Assembly: GCF_027925385.1 (NCBI RefSeq) | Contig: NZ_AP027142.1 | Coordinates: forward strand, 850,001-914,000 | DNA from: Methylocystis iwaonis | GTDB taxonomy: Bacteria; Pseudomonadota; Alphaproteobacteria; Rhizobiales; Beijerinckiaceae | Reading direction: 5' to 3' | DNA: 64,000 bases | Shown here: one piece after another, positions 1-64,000 of the stretch | How positions within the stretch are numbered: position 1 is the stretch's first letter | Layout of the letters: every line of letters begins with the position of its first letter | Made by a program: the position numbers and the translations under genes | Notes under the pieces: generated by a model | The model's input: the letters and a program-made list of their open reading frames with translations, nothing else | Told to the model about the DNA's origin: nothing | The model's database searches: none

Positions 1-72
1 GTCGCTCGCCGAGCCGGCGCGCTACGTTTCGAACTGATCGAGCGCTTCTTACAAGAGAACGAGTGTTTTTGA
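1..72 (+). CDS. Possible 3' end of a gene entering from the left edge
   Basis: One forward frame is open from base 1 to a TGA at 70-72 and encodes 23 residues ending in ECF. A strong hairpin with a T-rich tail follows directly, which would suit the end of a transcription unit. A second forward frame stops earlier, at 35-37, and cannot be excluded. The fragment is too short to identify a family. Confidence 0.3.
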   Translation, partial: VARRAGALRFELIERFLQENECF

Positions 73-74
73 AC

Positions 75-110
75 GGGCTGGCGCTTTTAGCGCCGGCCCT
101 TCTTCTTTTT
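75..110 (+). terminator. Rho-independent terminator, overlapping the stop codon of the opposite-strand gene
   Basis: The sequence at 75-99 forms a near-perfect 10-bp GC-rich stem (GGGCTGGCGC paired with GCGCCGGCCC) with a TTTTA loop, followed on the plus strand by a pyrimidine/T-rich tract to 110. It would end transcription coming from the left edge. The stem spans the TAA stop (87-89) of the convergent minus-strand gene. Confidence 0.6.
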
Positions 111-683
111 ATGGACCGGGGCCTCGCCGGCGGCGGCGCCATCTGTGAAGCCGACGAGGATTTCGTAATCCTCCTGCGCCTTCGCGACCGTCGGCGCGAT
201 GAGCGGATCGGCAAGAAATCGAAAATCCGCGCGCGCTGCGCCCGATGGAACGGTCGCGCTCACTCGGTAGGTCTTCGACGACACGATCGAATCGTCCTTG
301 GTTCGACGCAGCGCTACGCGGACCACGCCGCCATAAGAACCAGCGGCGCCGACAGGGCCCAGCATAGCGTCGCCCTCGACCCCAACCCTGATCGTCAGAT
401 GATCGCCTTCGACGATGCATTCCCGCGCGGTCGATTTGATCGATAGCTGATGATGCACGGCCGCCGAATCGGCGCCGGCAGGCGAACGAATCATCTGCGA
501 TCCGTCCTCATTGACGATGACAGGGCAATCGGCCGTGGCCCCCGGGGCCAGGGACTCCCCATTCGCGCCGCCCCCGAACCACTCGGGGACGCCAACCTTG
601 GGAAGCTCGAATGCCGCCACGCCGAATGTGGAGAGCCCCGCGGCGACGGCCAGCGCTCCTAAACCAGTAAAGCCAGCTTTCAT
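87..683 (-). CDS. Secreted hypothetical protein downstream of ialB
   Basis: A 198-residue protein with an N-terminal hydrophobic signal peptide (about residues 1-24). The mature part carries two cysteines and ends in a very basic KKKKGRR tail. I do not recognise a domain. It starts only 15 bp after the stop of the IalB-like gene on the same strand, so the two are probably co-transcribed and both act in the periplasm or envelope. The role of the basic tail is unknown. Confidence 0.7.
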   Translation of the reverse strand: MKAGFTGLGALAVAAGLSTFGVAAFELPKVGVPEWFGGGANGESLAPGATADCPVIVNEDGSQMIRSPAGADSAAVHHQLSIKSTARECIVEGDHLTIRVGVEGDAMLGPVGAAGSYGGVVRVALRRTKDDSIVSSKTYRVSATVPSGAARADFRFLADPLIAPTVAKAQEDYEILVGFTDGAAAGEAPVHKKKKGRR

Positions 684-698
684 ATAACGCGCCCATCC

Positions 699-1244
699 CT
701 ATGGAAGCTTTGCGAAGCCTTCTTTGAAGCCCTGGAGCGTCAGCGGAAGCCCGATTCCCTCTTCTGGAACCTGATGGATGATGAAGGTCGCGGTCTTACC
801 ATTTTTGAGCTGATCGATCAGCTTGTCGTCCATGACGACTTCTGCGACGCAACCCGTTGGCAGACATTTGACAAATCCGGCGCGACCGATGTCGGTTTCG
901 TCGATTTTGAGACCGAGGCCATTCGGCAGCAGAACCCCGAGCGGCGCGATCACTCTGAGCAAACGACTCTTTCCGTCGCTGGTTTTCAGGACGATGACGA
1001 CCAGATTGACGTTGCTTTTGTCCTCGGCGACGACGCTCTGGATCAAGGCGCATTGCTCGGAGGCGGCGCCCACGGGCGTCTCGCACCGAATCTCCCAATC
1101 GCCGAATTTGGATTTCACGACGCCTTGCGCTTGCGCCGCGTCGACACAGCCGATTGTCAGGAGAATTCCGGCAAGACCTGCGACTGATTGTCGCAATGGG
1201 GTCAGGTATGGGGCCATGTATGACGCGGCGCGCAAAGGATTCAT
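699..1244 (-). CDS. Invasion-associated locus B (IalB) family protein
   Basis: A 181-residue exported protein. A signal peptide ends near AQA-QG (about residue 40), followed by the family signature FGDWEIRCET and a C-terminal half with two conserved cysteines (CLPTGC). IalB proteins are small periplasmic or outer-membrane-associated proteins of alphaproteobacteria. They were named for Bartonella erythrocyte invasion but are widespread in free-living relatives, where their function is unclear. ATG 1244 is used; an internal ATG at 1217 would give a more typical signal peptide. It sits divergently next to coxB, a common Rhizobiales arrangement. Confidence 0.85.
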   Translation of the reverse strand: MNPLRAASYMAPYLTPLRQSVAGLAGILLTIGCVDAAQAQGVVKSKFGDWEIRCETPVGAASEQCALIQSVVAEDKSNVNLVVIVLKTSDGKSRLLRVIAPLGVLLPNGLGLKIDETDIGRAGFVKCLPTGCVAEVVMDDKLIDQLKNGKTATFIIHQVPEEGIGLPLTLQGFKEGFAKLP

Positions 1245-1562
1245 GGTGGCTCCAGCAGCAATTGCTCTTCTTCGCCGATCCTGGGATCCAATCTCGGCCG
1301 CATAGCGGCGAACCGCGATGAGAGCCGCCGTTGCCTAGCAAATGGTCCCGTCCTGTCAAGCAGACGCGAAATCCTCGCGGCTTTTGCGGTTAGCGCGACG
1401 TTTTGTCATTTAAAATGTGGCGTCGCAGTAATTGCGCGAGGCTGCCGTTTGTGGTTGAACCGGGCCGGGTCGGGCGAGAGCTTTTGGCGGCGGAAGCGCG
1501 TCCGAAAATTGCATGAAAAACATCGAATCTGGCTGACGAATAAGGTGCGAAAGGCGACCTGC
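1245..1562. promoter_or_regulatory. Divergent intergenic region between the IalB gene and coxB
   Basis: About 318 bp without a convincing gene. A forward frame is open from 1449, but its first 38 residues are arginine-rich and do not resemble a CoxB N-terminus, so the region should hold the cox promoter and leader. I could not pick out a clear -35/-10 pair or operator. Confidence 0.4.
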
Positions 1563-2432
1563 ATGTCCAAGGGCAATCGAAAATTCATGTCTGGGGGAGC
1601 GCTCGCTGCGCTAGTTGCGCTTCCGGTCGTCCTCTTTGCAGGCTTCGCCTATGCTCAAGTCGAGGGGCAGCCCACGCCGGGCGGCATCGGCCTCCCGGCG
1701 ACGGTTACCGACGTCGGTCATGAGACGCAGTTTTTCTATAACGGCATCCTTCTGCCGGTCATCACCTTCATCGCCCTCGCGGTGCTCGGTCTGCTGCTTT
1801 ACGTCTCCTGGCGCTACAACGAGCAGGCGAACCCGGTGCCGTCGAAGCTGACCCATCACACGGGCCTCGAGATCGCCTGGACGCTGCTGCCGATCCTCAT
1901 TCTGGTCTTCATCGCCATTCCGTCCTTCCGCATTCTCGCGCATCAGGTCGAAATCCCCGAGTCGAAGATCACCATAAAGGTGACTGGCAATCAGTGGTAC
2001 TGGTCCTACAAATATCCCGAGGATCAGGGCGGCGGCTTCGGTTTCGACCAGCTCATGAAGCCGGAGAACGAGCTGAAGGAAGGCGAGCCGCGCCTCCTCG
2101 CCGTGGACAATGAAGCCTATGTTCCTGTCAATGAGGTCGTGAAGCTGCAGATCACCGCGGCGGACGTCATTCATTCCTTCGTTATTCCGGCGTTCGGCGT
2201 TCGCATGGACGCGGTGCCGGGCCGTCTCAACGAGACTTGGTTCCGGGCCGAGAAGGAAGGCGTCTATTACGGCCAGTGTTCGAAGATTTGCGGCAAGGAC
2301 CACGCCTTCATGCCGATGGCGATCCGCGTCGTCAGCCGCGAGAAGTACGACGAGTGGCTGGTCGAGGCCAAGAAGAAATTCGCGGCGGCCGAGTCGCGCA
2401 CCCGCATCGCCTCGAGCGAGCAGGCTCGCTGA
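1563..2432 (+). CDS. coxB: Cytochrome c oxidase subunit II (CuA subunit)
   Basis: The 289-residue subunit II of an aa3-type cytochrome c oxidase. It accepts electrons from cytochrome c at the binuclear CuA centre on the periplasmic side. Visible are an N-terminal signal peptide ending near AYA, two transmembrane segments (about residues 50-110) and the CuA ligand set C239-x3-C243-x3-H247-x2-M250. The start at ATG 1563 gives the signal peptide directly; the longer open frame from 1449 adds an unlikely basic extension. First gene of the oxidase operon, 39 bp before coxA. Confidence 0.95.
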   Translation: MSKGNRKFMSGGALAALVALPVVLFAGFAYAQVEGQPTPGGIGLPATVTDVGHETQFFYNGILLPVITFIALAVLGLLLYVSWRYNEQANPVPSKLTHHTGLEIAWTLLPILILVFIAIPSFRILAHQVEIPESKITIKVTGNQWYWSYKYPEDQGGGFGFDQLMKPENELKEGEPRLLAVDNEAYVPVNEVVKLQITAADVIHSFVIPAFGVRMDAVPGRLNETWFRAEKEGVYYGQCSKICGKDHAFMPMAIRVVSREKYDEWLVEAKKKFAAAESRTRIASSEQAR

Positions 2433-2471
2433 ATCAGACGCAAGACAACATAAGACATCGAGGAACAAACG

Positions 2472-4133
2472 ATGGCGAGTTCGACTGCCGGAGCGCATGA
2501 CCATCCGAGAGGCCTGCGCCGCTTTCTCTTCTCCACCAACCATAAAGACATTGGCACTCTCTATCTGATCCTCGCCGTCATCGGCGGGCTCGTGGGTCTG
2601 CTCATGTCGATGGGCATCCGCGCCGAGCTGATGTATCCGGGCATCAATGTGTTCCCGGGCCTCGCCAAGCTGATCAACGGCGCCGATCCGTCGATGGGCC
2701 TCGATCCGGCGAAGAACCTCTACAATGTGTTCATCACCGCCCATGGCGTGCTCATGATCTTCTTCATGGTCATGCCGGCGCTGATGGGCGGCTACGCCAA
2801 CTGGTTCGTGCCGATCATGATTGGCGCTCCGGATATGGCGTTTCCGCGCCTCAACAATATTTCCTTCTGGTTCCTCGCCGTTTCGCTGATCCTTCTGGTG
2901 CTCTCGATGTTCGTCGAAGGCGCGCCGGGCATGCTCGGCTTCGGCGGCGGTTGGGTGTTCTATCCGCCGCTCTCGTCGAACACCGGCCATCCCGGTCCGG
3001 CGATGGATTTCGTCATCCTGTCGCTGCATCTTGCGGGCGCGTCGTCGATCCTGGGCTCGATCAACTTCATCACCACGATCTTCAACATGCGCGCGCCCGG
3101 CATGACGCTGCACAAGATGCCGCTGTTCGCCTGGGCCATGCTGGTCACGGCCTTCCTGCTGGTGCTCACGCTCCCGGTTCTCGCCGGCGCGATCACCATG
3201 CTGCTGACGGACCGCAACTTCGGCACCATGTTCTATGATCCGGCCGGCGGCGGCGACCCGCTGCTGTTCCAGCATCTGTTCTGGTTCTTCGGCCATCCGG
3301 AAGTCTATGTGCTGATCCTGCCGGCCTTCGGCCTCATCAGCCACATCGTGTCGACCTTCTCCAAGAAGCCGGTGTTCGGTTATCTCGGCATGGCCTACGC
3401 CATGGTCGCCATCGGCTTCCTCGGCTGCATCGTGTGGGCGCACCACATGTATACGGTCGGTCTGTCGCTGAACGCCCAGCGTTACTTCGTCTTCGCCACG
3501 ATGGTGATCGCGGTGCCGACCGGCATCAAGATCTTCTCCTGGATCGCGACGATGTGGGGCGGCTCGATCAGCTTCCGCGCGCCGATGATCTGGGCGATCG
3601 GCTTCATCTTCGTGTTCACCATGGGCGGCGTCACCGGCGTCGTTCTGGCGAACGCCTCGGCCGACCGCCAGCTCCACGAGACCTATTTCGTGGTAGCGCA
3701 CTTCCACTACACCATGTCGCTGGGCGCGGTGTTCGCCGTCTTCGCGGGCTTCTATTACTGGTTCCCGAAGATGACGGGCTATCTCTACAATGAGACGCTC
3801 TCGAAGGCGCACTTCATCGTGCTCTTCATCGGCATCAACATGACCTTCTTCCCGCAGCATTTCCTCGGCCTCGCCGGCATGCCGCGCCGCTACATCGACT
3901 ATCCGGACGCTTTCGCGCTCTGGAACTACATCTCCTCGGTGGGCGCGTTCATCGGCGGTCTGAGCATGCTGATCTTCTTCTATGCGGTCTACGAGGCCTT
4001 TGCGAAGAAGCGTGAAGCGGGCGCCAATCCGTGGGGCGTCGGCGCCACGACGCTGGAATGGACGCTGCCCTCGCCGCCGCCGTTCCATCAGTTCGAGGTC
4101 CTGCCGCGCATCTCCGGCCCGGGTCATCAGTAA
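2472..4133 (+). CDS. coxA: Cytochrome c oxidase subunit I (heme a / a3-CuB)
   Basis: The 553-residue catalytic subunit with about twelve transmembrane helices. All metal ligands are present: H91 and H412 for heme a, H410 for heme a3, and H275, H324 and H325 for CuB, with Y279 placed for the His-Tyr crosslink (GHPEVY). The D-channel entry region and the K-channel helix look like A-type oxidases, so this is a proton-pumping aa3 enzyme. The start follows a GAGGAA ribosome-binding site. Lies between coxB and the heme O synthase gene ctaB. Confidence 0.97.
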
Positions 4134-4144
4134 TCGAACGCTAG

Positions 4145-4172
4145 ACTGGCGCGGCTCTTCGGCCGCGCCAGT
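4145..4172 (+). other. Perfect 11-bp hairpin between coxA and ctaB
   Basis: ACTGGCGCGGC and GCCGCGCCAGT are separated by a 6-nt loop 12 bp after the coxA stop. No T-tract follows, so it is more likely an mRNA 3'-end stabiliser or attenuator than a full terminator. It could give a higher level of coxBA message than of the assembly genes (inference). Confidence 0.55.
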
Positions 4173-4226
4173 TACCCCAATAGACGATCAAGCTCGCGTT
4201 TTATCCGATCAAGAGCGAACCAAGCG

Positions 4227-5171
4227 ATGAGCGACGCTTCCTATCTCGACGGCGCCGAAGCGGCGCGCAGCGTTCCGCAACTTCCGGTCGCTGCCCCTTC
4301 GGATTATTTCCAGCTGCTGAAGCCGCGCGTGATGTCGCTCGTCGTGCTGACTGCGCTCGCCGGCATTCTCATTGCGCCGGTTCCGCCGCATCCGCTCGTC
4401 GCTTTCGCGGCGCTTCTCTCCATCGCCGTCGGCGCCGGCGCCTCCGGCGCGCTCAACATGTGGTACGACGCCGACATTGACGCGGTCATGACGCGCACGG
4501 CGCGCCGCCCGATTCCCGCCGGCCGTATGGAGCCCGAATCGGCGCTGGCCTTTGGCCTCGTGCTCTCGATGCTGTCGGTTTTCACGCTGGGTTTTGCGAC
4601 CAACTGGCTCGCCGCCTCGCTTCTGGCCTTCACCATCTTTTTCTATGTCGTCATCTATACGATGTGGCTGAAGCGTTCGACGCCGCAGAACATCGTGATC
4701 GGCGGCGCGGCGGGCGCCCTGCCGCCCATCGTCGGCTACGCCGCCGCAACGGGCGACATCAGCCTCGCCAGCATTGTCCTCTTCGCCGTCATCTTCGTCT
4801 GGACGCCCCCTCACTTCTGGGCGTTGGCGCTGGTGAAGCATGACGATTACAGCCGCGCCGGCGTGCCGATGATGCCGAATGCGCTCGGCGCCGATCGCAC
4901 GCGTCTCGAGATCCTCGTCTATTCGCTCGTGCTGGCGCCCCTGGGCGCCGTCCCCTGGGCGCTGGGCTTCGCCGGCGCTGTCTATGGCGCTGTTGCGATT
5001 GCTGCGGGCCTCTATCTCGCTTGGCTCGCTGTTCAGGTCTATCGCAGGCGCGAGGGCGACATTGCCCGCCGAGCCGCGATGAAGCTGTTCTTTTTCTCTA
5101 TCTCCTATCTCTTCCTGCTGTTCCTGATCATCGTCGGCGAGCGCCTGCTGACGATCGCCGGCATTATCTGA
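4227..5171 (+). CDS. ctaB: Protoheme IX farnesyltransferase (heme O synthase)
   Basis: A 314-residue UbiA-superfamily membrane prenyltransferase that adds a farnesyl group to heme b to give heme O, precursor of the heme A used by CoxA. The first aspartate-rich motif is visible in [19 protein letters not shown], and the second active-site loop contains [11 protein letters not shown]. About eight to nine hydrophobic helices follow. It sits between coxA and the small coxF-like gene. Confidence 0.95.
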
Positions 5172-5182
5172 AGGGAGACGAG

Positions 5183-5359
5183 ATGAACGTCGAGCACAAC
5201 CCGAATATCGAAGAGGGCGTCGTCCTCACCCCGGAGCAGGCGCGTAGCCGTCGCGCCCGCAATATCGCCATCGCCGTGACTGTCGCCTTGCTGGCGGTGC
5301 TGTTCTATGCGCTGACCCTCGTCAAGCTCGGCGGCGCCGTCGCCAATCGGCATATCTGA
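5183..5359 (+). CDS. coxF: Small CoxF-like oxidase-operon membrane protein
   Basis: A 58-residue protein with a hydrophilic N-terminus and a single transmembrane helix (about residues 30-50). It begins 12 bp after ctaB and ends one base before ctaG. A short protein in this position is typical of rhizobial cox operons and is annotated there as CoxF or a hypothetical oxidase assembly protein. The call rests mainly on position and topology. Confidence 0.75.
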   Translation: MNVEHNPNIEEGVVLTPEQARSRRARNIAIAVTVALLAVLFYALTLVKLGGAVANRHI

Positions 5360-5360
5360 C

Positions 5361-5954
5361 ATGTCCGAGCCCGCCCGCAAGACGCTCAAAAGACCCGGCG
5401 CGATCGCCGCGGCGCTTGTCGTCGGCTCTTTGGGCATGCTTGGGCTGTCGTTCGCTTCCGTCCCGCTCTATCGGGCCTTCTGCGCCGCGACCGGATTCGG
5501 CGGCACGCCGCAGGTCGCCAAAGCGAATTCGACGGAGCAGGGCAGCCGTTCGCTGGCCGTCCGCTTCGACGCCAATGTGTCGCGCGAGCTCCCGTGGCGT
5601 TTCGAGCCCGAGGTCCCTAAAATTTCGCTGCGCACCGGCGAGACGACGACCGTCTATTACAAGGCCACGAATCTCTCCGATAAGGAGACGCGTGGACAGG
5701 CGGCCTATAACGTCAGTCCCGATCAGGCCGGCGCATTCTTCGTGAAGGTCGCCTGTTTCTGCTTCGACGAACAAAGGCTCGGCCCCGGCGAGACCGCCGA
5801 GTGGCCCGTCGTCTTCTATCTCGACCCCGCGCTCGAGAAGGAAGAGACGATGCGCCGCGTCGAGGAGATCACGCTTTCCTATTCCTTCTTCCCGACCAAA
5901 GCGCCGGCGACACCCAAAACCAGCGCCGAAGCCGGGCAGAAGCCCAAGTCCTGA
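5361..5954 (+). CDS. ctaG: Cytochrome c oxidase assembly protein CtaG/Cox11 (CuB copper chaperone)
   Basis: A 197-residue membrane-anchored copper chaperone of the Cox11 family that delivers copper to the CuB site of CoxA. It has an N-terminal transmembrane helix (about residues 15-35) followed by an immunoglobulin-like periplasmic domain with the essential C132-F-C134 copper-binding motif. It begins one base after the coxF-like stop. Tail residues are Lys/Pro-rich. Confidence 0.95.
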   Translation: MSEPARKTLKRPGAIAAALVVGSLGMLGLSFASVPLYRAFCAATGFGGTPQVAKANSTEQGSRSLAVRFDANVSRELPWRFEPEVPKISLRTGETTTVYYKATNLSDKETRGQAAYNVSPDQAGAFFVKVACFCFDEQRLGPGETAEWPVVFYLDPALEKEETMRRVEEITLSYSFFPTKAPATPKTSAEAGQKPKS

Positions 5955-6026
5955 CCGCCGGCGGCGCCGGGGGGATTTCAACCTGGAACACGCCGGGCGA
6001 CCGGCGAATGACGAGGAAAAGAAGAA

Positions 6027-6917
6027 ATGGCCGACGGACACGCCAAACCGCAGCATGACTATCATCTTGTCGATCCGAGTCCGTGGCCGATCGCCGGCGC
6101 GTTTTCAGCGCTCTTCACGGCCATCGGCGCGATCATGTGGATGGCGCAGCACAAGGGCGCGCCGATCTACGGCCAGACCTGGGGCGGCGTGCTCTTCTTC
6201 ATCGGCTTCGCGCTGATTCTCGCTGTCATGTACGCTTGGTGGAGCGACGTTGTTCGCGAAGCGCAGGTCGAAGGCCATCACACGCCGGTCGTCCAGCTTC
6301 ATCACCGCTACGGGATGATCCTGTTCATCCTCTCCGAGGTGATGTTCTTCGTCGCTTGGTTCTGGGCCTTCTTCAATTCCAGCATCTTCCCCGGCGACAT
6401 CTGGCAGGTGACGCGCACCGAGTTGTTCCATGGCGTTTGGCCGCCGCAAGGCGTCGAAGTGCTGAGCCCCTGGAAGCTGCCGCTGCTCAACACGGTCATC
6501 CTGCTGACCTCCGGCGTGACGCTGACCTGGGCGCATCACGGCCTGCTGCACGACAACCGCGATCAGCTCAAGAAGGGCTTGATGGCGACGATCGGCCTGG
6601 GCCTGCTCTTCAGCCTGATCCAGGGCTACGAATATGCGCACGCCCCCTTCGCCTTCTCCTTCGATCCGGCGCATCCGGCGGCGACCAATTACGGCTCGAC
6701 CTTCTTCATGGCGACCGGCTTCCATGGTTTCCACGTCATCGTCGGCACGATCTTCCTGACTGTCTGCCTGGCGCGCGCTTTCAAGGGGCATTTCACGTCG
6801 GGTCAGCACCTCGGCTTCGAGTTCGCCGCCTGGTATTGGCACTTCGTTGACGTGGTCTGGTTGTTCCTGTTCTGCTGCATATATGTGTGGGGGAACTGGG
6901 GCGGCGCGATGGAGTAA
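6027..6917 (+). CDS. coxC: Cytochrome c oxidase subunit III
   Basis: A 296-residue protein with the seven-helix subunit III fold and conserved sequences such as the YGMILFILSEVMFF helix, the GYEYAHAPF loop and the C-terminal FEFAAWYWHFVDVVWLFLF helix. It lacks redox cofactors and stabilises the CoxA proton channel. It starts at ATG 6027 after an AGGAAAAG ribosome-binding site and is followed by a terminator-like hairpin. Confidence 0.95.
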   Translation: MADGHAKPQHDYHLVDPSPWPIAGAFSALFTAIGAIMWMAQHKGAPIYGQTWGGVLFFIGFALILAVMYAWWSDVVREAQVEGHHTPVVQLHHRYGMILFILSEVMFFVAWFWAFFNSSIFPGDIWQVTRTELFHGVWPPQGVEVLSPWKLPLLNTVILLTSGVTLTWAHHGLLHDNRDQLKKGLMATIGLGLLFSLIQGYEYAHAPFAFSFDPAHPAATNYGSTFFMATGFHGFHVIVGTIFLTVCLARAFKGHFTSGQHLGFEFAAWYWHFVDVVWLFLFCCIYVWGNWGGAME

Positions 6918-6961
6918 TTGCGCGGCGCGTAGCCCACGCGCCCGCCTCATTGCTGAAATTG

Positions 6962-6992
6962 ACGGTCACGGCGCCGCCGTGGCCGTTTTCTT
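6962..6992 (+). terminator. Terminator-like hairpin after coxC
   Basis: An 11-bp stem (ACGGTCACGGC with GCCGTGGCCGT, one G-T pair) and a 3-nt loop are followed by TTTTCTTA. It lies between coxC and the DUF983 gene and probably ends or attenuates the structural oxidase message ahead of the accessory genes. Confidence 0.7.
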
Positions 6993-7003
6993 ATGGAAGC
7001 GAG

Positions 7004-7387
7004 ATGAAAATGGCTGAAGAGCAGATTTACCCGCCGGCGCGAGTCTATATCGACGGTCTGCTCGGCAGGTGCCCCCGTTGCAGCAAGGGCCATATGATCA
7101 AAGGTCTGCTGCAGGTCGCGCCGAAATGCGAGGTCTGCGGGCTCGATTTCTCTTTCGCCGACACCGGCGACGGACCGGCCATTTTCGTGATGATGATCGC
7201 AGGCTTTCTCATCGTCGGCCTCGCCTGGTACATCGAGGTGGTTTATCAGCCGCCCTATTGGGTGCATGCGCTGATCTTCCTGCCGTTCTCGGCAATTGTT
7301 TGTATCGGCCTGCTGCGGCCGGCAAAGGGCCTGTTGATCGCGCTCCAATATTTCAACAAGGCCGAAGAGGGCCAGCGCGAATCATGA
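7004..7387 (+). CDS. DUF983 family protein, oxidase-operon accessory
   Basis: A 127-residue protein with an N-terminal zinc-ribbon-like arrangement (CPRC ... CEVC) and two transmembrane helices (about residues 55-110). DUF983 genes are regularly found next to coxC and SURF1 in alphaproteobacteria, which suggests a role in oxidase biogenesis, but no activity is established. ATG 7004 follows a GGAAG box. Its stop overlaps the SURF1 start by 4 nt (ATGA), so the two are translationally coupled. Confidence 0.85.
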   Translation: MKMAEEQIYPPARVYIDGLLGRCPRCSKGHMIKGLLQVAPKCEVCGLDFSFADTGDGPAIFVMMIAGFLIVGLAWYIEVVYQPPYWVHALIFLPFSAIVCIGLLRPAKGLLIALQYFNKAEEGQRES

Positions 7388-8121
7388 CAGCGGGCGCGCG
7401 GGCGCTGCTCTGGCCCGCAGTCGCAACAGCGCTGGCCTGCGCGCTGCTCGCCAGCCTCGGATTCTGGCAGGTGAGGCGCCTCGGGGAGAAAGAGGCGCTG
7501 ATCGCGCGTGTTGAGACGCGCGCGCATCTCGCGCCCAAAGCGCTTCCGCCGCAGGGGGCCTGGGCGACGTTGTCGCCCGCCGATTATGAATTCACCCATG
7601 CGCTTGCCCGCGGACATTACCTCGCTGGCCGCGACGCCTTGATCTTCATGAAGCCGCCCGAGGGCTTTGGCCTCGAGCCCGGCTATATGGTCGTGACGCC
7701 CTTCGCGCTCTCGGCGGGCGGCGTTGTTCTTATCGAGCGCGGATTTACCCCCGCCTCCAAGATCGACGACGCCGAAGGTCGCGCGCCGCCCGCGGGCGAG
7801 ACGGAGATCGCTGGTCTGCTGCGGGCCCCGCAAACGCGAAACCCCTTCACCCCGGCGGACGCCCCCAGCCGCGCGATCTGGTATACGCGCGACCCGGCGG
7901 CGATCGCCGCCGCGCTTGGCGCCGGCGGCGCGGCTCCCTTCACGCTGGCCCTGACCAGCCCGCAGAGCGCCGGCCCGAACGGCTTCCCGCGCCTCGTCGC
8001 GGCCGCGCCAGAATTCGTGAATAATCACCTCTCCTACGCCTTTACCTGGTTCTCACTCGCCACCGCGCTGCTGATCATTTTCGTCCTATATGCGCGCGGG
8101 CGGCTGAGAGGCGCCGCATAA
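7384..8121 (+). CDS. SURF1 family cytochrome oxidase assembly protein
   Basis: A 245-residue inner-membrane protein with the SURF1 layout: one transmembrane helix at each end (about residues 8-28 and 220-240) around a periplasmic domain. Conserved features are the LGFWQVRRLGEK motif after the first helix and NNHLSYAFTWF before the second. SURF1 proteins help insert heme a into CoxA. It overlaps the DUF983 gene by 4 nt and precedes thrC. Confidence 0.92.
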   Translation: MTAGARALLWPAVATALACALLASLGFWQVRRLGEKEALIARVETRAHLAPKALPPQGAWATLSPADYEFTHALARGHYLAGRDALIFMKPPEGFGLEPGYMVVTPFALSAGGVVLIERGFTPASKIDDAEGRAPPAGETEIAGLLRAPQTRNPFTPADAPSRAIWYTRDPAAIAAALGAGGAAPFTLALTSPQSAGPNGFPRLVAAAPEFVNNHLSYAFTWFSLATALLIIFVLYARGRLRGAA

Positions 8122-8199
8122 AGAGGCGACGAGCCTTGCGGCCAGCGTGGATATGGTATGAAAAGGCGTCGATGCGCGACGCATCGCGCCGCTTGCGAG

Positions 8200-9618
8200 A
8201 TGGATCTGAAATTGCGCTACCTTTCGACGCGCGGTGAAGCCGCGCAGCTTGCTTTCGACGACGTTTTGCTCGCCGGCCTCGCAACGGACGGCGGCCTCTA
8301 CACGCCACTCGCCTATCCGCATGTCTCGCCGAAGGACATCGCGGCGCTTGCGGGGCAATCCTACGCCGACACAGCCGCCCAATTGATCGCGCCGTTTCTG
8401 ACGGAGGAAGCGGCGCGGGAGGCGCTACGCGAGCAGACAAAGTCGGCCTACGCCACCTTCCGGCATCGCGCCATCGCGCCGCTGACCCAGATTGCCGACA
8501 ATCTCTTCGTGCTGGAGCTTTTCCACGGCCCGACCCTCGCGTTCAAGGATCTGGCCATGCAGCTTCTCGGCCGCATGATGAATGACGTGCTGGAGAAGCG
8601 GAATCTGCGCGCCACAATCGTCGGCGCCACCTCGGGCGATACGGGCGCTGCGGCGATTGAAGCGTTTCGCGGCCTGCCGCGCGTCGATGTTTTCATCCTC
8701 TATCCGCACGGCCGGGTCTCGGACGTGCAGCGCAAGCAGATGACCTGCGTCGCGGATGAAAATATTCACACGATCGCGCTGGAGGGCACGTTCGACGACG
8801 CGCAGAATATTCTCAAGCGTCTGTTCCGCAATCAGCCGTTTCGTGAACGCGTCAGCCTCGCCGGCGTGAATTCCATCAATTGGGCGCGCGTCGTCGCGCA
8901 AATGGTCTACTATTTCACCAGCGCCGTCTCCGTCGGCGCGCCGCATCGGCGTGTTTCCTTCGCCGTTCCGACGGGAAATTTCGGCGACGTGCTCGCGGGC
9001 TATATCGCCAAACATATGGGCCTGCCGATCGAGCGCCTGATCGTCGCCACCAACGCCAACGACATTCTCGCCCGCGCGATTGCGACCGGGCGCTATGAGC
9101 CGCGCGGCGTGACCCCGACGCAATCGCCCTCGATGGACATACAAGTCTCGTCGAATTTCGAGCGTCTGCTGTTCGACGCCACCGGGCGCGACCATGCGGC
9201 GATTCGCGCCGCCTTCGCCTCGCTCGAGCAATCCGGCGCTTTTGACATCCCCGCCGCCGCGCTCGCCGCCATTCGCGCCGAGTTCGACGCGGCGTCCGTC
9301 GGCGAAGCCGAGACGACCGATGAGATCGCGCGCACCTGGCGGGACGCCGGCTATGTGCTCGACCCGCACACGGCGACCGGCGTGCGCGCGGCGCGGGCGC
9401 GGCTGGCGCAGGACCCCGCGACGCCCGTCGTCGCGCTCTCGACGGCTCATCCGGCCAAATTTCCCGAGGCGATCGAACGCGCCATCGGCAAGCGCCCGCT
9501 TCTCCCCGAATCGATTGCCGCGCGGCTCGAAGGACCCGAGCGCTTCACCATCCTGGAAAATGACGAAGCGCGCATTGCCAGCTTCATTGCGGAGCGCGCC
9601 CGCGCGGCGCGAGCTTGA
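8200..9618 (+). CDS. thrC: Threonine synthase
   Basis: A 472-residue PLP enzyme converting O-phosphohomoserine to threonine. The family start KLRYLSTRGE is at residue 4, the PLP lysine lies in the motif GPTLAFKDLAM (K116), and the phosphate-binding GATSGDTG loop follows. An upstream in-frame ATG at 8158 would add 14 basic residues and is less likely. Placing thrC after SURF1 is typical of rhizobia, where an M16 peptidase normally follows; here a GNAT gene follows directly. Confidence 0.95.
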   Translation: MDLKLRYLSTRGEAAQLAFDDVLLAGLATDGGLYTPLAYPHVSPKDIAALAGQSYADTAAQLIAPFLTEEAAREALREQTKSAYATFRHRAIAPLTQIADNLFVLELFHGPTLAFKDLAMQLLGRMMNDVLEKRNLRATIVGATSGDTGAAAIEAFRGLPRVDVFILYPHGRVSDVQRKQMTCVADENIHTIALEGTFDDAQNILKRLFRNQPFRERVSLAGVNSINWARVVAQMVYYFTSAVSVGAPHRRVSFAVPTGNFGDVLAGYIAKHMGLPIERLIVATNANDILARAIATGRYEPRGVTPTQSPSMDIQVSSNFERLLFDATGRDHAAIRAAFASLEQSGAFDIPAAALAAIRAEFDAASVGEAETTDEIARTWRDAGYVLDPHTATGVRAARARLAQDPATPVVALSTAHPAKFPEAIERAIGKRPLLPESIAARLEGPERFTILENDEARIASFIAERARAARA

Positions 9619-9623
9619 CCTCC

Positions 9624-10220
9624 ATGGCTCTTTTTGGCGTTCTTGGCCGTCGCGACATGCCTATCAGAGGCGAGGGGGTCTATCTGCGGCCTTCCGAGAT
9701 GCGCGACTATCTGGAGTGGTCGTCGCTGCGTGAGAGAAGCCGCACCTTCCTCACGCCCTGGGAGCCGATCTGGCCCGTCGACGATCTCACGCGGGCGAGC
9801 TTTCGCTATCGGGTCCGCCGCCATGCGGAGGAGATGGCGCGCGACGAGGCCTATTCGTTTTTTGTTTTCCGCGAGGAGGACGACGTTTTGCTGGGCGGGC
9901 TCTCCTTCGGCCACGTGCGACGCGGCGTCTCGCAGGCGGCGACGCTCGGCTATTGGATGGGCGAGCCCTACGCCGGCAAGGGCTATATGACTCGCGCCGT
10001 GCGCGCCTCCTGCGCCTATATTTTCGAGAAACAGGGCCTGCATCGCATCGAGGCCGCGTGCTTGCCGACGAATGAGCCCTCCAAGCGGCTCCTTGAGCGC
10101 GTCGGCTTCAAACATGAGGGCTATGCCCGATCCTATCTGAACATCAACGGCCAATGGCGCGACCATCTGCTATTCGCGCTTCTGGAGACGGACCCCATCC
10201 CGCCCGGCAAGCCTGTATAA
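9624..10220 (+). CDS. GNAT acetyltransferase, RimJ/RimL-like
   Basis: A 198-residue GNAT-fold protein with the [ribosomal protein S5]-alanine acetyltransferase look: an N-terminal YLRPSEMRDYLEW strand-helix, the acetyl-CoA segment around LGYWMGEPYAGKGYMTRAV, and a C-terminal NEPSKRLLERVGFKHEG block. The substrate is probably a protein N-terminus, but this is not provable here. A TTG 9 bp upstream (9615) overlaps thrC and is the alternative start. Confidence 0.88.
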   Translation: MALFGVLGRRDMPIRGEGVYLRPSEMRDYLEWSSLRERSRTFLTPWEPIWPVDDLTRASFRYRVRRHAEEMARDEAYSFFVFREEDDVLLGGLSFGHVRRGVSQAATLGYWMGEPYAGKGYMTRAVRASCAYIFEKQGLHRIEAACLPTNEPSKRLLERVGFKHEGYARSYLNINGQWRDHLLFALLETDPIPPGKPV

Positions 10221-10385
10221 CGCCAAGTCTTGGCTTTCACTGGCTTATCCCAAATCGTTAGCGTCCGTTAATTGAATTTCGAGCATCGCATAAGCATCCG
10301 GTTCAGGGCGTTCCCAGCTACTTGCTGATTTTCCTCGGACTTCGCGTAGGTTTCCAAAGTCGAGACGCGAAACGAGGATTGTTCC

Positions 10386-11150
10386 GTGGGTATCCAGAAC
10401 ATCGGTGCGACGGTTGTGGGCGGCTGTTCGGTGGCTTGCCTGAATCTCGAGGCAACAGCGCAATTGATGTTGGACCTCGCACGCGCGCCCGCCCGCAAGG
10501 AAGGTCCTTATTACTTGACCTCCGTCAACGGCGAAGTGCTGGCGCGCCGCTTCTTCGACCGGGATTTCGCGAAGTTGATCGACTGCGCCGACTCGATCGC
10601 CGCCGACGGCCAGCCGCTCGTCGTGGCCTCCAAGCTCTTTTCACAGAAGAAGCCGTTGCCGGAGCGCGTCGCCACAACGGACCTCTATCCGCTCGTCGCG
10701 CGCCTGGCGCAGGATACCGGCGCGAGCTTCTATCTCCTCGGCGCGTCCGAGGAGGTCAATCGCGCCGCCTATGAAGCGACCAGGCGCATCGCGCCGCGCC
10801 TCAATATCGTCGGCAGATCGCATGGGTTCCTGAAAGGCGCGGCGCTCGAAGCCAAGCTCGACGAGATCAACGCGCTCGCGCCGGATATTCTCTGGCTGGC
10901 CATGGGCGTGCCGCTCGAACAGCAATTCGTGCGCGACTACGCGCATCGGCTGAAAAATGTGAAGATGATCAAGACCTCCGGCGGCCTGTTCGACTTTGTC
11001 GCCGGCGCCAAGAAGCGCGCGCCAAAATGGATGCAGCTCATCGGCCTCGAATGGGCGTTTCGGCTGAAGCTAGAGCCGCGGCGGCTGTTCAAGCGCTATC
11101 TGACGACCAATCCGGTCGCGGCTTATTTGCTGTTGACGCAGACGCATTAG
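10386..11150 (+). CDS. WecG/TagA/CpsF family glycosyltransferase
   Basis: A 254-residue GT26-type glycosyltransferase, starting at GTG. Family blocks are visible: SVNGEVLARR near residue 40, the DG motif (ADGQPLVVASK, about residue 77), FYLLGASEE, and the C-terminal LGVPLEQ-like and GGLFDFVAG segments. These enzymes add ManNAcA or related sugars to lipid-linked intermediates of surface polysaccharides. No other polysaccharide gene is adjacent, so the acceptor is unknown. Confidence 0.88.
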   Translation: MGIQNIGATVVGGCSVACLNLEATAQLMLDLARAPARKEGPYYLTSVNGEVLARRFFDRDFAKLIDCADSIAADGQPLVVASKLFSQKKPLPERVATTDLYPLVARLAQDTGASFYLLGASEEVNRAAYEATRRIAPRLNIVGRSHGFLKGAALEAKLDEINALAPDILWLAMGVPLEQQFVRDYAHRLKNVKMIKTSGGLFDFVAGAKKRAPKWMQLIGLEWAFRLKLEPRRLFKRYLTTNPVAAYLLLTQTH

Positions 11151-11230
11151 GCTGATCAATCCCGCCAGTTGAGAATTGCCCACGAGCTTAAACAACGGTA
11201 CGGTGGGCGCGCTGGATACGAGAGGAAGCT

Positions 11231-11650
11231 TTGCGCGTCAGCTTTAGAGACTTACAGGACGCCTTCGAATTCGTGTCCGTTGGGGCAGGTGAACACGAAG
11301 CATTTTTATGTAAGAAGAGCGGCAAAATTTATTTCCACTCCGAGCTCGTTGATGATCTGGACGAATTGCCAGACGACGTTGGCGACAGCGACAAGTTCCT
11401 CCAGATACCGGACAAGCGAGCGTTCGATCTCGGCAAGCCACTCGTATTGGACTTCGCTCGCGAATTCCTGGCCGACGATTTCGAGGATGTCCGACAGTTT
11501 TTCGGCAAAAAGGGCGCTTACGCTCGCTTCAAGGGACTGTTGGAGCGACGGGGCGCGCTCGATCATTGGTATGCGTTCGAAGCGAAAGCGGAAGAAAACG
11601 CTCTGCGGGCGTGGTGCGAGTTCAACGGAATCGAGCTGGCCGACGGATAG
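11231..11650 (+). CDS. UPF0158 family protein
   Basis: A 139-residue acidic protein starting at TTG 11231 after GAGGAAG. It resembles UPF0158 (Pfam PF03682): an N-terminal FVSV...CKKSGKIYF strand pair, an acidic DDLDELPDD stretch, and a C-terminal W-rich helix (HWYAFEAKAEENALRAWCEFNGIEL). The function of the family is not known. Base composition is slightly less GC-rich than its neighbours, and a dispersed repeat follows directly. Confidence 0.7.
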   Translation: MRVSFRDLQDAFEFVSVGAGEHEAFLCKKSGKIYFHSELVDDLDELPDDVGDSDKFLQIPDKRAFDLGKPLVLDFAREFLADDFEDVRQFFGKKGAYARFKGLLERRGALDHWYAFEAKAEENALRAWCEFNGIELADG

Positions 11651-11700
11651 CGGTAGGTCCGGCTATCACAATCTTATCCCCTCCCTCGTCCACTCAGCGC

Positions 11701-11783
11701 CGTCATTGCAAGGAGGCGGAGCCGACGAAGCGATCCAGGACCGCATCGCCGCCCTGGATTGCTTCGCTTCGCTCGCAATGACG
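11701..11783. repeat. Palindromic dispersed repeat, family 2 (CGTCATTGC...GCAATGACG)
   Basis: An 83-bp imperfect palindrome with ends CGTCATTGCA and GCAATGACG and internal arms GAAGCGATCCAGG and CCTGGATTGCTTC. The same unit occurs at 22271-22355 and, nested in another repeat, at 49226-49309. It is non-coding and intergenic. Confidence 0.85.
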
Positions 11784-11892
11784 GGCTCTGAGCAGAACCA
11801 GCGCTCTTATAGCTCTGGATTCCCGGTCGGGCTTTCAGCTCGCCGGGAATGACAAGTCCCCATGCGAGCTGTTCAAACGGAAATGGTATGAC
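11784..11892. repeat. MITE-like dispersed repeat, family 1 (right half)
   Basis: Contains the family core (TCTGGATTCCCGGTCGGGCT ... GGGAATGACA) and the characteristic end CATGCGAGCTGTTCAAACGGAAATGGTATGA, here read toward the hisG 3' end. The other end seen in complete copies (ATACGAGATCCGCTTGAT) is absent; family 2 adjoins at that side. It occupies the gap between convergent UPF0158 and hisG genes. Confidence 0.8.
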
Positions 11893-11900
11893 CGCCCGTC

Positions 11901-12860
11901 CTACAGTCGACCAGCCAGTCTTCCCCACAGCGCATTGCCGGCTTTGAAGACATAATCGAGCTTGGCGCTCGTCACGCTCTGGGCGCCCTTGCCGATCAGC
12001 CAGTCCGCGAGGGCCGCGACCTGCTTCGTCGGACAGGCGAAGGTCGTCGTGTCGCCATTGCGCTCGCGCAGCGTGGCGCCGAAATTGGCCTGCGCCTCGC
12101 TCAAAGCCGCATCGTTCAGCGCGACCGCCGCCCGCACCTCGCGCGTCGTCCGCGCTTCCTCTTCCGCCGCGATGCGCGAGAGGATGATGCGCGCGGCCTC
12201 CTTCGCCGTCTCGCTCCAGGGCGCCGAGAGCGACGCGACCAGATTGGCCTGCGAGCGCAGGATCACGCCATCGTCGAGAATCTTGAGCGCATTGGCGGCG
12301 AGCGTCGCGCCGGTGGTGGTGATGTCCACGATGAGATCGGCGGAGCCGGCGGCCGGGGCGCCTTCGGTGGCGCCGGAGCTTTCGACGATGCGATAGTCGC
12401 CGACGCCATGCTGGGCGAAGAAGCGGCGCGTGGTGTTGAGATATTTCGTCGCGACGCGCAGGCCGCGGCCATGGCGCGCGCGGAAGCCGTCGGCGACGTC
12501 CGCGAGATCGGCCATGGCGCGCACGTCGATCCAGGCCTGCGGAACCGCGACGACGACATTGGCGTGGCCGAAGCCCAGCGGCGCAAGCAGCTCCACTTTG
12601 CTCTCGGGATCGGCAATCTCCTCGCGCACGAGGTCCTCGCCGGTAATGCCGAAATGCACGTCGCCGCGCGCGAGGCGCCCGGTGATCTCGGAGGCGGAGA
12701 GATAGGCCACTTCGACGCCGTCGAGGCCGGCGATGGCGCCGCGATAATCGCGGGCGCCGCGTCCCTGCGTCAGTTCCAGGCCGGCGCGGGCGAAGAAGGC
12801 GTTGGCGTTTTCCTGCAGGCGGCCCTTCGAGGGCGTCGCCACGATGAGCTTCTGCGTCAT
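11901..12860 (-). CDS. hisG: ATP phosphoribosyltransferase catalytic subunit
   Basis: A 319-residue enzyme for the first step of histidine synthesis, condensing ATP with PRPP. The N-terminal [14 protein letters not shown] block and the PRPP loop region [16 protein letters not shown] are clear. It lies downstream of hisZ and overlaps it by 4 nt, which fits the hetero-oligomeric HisG-HisZ enzyme. At 319 residues it is longer than the short HisG (about 210) and carries a C-terminal extension, as in rhizobial homologues. Confidence 0.95.
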
Positions 12861-14020
12861 GCCGCCTCTCCCGCGCGCGCGGCGCCGGCTAGTCTATCGA
12901 TCCAGATGGCGGCGCCCACGGCCGGAATATCGGCCTTGGCGCCGAGCGTCTTCAAAAGCCGGTCGTAGCGGCCGCCGCCGATGACGGGCGCACTCTCGTC
13001 CGCGCGGCGCGCTTCGAAGACGAAGCCCGAGTAATAGTCGAGGTGACGGGCGAAGCTCGCCGAGAAGACCATGTCGTCGAGGTTCAAGCCGCGAGCGGCG
13101 ATGAAGCTCGCGCGGGTGTCGAAGGAATCGAGCGCCGCCGTGAGGTCGAGCTTGGCGTCCTCGGCAAGCTTGCGCAGGGCCGCGGAAGCGATGTCCGGCG
13201 CGCCTTCTATGGCGAAAAAGGCTTCCGCCAAGGCCCGTTTCTCAGGCGAGACGCCGGCGCCCTCGGTGAGCGTCGCCTGATCGAGGAAGCGCTCGGCGAT
13301 CTCCGCCGCGCTGCGGCCGCCGACTGGCGTGATGCCGGCGATGGCGAGGAGGTCTTCCACCAGCCGCCGCGCGTCGGCCGAGTCGACCTTGGCGAGCGCG
13401 GCGAGCACGCCCGACTGCTCGGCGCCGCGGCGGTTGGGCGGCGTGAAAATTTCAGCGATCGACTGGGCGCGCGCATGGCCCGACTCGACGCGTCGGCGCC
13501 ACACCGGCGGCAGGTCGAGCCCGTCGAGAAAGGCCGACACCAACCCGGCGTCGCCGATGCGCACCGAAAGCCCTTTGGCTCCGCCAGCGGCGGCGGCGTC
13601 AAGCGCGGCGCCGAGAATTTCGGCGTCAGCAGCCTCGCGATCGTCGCGGCCGAAGCTCTCTATGCCAGCTTGCAGAAATTCCCCTTCGCCCGACGCCCCG
13701 TGCAAAGGCGCGCGGAAGATCGAGCCGCCATAGGCGAAGGCGGCGGCCTCTCCCGCTTGCGGCGTCGCGAGATAATCGAGGCACACGGGGATCGTATATT
13801 CCGGCCGTAGGCAGAGCTCGGCGCCGGAGGCGTTGGTCGTCAGATAGAGATGACCGCGAAAATCTTCGCCCGAGCGATCGAGAAAAACGCCAGCGGGCTG
13901 CAGAAGCCGGGGCTCGTGGCGCGTGAAGCCGGCCCGTTCGAAATGCGCAAGAATGGCCGCGAGCCTGTCGGCGGCGATTCTCTCCGGGGCTTGGCGGTCG
14001 GGGGCTTTATCGGCGGTCAC
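12857..14020 (-). CDS. hisZ: ATP phosphoribosyltransferase regulatory subunit (HisRS-like)
   Basis: A 387-residue histidyl-tRNA-synthetase paralogue that lacks aminoacylation and controls HisG. Class II synthetase-like motifs are visible: [14 protein letters not shown] (motif 2 region), [11 protein letters not shown], and the C-terminal [18 protein letters not shown] at 14020 preceded by GAGGAAA is chosen over the longer frame starting at 14119. It is co-transcribed with hisG. Confidence 0.93.
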
Positions 14021-14117
14021 GCGGGAATTTTCCTCTCGATTTTGCGTTTTCTTTAGCAATTGCCCCGCCCGCGCGCACCCGCTTTCGGCGCGAAAGGTGA
14101 ATGGCCGGGCCCGGCTC

Positions 14118-14148
14118 AAAGAAAGAGCCGCGGGGACGCCGCGGCTCG
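14118..14148 (-). terminator. Rho-independent terminator after the hemerythrin gene
   Basis: A perfect 9-bp stem (GAGCCGCGG with CCGCGGCTC, 14125-14147) with a 5-nt loop is followed, reading the minus strand, by TTTCTTT. It ends the hemerythrin-like transcript about 30 bp after its stop and upstream of hisZ. Confidence 0.75.
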
Positions 14149-14176
14149 ATTACGATCCGAATGTGACTGGATCAGC

Positions 14177-15094
14177 TCAGCGACGATGCTCCCAGCCGCG
14201 GCGCGAGGCCTCGGAGTGGCGTTTGGGATCGCCGTGCCAGCCTCGATGCTGAGAAGATTGGCCGCCGCGCTCTTCTTCGCGGCCGCGCGCCTGCGCCTGC
14301 CCGCCCCGGCGCTCCTCCCAGCCGCCGCGGGCCCCGCGAGGCTCCTCCTCTCCCCGCCGGCGTCCTTCCTCCTCGCGGCCGCCCCAGGGCGACGGGCGCT
14401 CTTCTTCCTCCCAGCCGCGTCCTTCCTCGCCGCGCCGGCTTTCCCAGCTTTCGCGTCCGCGGCCGCCGCGCGGCGCTTCCCGGCCGGGCGGCTCGGCCCA
14501 GACTTCCTCCTCCTGCGCCAACTGAATATGCAGGGTCTTGGGTTGCGGCAGCAGCAGCTCCTCGGAGAACTGCTCCATCAGCTCGTCGCGCCGCGCCATC
14601 ATCCGCTTGCCGAGCGCCGCCGTATCGACGCCGCCTTCCAGCGCCTTGGCGAAGATGCTGTCGGGGCTCTTTTCCTCCTCCTGGATATGCCGGCGTACAT
14701 ATTCCCCGAGCACCGTCACCTTCGCGTCGAAGAACGGGTCGCTCTGCGGCGTGCCCATGGCGATCTCGGCAGTCAGGATTTTCGCGGTGTCATGCTCGAC
14801 CTGGGCCTCGTCGAGCAGCGGGTCGTCGACATGCTCGCGGCAGGCCGGGTAGAAGATTTCCTCCTCCAGCTCCGCATGGATGGTGAGCTCGAGGCAGATC
14901 TGCTGTGCGAGCTTCGATTTCTCGGCGCGCCGCTTCGCCTGCTCAAATTTGTCGAAAAGCCCCTCGACGCGGCGGTGGTCCGCCTTCAGCATTTCGATGG
15001 CGTCGGCTTTCTGCCTTTCGCCGTTTCCGCTGGTTTTCTCCTGCATTCCCTTCCCGGAACCCTTTTCGTCCCATTCGTCCATCTGCTTCGCCAT
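14177..15094 (-). CDS. Hemerythrin HHE-domain protein with long Arg/Gly/Glu/Trp-rich tail
   Basis: A 305-residue protein. Residues about 25-160 form an HHE cation-binding domain: H in LKADHRRVEGLFDKFE, H in TIHAELEEEIFYP, a second H/E set around VEHDTAKI, and H in VRRHIQEEEK. Such four-helix bundles bind a di-iron site and act in O2, NO or iron handling. Residues about 195-305 are low complexity, rich in R, G, E and W and charged throughout, with no recognisable domain. ATG 15094 follows GAGGAAA; the upstream open frame is not used. Has its own terminator. Confidence 0.85.
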   Translation of the reverse strand: MAKQMDEWDEKGSGKGMQEKTSGNGERQKADAIEMLKADHRRVEGLFDKFEQAKRRAEKSKLAQQICLELTIHAELEEEIFYPACREHVDDPLLDEAQVEHDTAKILTAEIAMGTPQSDPFFDAKVTVLGEYVRRHIQEEEKSPDSIFAKALEGGVDTAALGKRMMARRDELMEQFSEELLLPQPKTLHIQLAQEEEVWAEPPGREAPRGGRGRESWESRRGEEGRGWEEEERPSPWGGREEEGRRRGEEEPRGARGGWEERRGGQAQARGREEERGGQSSQHRGWHGDPKRHSEASRRGWEHRR

Positions 15095-15261
15095 GGGTTT
15101 CCTCGACGCGCTTGACTGAAACGCCCCTTTCAGCCGTTCGAAGCGCGTAACGCGGAGCGTGCTTGGGCTGTTCCAATTGAGCGGCGGCGGGGCGGGGCGC
15201 GGGCGCAATGGCTTTCTTGGCGCGCGCCGCCCCGGTATGCTGGGCAAAATTGGAGAGCGAA

Positions 15262-15459
15262 ATGGCGGACCATGAACGGCTCACCGTCACCCTGCCGCAG
15301 TCTCAGGAGCTTGTGGCCGTCAAAGGCGATATTAAAGAAGGCTTGGCTGACGTTGCAGCCGGGAGAACCAAGGATTTTGATCTCGAAAACATCATTACCC
15401 GTGGGAGAAAGCTATTAGCCAGCCGCTCCGACTCTGCCGGACAGAGACGGGGAAGCTGA
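15262..15459 (+). CDS. Short ParD-like antitoxin remnant
   Basis: A 65-residue protein after a GGAGAG ribosome-binding site. The first strand (LTVTLPQS) resembles the DNA-binding beta strand of ParD/RHH antitoxins, and the C-terminal half (DIKEGLADVAAGRTKDFD and RGRKLL) resembles the toxin-binding region. The roughly 35-40 residues that normally lie between them (rest of the ribbon-helix-helix) are missing. No ParE/RelE toxin follows. Probably a degraded antitoxin; family resemblance is from memory. Confidence 0.5.
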   Translation: MADHERLTVTLPQSQELVAVKGDIKEGLADVAAGRTKDFDLENIITRGRKLLASRSDSAGQRRGS

Positions 15460-15528
15460 TCTCGCCAAGATATGGGCTTGCGGGCAGGGCGGCTTCGCTG
15501 CGAATTGAGGGGCAGCCCCGGGCCAACG

Positions 15529-16305
15529 TCATTTTCCCGCCCGCTCCAGCAGTTGCTCCAGCGGCAGCGAACTCACTCCCTTAGGCGGCGCAAAAGGTTC
15601 CTCCACGGAGGCGACGAGGGAGAGGGCGACGACGGCCGCCGCGCTGAAAATCGCCTGCGCCAGCAACTGCGACCCGGCGCGCTCCAGATGCACGACGGCG
15701 AGGGCGATCTGCGTGATGAAGGCGATGATGATCACCGCCGCCCATTTGCGGTCGTCCGGATAGGCGCCGGCGATGGCGAGGCGCTGCTCGCGCGCCAAGC
15801 GCAGCTTCAACACCGTGTCGATCAGCGCGCGCTGGAAGGCGGGCTCGACCTTCGCGGTGCTCACGACCCGCGTCAGCGCATTGAGCGCCGCTTCCGCCTC
15901 GGGCGCGGGCTCGCCGTTTTCCATGGCCTTCCACTCGAGGGCGACCACGGACTCGATGTAGTTGCGCAGGGCTGTCGGCAGATCGTCGGCGCCGACGCCA
16001 TTGCCACTCAGGGTCATGAGGGTCATCAATTCCTCGCGCTCCAACGCGAGGGCGCTATAGGCGCGGCGGTTGGCGTCCCAGACGTCCTGCGAGAGAAAGG
16101 TCATGAGGAGACCGAAGAGCGTCGCCGGCACGCCGACGAAGGGCGGAACGACGCCTTTCCAATTATGCATACGCGTCGACAAAGGGGAGGCGAAGCTCAA
16201 CCAGCAGAGGAAGAGCGCCAGCGCGATCATGGTCCCGCTCAGCGTCAGCGCCATGACTGTGGTCGTCTGGGACATCCACCAGTGAATAAACGTCACGTTC
16301 TCCAC
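15529..16305 (-). CDS. DUF4239 family membrane protein
   Basis: A 258-residue membrane protein. Two N-terminal transmembrane helices (about residues 10-30 and 45-65), a central soluble helical region with many Ala/Glu, and two C-terminal helices (about residues 180-235) match the DUF4239 layout, distantly related to bestrophins. No function is established. GTG 16305 is chosen because it follows GGGAGGGG; a second GTG at 16296 is possible. The open frame continues to 16824 but that part is antisense to the KaiC gene. Confidence 0.75.
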   Translation of the reverse strand: MENVTFIHWWMSQTTTVMALTLSGTMIALALFLCWLSFASPLSTRMHNWKGVVPPFVGVPATLFGLLMTFLSQDVWDANRRAYSALALEREELMTLMTLSGNGVGADDLPTALRNYIESVVALEWKAMENGEPAPEAEAALNALTRVVSTAKVEPAFQRALIDTVLKLRLAREQRLAIAGAYPDDRKWAAVIIIAFITQIALAVVHLERAGSQLLAQAIFSAAAVVALSLVASVEEPFAPPKGVSSLPLEQLLERAGK

Positions 16306-16461
16306 GATCCCCTCCCGAGCCGAAAACCTGGCCTCTTGGGTAAGATGGCGGGCGCCGAACGGCAAGCCGCTGAAAACGGGCGGCCGTAGCCCGCTTGTTG
16401 GCGGGCTGCAGGAGTGGTTTGATTGGTCCTCAGTTTCCCGAAAGCAGGGTTCTTCGCAGCG

Positions 16462-17865
16462 ATGCCCCAAACGATGATCGAAATGCCCCGCTTTCCGACT
16501 GGCGTTCCGGGCCTCGACGAGGTCTTGCAGGGAGGGCTTCCACGCGGCGCGCTGATCTTGGTCGAAGGGCCTCCCGGCAGCGGGAAGACGACCGTCGCAT
16601 TGCAGTTTCTGCTTGCCGCCGCCCAGAGGGGCGAGAGCTGTCTGCTGGCGTCCAACGCCGAGACGCCCGAACAGCTCGAACGCATCGTCGCATCCCACGG
16701 CTGGAGCCTGGAAGGCGTTCATATGACCTCCTTGTCGGAGGCGAGCGGCGGAGAGGAGCTTCCAACGTCGGATTACACCCTCTTTCCAGAAGCAGAGGTG
16801 GAGATCGACGAAACCCTCCAGCACCTCTTCTCGGAAGTCGAAAGACTAAAACCGACGCTGTTGGTCCTCGACACGATTTCCAGCCTGAGGGTTGTTGCGC
16901 CCACGCCAGCCTTCCATCGGCGCCAGCTCAAGCGCATTCGGGATTTCATGGCCGCGCGCGGCTGCACGACAGTGATGCTGGACGAAGCCTCGATGACCGA
17001 AAAGGATCTACGCAGCCAAACGCTTTCCGACGGCCTTATCGAGCTGCAGCAAGTCGATTTCCATTATGGCGCCGATCGGCGTCGCCTCAGAGTTCGAAAG
17101 CTTCGAGGTTGCCGATATCTCAGTGGCGCGCATGATTTCACGATCACGACCGGGGGACTCGAGGTCTATCCCCGCCTCGTCGCACAGAGCTATGCGGCCA
17201 CGCCGAGTTTTGAGCCGCTCGAAAGCGCCGTTCCGGAGATCGACGCACTGACCGGCGGCGGCGTTGCGCGCGGGTCCAGCACGCTCGTCGTTGGGCCCGC
17301 CGGTATCGGCAAGTCCACAATATCGACGCTTTACGTGATGGCGGCGGCGGCGCGCGGCGAAAAAAGTTGCGTGCTTCTCTTCGACGAGAACATCCCCACC
17401 TATATAGCGCGAAGCGAGGGCCTGGGACTCAAAATCCAGGCCGCAAAAGAGGCAGGGCTTGTCAGCGTCATACATCTCGATCCGGCGGAGCTCAGCGCGG
17501 GCCAGGTCGCCAGCCTTCTCATCCGCCACGTCGAAGCGAATGGCGCGAAGGTGGTGGTCGTCGACACTTTGAACGGCTACCTTCAGTCCGCGATGGAGGA
17601 GCCGAGCGTGTACCTGCACATACGGGAGCTCATCTCCTATTTGAGCCGCCGCCAGGTCGTGACCCTGCTGACCCTCACCCAGCATGGCATTCTCGGCCCC
17701 GAGACGGCGACGCCGATCGATCTCAGCTTTCTCGCCGACAATGTCTTCCTGCTGCGTTACTTCGAGATGAAGGGCGCGCTCATAAGGCTCTGTCGGTCGT
17801 CAAAAAGCGGACCGGGGGGCACGAGCACACAATCCGTGAACTCGTGGTGGGGCACGGTCGCATAG
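16462..17865 (+). CDS. kaiC: KaiC-like double-RecA ATPase (3' end frameshifted)
   Basis: A KaiC-family protein with two RecA domains. Walker A motifs are GPPGSGKT (residues 36-43) and GPAGIGKS (about 278-285); Walker B-type segments are TLLVLDTISS and KVVVVDTLN. In non-cyanobacteria such proteins are linked to stress or redox control rather than a full clock; no kaiA or kaiB is seen. As read, the last 28 residues are Ser/Gly-rich and unlike KaiC, whereas another frame (17787-17951) encodes a typical KaiC end. A single-base loss near 17783-17786 would explain this. ATG 16462 or 16474 could be the start. Confidence 0.85.
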   Translation: MPQTMIEMPRFPTGVPGLDEVLQGGLPRGALILVEGPPGSGKTTVALQFLLAAAQRGESCLLASNAETPEQLERIVASHGWSLEGVHMTSLSEASGGEELPTSDYTLFPEAEVEIDETLQHLFSEVERLKPTLLVLDTISSLRVVAPTPAFHRRQLKRIRDFMAARGCTTVMLDEASMTEKDLRSQTLSDGLIELQQVDFHYGADRRRLRVRKLRGCRYLSGAHDFTITTGGLEVYPRLVAQSYAATPSFEPLESAVPEIDALTGGGVARGSSTLVVGPAGIGKSTISTLYVMAAAARGEKSCVLLFDENIPTYIARSEGLGLKIQAAKEAGLVSVIHLDPAELSAGQVASLLIRHVEANGAKVVVVDTLNGYLQSAMEEPSVYLHIRELISYLSRRQVVTLLTLTQHGILGPETATPIDLSFLADNVFLLRYFEMKGALIRLCRSSKSGPGGTSTQSVNSWWGTVA

Positions 17866-17951
17866 ATGTCAGCGAACCTCTCGAGGGGTTTAGCGGCGTG
17901 CTCACCGGCACGCCTGTCTTCGCGGGTGAGGCCAGCCCGAAGGGGATGTGA
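17787..17951 (+). other. Out-of-frame KaiC C-terminus (frameshift remnant)
   Basis: In a different frame from the preceding KaiC ORF this segment encodes KALSVVKKRTG, HEHTIREL and EPLEGFSGVLTGTP, which match the usual end of KaiC-type ATPases, and stops with TGA at 17949-17951, directly before the ATG of the kinase gene. The base sequence at the junction (GCGCTCATAAGGCTCTG) would restore the frame if one base were added. It is either a true mutation or a sequencing error. Confidence 0.8.
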
Positions 17952-19526
17952 ATGACTTGGCGCGACTCCTGCGGAGTCGGCGGCGACGGGAAGGATTTTC
18001 GCATTCTGATCCTCACGCCGCACGGCCGCGACGCTGTTCTCGCCCAGCAGACGCTCAGCCGCACGGGCCTGCCCAGTTGCGTCTGTGCCGGAGTGGAGCA
18101 ACTCCGTTTGGAGATTGCCGGCGGAGCGGGCGCGGTAATGGTTTCGGAGGAGGCGCTGCCGCGCGCTCACCCGGGTGAGTGGGGTTCGCTGTTTGGCGCC
18201 GAGCCCCCTTGGTCTTCCATGCCGATTGTCGTCCTGCTGGGGAGAGGCGCCTCCTCCCATAATTTCCCGTTGCTGCGTGCGCTCGAAATTCGACCCAATG
18301 TCAGCTTCCTGGAGCGGCCCGTCCCACGGCGCACGCTGATCAGCGCGCTTCGCTCCGCCCTAGAGGCGCGCCGCCTGCAGTATCAAATCCGCGACGCGCT
18401 CGATGAGCAGAAGGCCGCCAATCGCAAGAAGGACGAGTTTATCGCCACGCTGTCGCATGAGCTGCGTAACCCGCTGGCGCCCATCCGGAGCGCGGTTCAT
18501 GTCTTGAGACGGTTGGACGACGACGAGGCGTCTAAGGACAAGGCAAGCCGATTGCTCGCGATGATCGAACGGCAAACGGACCATCTCGTCCAGCTCGTCG
18601 ACGACCTTTTGGAGGCGTCCCGCATCACGACCGGCAAGATCGCGCTCAAGCGACGCCCTGTCTCTCTTGCCGAAACAATCCATCGGGCGTCCGAGATCAG
18701 CGAGCCTCTGATCGCCAGCGCGCGCCACAAATTGAGCATCTCGCTGGATGAGGAGCCGCTGGTCGTCGACGGCGATCCGGTGCGCCTCACGCAAATCTTC
18801 GCAAATCTCCTCAATAACGCCGCGAAATACACGCCGCCCGGCGGCCGTATCCAGGTCACGCTCGAGCGCGATGGGGCGCTTGCGATTGTCCGCGTGGCTG
18901 ACGACGGGATTGGCATTCCCCAGGGAATGCTGTCCCACATCTTCGGTCTCTTCTCGCAATCCGACGGGACCGCAGGCCGCATGCAGGGTGGCCTCGGCAT
19001 TGGGCTCGCGCTTGTGAAGAGCCTTGTCGAAATGCACGGCGGCAGCGTCGTCGCTTACAGCGGCGGCGCCGACCGGGGCAGCGAATTTGTGGTGAGCCTG
19101 CCTTTGGCTGCCACGCAGAGCGACGATTGCGAAACCTTCGACGGCGCCGCGCCCATGCGGCTCCACCGACGGGTCCTGGTTGTCGACGACGAGGTCGACG
19201 TCGCGGAGAGCCTGGGTCTGTTGCTCGAATCTTTGGGAGCCGAGGTTCGGGTCGTCTTCAGCGGGATCGAGGCGCTTTCCTGCGTGGTCGAATTCAAGCC
19301 CGATGTCGCCTTTCTCGATATCGGGATGCCGGCGATCGACGGCTATGAAGCTGCGCGGCGGATACGCGCCATGCGCGAAGGGGCGGGCCTCTGCATGATT
19401 GCTCTGAGCGGGTGGGGGCGAGACGAAGATCGAGCGCGCGCCATGGCGGCGGGTTTCGACCAGCACCTGACGAAGCCCGTGAGCGCCGACGCTTTGAGAA
19501 AGGTGATCACGGCGGCGTGTCATTGA
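17952..19526 (+). CDS. Hybrid sensor histidine kinase/response regulator
   Basis: A 524-residue hybrid kinase. Residues about 15-130 resemble a receiver fold (ILILTPHGRDAV, VVLL, SFLERPV) but lack a clear phosphoryl aspartate. A HisKA domain follows with the phospho-accepting H169 in LSHELRNPL, then a HATPase with NLLNNAAKY and DGIGIP boxes, and a C-terminal receiver with DDE (about residue 412) and D456 in FLDIGMP. No transmembrane segment, so it is cytoplasmic. It starts right after the KaiC coding frame, so the two probably form one signalling module. Confidence 0.9.
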   Translation: MTWRDSCGVGGDGKDFRILILTPHGRDAVLAQQTLSRTGLPSCVCAGVEQLRLEIAGGAGAVMVSEEALPRAHPGEWGSLFGAEPPWSSMPIVVLLGRGASSHNFPLLRALEIRPNVSFLERPVPRRTLISALRSALEARRLQYQIRDALDEQKAANRKKDEFIATLSHELRNPLAPIRSAVHVLRRLDDDEASKDKASRLLAMIERQTDHLVQLVDDLLEASRITTGKIALKRRPVSLAETIHRASEISEPLIASARHKLSISLDEEPLVVDGDPVRLTQIFANLLNNAAKYTPPGGRIQVTLERDGALAIVRVADDGIGIPQGMLSHIFGLFSQSDGTAGRMQGGLGIGLALVKSLVEMHGGSVVAYSGGADRGSEFVVSLPLAATQSDDCETFDGAAPMRLHRRVLVVDDEVDVAESLGLLLESLGAEVRVVFSGIEALSCVVEFKPDVAFLDIGMPAIDGYEAARRIRAMREGAGLCMIALSGWGRDEDRARAMAAGFDQHLTKPVSADALRKVITAACH

Positions 19527-19577
19527 TGCGCGGGTAGAATTAGCCCCCTTGCATCGCCGCGCGACCTCTGCCACATA

Positions 19578-19678
19578 GGGCCCGGGAGGTTGGCGTTGGA
19601 CGTTTCACTCGCCAACCGGGTCAGATCCGGAAGGAAGCAGCCCTAACGAGCTTGAGCGGGTCTTCGTCCAGCCTCCTA
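19578..19678 (+). ncRNA. ffs: Signal recognition particle 4.5S RNA (small bacterial SRP RNA)
   Basis: The universally conserved SRP apical segment GGTCAGATCCGGAAGGAAGCAGCC is present at about 19619-19642 (shown here by key bases GGTCAG, GGAAGGAAGCAGCC). Flanking arms GGGAGGTTGG and CCTCCTACC pair to form the long helix. The position just upstream of dnaX is common in alphaproteobacteria. Ends are estimated from the pairing. Confidence 0.93.
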
Positions 19679-19704
19679 CCTTTGATCCGCGCGAGGAGCT
19701 GCTG

Positions 19705-20061
19705 ATGAGCGAGGCGTCTTACCGCGGCTCCTGCCAGTGCCAAGCCGTCGTCTTCGATGCGACGCTCGACCTCGACCACACCATCACCTGCAATTGCTCG
19801 CGATGCCAGCGGCTGGGCTCCGTGTTGAGCTTCGCGCCCGCGGATAAGTTCCACCTGCAAAAGGGCGCTGACGCCCTGACCGAATATCGCTTCAACACGA
19901 AGAAGATCGGTCACCAGTTCTGCAAAATCTGCGGGATCGAGCCTTTCGCTTATGGCGAGACGCCGGACGGCGCGCCGACGGTCGCGGTCAACGTCAATTG
20001 TCTCGATGGCGTCGACCCCCGGGCGCTGAAATCGGCGCATTACGATGGGCGAAGCCGGTAG
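19705..20061 (+). CDS. GFA/CENP-V family zinc-binding protein
   Basis: A 118-residue protein with the GFA fold signature: C-x-C near the start (SCQCQAV), CNCSRC in the middle, and CKICGIEPFAYG, giving the two zinc sites of the glutathione-dependent formaldehyde-activating enzyme family. The name comes from Paracoccus Gfa, but most members have unknown substrates. ATG 19705 follows GAGGAG. It lies between the SRP RNA and dnaX. Confidence 0.9.
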   Translation: MSEASYRGSCQCQAVVFDATLDLDHTITCNCSRCQRLGSVLSFAPADKFHLQKGADALTEYRFNTKKIGHQFCKICGIEPFAYGETPDGAPTVAVNVNCLDGVDPRALKSAHYDGRSR

Positions 20062-20114
20062 ATTTTTGCCGCGGGGCGGTAGAAAAGGCGTTCGCAAGCC
20101 TTTAGTACTTCGTC

Positions 20115-21920
20115 ATGGACGACGCGCTGTTTCCTGATCCGCAAGGCGCCGGCGCGCCTCCCGCCGCCTATCGCGTCCTTGCGCGCAAATATCGGCCTTC
20201 GAGCTTCGCCGACCTCATCGGCCAGGAGCCGATGGTGCGCACGCTGGAGAACGCCTTCGATCTCGGCCGCATCCATCAGGCCTATCTGCTGACCGGCGTG
20301 CGCGGCGTCGGCAAGACCACGACCGCCCGCATTCTCGCCCGCGCCTTCAATTACGAGCTGCCGGCCACGGACGGCCGCGCGGCGGTCAACCAGCCGACCA
20401 TCCATATGGATACGCTCGGCGTGCATTGTCAGGCGATCATCGACTCCCGCCACGTCGACGTGCTGGAGATGGACGCCGCCTCCCACACCGGCATCGACGA
20501 CGTCCGCGAGATCATCGACAACGCCCGCTACCGCCCGGTGATGGCGCGCACCAAGGTCTATATCATCGACGAAGTGCACATGCTCTCCAAGGCCGCCTTC
20601 AACGGCCTGCTGAAGACGCTGGAAGAGCCGCCGGAGCATGTGAAATTCATCTTCGCCACGACCGAGATCGACAAGGTGCCGGTCACCGTGCGCTCGCGCT
20701 GCCAGCGCTTCGATCTGCGCCGCATCGACGCGGGGCTTTTGGCCGAGCATCTGCGCAAAATTTGCGAGAAGGAGAGCGTCGAGATCGAGCCCGACGCGCT
20801 CGCCATGATCGCCCGCGCGGCGGAGGGGTCTGTCCGCGATTCGCTCTCTCTGCTCGATCAGGCGATCGCCTATGGCTCGGCGCATAGCGCCAATGGGGCG
20901 ATCAAGGCCGACGATCTGCGGCTGATGCTCGGCGTCGCCGACAAGTCGCGGGTGATCGACCTTTTCGAGGCCGTGATGGCGGGCGACGTGGCCAAGGCCA
21001 TCGCCTTGCTCGAAGACCAATATAACGGCGGCGCCGATCCCGCGCAGGCGCTTCTGGAAATGGCGGAGTTCGCCCATCTTGCGACGCGCCTGAAGCTCGC
21101 TCCGGAGACGGCGCAATCCGCCGCGCTGACGCCGGAGGAAAAGCGGCGCGGGCAGGAGGCGGCCGAACGGCTCTCCGTGCCGGCGCTCACCCGCGCCTGG
21201 CAGATTTTGATGAAGGGCGTCGACGAGCTGCGCGGCTCGCAGCGGCCCTTGCAGGCGGCCGATATGGTGCTGGTGCGGCTGGCCTACGCCGCCGACCTGC
21301 CGACGCCGGGCGATGTGCTCAAGCAATTGGGCTATGGCGCGCCCGGCGCTGCGGCCGCCTCCGCCACACCCGCGAGCGCGCCGCGCGGCGCGCCCTTTGC
21401 GGCGAGCGTTTCGGCGCCAGTCGCACGCGGGCCCGTCGCCGCCAGACCCGCCGTGGCGCAGCCTGCGCCCGCCGCGCCCGGAGTGGCCATCGCGAGCTTC
21501 GAGGCGCTTGTCGCCCTCGCCGAGGAAAAACGCGAGATTCGGCTGAAGATTTCGCTCGAATCCGACGTGCGGCTGGTGCGCTTCGAGCAGGGGCGTATCG
21601 AATTCGAGCTCGCGCCGGGCGGCTCGCGCGAGCTGGCGTCCGCGCTCATGCAGAAATTGCAGCTTTGGACCAATGAGCGCTGGATGGTGTCGATCGTCGC
21701 CGCCGGCGGCGCGCCGACGCTGAAGGAAAAGCGCGAGGCGCAAGAGGCCGAGCGCCGCTCGGGGCTGGAGGCCGATCCGGTTGTGGCCAGCGTGCTGGCG
21801 CATTTCCCAGGGGCGCAGATTATCGCCGTGCGCAGCAAGGACGACCAAGCCTCGCGCGCTGGCGCGGAGGAGGCGGCGGATGTGCAATATGACGACATGT
21901 CGCCGCCCGAGGAAGATTGA
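20115..21920 (+). CDS. dnaX: DNA polymerase III subunit gamma/tau
   Basis: A 601-residue AAA+ clamp-loader subunit. Visible are RKYRPSSFADLIGQ (about residue 22), Walker A GVRGVGKTT, Walker B YIIDEVHML, the SRC arginine-finger motif (VRSRCQRFDL) and an Ala/Pro-rich linker (about residues 405-455) before the tau-like C-terminus. The zinc module is degenerate: only one Cys (in GVHCQAI) remains where most homologues have four, which I believe is usual in Rhizobiales. Co-transcribed with ybaB and recR. Confidence 0.96.
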   Translation: MDDALFPDPQGAGAPPAAYRVLARKYRPSSFADLIGQEPMVRTLENAFDLGRIHQAYLLTGVRGVGKTTTARILARAFNYELPATDGRAAVNQPTIHMDTLGVHCQAIIDSRHVDVLEMDAASHTGIDDVREIIDNARYRPVMARTKVYIIDEVHMLSKAAFNGLLKTLEEPPEHVKFIFATTEIDKVPVTVRSRCQRFDLRRIDAGLLAEHLRKICEKESVEIEPDALAMIARAAEGSVRDSLSLLDQAIAYGSAHSANGAIKADDLRLMLGVADKSRVIDLFEAVMAGDVAKAIALLEDQYNGGADPAQALLEMAEFAHLATRLKLAPETAQSAALTPEEKRRGQEAAERLSVPALTRAWQILMKGVDELRGSQRPLQAADMVLVRLAYAADLPTPGDVLKQLGYGAPGAAAASATPASAPRGAPFAASVSAPVARGPVAARPAVAQPAPAAPGVAIASFEALVALAEEKREIRLKISLESDVRLVRFEQGRIEFELAPGGSRELASALMQKLQLWTNERWMVSIVAAGGAPTLKEKREAQEAERRSGLEADPVVASVLAHFPGAQIIAVRSKDDQASRAGAEEAADVQYDDMSPPEED

Positions 21921-21932
21921 GGAGAAGCGTCG

Positions 21933-22256
21933 ATGATGGACTTCATGGGCCTGATGAAACAGGCGCAGCAGATGCAGGCCAAAATGGCCGAAGCGCAGCT
22001 CGAACTTGAAAACATCGAAGTCGAGGGCGAGGCCGGCGGCGGACTGGTGCGGGTGACGCTCTCCGCCAAGGGCGCGATGAAGTCGATCTTCATCGACGAG
22101 AGCCTCGTGAAGCCGCAGGAGAAGGAAATCCTCGAAGACCTGATCCTGACCGCCCATATGCAGGCGCGCGCCAAGGCGGATGAGGTAATGGCCGAGAAGA
22201 TGAAGGCGATGACCGGCGGGCTGCAACTGCCGCCGGGCTTCAAGCTGCCGTTCTGA
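21933..22256 (+). CDS. YbaB/EbfC family nucleoid-associated protein
   Basis: A 107-residue protein starting 12 bp after dnaX. It has the family N-terminus (LMKQAQQMQAKMAEAQ) forming a helix, a central beta region with GEAGGGLV, and the C-terminal GLQLPPGFKLPF. YbaB proteins bind DNA as tweezer-shaped dimers. The dnaX-ybaB-recR order is strongly conserved in bacteria. Confidence 0.95.
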   Translation: MMDFMGLMKQAQQMQAKMAEAQLELENIEVEGEAGGGLVRVTLSAKGAMKSIFIDESLVKPQEKEILEDLILTAHMQARAKADEVMAEKMKAMTGGLQLPPGFKLPF

Positions 22257-22270
22257 GCCAAATCATGGAC

Positions 22271-22355
22271 CGTCATTGCGAGCGGAGCGAAGCAATCCAG
22301 AGCCGTGATGGCGCTCCTAGATTGCTTCGTCGCTGCCGCTCCTCGCAATGACGGA
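22271..22355. repeat. Palindromic dispersed repeat, family 2
   Basis: An 85-bp element with the same ends as 11701-11783 (CCGTCATTGCGAG and CTCGCAATGACGG) and arms GAAGCAATCCAGA and TAGATTGCTTC. It fills nearly all the gap between ybaB and recR without apparently breaking the operon, as REP-type elements do. Confidence 0.85.
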
Positions 22356-22363
22356 AGCGCTCG

Positions 22364-22969
22364 ATGGCTGAACGCGTCGCAGGTCCTGAAATAGAGAGGC
22401 TCGTGCAGCTTCTCGCGCGGCTGCCGGGCCTCGGCCCGCGCTCGGCGCGGCGCGCCGTGCTGCATCTCATCCGCAAGCGGGAGGAGCTGCTGAGCCCGCT
22501 TGCCGACGCCATGCGCGTCGCGCAGGAGAGGATCGTCGCTTGTTCGGTCTGCGGCAATATCGATACGAGCGATCCCTGCACCATCTGCCGCGACGCGCGG
22601 CGCGACCCCTCGATTCTCGTCGTCGTCGAGACGGTCGCCGATCTCTGGGCGTTGGAGCGGGCGGGGCTGCTCAATGCGCGCTATCACGTGCTCGGCGGCG
22701 TGCTCTCGCCGCTCGATGGCGTCGGGCCGGAAGATTTGACGATCGCGAGCCTGATCGAGCGCGCGCGCGCCGGGGAGGTTCGCGAGATCGTGCTCGCGGT
22801 CAACGCCACCGTCGACGGCCAGACGACGGCGCATTACATCGCCGATCTTTTGGCGCCGACGGGCGTGAAAGTAACGCGCCTCGCCCATGGCGTGCCGGTC
22901 GGCGGCGAGCTCGATTATCTCGACGAAGGCACGCTGGCGGCGGCGCTGGAGCGGCGGACAGTATTTTAA
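22364..22969 (+). CDS. recR: Recombination protein RecR
   Basis: A 201-residue recombination mediator that works with RecF/RecO to load RecA. It has the N-terminal helix-hairpin-helix ([19 protein letters not shown]), a four-cysteine zinc finger ([16 protein letters not shown], about residues 57-72), and the Toprim domain ([16 protein letters not shown] onward). Normal length. Confidence 0.96.
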
Positions 22970-23030
22970 GGACCGCGCGCTTTCAGGCGCGCAGCCTGGA
23001 AAGCGAGCCTGAGGCTCGCACAGACTACGG

Positions 23031-23197
23031 ATACGAGATCCGCTTGATCGGTTCGGTGTCATTCCCGACGCTCGCGCAGCGAGCGATCGGGAATCCAGAG
23101 CAACGCTGGCTATTTTGGCTCTGGATTCCCGATCGGGCCTTCGGCCCGTCGGGAATGACACGCGCCAATGCGAGCTAATCAAACGGAAATGGTGTGA
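23031..23197. repeat. MITE-like dispersed repeat, family 1 (full copy)
   Basis: Starts with ATACGAGATCCGCTTGAT and ends with ATCAAACGGAAATGGTGTGA, which are imperfect inverted repeats of each other. Inside are two copies of the GTCATTCCCGA...TCGGGAAT palindrome separated by CCAGAGCAACGC and TGGCTCTGG. Both ends are present, so this is a complete copy. Confidence 0.85.
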
Positions 23198-23199
23198 CA

Positions 23200-23346
23200 A
23201 AGTGGCGGTATCGCCCCTCGTGCTTCGAGAAGCCTGCTGTGCAGGCTCCTCAGCTTCAAGGGCTTCTGCAACTTCGCCAAACACTTAGGCCTCATCCTGA
23301 GGAGCGAGCGAAGCTCGCGTCTCGAAGGACGAGGCCGCCTCGGAGA
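23200..23346. repeat. Dispersed repeat, family 3 (about 145 bp)
   Basis: Contains CCCCTCGTGCTTCGAGA, GCAGGCTCCTCAG, ACACTTAGGCCTCATCCTGAGGAGCGAGCG and GTCTCGAAGGACGAGGCCGCC in this order. The same sequence occurs in opposite orientation at 60569-60717. It lies next to the family 1 element, in the 413-bp gene-free stretch between recR and the DsbA-like gene. Confidence 0.85.
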
Positions 23347-23382
23347 TTCATCAACAAACCGAGCCCGAAGGCTCGCGGTCCG

Positions 23383-24036
23383 TTACTTCGCTGGCGTCTT
23401 CGCAGCGATGATCTTGCCGAAATCGTCGATGGTGATTTCGCCGGTATATTTGTCGCCGTTGATGAAGAAGGTGGGCGTGGAGTTGACGCCGAACTTCTCA
23501 TTGGCGCGGGTGCGCACGGCGTTCACCTTCTCGTAAAGCGCCTGATCCTTGAGGACCGCTTCGAACTTATCCTGGCTGAGACCGGCCTGCTTGAGCACGC
23601 TGGCGAGACCATCCAGCGGCTTGTCGACGAAAGCCCAGTTCTTCTGCTGCGCGAAGAGCAGATCGACCACGGCGTCGCGCTTGTCGCCCAGTTCGCGCGC
23701 CAGCATGAAAGCGGCGGTGGCGAGCGGATCGAGGGGGAATTCGCGCAGAATGAATTTCGCCTTGCCCGCGTCGATGTAATTCTTCTTCAGCGCCGGATAG
23801 ACCTCATGGTGAAAGGCCGCGCAATGGCTGCAGGTCATGGAGGCGTATTCAACGATGGTCACCGGCGCATTGGCGTCGCCCTCGACAATGTCGGGCAGGG
23901 CGTTCGGCGCCATCAGCTCCTCGACTGACACCTTTCCGGCGGCGGCTTTGTCGGCCAGCGCCGGACCGGCGAGGAGCATCGCGCCGGCGGCGACAATGAG
24001 GCGGCGGCGGGAAAGCGAGAAAAACGAAAAGGACAT
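23383..24036 (-). CDS. DsbA-family periplasmic thiol-disulfide protein
   Basis: A 217-residue exported thioredoxin-fold protein. The signal sequence contains a twin-arginine-like SRRRLIVAAG and ends near ALA (residue 28). The active site is C69-S-H-C72 and the cis-Pro loop is VNSTPTFFINGD. The layout is that of the DsbA-like DSBA_2/BdbD group that oxidises or shuffles cysteines in secreted proteins. ATG 24036 follows AAGGAAC; the longer frame to 24147 is not needed. A possible substrate pool is cysteine-rich secreted proteins such as the one at 31556. Confidence 0.9.
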   Translation of the reverse strand: MSFSFFSLSRRRLIVAAGAMLLAGPALADKAAAGKVSVEELMAPNALPDIVEGDANAPVTIVEYASMTCSHCAAFHHEVYPALKKNYIDAGKAKFILREFPLDPLATAAFMLARELGDKRDAVVDLLFAQQKNWAFVDKPLDGLASVLKQAGLSQDKFEAVLKDQALYEKVNAVRTRANEKFGVNSTPTFFINGDKYTGEITIDDFGKIIAAKTPAK

Positions 24037-24121
24037 GTTGGCCTGTTCCTTGGGAGAGGGCGCAGCGAACATAATCGCTCCGCTGCTTCGGGCAAAGATT
24101 CTTTGGCGGAAGGGGAGCGCG

Positions 24122-24340
24122 CTATTTGCGCTTGGTCGGAATGCCATGGGTGGGGCGGAAGAAATAATAGACGAGCGAGATCGCCGCGAAGACGCCGCCC
24201 GCCCAAAAGACGACGTCGCCGATCATCAGGTCTTTCATGCTGAAGCTCGCGACGCTGATGAGAAGGCCCGCGATGGCGAACCACAATGGCGTCTGGCTGC
24301 GCTCTTCCTTGGGCTGCGGGCGGTTTTGAAATTGAGACAT
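24122..24340 (-). CDS. Small two-helix membrane protein, unknown function
   Basis: A 72-residue protein (ATG 24340) with a hydrophilic N-terminus rich in Gln/Pro and two transmembrane helices (about residues 20-37 and 42-60) and a basic end (TKRK). It lies 85 bp upstream of the DsbA-like gene on the same strand, so they may be co-transcribed. No family recognised. Confidence 0.65.
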   Translation of the reverse strand: MSQFQNRPQPKEERSQTPLWFAIAGLLISVASFSMKDLMIGDVVFWAGGVFAAISLVYYFFRPTHGIPTKRK

Positions 24341-24463
24341 TGTCGTTTCCCCCTTTGTGAGATTTTTTGGGGGGAGCATACAGCGTCGCGGGCTGGGGGC
24401 GGAAGGAGGGAGCGGGCCGCTTAGGGCTCCGCTTGCGCTCCAATCAGGCTTCCGCCTTTTCGA

Positions 24464-25870
24464 TCACGCTGCGCTCGGCAGCTCCATCGGGGCAGGCGCG
24501 CTCAAAGCGGCAAGGGGGATTTGCGCCGCGATTTTGACGCCTCTCGCGGCCTGGCCGACCGTCAGCCTTCCGCCAAATGCGGCGACGCGCTCGCGCATGC
24601 CCAAAACCCCATGCCCGGTCGACTGGTCGAGACTGGCCGGATCGCCGCCGCCATCGTCTTCGACCGTCAGCGCGACGAGTCCGTCATTGGCGGCGAGGCG
24701 CTCGACGCGCAGATAGACGTCGTGGGGATCGCCATGGCGCATGGCGTTCGTCAGGCACTCCTGCGCGATGCGATACAGGCTCGTCGAAACAGCGGCGGGA
24801 ACGGCGGCGAGGTTCCCCAACACGTCCAGATGAACGACGGCCTTGGGCGATGTCTGCGCGTTCCAGCCCGCCACGAGTTGAATGAGGCAGGCTTCGAGGC
24901 CCAATTCCTCGAGATCCTGGGAGCGAAGCCGCGCGAGGGTTTGACGCAGCGTGGCCATCATGCGCTTGGCCGTTCGGCCAATGGCGCGCGCATCTTGCGC
25001 GAGGTCCGGGCGATCGGGCGCGCCGGCCTCGATCGCCGCGGCGAAGGCGATGGTCGCGGTGAGACATTGGCCGAACTCGTCATGAAGGTCGCGGGCGAGC
25101 GCGCGGCGCTCATCCTCCTGAACTTCGAACAGGCGTTTCGTCAGGGCCATGCGCTCGGCGGTGATTTGCGCCAGACGCGCCGCCAGATCGTTCACGGCGC
25201 GGGCGATCAGACCGAATTCGCCGGCGCCCTCGACGTCGATGCGGCGCCGATAGTTTCCCGCCTCCAAATCGTGCAGGCCGTCCACGATCCGCCCGGTCGG
25301 CGCCAGGGCATGGGCGATGACAAAGGCCGCCAGGAGACAAATGCCGACGGCCATCGCCGCTGCGACCGTCAGGACCACCGAAATCTGGCTCCACGCCTGA
25401 CGAACGGCCGCTCCGGGATCGGCCGTCGCGACGACGAGAGCGCCGGGATCACGAACCGAAACGCGACGCGAGACCGGCGCCTGCCCGCCAAAAAGGCTTT
25501 CGTAGGCGGCGGCGAACCATTTCGGCGCGGGGGTTCCCACGCTGTCGATCTGGCTGCAGAGCCGGCGCGGCTCCTGATTGGCGCCGGAGCGGAAAGAGAT
25601 GCAAACGCCCGGCGCGATCAGCTTGAGGGTCTCCAGCGTCTCCCATTCGGTCGGGGGCAAAAGCAGCCGATCGTCGCGCAGGCTTCTGCGCCAGAGGATC
25701 TCGCGCCAGAACAGATTTTCCAGGCCTTTCGAGGCGCGTTCGGCCGAGGCCGCCGTCTCCGCGCCGATCCTGTGGTGGGCGTCGGCCATCACCCAGCCCG
25801 CCGTGACCGCGAGGCACAGCAGAACGACCCCGATGAGGCGCAGGATGAGACGAAACATCAGTTGCATCAT
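24464..25870 (-). CDS. NarX/UhpB-type sensor histidine kinase (HisKA_3)
   Basis: A 468-residue inner-membrane kinase. Two transmembrane helices (about residues 8-28 and 164-187) enclose a periplasmic sensor, followed by a HAMP domain (about 188-240), the HisKA_3 motif ERRALARDLHDEFGQ with phospho-acceptor H263, and a HATPase with the GHGVLGMRERV G-box. This class partners with LuxR/FixJ-type regulators; none is encoded next to it. ATG 25870 or 25867 are both possible. Confidence 0.9.
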   Translation of the reverse strand: MMQLMFRLILRLIGVVLLCLAVTAGWVMADAHHRIGAETAASAERASKGLENLFWREILWRRSLRDDRLLLPPTEWETLETLKLIAPGVCISFRSGANQEPRRLCSQIDSVGTPAPKWFAAAYESLFGGQAPVSRRVSVRDPGALVVATADPGAAVRQAWSQISVVLTVAAAMAVGICLLAAFVIAHALAPTGRIVDGLHDLEAGNYRRRIDVEGAGEFGLIARAVNDLAARLAQITAERMALTKRLFEVQEDERRALARDLHDEFGQCLTATIAFAAAIEAGAPDRPDLAQDARAIGRTAKRMMATLRQTLARLRSQDLEELGLEACLIQLVAGWNAQTSPKAVVHLDVLGNLAAVPAAVSTSLYRIAQECLTNAMRHGDPHDVYLRVERLAANDGLVALTVEDDGGGDPASLDQSTGHGVLGMRERVAAFGGRLTVGQAARGVKIAAQIPLAALSAPAPMELPSAA

Positions 25871-26034
25871 AGGCTCCGGACGGAAAGGCGGACTGCGCGT
25901 GGGCGCAAAAGTAAGCGATGGCCCGGCTGCCTTCAACGACGCTGCGGCGTCAGAGCCGAGATCGGGCAAATTTCCCAAGGCGTTCGGGGCCATATTCCGA
26001 AGAAAATGTCCAAAGCGTGAGCGATGAGTCGGGC

Positions 26035-26472
26035 ATGGATCAACCCAAGCTCGAAAATCAAAAGGAGAGCGTCTTGGAAGTTTTGCTCATCGGCTCCGCC
26101 GCCTGCCTCACCGCCCTCATCACCACCGCCTGGCTCATGACATTGGCAAAATGGTTCCCGATCGAAGCGGTCGATCGTTTCGTCGTCGATTACAAGACGA
26201 TGATCCGGGCCCATATCGACTATGCGCTGATGGCGCTCTTCGGCGCCGCCTTTTATGGCGCGGGAGTGGACTTGCCGGTGATTGCTTGCTGGTGCGTGGC
26301 GGTTGGCGGTTTCTCTAATCCAACGGTCTTCACGATTGCCGCTTTCGACCCGAATTTCTGGAACAAAAAGATTTGGCGCGCCTACACGGCCCTCAGCTTT
26401 ACCGTGTCTTCCGTGGGCTTTTTATGGATCGCCTACGCCTTTGCGGGGCATGCGATAAAGCGTCTGGCGTGA
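26035..26472 (+). CDS. Hypothetical membrane protein (four helices)
   Basis: A 145-residue protein with about four hydrophobic segments. Homology not recognised. It is divergent from the kinase gene at 25870, and the two may share the 165-bp promoter region. Trp/Phe-rich loops contain DPNFWNKKIWRAY. Confidence 0.6.
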   Translation: MDQPKLENQKESVLEVLLIGSAACLTALITTAWLMTLAKWFPIEAVDRFVVDYKTMIRAHIDYALMALFGAAFYGAGVDLPVIACWCVAVGGFSNPTVFTIAAFDPNFWNKKIWRAYTALSFTVSSVGFLWIAYAFAGHAIKRLA

Positions 26473-26512
26473 GCCGAGAGGCAGGCGGTCGAAAACGAGC
26501 ATTTCCGCCGCC

Positions 26513-26547
26513 TTCAAAAAAAAGCGGGCCCCGAAACGGGGCCCGCA
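26513..26547 (-). terminator. Rho-independent terminator of rpsD
   Basis: A perfect stem GCGGGCCCCG/CGGGGCCCGC with a short TTT loop is followed on the minus strand by a run of eight T. It lies about 35 bp after the rpsD stop. Confidence 0.92.
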
Positions 26548-26582
26548 AACTTGTCGCCCGCAGGCGTATGTCCGCGCGTCGA

Positions 26583-27200
26583 TCAGCGCGAATAGAATTC
26601 GATGACGAGGTTCGGCTCCATCTGGACCGGGTAGGGCACTTCCGTCGCATGCGGGACGCGCGAGAGCTTGGCGGTCATCTTGGAGTGATCGACGTCGTAA
26701 TATTCCGGCACGTCGCGCTCGGCGAGGCCGACCGCTTCCAGAACCGTCACGGCCTGCTTCGAGGATTCCTTCACCTCGATCACATCGCCGACCTTCACGA
26801 GATAGGACGGGATGTTCACGCGGCGACCGTTGACCCGGATATGGCCGTGGTTGACGAACTGGCGCGCGGCGAAGACCGTCGGCACGAATTTGGCGCGATA
26901 GACGACCGCGTCGAGACGGCGCTCCAGCAGGCCGATCAGATTGTCGCCCGAGTCGCCCTTCATGCGGATGGCTTCGGCGTAATACTTACGGAACTGCTTC
27001 TCGGAGATGTTGCCGTAATAGCCCTTGAGCTTTTGCTTGGCCTTGAGCTGCGTGCCGTAGTCGGAGAGCTTGCCCTTGCGGCGCTGACCATGCTGGCCGG
27101 GGCCATATTCGCGGCGGTTCACGGGGCTCTTCGGGCGGCCCCAGATGTTCTGGCCCAGGCGGCGGTCGAGCTTATACTTGGCTTCTGCGCGCTTCGTCAC
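26583..27200 (-). CDS. rpsD: 30S ribosomal protein S4
   Basis: A 205-residue primary 16S rRNA-binding protein. The S4 N-terminal domain ([19 protein letters not shown]) and the RNA-binding S4 domain ([31 protein letters not shown]) are clear. GTG start at 27200 after GAGGACG. It stands alone, not in an alpha operon, with its own terminator. Confidence 0.97.
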
Positions 27201-27485
27201 TTTACTTTCGTCCTCTCATGGTCGCGTCCAACATGCGAGAGGCGAAAAAGACGATAAAGCGCCCGGAGCCGATCGCCCGGGGCGCAACGCCTTCAAAACC
27301 GCGCCTCTTCACACGCGCCCGGCGGCGCCGGGGATGAAGAACGCGCCCTCCTCTGCCGGAAGATCACCGGCCGACAGGCGTTCGATCGAACGCCACGGGT
27401 GCTGGCCTGAAGCGGCGTTCCCGCCTCAGGATCATGGGGAGCTAAAGAAAGTCGCTCCCCGAGTCAAGTCGCTTTCGCGACAGCG

Positions 27486-27842
27486 TTACGGCCAGTCGAA
27501 CGGCAGGCCCTCGTCATAAGGCACGATCATGTCCGTGTTGTAGGGCGGCCGCTGCGGGGCGGTCTCCTGCATATACCAGCTACGCTGATTGGACTCGATC
27601 GGATCGCGATTGAAATAGGTCTGCTGCAGCATGTAGCGGTTGGTGCTGCCGACAGGCACCTTGGTGCCCGGATCGAGCCAGCTTCGGCGCTCGACCTCGA
27701 CCGGCGCGCGGCCATTGTCGGCGAGCTGGTTCTGCGAAATGGCGTAGGCGGGCCGGCGATGCGATTTGGCGAGGGCGTCGCCGCCCGCGGCGATCGCAAT
27801 CAGGCAGGCGAGGCCCACCGAGAAATTCAGTCCTTTGCGCAT
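27486..27842 (-). CDS. Small secreted hypothetical protein
   Basis: A 118-residue protein with a signal peptide (residues 1-25, ending near ALA). The mature part is polar and rich in Arg, Asn, Gln, Tyr and Pro and ends in GLPFDWP. No cysteines in the mature part. ATG 27842 follows AAGAGGTTGGAG. No family recognised; similar short proteins occur in Rhizobiales. Confidence 0.6.
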   Translation of the reverse strand: MRKGLNFSVGLACLIAIAAGGDALAKSHRRPAYAISQNQLADNGRAPVEVERRSWLDPGTKVPVGSTNRYMLQQTYFNRDPIESNQRSWYMQETAPQRPPYNTDMIVPYDEGLPFDWP

Positions 27843-27916
27843 CTCCAACCTCTTGAGCTCGACGCTTCGGCTACATCATATATAGTATCGCACCGCAAAA
27901 GCGAGACGAAGCTGAC

Positions 27917-28876
27917 CTATTGTTCCGTTTCGCCCGCCTGCTGCACGACGGCCGCCGGTTGCGCCGCCACATGGGTTTTTTTCTTCGCTTTGACGACCGG
28001 CTTGACGACGCTCGGCTTGCCGGGGGTCGGCTTGGCGTGGGCGTTCTTTTGCGGCGGGATGGAGGCTGTGAGATCGTCGCGCGAGACATTGGCGCAGCCC
28101 GGGCCGCGCGCGAGCTCTGCGTTGAGGAAGAAGTCGTTGAGCGCCTTGTTGTCGGCGCCAGCCGAATAGCTCAATTTGTCCAGAGCGCAGGCGAGGGCCA
28201 CGCGATCTATCGGCTTGCCCGCCGCGCCGCAGGCGATGCCGGCGATTTCGAGCGAGGCCTTGGGTTCGACGAGGCGCGTGGCGAGGCAGGCGCGTTCGCT
28301 CGCCTCGGCGCCTTCGCCGCCTGTCCGGGAGAGGCGGATATCCGCCGTTTCGAAGGCGCCGAAGCGGGTCGGGACCATCGAGCGCTGGGCGATCTTTGCG
28401 GCGGTGAGGCCGGCCGCCGCGGCGTGATTCTTCATGTCCAGATAGAAATCGGCGTTGGTCGCCCGGGGATCGAGATTCGGGTGGACGTCGATGCGCAGGA
28501 ATGTGGCGCCGGCGACGAATTGGCCGATCGTCAGACTATCGACGCGCGGCGTTCCGTCTTTCTTCTCTCCGACCGCGACAATTTTCTTCTCGTGCTTGAA
28601 TTCCGGCGAGGCGATATCGAGCGCCGCGGCGGCCGGGTTATCGACCGCCGTTGCAGCCTTGGCTGTGATCTTCGCCGGAGTCTCGATGGCGACAGGCGCT
28701 GCATCCGCAATCTCGGGGGCCGGAGCAGGCAGGCGAATCAGCAGCGCGGCGCCGGCGAGGATAACCGAGGAGACGACGCCCATCCCCAGAGCGGCTTGGA
28801 CGCCCTCCGGCCGCGCGCGTAGCGGGCCGCGATAGGCGGTTTCGGCAGGGTCACGGTCGAAAGAGGTCGCACGCAT
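27917..28876 (-). CDS. Membrane-anchored hypothetical protein
   Basis: A 319-residue protein with a cytoplasmic N-terminus, one transmembrane helix (about residues 28-50), an Ala/Pro-rich linker, a globular periplasmic domain (about 95-260) with several cysteines, and a Lys/Pro/Ala-rich tail. Not recognised. ATG 28876 or GTG 28879 could be used. It lies 41-75 bp before the preceding small secreted gene on the same strand. Confidence 0.6.
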   Translation of the reverse strand: MRATSFDRDPAETAYRGPLRARPEGVQAALGMGVVSSVILAGAALLIRLPAPAPEIADAAPVAIETPAKITAKAATAVDNPAAAALDIASPEFKHEKKIVAVGEKKDGTPRVDSLTIGQFVAGATFLRIDVHPNLDPRATNADFYLDMKNHAAAAGLTAAKIAQRSMVPTRFGAFETADIRLSRTGGEGAEASERACLATRLVEPKASLEIAGIACGAAGKPIDRVALACALDKLSYSAGADNKALNDFFLNAELARGPGCANVSRDDLTASIPPQKNAHAKPTPGKPSVVKPVVKAKKKTHVAAQPAAVVQQAGETEQ

Positions 28877-29027
28877 CACTCAACTCCGGCGCTCGCGCGC
28901 TCAAGGCGCGTCAACATTTGCCGCATGTTGCGCAAATCTAGGAAAAACTAAGGTTAACGGTACGATAGCGCCTGCCGGCATGGTTAATGGGCGGTAAATC
29001 GGCGGTCGAATGAAAGTCGATCCAACG

Positions 29028-29080
29028 AAAAAGGCCTGCGCGAACGAATCGCGCAGGCCTTCCGATTTTTTCGAACCTCG
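29028..29080 (-). terminator. Bidirectional-looking terminator of rpsA
   Basis: AAGGCCTGCGCGA and TCGCGCAGGCCTT form a perfect 13-bp stem with a 5-nt loop. On the minus strand it is followed by TTTTT and on the plus strand by CCGATTTTTT. It lies about 30 bp after the rpsA stop. Confidence 0.92.
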
Positions 29081-29094
29081 GATCGTTCCGAAGA

Positions 29095-30822
29095 TTACTT
29101 CTTCGGACCCTCTTCGCGGGCCTTGAGCGCCGCGCCGAGGATGTCGCCGAGCGACGCGCCCGAGTCGGCCGAGCCGTATTGGGCGATCGCCTCCTTCTCT
29201 TCGGCGACTTCCAGCGCCTTGATCGAGACGGCGACCTTGCGGGCCTTGCGGTCGAACAGGGTGACGCGGGCGTCGACCTTCTCGCCGACGGCGAAGCGCT
29301 CGGGGCGCTGGTCGGCGCGATCGCGCGCCAGCTCGCTGCGCTTGATGAAGGTCGTCAGATCCGCGCCGGTGATCTTGACGTCGATGCCGGAGTCCTTGAC
29401 CTCGATCACCTCGCAGGTGACCACGGCGCCCTTCTTGACCTCGCCGCCGTCCTCGCCGCCGCCCACGGTGGCGAAGGGATCGCCCGCAAGCTGCTTGACG
29501 CCGAGCGAGATGCGCTCCTTCTCGACGTCGACGTCGAGAACCTGAGCGTTGATGACGTCGCCCTTCTTATACTCTTCGATGACCTGCTCGCCCGGACGGT
29601 TCCAGTCGAGGTCGGAGAGATGGACCATGCCGTCCACGTCGCCATCGAGGCCGATGAAGAGGCCGAACTCGGTCTTGTTCTTGACCTCGCCCGAGACGGT
29701 CGAACCAACGGGGTGCTTCTCGGCGAAGGCTTCCCACGGATTCTGCAGGGTCTGCTTGAGGCCGAGAGAAATGCGGCGCTTGACCGGATCGACCTCGAGC
29801 ACCTGAACGTCGACTTCCTGGCTCGTCGAGACGATCTTGCCGGGGTGCACGTTCTTCTTGGTCCAGCTCATTTCGGAGACGTGGACCAGGCCCTCGATGC
29901 CCGGCTCCAGCTCCACGAAGGCGCCGTAGTCGGTGATGTTGGTCACGCGGCCATGGAACTTCGCGCCGATCGGATATTTGGCCTCGATGCCCTGCCACGG
30001 ATCCTCGAGGAGCTGCTTCATGCCGAGCGAGATGCGGTGCGTCTCGTGATTGATCTTGATGATCTTCACCTTGACGGTCTGACCGATGGTCAGCACCTCG
30101 GACGGATGGTTGACGCGGCGCCACGCGATGTCGGTGACATGCAGCAGGCCGTCGATGCCGCCCAGATCCACGAAGGCGCCGTAATCCGTGATGTTCTTCA
30201 CGACGCCGTCGATCACCTGCCCCTCTTCGAGGTTGGCGACGATCTCGTGACGCTGCTCGGCGCGGCTCTCCTCCAGCACCGTGCGGCGCGAGACGACGAT
30301 GTTGCCGCGGCGGCGGTCCATCTTCAGGATATGGAACGGCTGCGGCACGTTCATCAGCGGGCCGACGTCGCGGATCGGACGAATGTCCACCTGCGAGCGC
30401 GGCAGGAAGGCCACGGCGCCGTCGAGATCGACGGTGAAGCCGCCCTTGACCTGATTGAAGATGACGCCCTCGACCTTCTCATTGGTCTCGAAGGCCTTTT
30501 CGAGCTTGACCCAGCTCTCCTCGCGGCGCGCTTTGTCGCGCGAGATGACGGCTTCGCCCAGAGCGTTCTCGACGCGCTCCAGATAGACCTCGACCTCTTC
30601 GCCCACGGCGGGAGCGGGGTCGCGGCCGTAGCCGGTGAATTCCTTGAGGGCGACGCGGCCTTCGGTCTTCAGACCGATGTCGATGACGGCGACGTCCTTC
30701 TCGATGGCGACGACGCGCCCCTTGATGACGGAACCTTCGAAAGCCTCGTTATCGCCGTAGCTCTGCTCGAGCAGGGCGGCAAAGTCTTCGCGCGTGGGGG
30801 CGCGATCGGTCGTGGCGGACAT
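29095..30822 (-). CDS. rpsA: 30S ribosomal protein S1
   Basis: A 575-residue protein with six S1 OB-fold repeats (for example DYGAFVDLGGIDGLLHVTD and DYGAFVELEPGIEGLVHVSE). It helps recruit mRNA to the 30S subunit. ATG 30822 follows AGGAGAAC; a longer frame to 30996 is not supported. Own terminator downstream. Confidence 0.97.
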   Translation of the reverse strand: MSATTDRAPTREDFAALLEQSYGDNEAFEGSVIKGRVVAIEKDVAVIDIGLKTEGRVALKEFTGYGRDPAPAVGEEVEVYLERVENALGEAVISRDKARREESWVKLEKAFETNEKVEGVIFNQVKGGFTVDLDGAVAFLPRSQVDIRPIRDVGPLMNVPQPFHILKMDRRRGNIVVSRRTVLEESRAEQRHEIVANLEEGQVIDGVVKNITDYGAFVDLGGIDGLLHVTDIAWRRVNHPSEVLTIGQTVKVKIIKINHETHRISLGMKQLLEDPWQGIEAKYPIGAKFHGRVTNITDYGAFVELEPGIEGLVHVSEMSWTKKNVHPGKIVSTSQEVDVQVLEVDPVKRRISLGLKQTLQNPWEAFAEKHPVGSTVSGEVKNKTEFGLFIGLDGDVDGMVHLSDLDWNRPGEQVIEEYKKGDVINAQVLDVDVEKERISLGVKQLAGDPFATVGGGEDGGEVKKGAVVTCEVIEVKDSGIDVKITGADLTTFIKRSELARDRADQRPERFAVGEKVDARVTLFDRKARKVAVSIKALEVAEEKEAIAQYGSADSGASLGDILGAALKAREEGPKK

Positions 30823-31244
30823 TTGTTCTCCTGAGGGCCCTGGTCGGGCGGCGCCGGCTTGGGTTTGGCGTTGCGGAGGGTTTTCGACAATCGGAACGTC
30901 TCGGGCGCGGCAAAACGCTCTCGAAGACGAAAAGTTCGTAGCAACGAACTGGCCGGCGCGGCCCGATGGACGAAAACCGAGTGACACGCGCGCCAAGCGA
31001 AAGGTTCGACGCGCGAGGGTCTATTTAACAGCGCGCCGCCGCCCCCGCAAGCGCCGCCATGCGCGCGCTCGCGGAGAGAGTTGATGCGCTGCGTCAAGAC
31101 CGGCGGCGGCGGCGTTGTATGAGCAAGTTCTCACTCACTGTCGCAATCTGGGCCGATTCCTGCTAGCTAGGCAGGAGGTCAATATTCACGCCTATGCTTG
31201 CGGGGCGAGCGACGGGGCGCGAGGCCAGTTGGAGATCGAAGCTT
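30823..31244. promoter_or_regulatory. Divergent region between rpsA and the bufferin-like operon
   Basis: About 420 bp without a supported gene. It should hold the rpsA promoter (minus) and the bufferin-like promoter (plus). I looked for the GTAACC/CGAA-type extracytoplasmic sigma factor box known upstream of Caulobacter bufferin genes and did not see one, nor a clear -35/-10 pair. The bufferin ribosome-binding site (GGAG, 31231-31234) is at the right edge. Confidence 0.4.
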
Positions 31245-31478
31245 ATGAAGCGGAATATCCTTTCCGGCGCTGCCCTTTCCGCCGCCGCGCTGTCCATCGC
31301 AATTGCTGGCGCGGGTCCTGCCCTGGCCAAGCACAAGGCTCACCAGCGCGCTCCCAAGGCGGCGGTCGAGAAGAACAAATGCAGCAACAAGAACGGCTGC
31401 CCGGCCAAGGCCGAGAGCAAGGACGCGCCGGCGGGCGAGGCGAAACCCGCCGAGATCAAGCCGGGAGAAGGCAAATAA
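31245..31478 (+). CDS. Candidate bufferin-like precursor A (one Cys pair)
   Basis: A 77-residue exported peptide. The signal peptide (residues 1-28, ending ALA) is similar to that of the next gene (both contain SGAAL and an Ala-rich core). The mature 49 residues are Lys/Ala/Pro-rich and contain only two cysteines, in NKCSNKNGCPAK (about residues 44-55), the CxxxxxC type of motif modified by MNIO enzymes in bufferins. The C-terminal tail is Pro/Glu/Lys-rich. First gene of the MNIO operon; RBS GGAG 10 bp upstream. Precursor function is inferred from context. Confidence 0.7.
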   Translation: MKRNILSGAALSAAALSIAIAGAGPALAKHKAHQRAPKAAVEKNKCSNKNGCPAKAESKDAPAGEAKPAEIKPGEGK

Positions 31479-31520
31479 TTCGGTTTCGGCGCATGAGGCC
31501 AATTTGGCGCGCCGATTATC

Positions 31521-31540
31521 ACCCCCCAATGGGGGTTTTC
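31521..31540 (+). terminator. Small hairpin with U-run between the two candidate precursors
   Basis: ACCCCC and GGGGGT form a 6-bp stem with a 4-nt loop, followed by TTTC. It lies just upstream of the AGGAGG ribosome-binding site of precursor B and could act as a weak terminator/attenuator or as a translation-control structure. Confidence 0.5.
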
Positions 31541-31555
31541 AAAGGAGGATAGTGT

Positions 31556-31837
31556 ATGAAGACGAAAATCGTTTCCGGCGCGGCGCTCGCCGCGGCGGCT
31601 GTCGGCCTGGCGCTGAGCGGCGCCGTCGTCACCCCCGCCGCCGCCCATGGTTCGCATCTGTGCAACATGTCCAAGGGCCAGTGCGGCGGCAAGACCGCCT
31701 GCATGACCAAGACCGGCGTCTGCAAGCATAACGTGGGTAAGAGCAAGGCTTCCTGCCGCCATGGCTGCCACCACAAGTCGTCCTGTCATCACAGCAAGGG
31801 CGCTTGCAACATGAAGAGCAAGTGCCACACGAAGTAA
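31556..31837 (+). CDS. Candidate bufferin-like precursor B (nine Cys, nine His)
   Basis: A 93-residue exported peptide with a strong AGGAGG ribosome-binding site. The signal peptide ends at AAA (residue 30). The 63-residue mature part has nine cysteines, mostly spaced 5 or 6 residues apart, nine histidines and many Lys; CNMSKGQC near the start and CNMKSKC near the end look like repeats. This matches the secreted Cys-rich precursors (BufA2-like) associated with MNIO enzymes, where Cys are converted to metal-binding heterocycles or thioamide-type groups. Likely metal (copper) sequestration; not a DUF2282 (BufA1) sequence. An unmodified metal-binding peptide is the alternative. Confidence 0.8.
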   Translation: MKTKIVSGAALAAAAVGLALSGAVVTPAAAHGSHLCNMSKGQCGGKTACMTKTGVCKHNVGKSKASCRHGCHHKSSCHHSKGACNMKSKCHTK

Positions 31838-31843
31838 GGTTTT

Positions 31844-31875
31844 GGCGCCGGCTCCCTCGGGGCCGGCGCCCATTT
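31844..31875 (+). terminator. Strong hairpin between precursor B and the MNIO gene
   Basis: GGCGCCGGC (plus TCC) pairs with (GGG) GCCGGCGCC, giving a stem of up to 12 bp with a CTC loop, followed by CCATTTTA. It starts 6 bp after the precursor stop. Such a partial terminator between precursor and enzyme genes would give more precursor than enzyme. Confidence 0.7.
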
Positions 31876-31893
31876 TAGGCAGGGGATGTTCGC

Positions 31894-32739
31894 ATGCAGA
31901 AGCCAGCCCCGCTCGGCTATGGTCTTGGCCTCCGCCCGATCTATTACGAGGAGATTATGTCGAACCGGCCGCCCGTCGACTGGTTCGAGATCATCTCCGA
32001 AAATTACATGGTCGCGGGCGGGCGCCCGCTCTCGATGCTCGACGCGATTCGCGCCGATTATCCGATCGTGATGCATGGCGTCGCCATGTCGCTCGCCTCG
32101 ACCGATCCGCTGGATTTCGACTATCTCGCTGAATTGAAAGCGCTGATCGAGCGCGTGCAGCCGGCCTGGGTCTCGGACCATGTCGCCTGGACCGGCGTCC
32201 ACGGCCTCTCGCTGCACGACCTTCTGCCGATCCCCTATACAAAAGAGTCGCTCGACCACATCGTCGAGCGCATCTGCCGGGTGCAGGACTATCTCAAGCG
32301 CCAGCTCGTCGTCGAAAACGCGTCGACCTATGTTTCTTTCGTGTCCTCCGATATGAGCGAGCAGGAATTCGTGAAGGAGATGGCCGAGCGCGCCGACTGT
32401 TTGTTGCTGCTCGACGTCAATAATGTCTTCGTGTCCTGCTTCAATCACGGCTATGATCCGGTGGCCTTCATCGACGCCGTCCCGGTCGAGCGCGTGGTGC
32501 AATTCCACATGGCTGGCCACACGAATCACGAGACGCATCGCGTCGACACCCACGACCAGCCGATCTGCGAGGAGGTTTGGGCGCTATACGAACATGCCCG
32601 CCGCCGCTTCGGCGACGTCTCGGCGATGATCGAACGCGACGACAATTTCCCGCCCTTCTCGGAGCTTCTGGAAGAATTGCAGCGCATGCGCGACATCGAC
32701 GCCCGCATCGCCGCGGAAAAGGCGTTGAGCGCGGCATGA
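31894..32739 (+). CDS. bufB: MNIO family (DUF692) peptide-modifying iron oxygenase
   Basis: A 281-residue TIM-barrel enzyme of the multinuclear non-heme iron-dependent oxidative family, as in MbnB, BufB and HvfB. Metal-ligand motifs are visible in order: GLGLR (11-15), FEIISENY, MHGVAMS, VSDHVAW, VVENAS, LLLDVNNV, HMAGHT, DTHDQ and ERDDNFPP. These enzymes oxidise cysteines in a cognate precursor; here the two peptides directly upstream are the natural substrates. It overlaps the DUF2063 gene by 4 nt (ATGA). Cytoplasmic. Confidence 0.92.
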   Translation: MQKPAPLGYGLGLRPIYYEEIMSNRPPVDWFEIISENYMVAGGRPLSMLDAIRADYPIVMHGVAMSLASTDPLDFDYLAELKALIERVQPAWVSDHVAWTGVHGLSLHDLLPIPYTKESLDHIVERICRVQDYLKRQLVVENASTYVSFVSSDMSEQEFVKEMAERADCLLLLDVNNVFVSCFNHGYDPVAFIDAVPVERVVQFHMAGHTNHETHRVDTHDQPICEEVWALYEHARRRFGDVSAMIERDDNFPPFSELLEELQRMRDIDARIAAEKALSAA

Positions 32740-33566
32740 AGCTCGCCGACTTTCAGGCGCTGTTTCAGGCGCGCATACTCGGCGGTCCAGGGGACGCGGA
32801 TGCGCCGCTTTTGAAGGAGCTGCGTGAGTCGCAGCGCGGCGCCGAGCGGGCCGAGCTTCTGCATGTCTATCAGTCGGGCTACCGCATTCGCCTGGAGAGC
32901 TTCCTCTATGAAGATTACCCCGGCCTGCGCGCGCTGATCGGGGACGAGGCCTTCGAGACGTTGGTCGGCGGCTATGTGGCCGCCAATCCGCCACAGTGCC
33001 GCAACGCCCGGTGGTACACGACCGGCCTGCCGGACTATATGCGCCAACATGCGTCCTGGCGCGACGATGCGCGCGCGATCGCCATGGCCTTTCTGGAACG
33101 CGCCATGGTCGACGCTTTCGACGCGCCGAACGCCGAGCCGCTGACGATACAGGCGCTCGCGGGCTTTGCGCCCGAGGATTCGCCGCGCTTCGTTTTCGAC
33201 TTCCATCCGAGCCTCATTCTGCTGGAGCAGCCGGTGGGCGTTCTGGCGGCTTATCAGGCCGCGGCGGCGGAGGATGACGAGGAGCCGGAGGAGGCGGAGG
33301 CGGACGAAGGGGACGCCGAGCCTCAGAGCGCAGAGGAGGCCGAAGCCGTCGCGGTCTGGCGCTGCAATGAAGAGACAGCCTATCGCGAGCTGGAGCCCGC
33401 CGAATATGTCGCGCTCTGCGAAGCCAGGGCCGGCCGCGCCTTCGGCGACATCTGCCAAATGGCGGCTTTTCAGCAATCCGGCGACATCGAACCCGAGCGG
33501 CTTGCGCAATTTCTCGCGAGCTGGTTCGAGGACGGCATGGTCGTCGGCGTGTCGCTGCGCGATTGA
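32736..33566 (+). CDS. bufC: DUF2063 family MNIO partner protein (BufC/HvfC-like)
   Basis: A 276-residue protein that in related systems binds the precursor leader and works with the MNIO enzyme. The N-terminal DUF2063 domain has LADFQALFQARIL, VYQSGYRIRLESFLYEDYPGLRALIG and the FLERAMVDAFD segment. Between it and the C-terminal domain (YVALCEARAGRAFGDIC) is an acidic insertion of about 30 residues (about 175-205) with many Glu and Asp, which I have not seen as a standard element. Start overlaps the MNIO stop. No DoxX (bufD) gene follows. Confidence 0.9.
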   Translation: MKLADFQALFQARILGGPGDADAPLLKELRESQRGAERAELLHVYQSGYRIRLESFLYEDYPGLRALIGDEAFETLVGGYVAANPPQCRNARWYTTGLPDYMRQHASWRDDARAIAMAFLERAMVDAFDAPNAEPLTIQALAGFAPEDSPRFVFDFHPSLILLEQPVGVLAAYQAAAAEDDEEPEEAEADEGDAEPQSAEEAEAVAVWRCNEETAYRELEPAEYVALCEARAGRAFGDICQMAAFQQSGDIEPERLAQFLASWFEDGMVVGVSLRD

Positions 33567-33584
33567 GGCTTTAAATCCTACGCT

Positions 33585-33597
33585 TTTGCTATAATTA
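33585..33597 (+). promoter_or_regulatory. Extended -10 promoter-like element before xdhC
   Basis: TTTTGCTATAAT at 33584-33595 contains a TGnTATAAT extended -10 with a perfect hexamer, unusual in this GC-rich sequence. No good -35 is seen. It ends 4 bp before the ATG at 33600, so transcription would begin at or near that ATG, implying a leaderless message or a downstream start (33624). Confidence 0.5.
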
Positions 33598-33599
33598 AG

Positions 33600-34697
33600 A
33601 TGAGCGGGCGACCCGTCCGCTGGATGGCGGAGGCCGCGCGCGTGAACGAGACCAGGCTTTCCGCTCCCGTCGACGACGCCGGCGTGTTGCGTCAGGCCGA
33701 AAGCTGGCGTCGGATGGGGCGGGGCGTCGCTCTCGCGACGGTCGTCGAAACTTTCGGATCGGCGCCGCGTCCGATCGGCTCTCATCTTGCCGTCGACGAA
33801 GCGGGAGCCTTCTGCGGCTCGGTTTCGGCAGGTTGCGTCGAGGGAGAGGTGATCACCGCGGCGCAGGACGCCATCGCCGACGGCGCGCCGCGATTTCTGG
33901 AGTTCGGCGTCGCCGACGAGGTCGCCTGGCGCGTCGGTCTCTCCTGCGGCGGGCGCATTGCGGTTCACATTGAAAGGATAGACGCGGACCGCCTCGTCCT
34001 GCTTTCGGCCCTGAACCGCGAAATCGCCGCCCGACGGCCCTGCGCCGTCATCACGCCGCTCGAGGGCGGCGCGGCGCAATTGCTTCGCGCGGATGATTTT
34101 GCGGCGCTGAATGCGCAACTGCGCGACGGCAAAAGCGGGCTCGTCCGGCACGAAGGGCGGCGGCTCTTCGTCAATCACTACCGACCGGGGCCGCGTCTAC
34201 TCGTCGTCGGCGCGGTGCATGTCGCGCAGGCGCTGGCGGTCATGGCGGCCCTTGCCGGTTTCGATGTGACGATCGTCGATCCGCGCGGCGCCTATGCCTC
34301 CGCCGAGCGCTTCCCGCAGGCCCGGCTCGATATGCGCTGGCCCGACGAGGCCCTGCCGGACATCGGGCTCGACGCCGCCACGGCGGTCGTCGTCCTCACC
34401 CATGACCCGAAGATCGACGACCCCGCGCTGCGCCTCGCGCTCGCATCGGATTGCTTCTATGTCGGCGCCCTCGGATCGCGCGCCACGCATGCGCGGCGCG
34501 TCGAGCGGCTGAAGGCGAGCGGCGTCACGCCCTTCGCGCTGGAGCGCCTGCGGGCGCCGATCGGCCTCGACATCGCCGCCATCAGCCCGGCCGAGATCGC
34601 GGTGTCGATCCTGGCGGAAATCATTCTTGCCCGGGGCCAGAAGCCTTTGCGCCGGCTGGTGCAGGACGCTTCTTCGACAAGCTGCGTCGTGGGCTGA
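33600..34697 (+). CDS. XdhC family protein (molybdenum cofactor insertion/maturation)
   Basis: A 365-residue protein of the XdhC/CoxI group that binds and sulfurates molybdenum cofactor before insertion in xanthine-dehydrogenase-family enzymes. The N-terminal XdhC/CoxI block has ALATVVETFGSAPRPIGS, SVSAGCVEGEV and GLSCGGRI; the C-terminal Rossmann part has LLVVGAVHVAQALAVMAAL and DPRGAYAS. No ribosome-binding site precedes ATG 33600; an internal ATG at 33624 is the alternative. It overlaps the MocA-like gene by one base and converges on the Mo hydroxylase it probably serves. Confidence 0.9.
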   Translation: MSGRPVRWMAEAARVNETRLSAPVDDAGVLRQAESWRRMGRGVALATVVETFGSAPRPIGSHLAVDEAGAFCGSVSAGCVEGEVITAAQDAIADGAPRFLEFGVADEVAWRVGLSCGGRIAVHIERIDADRLVLLSALNREIAARRPCAVITPLEGGAAQLLRADDFAALNAQLRDGKSGLVRHEGRRLFVNHYRPGPRLLVVGAVHVAQALAVMAALAGFDVTIVDPRGAYASAERFPQARLDMRWPDEALPDIGLDAATAVVVLTHDPKIDDPALRLALASDCFYVGALGSRATHARRVERLKASGVTPFALERLRAPIGLDIAAISPAEIAVSILAEIILARGQKPLRRLVQDASSTSCVVG

Positions 34698-35311
34698 TGC
34701 GCAGGGCGCCGGTCGTCGCCGCCATTATTCTCGCGGCTGGGCGCGGCGCGCGTTTCGGCGCCGATGAGAATAAGCTGCTCGCGCCGCTCGACGGCCAGCC
34801 TTTGTTACGCCATGTCGCCGAGACGGCGCTTGCCTCGCGCGCATGCCGCGTGGTCGTCGTGACAGGACATGAGCAGCGCGAGGTCGCGGCGGCGCTCGCC
34901 GGCCTGCCGGTCAGCTATGCGCACAATATGGATTTCTCGAGCGGCCTCGCCTCGTCGCTTCGCATTGGCCTTGCCGCCGCCGACCAAGTCGACGGCGCGC
35001 TGATCCTTCTCGGCGACATGCCCGACGTCTCGGCGCCGGTTCTCGACGCGCTCATCACGGCGTTCGAAGCCACGCCGCATTGCGCCGCCGTCGTCCCCGT
35101 CTGCCACGGCGAGCGCGGAAATCCGGTTTTGCTCGCGCGCGGGCTCTTCCCGCAACTGGCGCAGCTTCGAGGCGACGAAGGCGCGCGGCGCCTGCTGCGC
35201 AGGGTCGACGGCGTCGTCGAGCTTTCGATCGACGACGCCCGCATATTGGCCGATGTGGACACGCCCGCCGACCTCGTCAGGCTTACACGAAGCCGATATT
35301 TGCGTTCTTGA
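34697..35311 (+). CDS. Molybdenum cofactor cytidylyltransferase-like (MocA/MobA family NTP transferase)
   Basis: A 204-residue nucleotidyltransferase with the signature ILAAGRGARFGADENKLLAPL (residues about 12-30), the metal motif LLGDMPDVS (about 94) and HGERGNPVLL. Such enzymes make molybdopterin cytosine dinucleotide for Mo hydroxylases. Start overlaps the xdhC stop (TGATG). Its 3' end overlaps the convergent Mo hydroxylase gene by 29 bp. Confidence 0.9.
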   Translation: MRRAPVVAAIILAAGRGARFGADENKLLAPLDGQPLLRHVAETALASRACRVVVVTGHEQREVAAALAGLPVSYAHNMDFSSGLASSLRIGLAAADQVDGALILLGDMPDVSAPVLDALITAFEATPHCAAVVPVCHGERGNPVLLARGLFPQLAQLRGDEGARRLLRRVDGVVELSIDDARILADVDTPADLVRLTRSRYLRS

Positions 35312-37463
35312 GCGGGACCGATCGGATGCGCTTGCCCGTCGCCGCGAAATAGGCGTTCAGCACAGCGGGCGCCGCGACGCAGATGGTCGGCTCGCCGACG
35401 CCGCCCCAGAAACCGCCGCTCGGCATGACGATGCATTCGACCTTCGGCATGTCCTTGAGGCGCATCGACTCGTAGCTGTCGAAATTCTCCTGCTCCACGC
35501 GGCCGTCCTTGGTGGTGATCGCGCCGTGAAAGAGCGCCGAGAGGCCATAGACGAATGAGCCCGCGATCTGCCGCTCGATCTGCGCCGGATTGACCGCGTA
35601 GCCGGGGTCCGTCGCCGCGACGATGCGGTGGATCTTGATCTTGTCGTCCTGCGCGACGGAGATTTCCGCGACCGCCGCGACATAGCTGCCGTAGCCCATA
35701 TAGCCGGCGATTCCGCGATGAACGCCATCCGGCGCTGGCTTGTCCCAGCCGGCGCGCGCGGCGACGGCCTCGAGCACGCCGAGGTGCTTGGGATGGTTCG
35801 CCATCAGCTTGCGCCGGAAGGCCAACGGGTCCTCGCCCGTCGCATGGGCGAGCTCGTCCATGAAACACTCGAGATAGATGGCGTTTTGGTTGATGTTCAC
35901 CCCGCGCCAGAAGCCCGGCGGGACGGGCGGGTTGCGCATCGAATGCTCGACGAGAAGATTGGGAACGTCGTAACCGATCTGTGCGTCGCCGGTCGAAACC
36001 AGCCCTTGGAACACCGCCGGATCGACGCCGTTCTTCACCGCCTGCGGCCGCACGGTCGAAAGAATCGACTGGCCGGAAATGCGTATATGCAGGGCAGTGA
36101 GCTTATTGTCGGCGTCGAAGGCGCCGGTGAGCTTGCACTGCGTGACGGGGTGATATTTGCCCTGCGTCATATCCTCTTCGCGCGACCAGAGCAGCTTCAC
36201 GGGCGTGCCCGGAAGCTGCTTCGCGATCAGCACCGCCTGCGTCACATAGTCTGTAAATCCTTTGCGACCGAAGCCGCCGCCGAGAATGGTCTTGTGCACG
36301 TCACATTTTTCAGCCGGCAGGCCCGAGGCGTGAACGACCGCATCGAAAGCCGCCTCGCCATTCTGCGTGCCGGTCCAGACCTCGCATCTATCAGGCGTAT
36401 AGAGCGCCGTCGCGTTCAAGGGCTCCATCGCCGCGTGGTTCTGGTGCGGATAGCTATAGACAGCCTCGACGACCTTGGGCGCCTTGGCGATCGCCGCATG
36501 CGCGCTGCCGTTCTCATTGCCGGTGACGGCGGGCTGCGAATCGTTCAACCCTTCCGCGAGCCATTTCGCCGTGTCGGCGCTGGAGGTCTTGGCGTTCGGG
36601 CCTTCGTCCCAAACGATGGGAAGCGTGTCGAGCGCCGTCTTCGCATGCCACCAGGTGTCGGCGACAACCGCCACGGCATTGTCGCCGACGCGCACGACCT
36701 TCTTCACCCCCTTGAAATTGGCGATCTTGCTTTCATCATAGCTCGCAAGCTTGCCGCCGAAGACGGGGCAGGCTTTGATCGCGGCGTTGAGCATGCCCGG
36801 CAGCTTGACGTCGGCGCCATAGATCATTTTGCCGGTGGTCTTGTCGGCGGTGTCGAGCCGCAGCAAGCCCTTGCCGGCGATTTTCCAGTCGCGCGGGTCC
36901 TTGAGCGTCACGTCGGTCGGCGGGGTGAGCTTCGCGGCCGCGTCGGCGACCTTGCCATAGCTCGTAGAGCGGCCAGAGGCGGCGTGGGTGATCACGCCTT
37001 TTTCGGCCCGGCATTCCTTCGCGGGAACGCTCCACTCATTGGCTGCGGCCTGGATCAGCATGGCGCGCGCCACGGCGCCGCCCTTACGCACATAATCCTG
37101 CGAGGAGCGAATGCCGCGGCTGCCGCCGGTCGAGAAATCGCCCCACACGCGGCTACGCGCCGCGCTCTCGCCGGGCGTGGGATATTCCGTCGTCACCTTG
37201 GTCCAGTCACAGTCGAGCTCCTCGGCGACGAGCTGCGCGAGCCCCGTGAGCGAGCCCTGGCCCATTTCCGACCGCGCGATGCGGATAATCACCGTGTCGT
37301 CCGGCTTCACGACGACCCAGGCGTTGACCTCGGGCTTTATCAGCGGCGCGGCTGTCGCCGTCTCGGCGCCGAAGGGAATGTCGAGGCCGAGCGCCAGGCC
37401 GCCGCCGAGCGAGGCGGCGCCGATGAGAAAGCCGCGGCGGCCGATGTCGATGCTGTTGCTCAT
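35283..37463 (-). CDS. Isoquinoline 1-oxidoreductase-type molybdopterin-binding large subunit
   Basis: A 726-residue molybdoenzyme large subunit of the IorB type. A twin-arginine signal (GRRGFLIGAAS, residues 8-18) sends the folded enzyme to the periplasm. Mo-binding segments include RSEMGQGSLTGLAQLVAEEL, GGGFGRKGF and the C-terminal GGVGEPTICVAAPAVLN with the catalytic-type glutamate. The substrate may be an aldehyde or N-heterocycle and cannot be read from sequence. The 2Fe-2S partner is encoded 12 bp upstream. Confidence 0.9.
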   Translation of the reverse strand: MSNSIDIGRRGFLIGAASLGGGLALGLDIPFGAETATAAPLIKPEVNAWVVVKPDDTVIIRIARSEMGQGSLTGLAQLVAEELDCDWTKVTTEYPTPGESAARSRVWGDFSTGGSRGIRSSQDYVRKGGAVARAMLIQAAANEWSVPAKECRAEKGVITHAASGRSTSYGKVADAAAKLTPPTDVTLKDPRDWKIAGKGLLRLDTADKTTGKMIYGADVKLPGMLNAAIKACPVFGGKLASYDESKIANFKGVKKVVRVGDNAVAVVADTWWHAKTALDTLPIVWDEGPNAKTSSADTAKWLAEGLNDSQPAVTGNENGSAHAAIAKAPKVVEAVYSYPHQNHAAMEPLNATALYTPDRCEVWTGTQNGEAAFDAVVHASGLPAEKCDVHKTILGGGFGRKGFTDYVTQAVLIAKQLPGTPVKLLWSREEDMTQGKYHPVTQCKLTGAFDADNKLTALHIRISGQSILSTVRPQAVKNGVDPAVFQGLVSTGDAQIGYDVPNLLVEHSMRNPPVPPGFWRGVNINQNAIYLECFMDELAHATGEDPLAFRRKLMANHPKHLGVLEAVAARAGWDKPAPDGVHRGIAGYMGYGSYVAAVAEISVAQDDKIKIHRIVAATDPGYAVNPAQIERQIAGSFVYGLSALFHGAITTKDGRVEQENFDSYESMRLKDMPKVECIVMPSGGFWGGVGEPTICVAAPAVLNAYFAATGKRIRSVPLKNANIGFV

Positions 37464-37475
37464 ATCGATCGTCCC

Positions 37476-37925
37476 TTAGGCCTTGGCGGCGGCGTGGATG
37501 GCCTCACGCACCTGCTGGAAGGTGCCGCAGCGGCAGATATTGGTGATGGCGTTGTCGATGTCATGGTCGCTCGGATTCGGCTTCTCGGAAAGAAGCGCCG
37601 CGACCGCCATGATCATGCCGCTCTGGCAATAGCCGCATTGCGGGACGTCGTGATCGATCCAGGCCTGCTGCACGCGATGCAACACGCCGTTTTGAGCAAG
37701 ACCCTCGATCGTCGTGATTTTCTTGCCGACGGCGTCGCCGACCGTCACGCTGCAGGAGCGCACGGCCTGTCCGTCGATATGGACCGTGCAGGCGCCGCAT
37801 TGCGCGATGCCGCAGCCATATTTCGTGCCCGTGAGGCCCGCATTCTCACGCAACGCCCAGAGCAGCGGCGTATCCGGCTCGACATCCACGTCGATCTTCG
37901 CGCCATTGACGAATAGAGCCGTCAT
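37476..37925 (-). CDS. [2Fe-2S] small subunit of the Mo hydroxylase (IorA-like)
   Basis: A 149-residue protein with two 2Fe-2S clusters: the plant-ferredoxin-type [16 protein letters not shown]...C and the four-helix type CGYCQSGM...CRCGTF. It transfers electrons from the Mo site of the large subunit. It has no signal peptide and is probably exported with the Tat-bearing large subunit. ATG 37925 is chosen over the longer frame to 38015. Confidence 0.93.
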
Positions 37926-38195
37926 TGCATCTTCCCCCGCCGCTCGATTTCGTTTCCGAAATCCTACCAAATGAGAAGGGTTTCGCCAAGCCGCTCGCAA
38001 GATTTGCGCGCTCATTTAGGGCGATGGCGATCCGCCGCGAGGGATGCGCGTTTCGCGGCGCGGAAGAGAAAACGCGTCGGATAAGCAATGAATGCAAGGG
38101 CGCGATTGCGAATCACCTTGTAAATCGTTAGCAATTTGCATTGTCGGCGCGGGCACGCGGCATTTGGCGGCCAATCGCGACGAGGAGAAAAGCTT

Positions 38196-38585
38196 ATGGC
38201 CAAGGCAAAAACCACCAAGGCTGCCGCGACCGCCAAGGTCAGCGGCAGGGAAGCTCCCACTGTTCGTCCGGTCAAGGAGACCATGACGAAGGCGGCGCTG
38301 ATCAACTATATCGCTGAGCAGAATGAGCTGCCGCGCAAGACGGCGGCGGCGGTCTACGCCACGCTGGAAGGCGTGTTTCTGGGTTCGGTTCACCCCAAGG
38401 GCGTCGGCGAATTCACGCTGCCGGGCCTTCTGAAGGTGACGCTGCGCAAGGTGCCGGCGCGCAAGGCGGGCACGCTGGTGCGCAATCCGGCCACCGGCGA
38501 AATGGTGAAGGCCGCAGCCAAGCCCGCGAGCGTGCGCGTCAAGATCCGCGCGCTTTCCAAGCTGAAGACGGCGGCGACCAAGTAA
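38196..38585 (+). CDS. HU/IHF-type DNA-binding protein with basic N-terminal extension
   Basis: A 129-residue histone-like protein. The first 40 residues are Lys/Ala/Thr-rich; the HU domain follows (MTKAALINYIAEQNELPRKTAAAVYATLE ... and the arm RKAGTLVRNPATGE). ATG 38196 follows GAGGAGAAA. The C-terminal tail is again Lys-rich (KLKTAATK). Standard HU is about 90 residues, so the extra basic ends could add non-specific DNA binding. Confidence 0.85.
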   Translation: MAKAKTTKAAATAKVSGREAPTVRPVKETMTKAALINYIAEQNELPRKTAAAVYATLEGVFLGSVHPKGVGEFTLPGLLKVTLRKVPARKAGTLVRNPATGEMVKAAAKPASVRVKIRALSKLKTAATK

Positions 38586-38586
38586 C

Positions 38587-38725
38587 GCCATTTCTGTTTG
38601 AACAGCTCGCATTGGGGGATGTCGCTCCCGGCGGGCTGAAAGCCCGACCGGGAATCCAGAGCCGCAAAAGCGCCGGTTTTGCTCTGGATTCCCGATCGCT
38701 CGCTTTGCGGGCGCCGGGAATGACG
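38587..38725. repeat. MITE-like dispersed repeat, family 1 (left end intact)
   Basis: Begins with GCCATTTCTGTTTGAACAGCTCGCATTGGGG directly after the HU gene stop and contains the GGCGGGCTGAAAGCCCGACC and TCTGGATTCCCGATCGCTCGC blocks, ending with GGGAATGAC. The ATACGAGATCC end is missing or diverged. Confidence 0.8.
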
Positions 38726-38847
38726 GATCGCTTCGGCGCTCCGCCATCACTGGGTCTCATTCTCACTAAAATCATTTCAGGCGGGCGTCGCGCCTGCTTC
38801 ATATTGGGAGTACAATCTCCCCGAATAGCCAAGCGCAAGAATGAGCG

Positions 38848-39999
38848 ATGTCGGAAGCAGCGAGCGGCGCCGTCCCTGAGCGTTACGTGATGTCGGTCGA
38901 CGGGCTGCGTGCTTTGATCGAGGCCCTCCGGGGCCGCGGGAAGCGCGTCGTTGCGCCCACGATCGGCGACGACGCGATCATCTACGACGACATCGACAGT
39001 CTCGACGATTTGCCGCGCGGCGTCACGGACGAGCAGGAGCCCGGCCGCTACAAGCTTGCCCAACGCGACGACGGCGCCTTTTTCGGCTATGCGGTCGGCC
39101 CGCACTCTTGGAAGAAGTTTCTCCACAAGCCTCTGCTGAATTTGTGGCGCGCCAAGCGGCAAGGTAGTGAGATCGAGGTCGAAGCGGAGCCGCTCGATCC
39201 GCAGAACTACGCATTCCTCGGCGTGCGCGCCTGCGAGCTGAACGCAATCGCCATACAGGACCGCGTGCTGATGGGGGGCGACTATGTCGATCCGCATTAC
39301 AAGGCGCAGCGGGAAGGCGCGTTTATCGTCGCGCTGAATTGTGGCAAGGCCGGCGGGACGTGCTTCTGCGTCTCGATGAAAACCGGCCCGAAGGTCACGG
39401 ATGGTTTCGATCTCGCGCTCACGGAGCTGATGTCCGCCGACGCGCATGAATTTCTCGTCGAGGCCGGCTCGCCCGCCGGCGCCGAGATTCTCGCCGAATT
39501 GCCGCGCCGCCCAGCGACACAGCAAGACGTCGACGCCGCTGACGAAGTCGTCGCGCAAACCGCCGCTTCGATGGGGCGGCGCATGCCGGATGAAGACGTG
39601 CCGGCGCTGCTGATGCGCAATCTCCAGCATCCGCGCTGGCAGGAGGTCGCGCAGCGCTGCCTTTCCTGCGCCAATTGCACCATGGTCTGCCCGACGTGCT
39701 TTTGCACCTCGGTCGAGGACCACAATGATCTTGCGGGCGTCGAGTCTTCGCGCAGCCGGCGCTGGGATTCCTGCTTCACCATGGATTATTCCTACATCCA
39801 CGGCGGGTCGGTGCGGCCGAGCGTCTCGTCGCGCTATCGGCAGTGGATGACGCATAAGCTCGCGACCTGGCACGAGCAGTTCGGCACGACCGGCTGCGTC
39901 GGCTGCGGGCGTTGCATCACCTGGTGTCCCGTCGGCATCGACATCACCGAGGAAACGCAGGCCATCTCCGACAGCGAGAAAAGCGCGAGGCAATCCTAA
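38848..39999 (+). CDS. Hydrogenase beta subunit, 4Fe-4S dicluster protein
   Basis: A 383-residue electron-transfer subunit like HydB of group 3b (sulf)hydrogenases. The C-terminal half has two 4Fe-4S motifs: [14 protein letters not shown] (about residues 272-285) and [16 protein letters not shown] (about 351-366). The N-terminal half has [10 protein letters not shown], typical of the family. First gene of a six-gene operon; its stop overlaps the next start (TAATG). Confidence 0.9.
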
Positions 40000-40460
40000 T
40001 GGAGAATCTAGAGCGCATCCTCTCCGATCATCCGTTTTTCCACGGGGTGAACGAGGGTTTCGTCGCGCTTGCCGCGGGCTGCGCCAAAAATGCGCGCTTC
40101 GAAGCCGGCGATTTCATCTTCCATGAAGGCGAGGCGGCCGACCAATTTTACCTTGTCCGGGAGGGGCGCGTGGCCTTGCAAGTCGCGGCTCCGGGGCGCG
40201 GAGCGGCGACCTTTCTCACGCTCGGCGCCGGAGAGGTTTTCGGCGTCAATTGGCTCGTGCCGCCCTATCGCTGGGTCTATGACGCCAAGGCGCTCGAACG
40301 CTGCCGCCTCATCGCCATGGACGCCAAATGTCTGCGCGGCAAATGCGAAGCCGACCACAGCCTCGGTTATGACATCATGAAACGCCTCATGCCGGTGCTG
40401 ATCGACCGTCTGCACGAGACGCGGCTGCAATTCCTCGACCTCTATGGCTCCCACGGCTGA
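39999..40460 (+). CDS. Cyclic-nucleotide-binding-domain-like hydrogenase-operon protein
   Basis: A 153-residue protein with a cNMP-binding (cupin-like) fold: FEAGDFIFHEGEAADQFYLVREGRVAL and LTLGAGEVFGVNWLVPP. There is no DNA-binding domain. The phosphate-binding cassette is not canonical, so nucleotide binding is doubtful. Overlaps both neighbours, so it is made together with the hydrogenase; a structural or regulatory accessory role is inferred. Confidence 0.8.
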   Translation: MENLERILSDHPFFHGVNEGFVALAAGCAKNARFEAGDFIFHEGEAADQFYLVREGRVALQVAAPGRGAATFLTLGAGEVFGVNWLVPPYRWVYDAKALERCRLIAMDAKCLRGKCEADHSLGYDIMKRLMPVLIDRLHETRLQFLDLYGSHG

Positions 40461-41313
40461 GACGATGATGTCCGAGACAGCGGCTCTCCTGCACGCAAGG
40501 CCGATGGTTCCGCAGATCGCCCATGTGCGCCGGCGCCGCCATGACGCGCCGGACGCCTGGACGCTGGAGCTGGAAATGGCGGGCGGCGCGCGTTTTCATT
40601 ACGCGCCGGGCCAATTCAACATGCTCACGGCCTTCGGCGTCGGCGAGGCGGCGATCAGCGTCAGCGGCGACCCGGCCGACGGCCCGCTCATCCATACGAT
40701 CCGCGCCGTCGGTCCCGTCTCCAAAGCGCTGACGCAGCTCGGCCCCGGCGATCCGATCGGCGTTCGTGGGCCTTTCGGCGTCGGTTGGCCCATGGCGCAG
40801 GCCGAGGGCAGGGACGTTGTCGTGGTCGCCGGCGGATTGGGCGTCGCGCCTTTGCGGCCGGCGCTTTACAGCCTGCTCGGCGCGCGCGATCGTTTCGGCA
40901 AGGTGACGCTGCTCTTCGGCGCGCGGCGGCCGGAGGAGATCGTCTTTCGACGCGAGGTCGAGCACTGGCGCGGCCGTCTCGACATGGACGTCGAAGTCAC
41001 GGTCGATCATGCGACGGGCGACTGGCATGGCAATGTCGGCGTCGTCACCAATCTGCTCTCGCGCCTCGACATCGACCCTGCGAAAACCCTCGCCATGGTG
41101 TGCGGCCCGGAGGTGATGATGCGCTTCGTCTCGATGGCGCTCGTCGATAAGGGCGTCGGCGAAGAGGCGATCTATCTCTCGATGGAGCGCAATATGAAAT
41201 GCGCCATCGGCCAGTGCGGCCACTGCCAGCTCGGGCCCACCTTCATCTGCCGAGACGGGCCGGTCTTCACTTATGCGCGGCTGAAACCCCTTCTCGCGAT
41301 CAAGGAGCTTTGA
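40444..41313 (+). CDS. Hydrogenase gamma subunit, FAD/NAD(P)-binding
   Basis: A 289-residue diaphorase subunit like HydG of group 3b hydrogenases. It has a ferredoxin-reductase fold: FAD region [13 protein letters not shown](P) region [16 protein letters not shown], and a C-terminal 2Fe-2S-type cysteine set [17 protein letters not shown]. It passes electrons between the beta subunit and NAD(P)H. ATG 40444 overlaps the previous gene; ATG 40465 is also possible. Confidence 0.92.
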
Positions 41314-41314
41314 C

Positions 41315-42106
41315 ATGGAGGCCAGGAAGCCGCGTCTGGCGGTCTGGAAATTCGCCTCCTGCGACGGATGCCAATTGAGCCTGCTCGATTGCGAGGATGA
41401 GCTTCTCGCCATCGCCGGCGCGATCGACATCGGCTATTTTCCCGAGGCGACGCGCGGCGAGGTCAAAGGCGTCTACGATCTCTCGCTGGTCGAAGGCTCG
41501 GTCACCACGGCCCATGACGTCGAGCGTATCCACGAAGTGCGCCGCCGTTCGAAAACGCTGATCACCATCGGCGCCTGCGCGACCTCTGGCGGCATTCAGG
41601 CGCTGCGCAATTTTGCCGACGTGCGCGAATATATCTCCATCGTCTACGCACATCCCGAATATATCCACACGCTCGAAACCTCGACCGCCATCTCCGAGCA
41701 TGTGCCCGTCGATTTCGAGCTGCGCGGCTGCCCAATCAACAAGGGACAGCTCGTCGACGTCGTCTCGGCCTTTCTCGCTGGCCGGCGCCCGAACACGCAG
41801 GCGCACAGCGTCTGCATCCAGTGCAAGCTCAAGGGCAATGTCTGCGTGATGGTTGCGAAGGCGATGCCTTGCCTGGGGCCGGTGACGCATGAGGGCTGCG
41901 GCGCGCTCTGTCCTTCTTATGATCGCGGCTGCTATGGCTGCTTCGGCCCCAAGGAGACGCCCAACGCTCCCTCCCTGAGCGGCTGGTTCGCCGGCATGGG
42001 CATGGACTCGAAGGGGCTCGAACGCATCTACCGCACCTTCAACGCCAATGCCGAACCCTTCCGCAAGGAGAGCGAACGCCATGACGCGCAAGACCGTAAA
42101 GGTTGA
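41315..42106 (+). CDS. NiFe hydrogenase small (delta) subunit
   Basis: A 263-residue small subunit. The proximal cluster motif is [10 protein letters not shown] (C16, C19), with GACATSGG and RGCPINKGQ further on, and cysteine-rich C-terminal region ([11 protein letters not shown] ... CGALCP ... CYGCFGP). No signal peptide, so the enzyme is cytoplasmic. It begins one base after the gamma gene and overlaps the large subunit gene by 26 bp. Confidence 0.94.
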
Positions 42107-43373
42107 CGTTCTTGCCCGCGTCGAGGGCGAAGGGGCGCTGAAGGTCGTCCTGCGCGACGGCAAGGTCGAGAGCGCCGAGTTCAACATCTTCGAGCCGCCG
42201 CGCTTTTTCGAGGCCTTTCTGCGCGGCCGTCACTTCGTCGAGACGCCGGACATCGTCGCGCGTATCTGCGGCATTTGTCCGATCGCTTATCAGATGAGCG
42301 GCGTTCATGCGCTCGAAAATTTGTTGGGGGTGAAGGTCGAGGGGCCGCTGCGCGATCTGCGCCGGTTGATCTATTGCGGCGAATGGATCGAGTCGCACGT
42401 GCTGCATATCTACATGCTGCATGCGCCCGACTTTTTGGGCTATGACGGCGGCGTGCAAATGGCGCGCGACCATGGCGACGCCGTCAAGCGCGGCCTGCAG
42501 CTCAAGAAGGTGGGTAACGAAATTCTACAGCTGCTTGGCGGCCGCGAAATCCATCCCGTTAACGTGCGCGTCGGCGGTTTCCATCGGGCGCCGCGCAAGC
42601 GCGAGCTGGCGCCGCTCGCCGAGAAGCTGAAATGGGCGCGCGAGGCGGCGCTGGAGACGGCGCGCTGGGTCGCGACCTTCGACTTTCCTGAGCGTGAGCG
42701 CGACTACACTTTCGTCACGCTGCGCCATCCTGACGAATACCCCTTCAACGAAGGCCGTATCGTCTCCAACAAGGGCCTCGATATTTCGGCCGCTGAATAT
42801 GACGCGCATTTCGAGGAGACGCATGTCGCCCATTCGACTGCGCTGCATTCGCATCTGCGCGATGGCGGCGGCGCCTATCTCACGGGACCGATGGCCCGCT
42901 ACAATCTCGCCTTCGAGCAGCTATCCGCGTTGGCGAAAGAGACCGCGCGAGAGATCGGCCTCGGCGAAAGCTGCCGCAATCCCTATCGCAGCATCATGGT
43001 GCGGGCGGTCGAGACGATCTACGCCTGCGACGAAGCGCTGCGCGTGATCGAGAACTACGAGCAGCCCGACCGGCCTTTCGTCCCCGTGGAGCCCCGCGCC
43101 GGCGTCGGCCATGCAGCGACAGAGGCGCCGCGCGGCATGCTCTATCATCGCTACCAAATCGACGACGCGGGCACGATCGCCGACGCGCAGATTGTGCCGC
43201 CGACATCACAGAACCAGGCCTGTCTCGAAGAGGACCTCATAGACATCATCGGCGGCTTCTCCGATTTGCCTCACAAAGAATTGCAGTACCGCTGCGAGCA
43301 AACCGTGCGCAATTACGACCCCTGCATTTCCTGCGCGACGCATTTTCTCAAGCTGGAGATCGACAGGGGGTAG
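42081..43373 (+). CDS. NiFe hydrogenase large (alpha) subunit, group 3b-like
   Basis: A 430-residue catalytic subunit. Nickel ligands are the L1 motif RICGICP (C63, C66) and the C-terminal L2 motif DPCISCATH (C415, C418, H421) followed by only nine residues. Closeness to group 3b (NADP-linked bidirectional) is judged from the operon composition and the [12 protein letters not shown] continuation of L1. ATG 42081 is chosen, giving the family start VEGEGAL. Followed by a maturation protease. Confidence 0.94.
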
Positions 43374-43378
43374 CGCGC

Positions 43379-43852
43379 GTGACGCAAGGCCGGGTGGTCG
43401 TCATCGGCGTCGGCAATCTCGATCGAGGCGATGACGCTGCAGGCCGTGAGGTTGCAAGACGTCTGCGGGCGGCAGGCGAGCGCCACGCCGAAATCCTAGA
43501 GCTCGAAGGGGAAGCGACAGGCATCCTCGCTGCGCTCGAAAAAGCTGAGACAGCGTTCCTCGTCGACGCCTGCTTTTCCGGCGCGCCGGCCGGAGCCATT
43601 CATCGCTTCGACGCCGCCGAGGGCCTTCCAGCACATACGAACTTCAGCCTTTCATCCCACGGCTTCGGCCTCGCCGAAGCGGTGGAGTTGGCGAAGGCGC
43701 TCGGCGCATTGCCGCTGCGTTGCATCGTTTACGCGATAGAGGGCGAATCTTTTGAGATAAGCAAGCCCGTTTCCGCCGCTGTCACTCGCGCGATCGAAGA
43801 GGTCGCGATGCACGTGCGCGATGAGATTCACGCTCTTCTGAGGCGCGAATAA
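43379..43852 (+). CDS. Hydrogenase maturation protease
   Basis: A 157-residue HycI/HybD-type endopeptidase with GVGNLDRGDDAAG at the N-terminus and a further conserved His in SSHGFGL. It trims the C-terminus of the large subunit after nickel insertion. GTG start 43379, 5 bp after the large subunit stop. No hypABCDEF genes are in the window, so the rest of the maturation machinery must be elsewhere. Confidence 0.9.
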   Translation: MTQGRVVVIGVGNLDRGDDAAGREVARRLRAAGERHAEILELEGEATGILAALEKAETAFLVDACFSGAPAGAIHRFDAAEGLPAHTNFSLSSHGFGLAEAVELAKALGALPLRCIVYAIEGESFEISKPVSAAVTRAIEEVAMHVRDEIHALLRRE

Positions 43853-44010
43853 TACTATTTCCGTTTGAACAGCTCGCATGGGGCTTGTCATTCCCGGCGG
43901 GCTGAAAGCCCGACCGGGCATCCAGAGCCACAAAAGCGCGGGCTCTGGTTTCCCGATCGCTCGCTGCGCGTCGGGAATGACACGGGCCCGATTAAGCGGA
44001 TCTCGTATAA
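43853..44010. repeat. MITE-like dispersed repeat, family 1 (full copy)
   Basis: Begins TACTATTTCCGTTTGAACAGCTCGCATGGGG and ends ATTAAGCGGATCTCGTATA, the two imperfect inverted terminal sequences. It fills the space between the convergent protease and galT genes. Confidence 0.88.
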
Positions 44011-44025
44011 CGCTTCGCTGGCGCG

Positions 44026-45066
44026 TCAGCGCGACAATGAAGCCCTCAGCCGCTCGGCCGCGCTCTCCGGCGTAATGTCCCTCTGCGGCGACCCCAGCAA
44101 CTCGAAGCCGACCATGAACTTTCGGATCGTCGCCGAACGCAGCAGCGGCGGATAGAAATGGCCGTGAAAATGCCAGTGCGGATGCGCGGCGCCGTCGCTC
44201 GGACGCTGATGGAAACCCATCGAATAAGGAAAGGGCGTGGAGAAGAGATTATCGTAGCATTTGGTGAGTTGGCTCAAAATATCGGCCAGCGCGCGCGAGT
44301 CGCTTTCGCCGAATTCGTCGAGGGCGACCATGTGGCGGCGCGGCAGCAGCACGGTCTCGAAAGGCCAGGTCGCCCAAAACGGAACAAGCGCGACAAAACC
44401 GTCATTCTCGCAAACGACGCGCTCGCGCTTCTCGAGTTCGAGCGCCAGATAGTCGCATAGAAGGCACGTTCTGCGGCTTTCGAAATAATCGCGCTGGCGG
44501 ACCGATTCTTTCAAGATTTCGTTCGGCTCGCTCTGCGTCGCCCAAATCTGGCAGTGTGGATGCGGATTGCTCGCGCCCATCATCGCGCCGCGATTCTCGA
44601 AAATCTGAACAAAGCCGACCAAGGGATTGGCGTCGAGGCGGGCAAACTCCTCGCGCCATAGCTCCACGACCTTTGTAATGTCGCCGACGCTCATGCGCGA
44701 CAGAGTGAGATCATGTCGAGGCGAGAAACACACGACGCGGCAGAAGCCAGGTTCGCCTTGCGCGACGATCAGCCCCTTCTCATTGATCTCCTCTCGTGGC
44801 GCGTCAGCCAGGAGCGCGGCGAAGTCATTGTCGAAGGCGAAGACGTCTTCATACGCCGGGTTGCGTTCGCCATTTGCGCGCGCGTTGCCCGGGCAAAGAT
44901 AGCAGCCGGGATCGTAAGACGGGATGGCGGCCTCGGCTTTGGCCTCGGTCTGGCCCTGCCAGGGCCGGTTCGTGCGATGCGGGGAGACGAGCACCCACTC
45001 GCCGGTGAGGGCGTTGAGGCGGCGGTGTGAGTCGTGTTGCAATCGCAGCATAGGGGCATCCGTCAA
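44026..45066 (-). CDS. galT: Galactose-1-phosphate uridylyltransferase
   Basis: A 346-residue Leloir enzyme exchanging UMP between UDP-glucose and galactose-1-phosphate. Active-site HPH is in [12 protein letters not shown]; zinc-ligand Cys are in CYLCPGN. Overlaps galK by 4 nt. galE is not in the window. Confidence 0.94.
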
Positions 45067-46223
45067 AAAATGGCGGGCCCGGCTCCGGGGCCGGGAAAGC
45101 AGGTGAAGATCATCGGCGATAAATTCGTCGCCTTTTCGTAAGCTGGACCGACAGCGTCGGCAAAATGCGCCGTTGCGAACGCTTCGACGAGCGCCACCAC
45201 ACAGCCGCCGAAGCCGCCGCCGGTCATGCGCGCGCCGTAGACGCCGGGGACCCCACGCGCAAGCTCGGCCATCAGATCGAGCTCTGCGCAGCTCACCTTA
45301 TAATCGTTGCGCAAGCTCTCGTGAGAGGCGTTCATCAGCCGGCCGAATTCGGTGAAATCGCGCGTCTCGAGCGCAGCCACCGCGGCGAGCGCACGGGCGT
45401 TCTCGGAGACGACATGCCGCGCGCGCTTGAAGATCGTCGCTGGAAGACGCGCCGCATGCGCCTCGAGCTGCTCGACGCCGACATCGCGCAGCGCCATTAC
45501 GCCTTTGATCGAAGAAGACAGAAGCGCGACCGCTTCCTCACACTCGCGGCGACGCTCGTTGAACGCGCTGCCGGCGAGTTCGTGGTGAACCATCGTGTTG
45601 CAGATCACGATCCGCACAGACGGGTCGATGGGCACGGTCCGGTGTTCGAGGCTGCGGCAATCGAGCAGCAAGGCCGCGCCTTCGACGCCGTGGCAGGAAA
45701 TGAACTGGTCCATGATCCCGCAGCGCATGCCGACGAAATCATTCTCGGCGCGCTGGCAGATCTTCGCGAGATCGAGAAGGTCGATCTCCTCGCCGGAGAC
45801 GCTCAGCAGCGCATAGCCGACCGCGACTTCGAGCGCCGCAGAGGCCGAGAGTCCGGAGCCCATCGACAATGTGCTGAAGACCATGATGTCGGCGCCGCGT
45901 AGCCTATAGCCGGACTTTTCGAGCTCGAGCGCAACGCCGCAGATATAATCGCTCCACGCGCCGGCGCGGCTCTGCGGCTCGTCGAGATCGAACGCAAAAT
46001 CGCTGTTCAAATTCACTGAGTGAACGCGGATCATGCGATCCGACCGCGCCGCAATCGCCGCATAAGTCGAAAGGTCGAGCGCGGCCGGCAGCACGAAGCC
46101 GTCGTTGTAGTCCGTGTGCTCACCAATCAGATTGACGCGCCCGGGCGCGCGGAAAACAAGCGGCTCCGCCCCGTAGCGGCGCCGGAACAGAAGCGGCAAA
46201 TCCTTGGCGTCGAGAGTCTGCAT
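45063..46223 (-). CDS. galK: Galactokinase
   Basis: A 386-residue GHMP kinase. The galactokinase signature [19 protein letters not shown], the ATP-binding [13 protein letters not shown] and the C-terminal [11 protein letters not shown] are present. ATG 46223 gives a typical length; a longer frame begins with TTG at 46286. Divergent from the GH2 gene, suggesting shared control. Confidence 0.94.
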
Positions 46224-46427
46224 GTCGATGTCGTCAGCCTTGTGATAGCTCAGCTCCACCTTGCAAAAATATCCCGTCACGTCCAAGGCGCCGCGGGAAA
46301 ACTTCTGGCCTTTTTACGTATATTCGCGTAGGGATTTTTCTCATCGCGCAGATCGCATATTCGCAGTTCAACATCATCTTCTATTCGTCCCTCGGACGGG
46401 CCAGGTTTCTGGCCAGGGAAGAACTCG
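46224..46427. promoter_or_regulatory. Divergent galK / GH2 promoter region
   Basis: About 200 bp between the two starts. It contains a run of TACGTATATTCGCGTA (46316-46331), an imperfect palindrome that could be an operator, but no regulator gene is adjacent. Ribosome-binding site AGGGAAG precedes the GH2 start. Confidence 0.35.
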
Positions 46428-49163
46428 GTGAACAAAGCGCGTATCAGCCTCGATGGCATGTGGGAGTTCCAATATCTCGGCGGCGGCGCCTCTGCGCGCG
46501 CCGAGCGGCGGAGCATTGTCGTTCCTAGTCCCTGGCAAGCTCAGTTCCCCGACTTGAGCATGCGCGGCGGCGTCGGCGTTTATCGCCGCAGCGTCGACGT
46601 CCCGGCGGATTGGTTGTCGCAACGCATTTTCGTCCACTTCGGCGCCGTTTTCCATATAGCGCATGTGTTCGTGAATGGCGCCTTGGTCGGTAGCCATGTC
46701 GGCGGCTTCCTGCCCTTCTACTTCGACATTACCGACCGCCTCGTGGAGGGGCGCGCCGAGATCGAAGTGCGCGTCGAAAGCCCGACCGACGACCCTGCTG
46801 AATTCCCCCATACGCCCTTCGCAGAAATGCCGTTCGGCAAGCAGAGCTGGTATGGCCCGCTTTCTGGCATATGGCAGTCTGTCTATCTGGAGCGTAACAT
46901 CCCGGATCGGCTGACCTGTTTGCGCGTGCGCGCCGATCTCGACTCCGGCGACATCGCCGCTCTGCTTCATTACGAGCGCGCACTGTGCGCGAGGACGGAA
47001 GCCCTATTGGAAGTGTTCGGCCCGCAGGGAGAATGCGTGGCCTCGACAAAGACGGAACTCGCCTGCGGCGCCGAGCATACGACGTTGCGCGCCCAGGCGC
47101 CGAACCCGCAAGCCTGGTCGCCGGACGCGCCCAATCTTTATCGCTTGCGCGTGCAGCTCATGCGCGACGGCGTAATAATCGACGAGAAGGAGACGACCTT
47201 CGGCTTTCGCAAGATCGAGACGCGGGACGGCAAGCTTTATCTCAACGACAAGCCCTTCTATCTGCGCGCCGCGCTCGATCAGGATTACTATCCCGACACC
47301 ATCTGCACGCCGCCGTCGCTGGCGTTCATCGAGGATCGCTTCCGTAAAGCCAAGGCCCTCGGGCTCAATGCGCTGCGCTGTCACATCAAGGCGCCGGACC
47401 CGCGTTATTACGAAGCGGCCGACAGGCTGGGGCTGCTGGTCTGGGCCGAGTTGCCGAACGGCGGATATTCGACCGAGCGCTCGCGCGAGCGCAAGGAGAC
47501 GACGCTCAAGGGCATCATCGACCGCGACGGCAACCATCCATCGATCTTCTGCTGGACGCTGATCAACGAGAATTGGGGCGTCGATCTGGTGCACGACGCC
47601 AAGCATCGCGCCTGGCTGCGGCGGCTCTATCTGTGGCTGAAGGCCTATGATCCGACGCGCCTCGTCGTGGATAATTCGCCGCTCGCGCCGAGCTTCCACG
47701 TGCAGAGCGATCTTGCGGACTACCACTTCTACGCGGCGATTCCCGACAGCCGCCATGATTGGGACCGTTTCGTCGACGCGCTCGCCGATCGCGGCGATTG
47801 GCTGTTCAGTCCCGAGGGCGACGCCGTGACGACGGGCAAGGAGCCGCTGCTCTGTTCCGAGTTCGGCAATTGGGGGCTTCCCGATCCCGAGAAGCTCAAT
47901 GACGCCCTTGGGCGCGAGCCCTGGTGGTTCGAGACCGGCCACGACTGGGGCGAGGGCGTCATGTATCCGCATGGCGTGCTCAACCGTTTCCATGATTGGA
48001 GCCTCGACCGCGTCTTCGGCAGTTTCGAAGGCTTCATCGAAGCGACGCAATGGCAGCAGTTTCGCGCGCTCAAATATGAGATCGAGGCAATGCGGCGTCG
48101 CGCCGAGATCTCGGGCTATGTGATCACCGAGCTGACTGACTGTCATTGGGAGTCGAACGGCCTTCTCGACATGCGCTCCAACACGCGCGCCTTTCACGAT
48201 GTCTTCCACACGATCAACGCCGATACGGTGATCGTGCCGCGTCTCGAGCGCGCGGCCTTTTGGTCGGGGGAGACGCTGCAGGTCCCGGTGCGCATCGCGC
48301 ATGGCGGTTCGGACGCGCTCGACCCCGGCACGCTGGAGATACTTTCGGACTGGTCGCAGACCATGCCGACGCCGCGTATCGAAGCGGGTACGGTGGCGGA
48401 CATGGGGGTGATTTCCTTCGAGCTGCCCCAGGTCGACAAGTCCTCGATGCGCCGGGTCTCATTTCATCTGCGCGCCGCCAACGGCGAGATCGTCGCATCG
48501 AACGACATCGAGGTCGCGTTGCATCCCGTGCGCGCGACGCCGCCGGCGCTGTCCCTGTGGTCGCCCGAGCCGGATGTGCGGGTGCGCCTTCAGGCCTTTG
48601 GCTATCGCCTCGCCACGGGGATGAATGACGCGGATGTCGTCGTTGCTCTACGCAACACGAGCGACCTTGCCGATCATGTGCGCACAGGCGGACGCGCCGT
48701 GCTTCTGCCCGAGGACGAAGGGACGCTCACGCCGTTTTTCCCGCATTGGCAAAATGTGAAAGTCGTGGCGCGCGACGGCACGCTGTGGCGCGGCGACTGG
48801 GCGTCGTCCTTCGCCTGGCTGCGGCGGCGGGGGCCGTTCCGCGGCCTGCCCGGCGGCCCCATGATCGATCAGACTTTCGATCGCGTGATCCCCACGCATG
48901 TGATCTCAGGCTGCAACCTTCTCGACTTCCACGCGCGCGTGCATGCCGCGCTGGCGGTCGGTTGGATTCACAAGCCAGTGGGCCTGGCGGTCGAGCGTTT
49001 CTATGGCGAAGGCCATATTGTGATCTCGACCTTCCGGCTGCTGCGCGATCCCGCCGGCGCGGACCCGACCGCGACGGTCCTGTTCGATGCGCTCGTCGCC
49101 ATGGCCGCGAAGAAATCAGAGACCACGCCCGCGGTGGAGCCGACCAAGCTCGAATCTGCGTGA
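46428..49163 (+). CDS. Glycoside hydrolase family 2 (beta-galactosidase/glucuronidase-like)
   Basis: A 911-residue GH2 enzyme without signal peptide, so cytoplasmic. Domains in order: jelly-roll sugar-binding (about 1-170), Ig-like (about 180-275), TIM barrel with the general acid E381 in LINENWG and nucleophile E478 in CSEFGNWG, then C-terminal beta domains. Context with galK/galT suggests release of galactose, but substrate is not proved. GTG start. A family 1 repeat begins right after its stop. Confidence 0.9.
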   Translation: MNKARISLDGMWEFQYLGGGASARAERRSIVVPSPWQAQFPDLSMRGGVGVYRRSVDVPADWLSQRIFVHFGAVFHIAHVFVNGALVGSHVGGFLPFYFDITDRLVEGRAEIEVRVESPTDDPAEFPHTPFAEMPFGKQSWYGPLSGIWQSVYLERNIPDRLTCLRVRADLDSGDIAALLHYERALCARTEALLEVFGPQGECVASTKTELACGAEHTTLRAQAPNPQAWSPDAPNLYRLRVQLMRDGVIIDEKETTFGFRKIETRDGKLYLNDKPFYLRAALDQDYYPDTICTPPSLAFIEDRFRKAKALGLNALRCHIKAPDPRYYEAADRLGLLVWAELPNGGYSTERSRERKETTLKGIIDRDGNHPSIFCWTLINENWGVDLVHDAKHRAWLRRLYLWLKAYDPTRLVVDNSPLAPSFHVQSDLADYHFYAAIPDSRHDWDRFVDALADRGDWLFSPEGDAVTTGKEPLLCSEFGNWGLPDPEKLNDALGREPWWFETGHDWGEGVMYPHGVLNRFHDWSLDRVFGSFEGFIEATQWQQFRALKYEIEAMRRRAEISGYVITELTDCHWESNGLLDMRSNTRAFHDVFHTINADTVIVPRLERAAFWSGETLQVPVRIAHGGSDALDPGTLEILSDWSQTMPTPRIEAGTVADMGVISFELPQVDKSSMRRVSFHLRAANGEIVASNDIEVALHPVRATPPALSLWSPEPDVRVRLQAFGYRLATGMNDADVVVALRNTSDLADHVRTGGRAVLLPEDEGTLTPFFPHWQNVKVVARDGTLWRGDWASSFAWLRRRGPFRGLPGGPMIDQTFDRVIPTHVISGCNLLDFHARVHAALAVGWIHKPVGLAVERFYGEGHIVISTFRLLRDPAGADPTATVLFDALVAMAAKKSETTPAVEPTKLESA

Positions 49164-49386
49164 CCCTCGCATTGGGCATGTCATTCCCGGCGGGCTGAGA
49201 GCCCGACCGGGAATCCAGAGCCTCCCGTCATTGCGAGCGACGTAAAGCAGTCCAGAGCCGCTATAGCTGCCCTGGATTGCTTCGTCGCTTACGCTCCTCG
49301 CAAGGACGGCGGGCCAAGAGAGCGCTTGTCTTGCTTTGGATTCCCGATCGCTCGCTACGCGAGCGTCGGGAAGGGATCTCATATCA
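49164..49386. repeat. Composite repeat: family 1 element with family 2 nested inside
   Basis: The outer element has CTCGCATTGGGCATGTCATTCCCGG on the left and GGGATCTCATATCA on the right. A complete 84-bp family 2 unit (49226-49309) is inserted in its middle. The left-most CCATTTCCGTTTGAACAG is missing. The right end overlaps the pckA stop codon (49384-49386). Confidence 0.85.
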
Positions 49387-50976
49387 CGCAGAGTCGCAGC
49401 GCGGCGCGGCTGCTTGAACCGCCCGATCCACAAAGGGTGCGAAAGGCTCGAAATTGGCGTGGAACATGTCGACGAGCCTGCGCGCTGTCTTCCCATAGTC
49501 TTCGCGCGACGACCAGGTGGCGGCGGGATCGAGTAGGGACGCATCGACGCCCGGCGCAGCAAGCGGTGCCTCCAATCCGAAATAGGGATCGCGGCGAAAG
49601 GCCCCGCGCGCGAGCGCGCCATCGAGCGCGGCGCGCAGCAGCGCGCGCGTCGTTGCGATCGGCATGCGCTTTCCTTCGCCGAACCGGCCGCCCGTCCATC
49701 CGGTGTTGAGGAGCCAGCAATTGGCGCCGTGGCGCGCGATGCGCTCGCGCAGCAGATTGCCATATTCGGACGGATGGCGCGGCATGAAGGGCGCGCCGAA
49801 ACAGGTCGAGAACACCGCCTGAGGCTCGCGTAGGCCGTTCTCGGTGCCGGCGACGCGCGCGGTATAGCCGGAGAGGAAGTGATACATCGCCTGGGCCGGG
49901 TCGAGCCGCGCGATCGGCGGCAGCACGCCGAAGGCGTCGCAGGTCAGCATGATGATGTTTTTGGGATGATCGGCGCGCCCTTCGCTCGAGGCGTTGGAGA
50001 TGAACTCGAGCGGATAGGCGATCCGCGTATTCTCGGTTTTGCTGTCGTCGTCGAAATCGACGCGTCGCGTTTCGGGATCGATCCCGACGTTTTCGAGTAT
50101 CGCGCCGAAGCGTTGCGAGGCTGCATGGATTTCGGGCTCGAACTCGCGCGACAGGCGGATCGCTTTCGCGTAGCAGCCGCCTTCGAAATTGAAGACGCCG
50201 TTTTCGCCCCAGCCATGTTCGTCGTCGCCGACGAGCGCGCGCTGAGGATCGGCCGAGAGAGTGGTTTTTCCTGTGCCCGAGAGGCCGAAAAAGACGGCTG
50301 CGCCGCTCGCATGGTCATTCGCCGCGCAATGCATCGGCAACACGCCGCGCGCCGGCAGGAAAAAATTGAGAAAAGTGAAAACCGCCTTTTTGATCTCGCC
50401 GGCGTAGCGCGTGCCGCCGATGAGCGCGACGCGGCGCGTGAAGTCGAGCGCGATGACCGTCTGCGAACGGCATCCGTGACGGTTTGGATTTGCCTTGAAG
50501 GACGGCAGGACGAGGATGGTGAGGTCGGGCGCCGTGCGCATCTCTGCGCGAGCCGGCCTGATGAGAAGATTGCGGATGAACAGTGAGTGCCAGGCGAATT
50601 CTGAATGCACGCGAATGCGCAATTGATGCTCGGGGTCCGCGCAACAGTGCAAATTCTGCGTGAAAATGTCGCGTTCGCGCACATGCTGCGACATATCGCC
50701 GTAAAGCCGGTCGAATTGCGCCGGGCTCATCGACTGATTATTGTCCCACCAGACAGCTTTATCGGTGAGCGCGTCGCGGATGATGAATTTGTCGTTGGGG
50801 GAGCGTCCTGTATGCGGCGCCGTTTCGACGACGAGCGCGCCGCTTCTGGCGATGAGCCCTTCGTTGCGCTTCAGCGCCTGCTCATAAAGCTGGGCGGCGT
50901 CGAGGTCCTGGAATTCATCGAGGGAGAAAGCTGGTTCAAACGCCCGATCGGCCGTCACCCTCGTCTGCGCCGTCAT
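49384..50976 (-). CDS. pckA: Phosphoenolpyruvate carboxykinase (ATP)
   Basis: A 530-residue enzyme converting oxaloacetate and ATP to PEP, CO2 and ADP. Kinase-1a motif [11 protein letters not shown] (about residue 240), GDDEHGWG and the RIAYPLEF segment are present. Normal length. ATG 50976. Its 3' end runs into the composite repeat. Confidence 0.96.
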
Positions 50977-51082
50977 TTTTTCCCAGTCCTTTTCGCGCTA
51001 ATCTCCGGAGAGAACGCTTGCGCGTGAGCCCGTGTTCCCCACTTGGCCATCAGCGCGCGGCGCCATTGTGGAGGAGGGGATT

Positions 51083-52720
51083 ATGGCGGAGACGATCGGC
51101 GGCTACCTTATTCGACGCCTTGGCGAGGAAGGCGTCGGCCATGTCTTCGGCGTGCCCGGCGATTATTGTCTCACTTTCTTTTCCCTGCTGGAAAAAAGCC
51201 CGTTGCAAGTCGTCAATACCTGCGATGAGCAGGGCGCAGGCTTCGCTGCAGACGCCTATGCGCGCATCAAAGGGCTCGGGGTTGTGGCGATCACTTATTG
51301 CGTCGGCGGTCTGAAGGCCGCCAATACGATCGCCCAGGCCTATGCCGAGCGCTCGCCGGTCATTCTCATCAGTGGGGCGCCGGGCGCGCGCGAGCAGGCG
51401 CGCAATCCGCTCCTTCACCACCGGGTTCGAGACTTCGATACGCAGCTCAAGGTGTTTCGCGAGCTGACCGTCGCCACCGCCGTGCTCGACGACGCGACCA
51501 CAGCCGCAAGCGAGATCGATCGCGTGATCGCGCTGGCGAGGCGCCATAGCCGTCCCGTCTATATCGAATTGCCGCGCGACATGACGCTTGCCGAGATCGC
51601 GCCGGCGCCGGTCCGGTCATTGCCCGCCGAGACGAGCGATCCGGAGGCGCTCGCCTATGCGACCGCCGAGGCTGCGGACAAGATTGCGGCTTCGAAACAC
51701 CCGGTCATTCTCGCAGGAGAGGAGCTGCATCGCTTCCGCCTGCAGGATCGCCTCATGGCGCTCGTCGAGAACTCGGGCATTCCCGTTGCGGCCAGCATTA
51801 TGGGCAAGTCTGGGTTTCCCGAATCGCATCCGGCTTACATGGGCGTCTATGAGGGGGCGATGGGCCGCGAGGATCTTCGCGACTATGTCGAGAGCAGCGA
51901 TTGCCTCATTCTGCTCGGCGCCATGATGACCGACGTCAACCTCGGCATCTATACGGCCCATATCGACCGCCGGTCGGCGATCTACGCCGGCAAGGATCGC
52001 GTCGCCATCGGGCTTCACGCCTATGACGGCGTGCGGATGGAGGATTTCATCACGGCGCTTTCCGAGCGCCACTGGGCGCAGCGCGCATTCCCGCCCTTCA
52101 CCCATCCCTTGCATCCGGGGCCGTTCGTGGCCCGCGATCGAAAGATGACGGTCGACGCTCTGTTCCGGCAGATCAACGCCTTTCTGGAGAAAGACATGAT
52201 CGTGATCGCCGACACGGGCGACGCGTTGCTCGGCGCTTCGGACCTCTTCATCAGCGATGGCGCGCATTTTCTTGCTTCGGCTTATTACACTTCGCTCGGC
52301 TTCGCCGTGCCGGCCTCGCTCGGCGTCAAGGCGGCGGCTCCCAAGCTGCGCCCGCTCGTGCTCGTGGGCGACGGCGCCTTCCAGATGACCGGATTGGAGA
52401 TTTCTACGGCGGCCCGATTCGGCATGAACCCGATCGTCATTCTTCTCGATAATGACGGCTATGGCACGGAGCGGCCCATGCTCGACGGCGGTTTCAACGA
52501 CATCAAGCGCTGGAATTATGCCGGCCTGGAGCAGGTGATCGGCGGCGGGCTGGGGATCAGGGTCGAGACCGAGCGCGAGATGGCGGCTGCTCTGGCCCGC
52601 GCGCGCGCCAATGAGGCCGGGTGGTCGCTGATTCAGGTGATACTGGACCGCGACGATAAATCGCCCGCCCTGCGCCGCCTGACAGCCAAGCTCGCAGAGC
52701 GTGTGGGCGGCAAGTGTTGA
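51083..52720 (+). CDS. Thiamine diphosphate-dependent 2-oxo acid decarboxylase (pyruvate/indolepyruvate decarboxylase-like)
   Basis: A 545-residue ThDP enzyme. Key residues are E49 in CDEQGAGF, the H112-H113 pair in NPLLHHRV typical of decarboxylases rather than acetolactate synthase, and the ThDP-binding GDGAFQMTGLEISTAARFG...NDGYG. Substrate (pyruvate, phenylpyruvate or indolepyruvate) is uncertain. ATG 51083 follows GGAGGAGGGG. Confidence 0.9.
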   Translation: MAETIGGYLIRRLGEEGVGHVFGVPGDYCLTFFSLLEKSPLQVVNTCDEQGAGFAADAYARIKGLGVVAITYCVGGLKAANTIAQAYAERSPVILISGAPGAREQARNPLLHHRVRDFDTQLKVFRELTVATAVLDDATTAASEIDRVIALARRHSRPVYIELPRDMTLAEIAPAPVRSLPAETSDPEALAYATAEAADKIAASKHPVILAGEELHRFRLQDRLMALVENSGIPVAASIMGKSGFPESHPAYMGVYEGAMGREDLRDYVESSDCLILLGAMMTDVNLGIYTAHIDRRSAIYAGKDRVAIGLHAYDGVRMEDFITALSERHWAQRAFPPFTHPLHPGPFVARDRKMTVDALFRQINAFLEKDMIVIADTGDALLGASDLFISDGAHFLASAYYTSLGFAVPASLGVKAAAPKLRPLVLVGDGAFQMTGLEISTAARFGMNPIVILLDNDGYGTERPMLDGGFNDIKRWNYAGLEQVIGGGLGIRVETEREMAAALARARANEAGWSLIQVILDRDDKSPALRRLTAKLAERVGGKC

Positions 52721-52737
52721 CGGCGGGATTTTGAGGT

Positions 52738-52768
52738 TGACAGGCAGGGCGCGAGCAACGCATATGCC
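52738..52768 (+). promoter_or_regulatory. Likely promoter of tRNA-Tyr
   Basis: A perfect -35 TTGACA (52738-52743) with a -10-like CATATG at 52762-52767 and 18-bp spacing, about 55 bp before the tRNA gene. Confidence 0.55.
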
Positions 52769-52821
52769 GCTACCGATTGGCCGCCTCTGGCGGCCAACAC
52801 TCTCGCGCAAGCGAGAGAGAT

Positions 52822-52906
52822 GGGGGAATGTCCCGAGCGGCAAAGGGGGCGGACTGTAAATCCGCTGGCTAAGCCTTCGTAGGTTCGAGTCCTACTTCCC
52901 CCACCA
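52822..52906 (+). tRNA. tRNA-Tyr (GTA)
   Basis: An 85-nt class II tRNA with a long variable arm. The acceptor stem GGGGGAA/TTCCCCC is perfect, the anticodon is GTA in GGACTGTAAATCC, the T-arm is GTAGGTTCGAGTCCTAC, and CCA is encoded at 52904-52906. Confidence 0.97.
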
Positions 52907-52982
52907 TCATCATTCGGGCAGATAGCCTGGTTCTGCGAAAACGACGTGACGCGGCAAGGGCGACGCCAGCTAGCGGGCGCTA

Positions 52983-53312
52983 TCAACGATCGACGACAGG
53001 CAAACCGACGGCGATATCGCCGACGATCCAGTCTGCAATCTTACTCAAACCTGATGCAAAACCCTTATGTTTGGGGTGCGCCACGTAGCTCCGCAAAGCA
53101 TCTTCGTTTTCGAAAACAGAAACGGCGATCAGGTGGTAATTTTTACGCTGATCTAGATTCCAGTCCGCTCTCCAAAAGAGAATGCCGGCGCCAAAGCCAC
53201 CGCAATCATTTCCAAGCCGGCGAAAATTAAACAGCGTTTCTTCTCTCACGGCTTGGGAAACGTGCGAATAAAAAGACACCAGAATTACATGTGTCAGTCC
53301 TGTGCGGTTCAT
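52983..53312 (-). CDS. Dabb (stress-responsive A/B barrel) domain protein
   Basis: A 109-residue ferredoxin-like alpha/beta-barrel protein. THVILVSFYSHV at the start, YHLIAVSVFENEDALRSYVAHPKHK in the middle and a final Asp-rich strand match the Dabb family, whose members are dimeric and have varied or unknown roles. It is convergent to the tRNA. GC content is lower than its surroundings. Confidence 0.75.
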   Translation of the reverse strand: MNRTGLTHVILVSFYSHVSQAVREETLFNFRRLGNDCGGFGAGILFWRADWNLDQRKNYHLIAVSVFENEDALRSYVAHPKHKGFASGLSKIADWIVGDIAVGLPVVDR

Positions 53313-53338
53313 TTATAGCCCCAAAACGGCTTGCTACT

Positions 53339-53443
53339 TATACCATTTCCGTTTGAATAGCTCGGATTGAGGCTTGTCATTCCCGATCGCTCGCTGCGCG
53401 AGCGTCGGGAATGACACCGAACCAATCAAGCGGATCTCGTATT
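53339..53443. repeat. MITE-like dispersed repeat, family 1 (shortest complete copy)
   Basis: A 105-bp element: TATACCATTTCCGTTTGAA at one end and CAAGCGGATCTCGTAT at the other, around a perfect core palindrome (GTCATTCCCGA ... TCGGGAATGAC) with CGCTCGCTGCGCGAGCG. Flanked by TTA on each side, a possible short target duplication. The remaining sequence to 53629 shows no gene. Confidence 0.88.
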
Positions 53444-53629
53444 AGACCCCATCGGCGTTGCGCGCTGAGATGTTCGCGCAGCGAGCCCATGGTTCCTTTG
53501 CGAAGGCACTGTTGCCACGATCCCCGCTTGTTAAGGGCTGCCGAGCGTCGCTCGTCCTACATACGGTCATTAAAAAACGCGCTGAAGTTCGTGTGGCGTC
53601 TAACGAGCAAGGGGAGCCCGCTCCCGCCC

Positions 53630-55456
53630 TCAGTTTTTCGAACCGGCTTCGTTCTTCTGCCCTGCCGAGCGCGCGCGGGTTCCGCCGGGGGCGAATTTGT
53701 CGGCTGGGGGCGGCGCGCCGGGAGCCGCGAAGCCGACGATATTCGTCGGACGGGCAGGCGGCAGCAACAGGCTCGGCGCGGTAGCGCGGGCGGCTGAGCG
53801 GACGGCGGTAATCGGCGCGCCCAGCACAGGGCGCGCGGAGACATGCGCGGCGGGCGTCGTCGCTGTCAGCGCGTTGAAATTCGAGCGGTCGAGGCGGGCG
53901 GGGACAAGGTCGGCCTTCTCTGCGACCGTCTTTTGCGCGGGCTTTGGTTTTGCGTCCTCTGCGTCGTGTTTCGCGGCGTTCGGCTTCGTGTCGCCATCCG
54001 GCGCATAGGCGAGGGCCGGATCGTCCGCGCCGGCCTGATCTTCAGGCTCGACCATTTTCGCGATGGCGTGGGAGGCGCCGTTGCGGCGCTGCTGCGGGCG
54101 CCCGGGCGTTGTCGGCGCGTCAGCTTCTTGCGCGGCGAGGGCCAACGTCGCAGGGCGTCGAGGAGGCTTCGGCGCGTTTACGAAGCGCCGAGACGTTCCA
54201 GCATCGACAGCTTCGCTTTCCTGCGCGTCGACGGAAGAGCGTAGCTCCCGCGGCCCATTCGGCTCGACCGCCGCGACCGCGGTTGGCTTCTCGTCGAGCG
54301 GCGCGGGTCTATCCAGAGAGGCCGGCCGACCTGCCGGCGGCAGCGGCACGCGGGCGTATTTCGGCTTTTTCTCTTCTTCTTGCGGGATCTCGGCGGCAGG
54401 CTCGTTAGGCGCGGGCGGAGCCGCCGTCAGCGGGGCGCGATTTGAGTCCGGCGCGACGGCGACGACGCCTGTCGCGGTCATGGCGGTTTCGCCGCGTGGG
54501 AGGTCTGCCTCGGCGCGGGCGAGCTGGTTGCGCCCGCGTCGGCTGGCCGGTTGTTCGGCTACGCCGCCTTCTTCGCCGCCCTCGGAATCCGCCGCGGCGC
54601 CGCGGGCATTGCGCGGGGCGAGCGCGGCCCATTGCTTGCGCGTGCTCGGCGGCGGGGCGGCGATCTCGGCGTCCTCGTCCTCGCCGCTGCTCATACCGAA
54701 CAAGGCCGCGAAGAAGCCGCCGAAGGTCCGGCGCGGCGCTGTGACATAGGCGCCGTTGCCGCGCGCTTCGATCTCCGCTTTCGCGACGTCATAGCCGGGG
54801 AGCGGCTGGCCGTTGGTCGGCAAATGGACTGTTTTGCCGTCCGGGAAGAGTCGCACGAGCTGATCGTAGCTCATGCGCGGCCAGGAGCGCACATTGCCGA
54901 CGTCGAGATGGACGAAGGGCGTGTTGGCGTTGGGGTAATAGCCGACCCCGCCGCGCTGCATGCGCATGCCGATCTCGCGGACGTCCGACATCGGCATGCC
55001 CGGCATGGTGGTGTCCATCGCCTTGCCGAGCATATGCTGGGAAAATTTGGCGACGGCGCGCGAACGGGCGCGCAGCATGGCGTTGGTCTCCGGCGAGCGA
55101 TAGGCGGAGACGACATTGATGACCTGATTGCTCGCGCCGGCGGAGCGATAAGCCTCCCACACCACGTCGAAGAGGCGGGGGTCCATGGTCGTCGGTTCGT
55201 CTCTGCGCCAGTCGCGCAGGAACCAGTTCAACTGCTCGAGAACGCGGGTGTCATATTGGCCGTTGACGAGATAGGTCGCGGCGATGTCCTCGCCCGTATG
55301 GGCGTGATGGAGATAGATCGTGCGCGTGTCGCCGTTCGCGACAGCGGTTTCCGTCATGTTCGGCGTGACGAAGGCCATGCAAGAGGCGAAAAAGCCGAGT
55401 GCGATCGAGCGCGGCGAATTGGGGTGGCGTTTGTCGCTATCGCGCGGCGTCGTCAA
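53630..55456 (-). CDS. DUF882 (YcbK-like, peptidase M15 fold) protein with long Ala/Pro-rich tail
   Basis: A 608-residue envelope protein. An N-terminal signal or anchor helix (about residues 17-40) is followed by the DUF882 domain (about 45-235) with the zinc-peptidase motifs SAYRSPETNAML, SQHMLGKAMD and FVHLDVG, indicating a cell-wall LD/DD-carboxypeptidase-like fold. The last about 350 residues are Ala/Pro/Glu-rich and disordered. Upstream is a 220-bp gap before the ClpP-like gene. Confidence 0.88.
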   Translation of the reverse strand: MTTPRDSDKRHPNSPRSIALGFFASCMAFVTPNMTETAVANGDTRTIYLHHAHTGEDIAATYLVNGQYDTRVLEQLNWFLRDWRRDEPTTMDPRLFDVVWEAYRSAGASNQVINVVSAYRSPETNAMLRARSRAVAKFSQHMLGKAMDTTMPGMPMSDVREIGMRMQRGGVGYYPNANTPFVHLDVGNVRSWPRMSYDQLVRLFPDGKTVHLPTNGQPLPGYDVAKAEIEARGNGAYVTAPRRTFGGFFAALFGMSSGEDEDAEIAAPPPSTRKQWAALAPRNARGAAADSEGGEEGGVAEQPASRRGRNQLARAEADLPRGETAMTATGVVAVAPDSNRAPLTAAPPAPNEPAAEIPQEEEKKPKYARVPLPPAGRPASLDRPAPLDEKPTAVAAVEPNGPRELRSSVDAQESEAVDAGTSRRFVNAPKPPRRPATLALAAQEADAPTTPGRPQQRRNGASHAIAKMVEPEDQAGADDPALAYAPDGDTKPNAAKHDAEDAKPKPAQKTVAEKADLVPARLDRSNFNALTATTPAAHVSARPVLGAPITAVRSAARATAPSLLLPPARPTNIVGFAAPGAPPPADKFAPGGTRARSAGQKNEAGSKN

Positions 55457-55680
55457 AAGGATCGCTTCCCCGTCTTGGCTCGTGGCCGCGCCTTACGGGC
55501 GGCGCGAACCATGCTTTGTCTTTGCTCGGCGCCTGCAAAAGACCTCCTTCCGGTTAGCCCGGGGTTCGGCCTTCCGGAGGATCGGTTCGCCAAACCGGAC
55601 CTCCCCAGACGCTACGACGGCTATGTTAACATCATGGCCAAAAATTGCTCAACAGCGGACCTCAGGCTTGCGCCATATCG

Positions 55681-56445
55681 TTAACGCGTTTCGGCGCGGA
55701 CGAATTTGGCGCTGAGAATGGGCTGCGACCCCGGGATCTGCGAGACATACAACCGGGCGTCGCTCGCCGTGAAGGCTTCGGACGGCGGGCGCCGGGGCGG
55801 AAGCGGCACATCGACGCGCAGGGCGCCGATCGGCGCCTCGGAACGCGCCACAGCGTCCGACGTCAGGCGTTCGCGATCGGCGACGGCGATGCGAATCGAG
55901 CCGCTGGACGGCTGCTCCGGGCCAGAAAGCGCGCTGGCGACGGCGCTCTGCACCTTGTTGGCGATGTCTCCCCAGGCGCTCGGGGCCCCACTCGAAGCCG
56001 CACTCGGCGCGGCGCTGGCAATCGCCGTCGGCGCCTGCCGTTGCCGGCGGCTCGCGATCAGCACAGGATTGTCGCCTTCGCAATTGCGCATGCCGAGAGC
56101 GATCAGCTCCCGGCCGCTCAACACCCTGTATTCGCGCGTCAAATAGCCCAGGCGCGCCTGCACCGCCGCCGGATAGGAGGCGAAAAGCCTGGACGAAATG
56201 TCGAGATCGACCTCTCGCGTGATCGCATTATAGGCCTGGTGGAATTTTACCTGAGCGTCGGGATAGACGCAGACATTGGGCAGGCTGAGCGCCAGCGTGC
56301 AGGCGGAGCGGCACTCGTGGAGCCGCACGTCGCGATTTTCGCGGCGATATTGCTCGGTCTGGGCCTCATAGTCCGAGACGAGCCCGCCGACGTCCTTATA
56401 GACGATGACCGGCGCCGGTGACGGCGGCGGCAAAAGATAGCCCAA
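55681..56445 (-). CDS. ClpP/crotonase-like hypothetical protein
   Basis: A 254-residue protein starting at TTG 56445 after AGAGG. Residues about 12-125 resemble the ClpP-like fold seen in predicted periplasmic alphaproteobacterial proteins (a CRSACTLALSL segment where the catalytic Ser would be, then YPDAQVKFHQAY). The rest is Ala/Ser/Pro-rich. No signal peptide with this start. A palindrome lies 43 bp upstream. Confidence 0.65.
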   Translation of the reverse strand: MGYLLPPPSPAPVIVYKDVGGLVSDYEAQTEQYRRENRDVRLHECRSACTLALSLPNVCVYPDAQVKFHQAYNAITREVDLDISSRLFASYPAAVQARLGYLTREYRVLSGRELIALGMRNCEGDNPVLIASRRQRQAPTAIASAAPSAASSGAPSAWGDIANKVQSAVASALSGPEQPSSGSIRIAVADRERLTSDAVARSEAPIGALRVDVPLPPRRPPSEAFTASDARLYVSQIPGSQPILSAKFVRAETR

Positions 56446-56487
56446 GACGCACCTCTACGCTCTACGGACGCGACGCGTTCAAGGGAA

Positions 56488-56510
56488 TGTTCACCATGTT
56501 AGGGTGAACA
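56488..56510. promoter_or_regulatory. 23-bp palindrome, candidate operator
   Basis: TGTTCACC and GGTGAACA are perfect inverted 8-bp half-sites separated by 7 bp. The site lies 43 bp upstream of the ClpP-like gene start and 18 bp downstream of the NUDIX-wHTH regulator stop. The symmetry suits a dimeric winged-helix regulator. No T-run follows, so it is unlikely to be a terminator. Confidence 0.6.
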
Positions 56511-56527
56511 ATATCTTAAAGAGCAAA

Positions 56528-57442
56528 TCAGCTCCTGATGCCCACGCGCAGGCCCGGCGAGGGTCGTTCTTGCAGAACATTGCGGCGAAAATGGAATAGA
56601 GCCGCCGGGCGTCCGCCAGTTTTCAGCGACATCTCTCCGGTCGGCTCCACGATTGCCGATGTTTCAACCAGCCGGCGGAAATTCTGCTTGTGGAGATGGC
56701 GTCCGGCGATCGCTTCCACTGTTCTCTGCAATTCGGTGAGCGTAAAAGCCTCCGGCATCAACTCGAAGATGACGGGCCGGTATTTCATCTTGGCGCGCAG
56801 CCGGCCCATGGCGGTCGCGAGGATGCGGCGGTGATCGTGGCGCATGGGAAGGCCGAGCGGTTCGAGCCGGCGCCGCCGCGCCGCCGCTTCGCGCCCGTCG
56901 CGCAGCGCCTCCTCGACCATTCCGGCCTCATAGAGAAGCTCGTATCGCTCGAGCACATTCTCCTCGTTGAAGCCGCGCGCGCCGAACAGCAAATCGACGC
57001 GATGGCGGCGCGAAAGGGTTGGCGCGGAGACAGCGTTGGGCGCTTCCGCCACCCAGTCGCGCAGGCCGGGGAGGATCGTGGTTTCGATGATCTCGGGCCG
57101 GGCCTTGCGCCAATCCTCCCAGGGGAAGAAATCATGCCAGCTCCGCCAGGCCCCGACAGCCGTACGCCTGCTGTCGTCGCCGATGCGGGTCAGCGCCAGA
57201 TAGCCGATCGAGACGACATGAGGATCGCGGTCGCCGGCGCGGGCGTGGCGGCCACGATCCCCGAAAGTGTAGAGCTGCTCCACATAGCCGAGCGGCGCGC
57301 CGGTCTGTTCCGCCACCCAGGCGCGCAGGCCGATCTCGAAGGTGCGATGGCGCACCGGGTCGAAGGGGCCGGAGGGCAGGGCGGCGACGCCGCTCTCGTC
57401 ATCGGCGCCGGTGGTGAGGATCAGCGGCTCATCGCCGCGCAC
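56528..57442 (-). CDS. NUDIX domain protein with C-terminal winged helix (NrtR-like)
   Basis: A protein of at least 304 residues. The N-terminal half is a NUDIX fold; the C-terminal part (about residues 220-280: YRPVIFELMPEAFTLTELQ...) is the winged-helix DNA-binding domain of the NrtR type, transcription factors controlling NAD or sugar-phosphate metabolism. GTG 57442 is the first standard start, but 27 in-frame upstream codons beginning with CTG 57523 encode SLEIDV and GLTAAIVAV, the usual first strand, so the true start is probably there, overlapping the phosphatase stop. Confidence 0.85.
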   Translation of the reverse strand: MRGDEPLILTTGADDESGVAALPSGPFDPVRHRTFEIGLRAWVAEQTGAPLGYVEQLYTFGDRGRHARAGDRDPHVVSIGYLALTRIGDDSRRTAVGAWRSWHDFFPWEDWRKARPEIIETTILPGLRDWVAEAPNAVSAPTLSRRHRVDLLFGARGFNEENVLERYELLYEAGMVEEALRDGREAAARRRRLEPLGLPMRHDHRRILATAMGRLRAKMKYRPVIFELMPEAFTLTELQRTVEAIAGRHLHKQNFRRLVETSAIVEPTGEMSLKTGGRPAALFHFRRNVLQERPSPGLRVGIRS

Positions 57443-57519
57443 GGCGACAATCGCCGCCGTCAGCCCGATCTCGACCGGCGGGGAAAGCGTCGCAACGTCT
57501 ATTTCCAGGCTCGTGTCGG

Positions 57520-58038
57520 TCAGGCGAGTTCAAGCGCGAAAGGCGCCCCCTCGAAGCAATCCGCCCCTCTGCCGATCGCGGCGATGGCGGCCACCATCCG
57601 CCCCTCCCGCCCCATGCGTCGGTCGGCGAGGGCGACGAGCCGGCGGTTCGGGGTCGCGGTCGGCGAGAGGCGGCGTAATTCCTGGGCGAGCTCGAACTCG
57701 CAGCGATGCGGCGCCAGCGCGCAGGCGGCGACATAGGCGGCCGCCGGCGAACGGCTCACGCCAGCGTAACAATGGATGACCAAGGGATCAGCCTGGTCCC
57801 ATTCCTCGATGAAGGCCAGCAGCCTGTCGATGTGCTCTTCGCCCGGCAGCACATGCCCGTCGACCGCTTTATCGATGTCCGAGACGGCGATGCGCAAATG
57901 ACGGTCGCGTGAGATTTCGCAAGGCCGCACCAGGGAGGCGCCGGCGGTCAGAATCGTGACGAGCGAGCGGGCGCCGCTGGCGCGCACGGTGTCGACCACC
58001 TTGGTCATGGAACAGACGTAAAGCCGCCCGCACGACAT
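57520..58038 (-). CDS. Dual-specificity/tyrosine phosphatase-like protein
   Basis: A 172-residue phosphatase with the P-loop HCYAGVSRS (catalytic C90) and an upstream DIDK general acid region. Such proteins in alphaproteobacteria dephosphorylate proteins or small phosphorylated molecules. It overlaps the NUDIX regulator reading frame. ATG 58038; ATG 58008 also possible. Confidence 0.88.
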   Translation of the reverse strand: MSCGRLYVCSMTKVVDTVRASGARSLVTILTAGASLVRPCEISRDRHLRIAVSDIDKAVDGHVLPGEEHIDRLLAFIEEWDQADPLVIHCYAGVSRSPAAAYVAACALAPHRCEFELAQELRRLSPTATPNRRLVALADRRMGREGRMVAAIAAIGRGADCFEGAPFALELA

Positions 58039-58059
58039 CGGAACCCTCTTGGCCTTGCG

Positions 58060-58686
58060 CTAGCCTCGGTCGATCTCCTGAAACCGGGCGAGGAACCGCG
58101 CCTGTACAGCATCGACGGGGGCAGGCGCAATCTCGTCCTTCAACTCCTGCGGCGAGATCGCAGGGCGACCGAAGATGCGCTCGGCTTCTCCCCGTGTAAA
58201 GCCGGCGAGCGACACCGCCTCGAAAAAAGCCGCCGCCCGGTCGGCCTGCTTCGCGAGCTTGAGCAGAGACGGCGAGGGCGTCGCCGGCAGAGAAAAACGC
58301 AGCAGGATCGCCGAGAGAATCCTGTTTTCGACGGATTTGTAAGCGTCGCCGATCACGACTTTGAAGGGCGAGATCATATCGCCGATCACATATTCGGGGG
58401 CGTCGTGGAGCAGCATGAACAGCCGTTCGGCGCGGCTGATCGAGGGCTCGAGCTCGGCCGCGATCCGTTCGACAAGCAGGCTGTGCTGGGCGACGGAGAA
58501 GATGTGGGGGCCGAAAGTTTGCCCGTTCCAGCGCGCGACCCGGGCGAGGCCGTGGGCGATGTCTTCTATCTCTATGTCGAGGGGAGAGGGGTCGAGCAGG
58601 TCGAGCCGCCGCCCGGAAAGCATGCGCTGCCAGGCGCGGGGCGCGGCCTCCTTGACCGCGCGTTTTTTGATCGGCGCCTGCGTCAT
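58060..58686 (-). CDS. HD-domain phosphohydrolase (YfbR-like)
   Basis: A 208-residue protein with an HD metal site: VAQHSLLV (H), LLHDAPEYVIGD (HD) and a further Asp, as in 5'-nucleotidases YfbR and related HD hydrolases. Cytoplasmic; probably acts on nucleotides. Its start lies directly at the end of tag. Confidence 0.88.
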   Translation of the reverse strand: MTQAPIKKRAVKEAAPRAWQRMLSGRRLDLLDPSPLDIEIEDIAHGLARVARWNGQTFGPHIFSVAQHSLLVERIAAELEPSISRAERLFMLLHDAPEYVIGDMISPFKVVIGDAYKSVENRILSAILLRFSLPATPSPSLLKLAKQADRAAAFFEAVSLAGFTRGEAERIFGRPAISPQELKDEIAPAPVDAVQARFLARFQEIDRG

Positions 58687-59304
58687 TCAGTCTAATTTCC
58701 GAACATGACAATCAACGAGATGGTCGTTCACCATCCCGACCGCCTGCATGAAGGCGTAGACGATCGTCGGGCCGCAGAATTTGAAGCCCCGCGCTTTCAG
58801 ATCCTTCGAGAGGCGCAAGGAGACGGCGCTCTGCGTCGGAACGTCGCTGATAAGCTTGGGATGATTGACGACCGGCGCGCCGTCGACGAAGCCCCAGAGA
58901 TAGGCGGAGAAGCCTTGCTCGGCCTCGATCTCCAGCCAGGCGCGCGCCGACAGGACGGCGCCCTCAATTTTGGCGCGGTTGCGAACAATCCCATCATCCT
59001 GCATCAATTCATGCACGCGCTTGTCGTCGAAACGGGCGATCGCCTCGGGATCGAAGCCTTCGAAGGCTTTGCGGAAGGCCGCGCGCTTCCTCAGGATCGT
59101 GATCCACGACAGGCCCGCCTGGAACCCGTCCAGAATGAGTTTCTCGAACAGGGCCCTGCTGTCCCTCTCGGGTTGTCCCCACTCGTCGTCATGATAGGCG
59201 ATATAAAGCGGATCCTGACCCGGCCAGGGGCAGCGGGCGCGCCCGTCGTCGTGTAGGATGACGCTCTTCCCCCAGCTTGCCGGTTGTTCGCGGGCGGGCG
59301 GCAA
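58687..59304 (-). CDS. tag: DNA-3-methyladenine glycosylase I
   Basis: A 205-residue HhH-family base-excision enzyme removing 3-methyladenine. RCPWPGQDPLYIAYHDDEWG (N-terminal), LILDGFQAGLSWITILRKR and the zinc-binding end (DCHV) are clear. No ATG is available upstream of the conserved region; TTG 59304 is the first start. Confidence 0.92.
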   Translation of the reverse strand: MPPAREQPASWGKSVILHDDGRARCPWPGQDPLYIAYHDDEWGQPERDSRALFEKLILDGFQAGLSWITILRKRAAFRKAFEGFDPEAIARFDDKRVHELMQDDGIVRNRAKIEGAVLSARAWLEIEAEQGFSAYLWGFVDGAPVVNHPKLISDVPTQSAVSLRLSKDLKARGFKFCGPTIVYAFMQAVGMVNDHLVDCHVRKLD

Positions 59305-59508
59305 AAGGCGTTTCTCCGTCAGTACAGGTGCGGCATCGAGGCTATTCGCTTTATCGCCTGATCAGATTGCGTTCACAACATCAATCAGACTATCGTTGCG
59401 CTGCCGTAAGACGAGTCGCCGCTGACAAAAATGGCGCGTCCTGTGCTTGACCGCGCCGTCGCAAGTCGCTGCCGAACATCCAAGCGGCTTCCATAAGGGA
59501 GAATTTAT

Positions 59509-60030
59509 ATGGTGATCCGTCTCGTTGTTTCCCGCGCTGCGGTCGGCCTCGTCGCCATGGGCCTCGGCATGGCCGTCTCGGGCGAAGCCCTCGCCCAGGC
59601 CAATGTGCTGAAGGAATGCGGATCTCGTTATCAGGCCAAGAAGGCCGCCAATGAACTCGCCGGCCAGAGCTGGCAGGATTTTCTGAAGGAATGCCGCGCG
59701 AGCCTCGCCGAGCCGGCCGCCGCCGCCCCGGCGGAAGCTGCGAAACCCGCCGCCGAGCCGGCGAAGCCCGCCGAAGCCGCGGCGCCGACGCCTGCGCCGG
59801 CCGCTGAGGCCGCCAAGCCCGCCGAACCCGCTAAGCCGGCGGAAGCCGCCAAGCCTGCCGAGGCCGCCAAGCCCGCCGCCGACACCAAGGCCGCCACGCA
59901 GTCGCGCCAGAAGAAATGCGCCGCCGAGTGGAAGCAAAAGAAGGCCGAGCTTCTCAAGGCCGACAAGAAGATCACCTGGCCGAAATATTGGAGCCAGTGC
60001 AACAAGCGTCTCAAAGAGGCCGGCGAATAA
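59509..60030 (+). CDS. Secreted protein with two Cys-pair modules joined by an AAKPAE-repeat linker
   Basis: A 173-residue exported protein (signal peptide about 1-29). Two similar modules, KECGSRYQAKKAANELAG...KECR and KKCAAEWKQKKAELLKAD...QCNK, resemble each other and PsiF-like repeats. They flank a linker of repeated Ala-Lys-Pro-Ala-Glu units. RBS AGGGAG. Function unknown. Confidence 0.75.
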   Translation: MVIRLVVSRAAVGLVAMGLGMAVSGEALAQANVLKECGSRYQAKKAANELAGQSWQDFLKECRASLAEPAAAAPAEAAKPAAEPAKPAEAAAPTPAPAAEAAKPAEPAKPAEAAKPAEAAKPAADTKAATQSRQKKCAAEWKQKKAELLKADKKITWPKYWSQCNKRLKEAGE

Positions 60031-60047
60031 TCCGGCTCGATTCCAAT

Positions 60048-60082
60048 GCAAGCGCCCGGCGATTTCGCCGGGCGTTTTTTTG
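60048..60082 (+). terminator. Rho-independent terminator
   Basis: GCGCCCGGC pairs with GCCGGGCG(T) around GATTTC and is followed by seven T. It lies 20 bp after the stop of the secreted repeat-linker protein. Confidence 0.92.
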
Positions 60083-60156
60083 CGAAAAACACATCTTGCC
60101 CGGGTCGCGGGATCATGTCACAGGACTGAAAAGATTAGGCATCTCGGGAGGCGCGG

Positions 60157-60555
60157 GTGGAAAAAGGCGAATTGCGAAAGCTGCAGGCGTTTCTGCGTCG
60201 CTCCTTCGGCAATGACGACATCCGCGTCACCCTCGATCCGAAGAACACGGAAAACGCCGCCGTTCATCTCGGCGAGCGCAAAATCGCGACCATCTCTGTC
60301 GACGACGAGGACGGCGACCGCTCCTTCGCTTTCGAGATGAAAATTCCTGTCGGCCGCGAAGTGCTGCAGTCTTATCTGCGGAAGCTTTTCGAAAACGACC
60401 GGCTGACGATTGTCGCGCGCGGCCGCAAAACCGATTCCGTCGAACTCAACAGCGACGGCGAGTTTCTCGGAGTGATCTCCGCTGACGATGCGAAGCTCTC
60501 GAGCTTCACGCTGCAGATCGCCATTCTCGATTTCGATCTCGAGGAAGAAGAGTAA
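60157..60555 (+). CDS. Tandem DUF3126-like protein
   Basis: A 132-residue protein starting at GTG. It consists of two related halves: ELRKLQAFLRRSFGNDDIRVTL... and VLQSYLRKLFENDRLTIVARG..., each with a DGEF/GERK-type turn and a DDxDGDRS or related strand. DUF3126 proteins are usually single-unit (about 65-75 residues) and of unknown function. Here the second half appears to be the normal unit and the first an added, diverged copy, or vice versa. Confidence 0.75.
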   Translation: MEKGELRKLQAFLRRSFGNDDIRVTLDPKNTENAAVHLGERKIATISVDDEDGDRSFAFEMKIPVGREVLQSYLRKLFENDRLTIVARGRKTDSVELNSDGEFLGVISADDAKLSSFTLQIAILDFDLEEEE

Positions 60556-60568
60556 TCACACGACAAAC

Positions 60569-60717
60569 CTCCGAGGCGGCCTCGTCCTTCGAGACGCGAG
60601 CGTCGCTCGCTCCTCAGGATGAGGCCTAAGTGTGTGACGAAATTGCAGAAGCTCCTCATGCTGAGGAGCCTGCGCAGCAGGCGTCTCGAAGCACGAGGGG
60701 CGTCAACGCCACTTTTG
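60569..60717. repeat. Dispersed repeat, family 3 (inverted relative to the copy at 23.2 kb)
   Basis: CCTCCGAGGCGGCCTCGTCC ... CTCAGGATGAGGCCTAAGTGTGTGACG ... GAGGAGCCTGCGCAGCAGGCG ... GCACGAGGGGCG matches 23200-23346 in reverse complement over about 140 bp. It lies between convergent genes. Confidence 0.85.
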
Positions 60718-60730
60718 CAGCAGCCTGTAA

Positions 60731-61357
60731 TCACCGCTTCTTTGTTTGCGGCGCGGTCATTCTGGCGAGCAGCGTCTGCGCGCCCTCATAGAGCGCATCC
60801 CAATTTTCGAGAAGCGCCGGCGCATAACGCAGCTCGACATCGAGGGCGCCTTTGCGAAAGACGGAGATGCAGCCCTCGCCAGGTGCGCCCGTCTCCGGTT
60901 TCGGGCAGCGCGCGAAAAACGCGCTTCCGTCGGGCGGCGCGATGAAAAGCTCTTCGGAATCGTAAGGCGAACCCGGCTCGAAGCGACGCAGCACGAGGCC
61001 GCCCGGGCCATCCAGCGTCTCGGGCGCCAGGAAGCGGGCGTAGAGCTTCGCGGGGCGCTCGCCGGGATCGAGCCCGTCGTCCTTTGAAGTGACCGTAAAA
61101 GTCACCGACTCGCCAACGCGCGGTTTCGCTTTCACGGGCGCGAAGCCGGGGTAGGAGACGATGAAGCTCAATCTGTCCGCCATTCCGCCGACGCCGGTCG
61201 TCTCGTCGCGCGCATAGGCGCGCGCGTAGGAAAAGCTTACGCCCGCGACTTCCGCATGGATCGTTTCATTCGGCGCATTCCCCCGGGCCGAGAACAGCAA
61301 GACAGTTCCAACAGCGATGCAGAGCGCCAGCAGGACGAATGCGATGAGGAGCCGCAT
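60731..61357 (-). CDS. Membrane-anchored hypothetical protein
   Basis: A 208-residue protein with an N-terminal transmembrane helix (about residues 3-23) and a periplasmic beta-rich domain; a Cys pair (CPKPETGAPGEGC) near residue 155. Not recognised. ATG 61357 chosen over 61375. It lies 19 bp after the lipoprotein gene on the same strand. Confidence 0.65.
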   Translation of the reverse strand: MRLLIAFVLLALCIAVGTVLLFSARGNAPNETIHAEVAGVSFSYARAYARDETTGVGGMADRLSFIVSYPGFAPVKAKPRVGESVTFTVTSKDDGLDPGERPAKLYARFLAPETLDGPGGLVLRRFEPGSPYDSEELFIAPPDGSAFFARCPKPETGAPGEGCISVFRKGALDVELRYAPALLENWDALYEGAQTLLARMTAPQTKKR

Positions 61358-61376
61358 CGAAGCGACGACGCCCAAA

Positions 61377-61778
61377 TCAGCTCGTCACCCGCCATTCGCC
61401 ATTCTCGCGGCAGGCCTGGCCCTTCGCTTCCTGCGGCCGGCCGTTGATGAAGATCTTATGCGTGTAATCCCGGCACGCGCCGTTCTCGGAGCCGGGCGTG
61501 ACGAAGCCATAGGCGCCCTTTTCGCCCCGCCAGCTCTTGCGGGCGCCACTGGAGACCGCTTCCTGCTGCGCGGCAATGGCCGTGGCGCGGTCCTTTTCTC
61601 CGAGCGACAGGCCGATAGAGCCGCCAATGACGCCCGGCGCAGGAGGCGGCGGCGCTGTGACGACAGGCGCCTCCGCCACGACGGGCGTCGGCGCCGGCGT
61701 CGAATTGCAGGCGGAGAGGCCAGAGGCCGCGCAGAGGAGGCTCATCGCCAAGGTCGCTTTCGCGCACGTCGTCGACAA
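61377..61778 (-). CDS. Lipoprotein of the 17-kDa surface antigen type
   Basis: A 133-residue lipoprotein. TTG 61778 is chosen because it follows GAGGGAGAA and gives a lipoprotein signal ending LSAC (lipobox, Cys about residue 25). A glycine-zipper-like GVIGGSIGLSLG follows and the C-terminal CRDYTHKIFINGRPQEAKGQAC matches the Rickettsia 17-kDa antigen family. Probably anchored in the outer membrane. ATG 61817 lacks a ribosome-binding site. Confidence 0.8.
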   Translation of the reverse strand: MSTTCAKATLAMSLLCAASGLSACNSTPAPTPVVAEAPVVTAPPPPAPGVIGGSIGLSLGEKDRATAIAAQQEAVSSGARKSWRGEKGAYGFVTPGSENGACRDYTHKIFINGRPQEAKGQACRENGEWRVTS

Positions 61779-61837
61779 AATCCGTTCTCCCTCGGTGGTC
61801 GCAATCGCGCCCCTCATGCAGGATCGGCAGGCGGCTG

Positions 61838-63226
61838 TCAAAACCCCGGCAGGCGCAGCCGCGCCCGCAGGCCGCCTGTCGGGCTGTCGTCCAATTCCAG
61901 CGCGCCGCCATAGGCGACGGCGAGATCGACCACGATCGAGAGGCCCAATCCCGAGCCCGGCTTGGTTTCGTCCAACCGGCGTCCGCGCTCTGTGGCCTGC
62001 GCGCGCAAATGCGGCGCGAGGCCGGGGCCGTCGTCGTCGATCGTGACGATCAACGCGCTGCGGCTCGCGCCGCTGGTTTGAGAGTCGACCGCGACGCAGA
62101 TCGTGACAGCGCTCTCCGCCCATTTCCCGGCATTATCGAGAAGATTGCCGACCATCTCCTCGAGATCCTGGCGTTCGCCGAGGAAACGCAGCTCCGGGCG
62201 GACGTCGCCCGAAAAGGCGATGCTGCGCTCGCTATAGATCTTCGTGAAAGCGCGCAGCAGCGCTTCGACGCAGGGCGCAATGGGCGTCGCGGCGCCGAGC
62301 GCGCCGCCGCGGGCCGCCGCGCGCGCGCGGTCGAGATAAAAGGAAATCTGGTCGCGCATGATGCGGGCCTGTTCGCCGACCTTGTCGGCCAAAGGCGAGG
62401 GCGCGGCGTCCGCTTCATTGACCATGACGCTGAGCGGCGTCTTCAACGCATGGGCCAGATTGCCGACCTGAGTGCGGGCGCGTTCGAGAATGTCGCGATT
62501 GGCGCCGATGAGCAGATTGAGCTCGTCGGCGAGCGGCGCGATCTCGTTGGGATAGGCGCCCGTGATGCGGTCGCGCTCCGCGCGCCGAATGGCGGCCAGC
62601 TCGCGCTGCAAAAGACGCAGCGGCCGCAGGCCGAAACGCACCTGAAAGGCGGCGACGATCGCGAGCGCAATGGCGAGCGCGGCGAAGGCGATGATCAAAG
62701 CGAAACGAAAGCGCGTGATCTGCTCTTCCATTTCTTCGACGCTCGCGGCGACCTGGACGAGATAAATGCCTGTGTCTTCCGCGTCGATGACGCGCTCGAC
62801 GATTCGCAGCTTGCGGCCGTCCGGCCCCCAGGCAAGACCGCGCCGGGAGCCGCCCACTCCCGCCGGCACGCCGAGGTCGGAGAGCTTGGGGAGGCGATCG
62901 GCGAAGAGCGAACGCGACGCCTTTATCTCATGCGCCGCATTGTCCATGCGCGTGATCTGCCAATACCAGCCCGAGCCAGGAAGCTCGAACTGCGGATCGC
63001 CGAACTGGCTCGGTCCCGTTCGTCCCTCCTGGCCCGACTCCGAGACGTCGGCGACAATGGCGCGAAGGTAGACGTCGAGGCGGCGTTCGAAAATTTCCTC
63101 CGCGACCCGTCGGTAATAGGCGGTGAAGAAAAGGCTGGCGACGAGCAGCACCACCGAACTCAGCGCGGCTGCGGTCAAAAACAGTCGCGTTGCGATGGAG
63201 CGTGTCGTCAAGCTCGGCAGGCGCAT
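61838..63226 (-). CDS. feuQ: Sensor histidine kinase (FeuQ/PhoQ-like)
   Basis: A 462-residue kinase with two transmembrane helices (about residues 15-37 and 174-196), a periplasmic sensor, HAMP, a HisKA with H259 in GNLAHALKTPL, and a HATPase with LLDNAGKW and GSGLGLSI. The FeuQ family controls iron, osmotic or glucan functions in rhizobia. Located 6 bp after the regulator gene. Confidence 0.9.
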   Translation of the reverse strand: MRLPSLTTRSIATRLFLTAAALSSVVLLVASLFFTAYYRRVAEEIFERRLDVYLRAIVADVSESGQEGRTGPSQFGDPQFELPGSGWYWQITRMDNAAHEIKASRSLFADRLPKLSDLGVPAGVGGSRRGLAWGPDGRKLRIVERVIDAEDTGIYLVQVAASVEEMEEQITRFRFALIIAFAALAIALAIVAAFQVRFGLRPLRLLQRELAAIRRAERDRITGAYPNEIAPLADELNLLIGANRDILERARTQVGNLAHALKTPLSVMVNEADAAPSPLADKVGEQARIMRDQISFYLDRARAAARGGALGAATPIAPCVEALLRAFTKIYSERSIAFSGDVRPELRFLGERQDLEEMVGNLLDNAGKWAESAVTICVAVDSQTSGASRSALIVTIDDDGPGLAPHLRAQATERGRRLDETKPGSGLGLSIVVDLAVAYGGALELDDSPTGGLRARLRLPGF

Positions 63227-63232
63227 GGTTCT

Positions 63233-63916
63233 TTAGCGTTTCCCGCCGGCGTCCTCTGGGCCGGACACGGCCATATAGCCGAGTCCGCGAATGGTGTGAA
63301 TCAGCTCCACGCCGAGCTTCTTGCGCAGACGCCCGACAAAGACTTCGATCGTGTTGGAGTCCCGGTCGAAGTCTTGATCGTAAATATGCTCGATGATCTC
63401 GCTGCGCGAGACAACGCGCCCGCTGTGATGCATGAGATAGGCGAGCAGACGATATTCATGCGAGGTGAGCTTCACCGGCGCGCCGTCGACCACCACGCGG
63501 CCCGCCTTGGTGTCGAGCCGCACGGGGCCGCAGACGATCTCATTGGTCGCATGCCCGGCCGCGCGGCGCAGCAAAGCGCGCATGCGCGCCAGCACCTCCT
63601 CCATATGGAAGGGCTTGGCGACATAATCGTCGGCGCCGGCGTCGAAACCCTGAACCTTTTCGCTCCAGCGGTCGCGCGCCGTCAGAATCAGAACCGGCAT
63701 GACGCGCCCATTTGCGCGCCATTGCTCCAAAACGGTGATGCCGTCCTTTTTGGGCAGGCCGACGTCGAGCACAACCGCGTCATAGGTTTCCGTTTCGCCC
63801 AGAAAATGCCCTTCTTCGCCGTCGAACGCACGGTCCACGGCGTAGCCGGACTGCTCCAGAGCCTGCGCGATCTGGCGGTTCAAATCCTTATCGTCTTCGA
63901 TGACGAGCAGCCGCAC
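63233..63916 (-). CDS. feuP: OmpR-family response regulator (FeuP-like)
   Basis: A 227-residue regulator: receiver (D51 in VVLDVGLP; K near AKPFH) and OmpR winged helix (HEYRLLAYLMHHSGRVVSR ... GRLRKKLG). The sequence resembles FeuP, partner of FeuQ. ATG 63916; no further gene is seen in the last 84 bp of the window. Confidence 0.93.
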   Translation of the reverse strand: MRLLVIEDDKDLNRQIAQALEQSGYAVDRAFDGEEGHFLGETETYDAVVLDVGLPKKDGITVLEQWRANGRVMPVLILTARDRWSEKVQGFDAGADDYVAKPFHMEEVLARMRALLRRAAGHATNEIVCGPVRLDTKAGRVVVDGAPVKLTSHEYRLLAYLMHHSGRVVSRSEIIEHIYDQDFDRDSNTIEVFVGRLRKKLGVELIHTIRGLGYMAVSGPEDAGGKR

Positions 63917-64000
63917 CCTTTCGCCCTCCCCATGAAACCCCGGTCTTGTCTCAATTATTCGTGCGGCTGGAATGCGGCTTTCCCGTCGCGGCGTCGAACA

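Follow-up and report, generated by a model that had tools for sequence, protein, structure and literature searches.

A putative diverged Buf2-type bufferin operon with two candidate precursors in Methylocystis

Described relatives of the locus

Products of the bufferin and captophorin type are recognised by a Cys-derived 5-thiooxazole (−4 Da per Cys, band at ~305 nm) and by Cu binding or copper tolerance; in the part of PMC13097082 available, all characterised products of MNIO–PME1 pairs are said to be thiooxazoles. Buf2/BufA2 (BUF_6/12Cys) is similar to the present locus in the order bufA-bufB-bufC, the Sec leader with SGxx(L/I)A, the Asp that follows the catalytic Asp of the MNIO (given as a trait of BufA2 MNIOs in the same part of PMC13097082), the DUF2063 partner and the MNIO clade. 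It differs in that both precursor families found here, A and B, fall below the BufA2 cut-off of 60, that A is an extra mini-precursor, and that the core here is CxxKxxC and Cys-His rich, whereas the BufA2 core is Cys-Lys rich. The Buf1/DUF2282 (BufA1) system likewise combines a secreted Cys precursor with an MNIO and a DUF2063 partner, but precursor family and leader are different and its MNIO is only about 40% identical. Captophorins with EGKCG repeats (oxazolin, fontiphorin, gonophorin) have a repeat-type Cys core, an MNIO–PME1 pair and predicted thiooxazoles in common with the locus; according to the available part of PMC13097082 their Lys-Cys repeats span five residues and the specificity site is Phe, whereas the present locus has six-residue CxxKxxC and Asp. 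Methanobactin (MbnABC) is made by the same enzyme superfamily and draws copper ligands from Cys, but it has no signal peptide, uses MbnC in place of DUF2063, and serves copper uptake, not buffering.

Tandem precursor genes ahead of MNIO genes have been reported by Antoine et al. 2025 (PMC12452194, available in part), and the suggestion of a sequence-only reading of this DNA that a single MNIO with two precursors would in itself be unusual is therefore not supported; the same part of that paper mentions hundreds of unclassified signal-peptide precursors with 1–18 Cys before MNIO genes, and A or B may be among those in its Table S2. The operon was not named in the literature on Methylocystis MNIOs and bufferins at the level of listings; full texts and supplements may name it.

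Operon, enzymes and genomic setting

The window (the whole stretch of 64,000 nt analysed) comes from a genome of the genus Methylocystis. The compact same-strand operon of two small peptides, an MNIO and a DUF2063 protein proposed from sequence was confirmed in order, strand, coordinates and ORFs: precursor A, 31245–31478 (+ strand, 77 aa, 2 Cys, Lys/Pro-rich tail); precursor B, 31556–31837 (+, 93 aa); BufB, an MNIO (DUF692) bufferin maturase, 31894–32739 (+, 281 aa); BufC, the DUF2063 partner (PME type 1), 32736–33566 (+, 276 aa, with an acidic insert). The spacers are 77 nt (A–B) and 56 nt (B–BufB), and BufB and BufC overlap by the 4 nt ATGA. The operon is divergent from rpsA (ribosomal protein S1; 29095–30822, − strand), which marks the conserved site. 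Three neighbours were scanned (rpsA, XdhC and a MobA-like protein); copper genes, 0/3. Elsewhere the host genome encodes methanobactin genes (contig C2) alongside two known-type bufferin operons, and copper handling is therefore likely to be central to this host.

BufB scored 375 bits with NF050167 (MNIO_BufB, cut-off 310) and 365.8 bits with PF05114; BufC scored 59.9 bits with PF09836 (DUF2063/PME type 1, cut-off 27.2); the assignment to the bufferin type was thus borne out. Identity of BufB with MbnB was ruled out (83.5 bits; MbnB cut-off 325). Aligned to 3BWW, BufB retains the stretches HG, EN, LDVNN, AGH, VDTH and ERD, which we take to be the His/Glu/Asp metal-ligand regions of MNIOs; the ERDD stretch of BufA2-type MNIOs is conserved in 40/40 MNIOs aligned. 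For BufC, relatives in the PDB were sought by sequence and none was found at E ≤ 1.

A box around CCTGCTAGC (31140–31171, +; alignment of nine genomes) lies ~105 nt 5' of A and is possibly a promoter or operator element. Matches to its 32-mer, whose scores are partly circular since it was derived from the consensus of the scored genomes, were 22/32 in the window and 20–29/32 in eight others of 28 genomes, at −93 to −122; in the remaining genomes of the 28 they were weaker or farther upstream. The consensus scan reported no sigma-70-like site on the + strand. The A–B spacer (z −1.84) contains a hairpin followed by a T-run (31521–31536, +; absent from the output of the consensus scan), possibly a partial terminator or mRNA stabiliser; the B–BufB spacer (z −2.26) contains a strong hairpin (31844–31870, +), and z was negative in 10/10 precursor–BufB spacers tested.

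Precursors and their distribution in the genus

With predicted cleavage sites, A (leader 31245–31328, +) leaves 49 of 77 aa mature with one C-x5-C pair; for B (leader 31556–31645, +) the mature part is 63 of 93 aa, among them 9 Cys and 9 His, with three exact CxxKxxC units. The Cys and His counts given earlier were thereby reproduced. In the proposed profile search of Pfam and NCBIfam models neither precursor rose above any cut-off. That neither is of the DUF2282 (BufA1) type, as had been claimed, is upheld: no PF10048 match was obtained, the genome's own BufA1-type precursor (L003) giving 84.0 bits as control, and this candidate was rejected.

The leaders were scored with an HMM built from seven non-genus BufA2-like leaders, 306 starts serving as background. 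Both qualify as BufA2-type, B with 32.2 bits, the highest among all sequences scored, and A with 9.9 bits, narrowly over the best background start (7.6). Among A leaders 13/14 were above all 306 background starts; the exception (genome G021, 2.8 bits) is at background level, with 17 background starts equally high, and the BufA1 leader also gave 2.8. In the cores, K43, C46 and C52 are invariant and K49 nearly so across 13 A proteins, the conserved part being mainly KxxCxxKxxC (31371–31400, +); across 26 B proteins K40, K46 and C49 are invariant and C43 and G44 nearly so, the first KxxCxxKxxC element lying at 31673–31702 (+). This element occurs in 25/26 B and 11/13 A against 1/8 outgroup and 0/4 sister BufA2s; the sister BufA2s have CxxKxxC (4/4) and the string CMTPK. 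The description of A and B as dissimilar was therefore only partly right, since leader type and KxxCxxKxxC are common to both; their Cys contents do differ (2 and 9).

NF050166 (BufA2) matches more members of each family than any other model does (E ≤ 1: 13/26 B, 8/13 A), all below its cut-off, the top scores being 35.9 bits on the B side (P0025, a metagenomic relative) and 24.0 bits on the A side; canonical controls L002 and L041 gave 87.7 and 90.7 bits. These matches weaken the idea that the two cores are unrelated. Some shorter B relatives align to profile positions 1–60 (P0025; P0022, 26.2 bits; P0016, 24.8 bits), and the weak matches of the eight A proteins start at position 1 or 2 and extend across the first Cys region; at E ≤ 1 no match was given by window A, window B or the nine-Cys B proteins P0005–P0008. 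Neither window A (2 Cys) nor window B (9) shows the BufA2 pattern of Cys-Lys motifs with 6 or 12 conserved Cys. The Cys-Lys dyad, which is linked to the BufA2-type Asp, accounts for 32/179 Cys in the B family against 32/48 in outgroup BufA2; His makes up 17% of the residues in B cores and 2% in BufA2. Genomes G009 and G023 carry a six-Cys B as well as a nine-Cys B. The new bufferin subtype suggested earlier is better described as a branch of BufA2 that has diverged and is seen in Methylocystis.

A BufB orthologue (at least 73% identity) was found in 32/39 genomes of the genus, in 28 B-type operons and 4 operons with A and BufA2, and in a tree of 40 MNIOs these form a single clade (support 98/93). 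The gene rpsA divergently adjoins 28/28 B-type operons, that of the window included; in 2/4 of the others it is separated from A by 0.9 and 2.2 kb. Precursor A stands immediately 5' of the other precursor in 15/32 operons and is missing from 17/32; a search of 101 genomes found no A outside these operons, and linkage to the operon in 15/15 genomes having A disposes of the possibility that its homologues are always away from MNIO genes. Remnants of A sought before B6-only operons (tblastn, six genomes) gave a best E of 0.003 over 40 residues and no open A-like frame. The A gene evolves under purifying selection, with a median dN/dS of 0.28 and pN < pS in 90/91 pairs, on which ground a chance ORF was rejected; together with the 32 orthologues this shows that the operon is not a chance cluster.

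The BufBs of the BufA2-bearing Methylocystis orthologues are 73–78% identical to that of the window, with the same catalytic stretch. Six-Cys BufA2-like precursors (by motif) precede 7/8 of the closest non-genus MNIOs (L051–L058; none was found for L056), and likewise four Methylocystis BufB orthologues and the host genome's own 67% MNIO paralogue (L002); at loci L059–L080 (MNIO identity 36–44%), DUF2282-like precursors (by motif) do so in 22/22. On the MNIO tree the change from BufA2 to B takes 1 step and the presence of A 2 steps; the canonical BufA2 slot would thus have been taken over by B once, and on the simplest reading A would be older than B.

Proposed maturation and competing readings

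The locus is probably a diverged Buf2 bufferin operon, in which BufBC would turn B into a copper ligand of the thiooxazole type and may do the same with A. BufC would recognise the SGxx(L/I)A-type signal-peptide leader common to B and A and hand both to BufB in the cytoplasm; BufB would oxidise Cys residues of the core, with 5-thiooxazoles (−4 Da per Cys) as the likeliest outcome; the products would leave via the Sec pathway and bind excess copper in the periplasm. B would be the main product, its His-rich CxxKxxC-repeat core perhaps supplying extra His ligands, and A a mini-precursor with the same leader type and one KxxCxxKxxC element that may be modified. For a Buf1 system the signal peptide is described, as a preliminary result, as part of the BufBC recognition sequence (PMC12452194, in the part available). 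More tentatively, BufBC may be leader-directed and core-tolerant, maturing up to three precursors (A, a nine-Cys B and, in G009 and G023, a six-Cys B too) that share only leader type and KxxCxxKxxC, with ERDD, tied to substrate choice, staying fixed while a metal-binding hybrid of Cys and His came to replace the BufA2 core.

Modification of A is uncertain because the Cys-Lys dyad is missing from its family (0/27 Cys) and Pro, of which FonBC was intolerant, frequently follows the second Cys (24/50 A homologues having a Cys pair). These same counts, with the faster evolution of A (median dN/dS 0.28 against 0.12 for B), its absence from over half of the operons and the unmodified extra precursors raised in the available part of PMC12452194, would suit B as sole substrate. 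A would then escape modification and be retained as an aid to the bufferin, for instance by carrying copper in the periplasm on its Cys pair or by competing for BufC through its leader. Such a role is rather unlikely in view of the BufA2-type leader in 13/14 A, the weak BufA2 matches of 8/13 and a conserved core that is mainly KxxCxxKxxC; moreover FonBC, according to the part of PMC13097082 available, processes in vitro a two-repeat peptide, not a one-repeat peptide, so two repeats suffice.

For B, the core could have been swapped in, as an unrelated Cys/His-rich sequence behind a BufA2 leader, instead of diverging gradually: with leaders removed, Cys-preserving shuffles matched a BufA2-core HMM as well or better in 244/1000 cases for window B (window A, 83/1000), core repeats and length differ, and nine-Cys B proteins have no NF050166 match. 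The alignment of the shorter B relatives to NF050166, CxxKxxC and CMTPK in the sister BufA2s, a post hoc permutation favouring descent from BufA2 (4158/200000; motif chosen after looking) and the intermediate look of metagenomic relatives with 5–7 Cys make the swap doubtful. That the operon has a different task, with another metal such as zinc or gold or with oxidative or other stress, its core having departed from copper, is improbable; the His share of the B core, the neighbours scanned and the MerC fusions and gold-induced operons mentioned in the available part of PMC12452194 speak for it, and the unaltered ERDD stretch of BufB and the host's methanobactin genes and two known-type bufferin operons against it.

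The orthologous operons, in which a BufA2 or a B core stands beside a similar BufB, amount to a natural experiment that could show whether a bufferin MNIO selects what it modifies by the leader or by the core. A, with 2 Cys, would be near the smallest natural substrate, if modified. The host would also allow both copper acquisition (methanobactin, by genes) and copper buffering (two known-type bufferin operons) through the same enzyme superfamily to be followed within a single cell.

The window operon and the other MNIO genes of the genome

The four-gene, same-strand cluster of the sequence-only reading was confirmed: precursor A (31245–31478, +), precursor B (31556–31837, +), BufB (31894–32739, +; MNIO_BufB, 375 bits, cut-off 310) and BufC (32736–33566, +; DUF2063, 59.9 bits, cut-off 27.2). 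The profile check of both precursors against Pfam and NCBIfam models, DUF2282 included, gave no family over its cut-off. Their nearest named relatives are Methylocystis proteins; relatives of B are encoded in 18 genome records (13 named Methylocystis; 5 Methylocystaceae, Alphaproteobacteria or Hyphomicrobiales MAGs). BufC carries an acidic insert (window 33270–33347) that is long in the majority of A+B operons; in BufA2 outgroups it is shorter. The insert may lie opposite the basic precursors.

A hairpin between the last precursor and BufB, which might govern the ratio of precursor to enzyme, was found in all 18 operons folded (z = −0.98 to −4.26, ten tested). About 105 nt upstream of A (window 31140–31171) there is a box around CCTGCTAGC; a similar sequence sits farther upstream in some operons with six-Cys B only.

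Five MNIO genes are present in the genome, the window BufB among them. The MNIO of locus L002 (67% identity to the window BufB) has a BufA2 precursor (NF050166, 87.7 bits), that of L003 a DUF2282-type precursor; this canonical BufA2 operon is followed at once by the BufA1 operon (contig C1 of the source genome G000, 81–85 kb). At L004 (558–2307) the gene directly 5' of the MNIO encodes a 308-aa protein whose C-terminus is rich in Gly, Ser and Cys; this protein probably resembles TIGR04222 proteins (compare PMC12452194). An MbnB gene is located on contig C2 (L005, 423.7 bits); the ORF 5' of it (L005, 1287–1379), ending in RCASTCAMTNG, is read as a methanobactin precursor.

Origin of the B slot

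Orthologous BufB (at least 73% identity) was found in 32 of 39 genus genomes, and a BufB match in 34 of the 63 non-genus relatives searched. Among the best eight non-genus MNIOs (L051–L058, 56–70%) seven are preceded by a six-Cys precursor of BufA2 pattern, judged by motif; at L056, near a contig end, a precursor was looked for and none was found. At 36–44% identity (L059–L080) a DUF2282-like precursor, again judged by motif, stands before the MNIO in 22/22 loci. In the MNIO tree (40 rows) one clade (98/93) unites 28 B-type MNIOs and 4 with canonical BufA2 and A as neighbours (G007, G025, G033, G034); by parsimony, the change BufA2 → B takes one step. The divergent rpsA gene adjoins 28/28 B-type operons, the window's own included; it was seen in two of the four A+BufA2 operons, 0.9 kb (G025) and 2.2 kb (G033) from A, the stretches taken for G007 and G034 being without rpsA. 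By the tree and the rpsA site, the B slot arose from the BufA2 slot, most likely in place.

The leaders were compared by an HMM built from seven non-genus BufA2-like leaders; B ranked first (32.2 bits), the genome's own BufA2 second (26.9) and window A third (9.9), with 7.6 for the best other among 323 signal-peptide-like starts drawn from 400 kb plus the window by a crude filter that counts in unconfirmed ORFs; the BufA1 leader scored 2.8. Of the A leaders, 13/14 exceed all 306 scored background starts; that of G021 (2.8) does not, 17 of the 306 being as high.

A and B are not assigned to BufA2 itself, since the cut-off of NF050166 (60) was not reached: at E ≤ 1 the model matched 8/13 A and 13/26 B, at best with 24.0 bits (A, G002) and 35.9 bits (B, P0025), and gave no match to window A, window B or the nine-Cys proteins P0005–P0008. 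Core-only scores did not exceed those of Cys-preserving shuffles (244/1000 as good for window B, 83/1000 for window A); among ten cores, fewer than 50/1000 were as good only for the six-Cys B of G027 (32) and A of G009 (43). A motif permutation test, picked after looking, favoured the sister BufA2s (4158/200000); against the other BufA2s the same test did not (42999/200000). Position and leader make it likely that the B core descends from BufA2; the core sequence does not show it.

The precursors, called dissimilar in the sequence-only reading, do differ in Cys content; leader type and KxxCxxKxxC are common to both, the motif being present in 11/13 A and 25/26 B vs 1/8 outgroup and 0/4 sister BufA2. 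Invariant are K43, C46 and C52 in mature A (13 proteins; K49 nearly, tail A66 and A69 also >90%) and K40, K46 and C49 in B (26 proteins; C43, G44, K87 and C90 nearly). Loci L033 (G009) and L038 (G023) carry A, nine-Cys B and six-Cys B in tandem before BufB; at L039 (G011) B is cut down to 76 aa and five Cys, most His-rich repeats being absent.

Distribution and constraint of precursor A

Of 101 genomes searched with A, 19 had a match and 14 of these hold a real A; in the remaining 5 the matches are leaders of B-type precursors, at the same places as matches of the B search. With G101, from outside this search, A occurs in 15 genomes, in each (15/15) as the gene just before B or BufA2, with BufB next in line, so that homologues standing always away from MNIO genes, the refuting case named beforehand, were not what was found. 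Seventeen other orthologous operons have six-Cys B without A. The A label takes two steps on the tree, in simplest reading one gain and one loss; the branch setting G010 beside the clade with six-Cys B only, which bears on this reading, is weak (94/58).

Taken from its start up to the Cys pair, A has a median dN/dS of 0.28 (79/91 pairs, dS under 2.5), with pN<pS in 90/91 pairs; for nine-Cys B the median is 0.12 (10 pairs). A profile search with A, in which scoring was limited to the 7999 candidates with the most shared words, returned 54 proteins, two of them B-like (P0016, P0075); the 52 A-like proteins have KxxCxxKxxC (35), a pair one residue shorter (15) or neither (lost in 2). The A tail seems dispensable, to judge from the short proteins of M. 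bryophila type (P0064, P0066–P0073), which stop directly after the Cys pair. At L036 (G037) the tail is lengthened by SDAKP/ADAKP-type repeats. The Chloroflexota label of the MAG encoding A-like P0048 is probably a binning error.

Predicted processing by BufBC and placement of the operon

By preliminary results cited in PMC12452194, the signal peptide belongs to the sequence that BufBC recognises; together with the common leader type this suggests, but does not prove, that A and B are handled by one and the same BufBC. According to PMC13097082, an Asp after the catalytic Asp goes with Cys-Lys substrates, and the FonBC pair processes a peptide with two repeats, leaves one with a single repeat unprocessed and does not accept Pro. 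ERDD is present in 40/40 MNIOs. Cys-Lys accounts for 32/48 Cys in outgroup BufA2, 12/24 in sister BufA2, 32/179 in B and 0/27 in A; 51 of the 179 Cys of B are Cys-His. A has two Cys, but Pro often follows the second (24/50 homologues with the pair). By analogy, B is likely to be modified by BufBC; for A the chances appear about even.

That one MNIO with two precursors would by itself be unusual is not supported, as tandem and unclassified MNIO precursors are already in print (PMC12452194). In the search listings and passages of papers covered, neither the B type nor A is named. The proposed new bufferin subtype is narrowed: the operon is filed as a new variant within the Buf2 bufferins.
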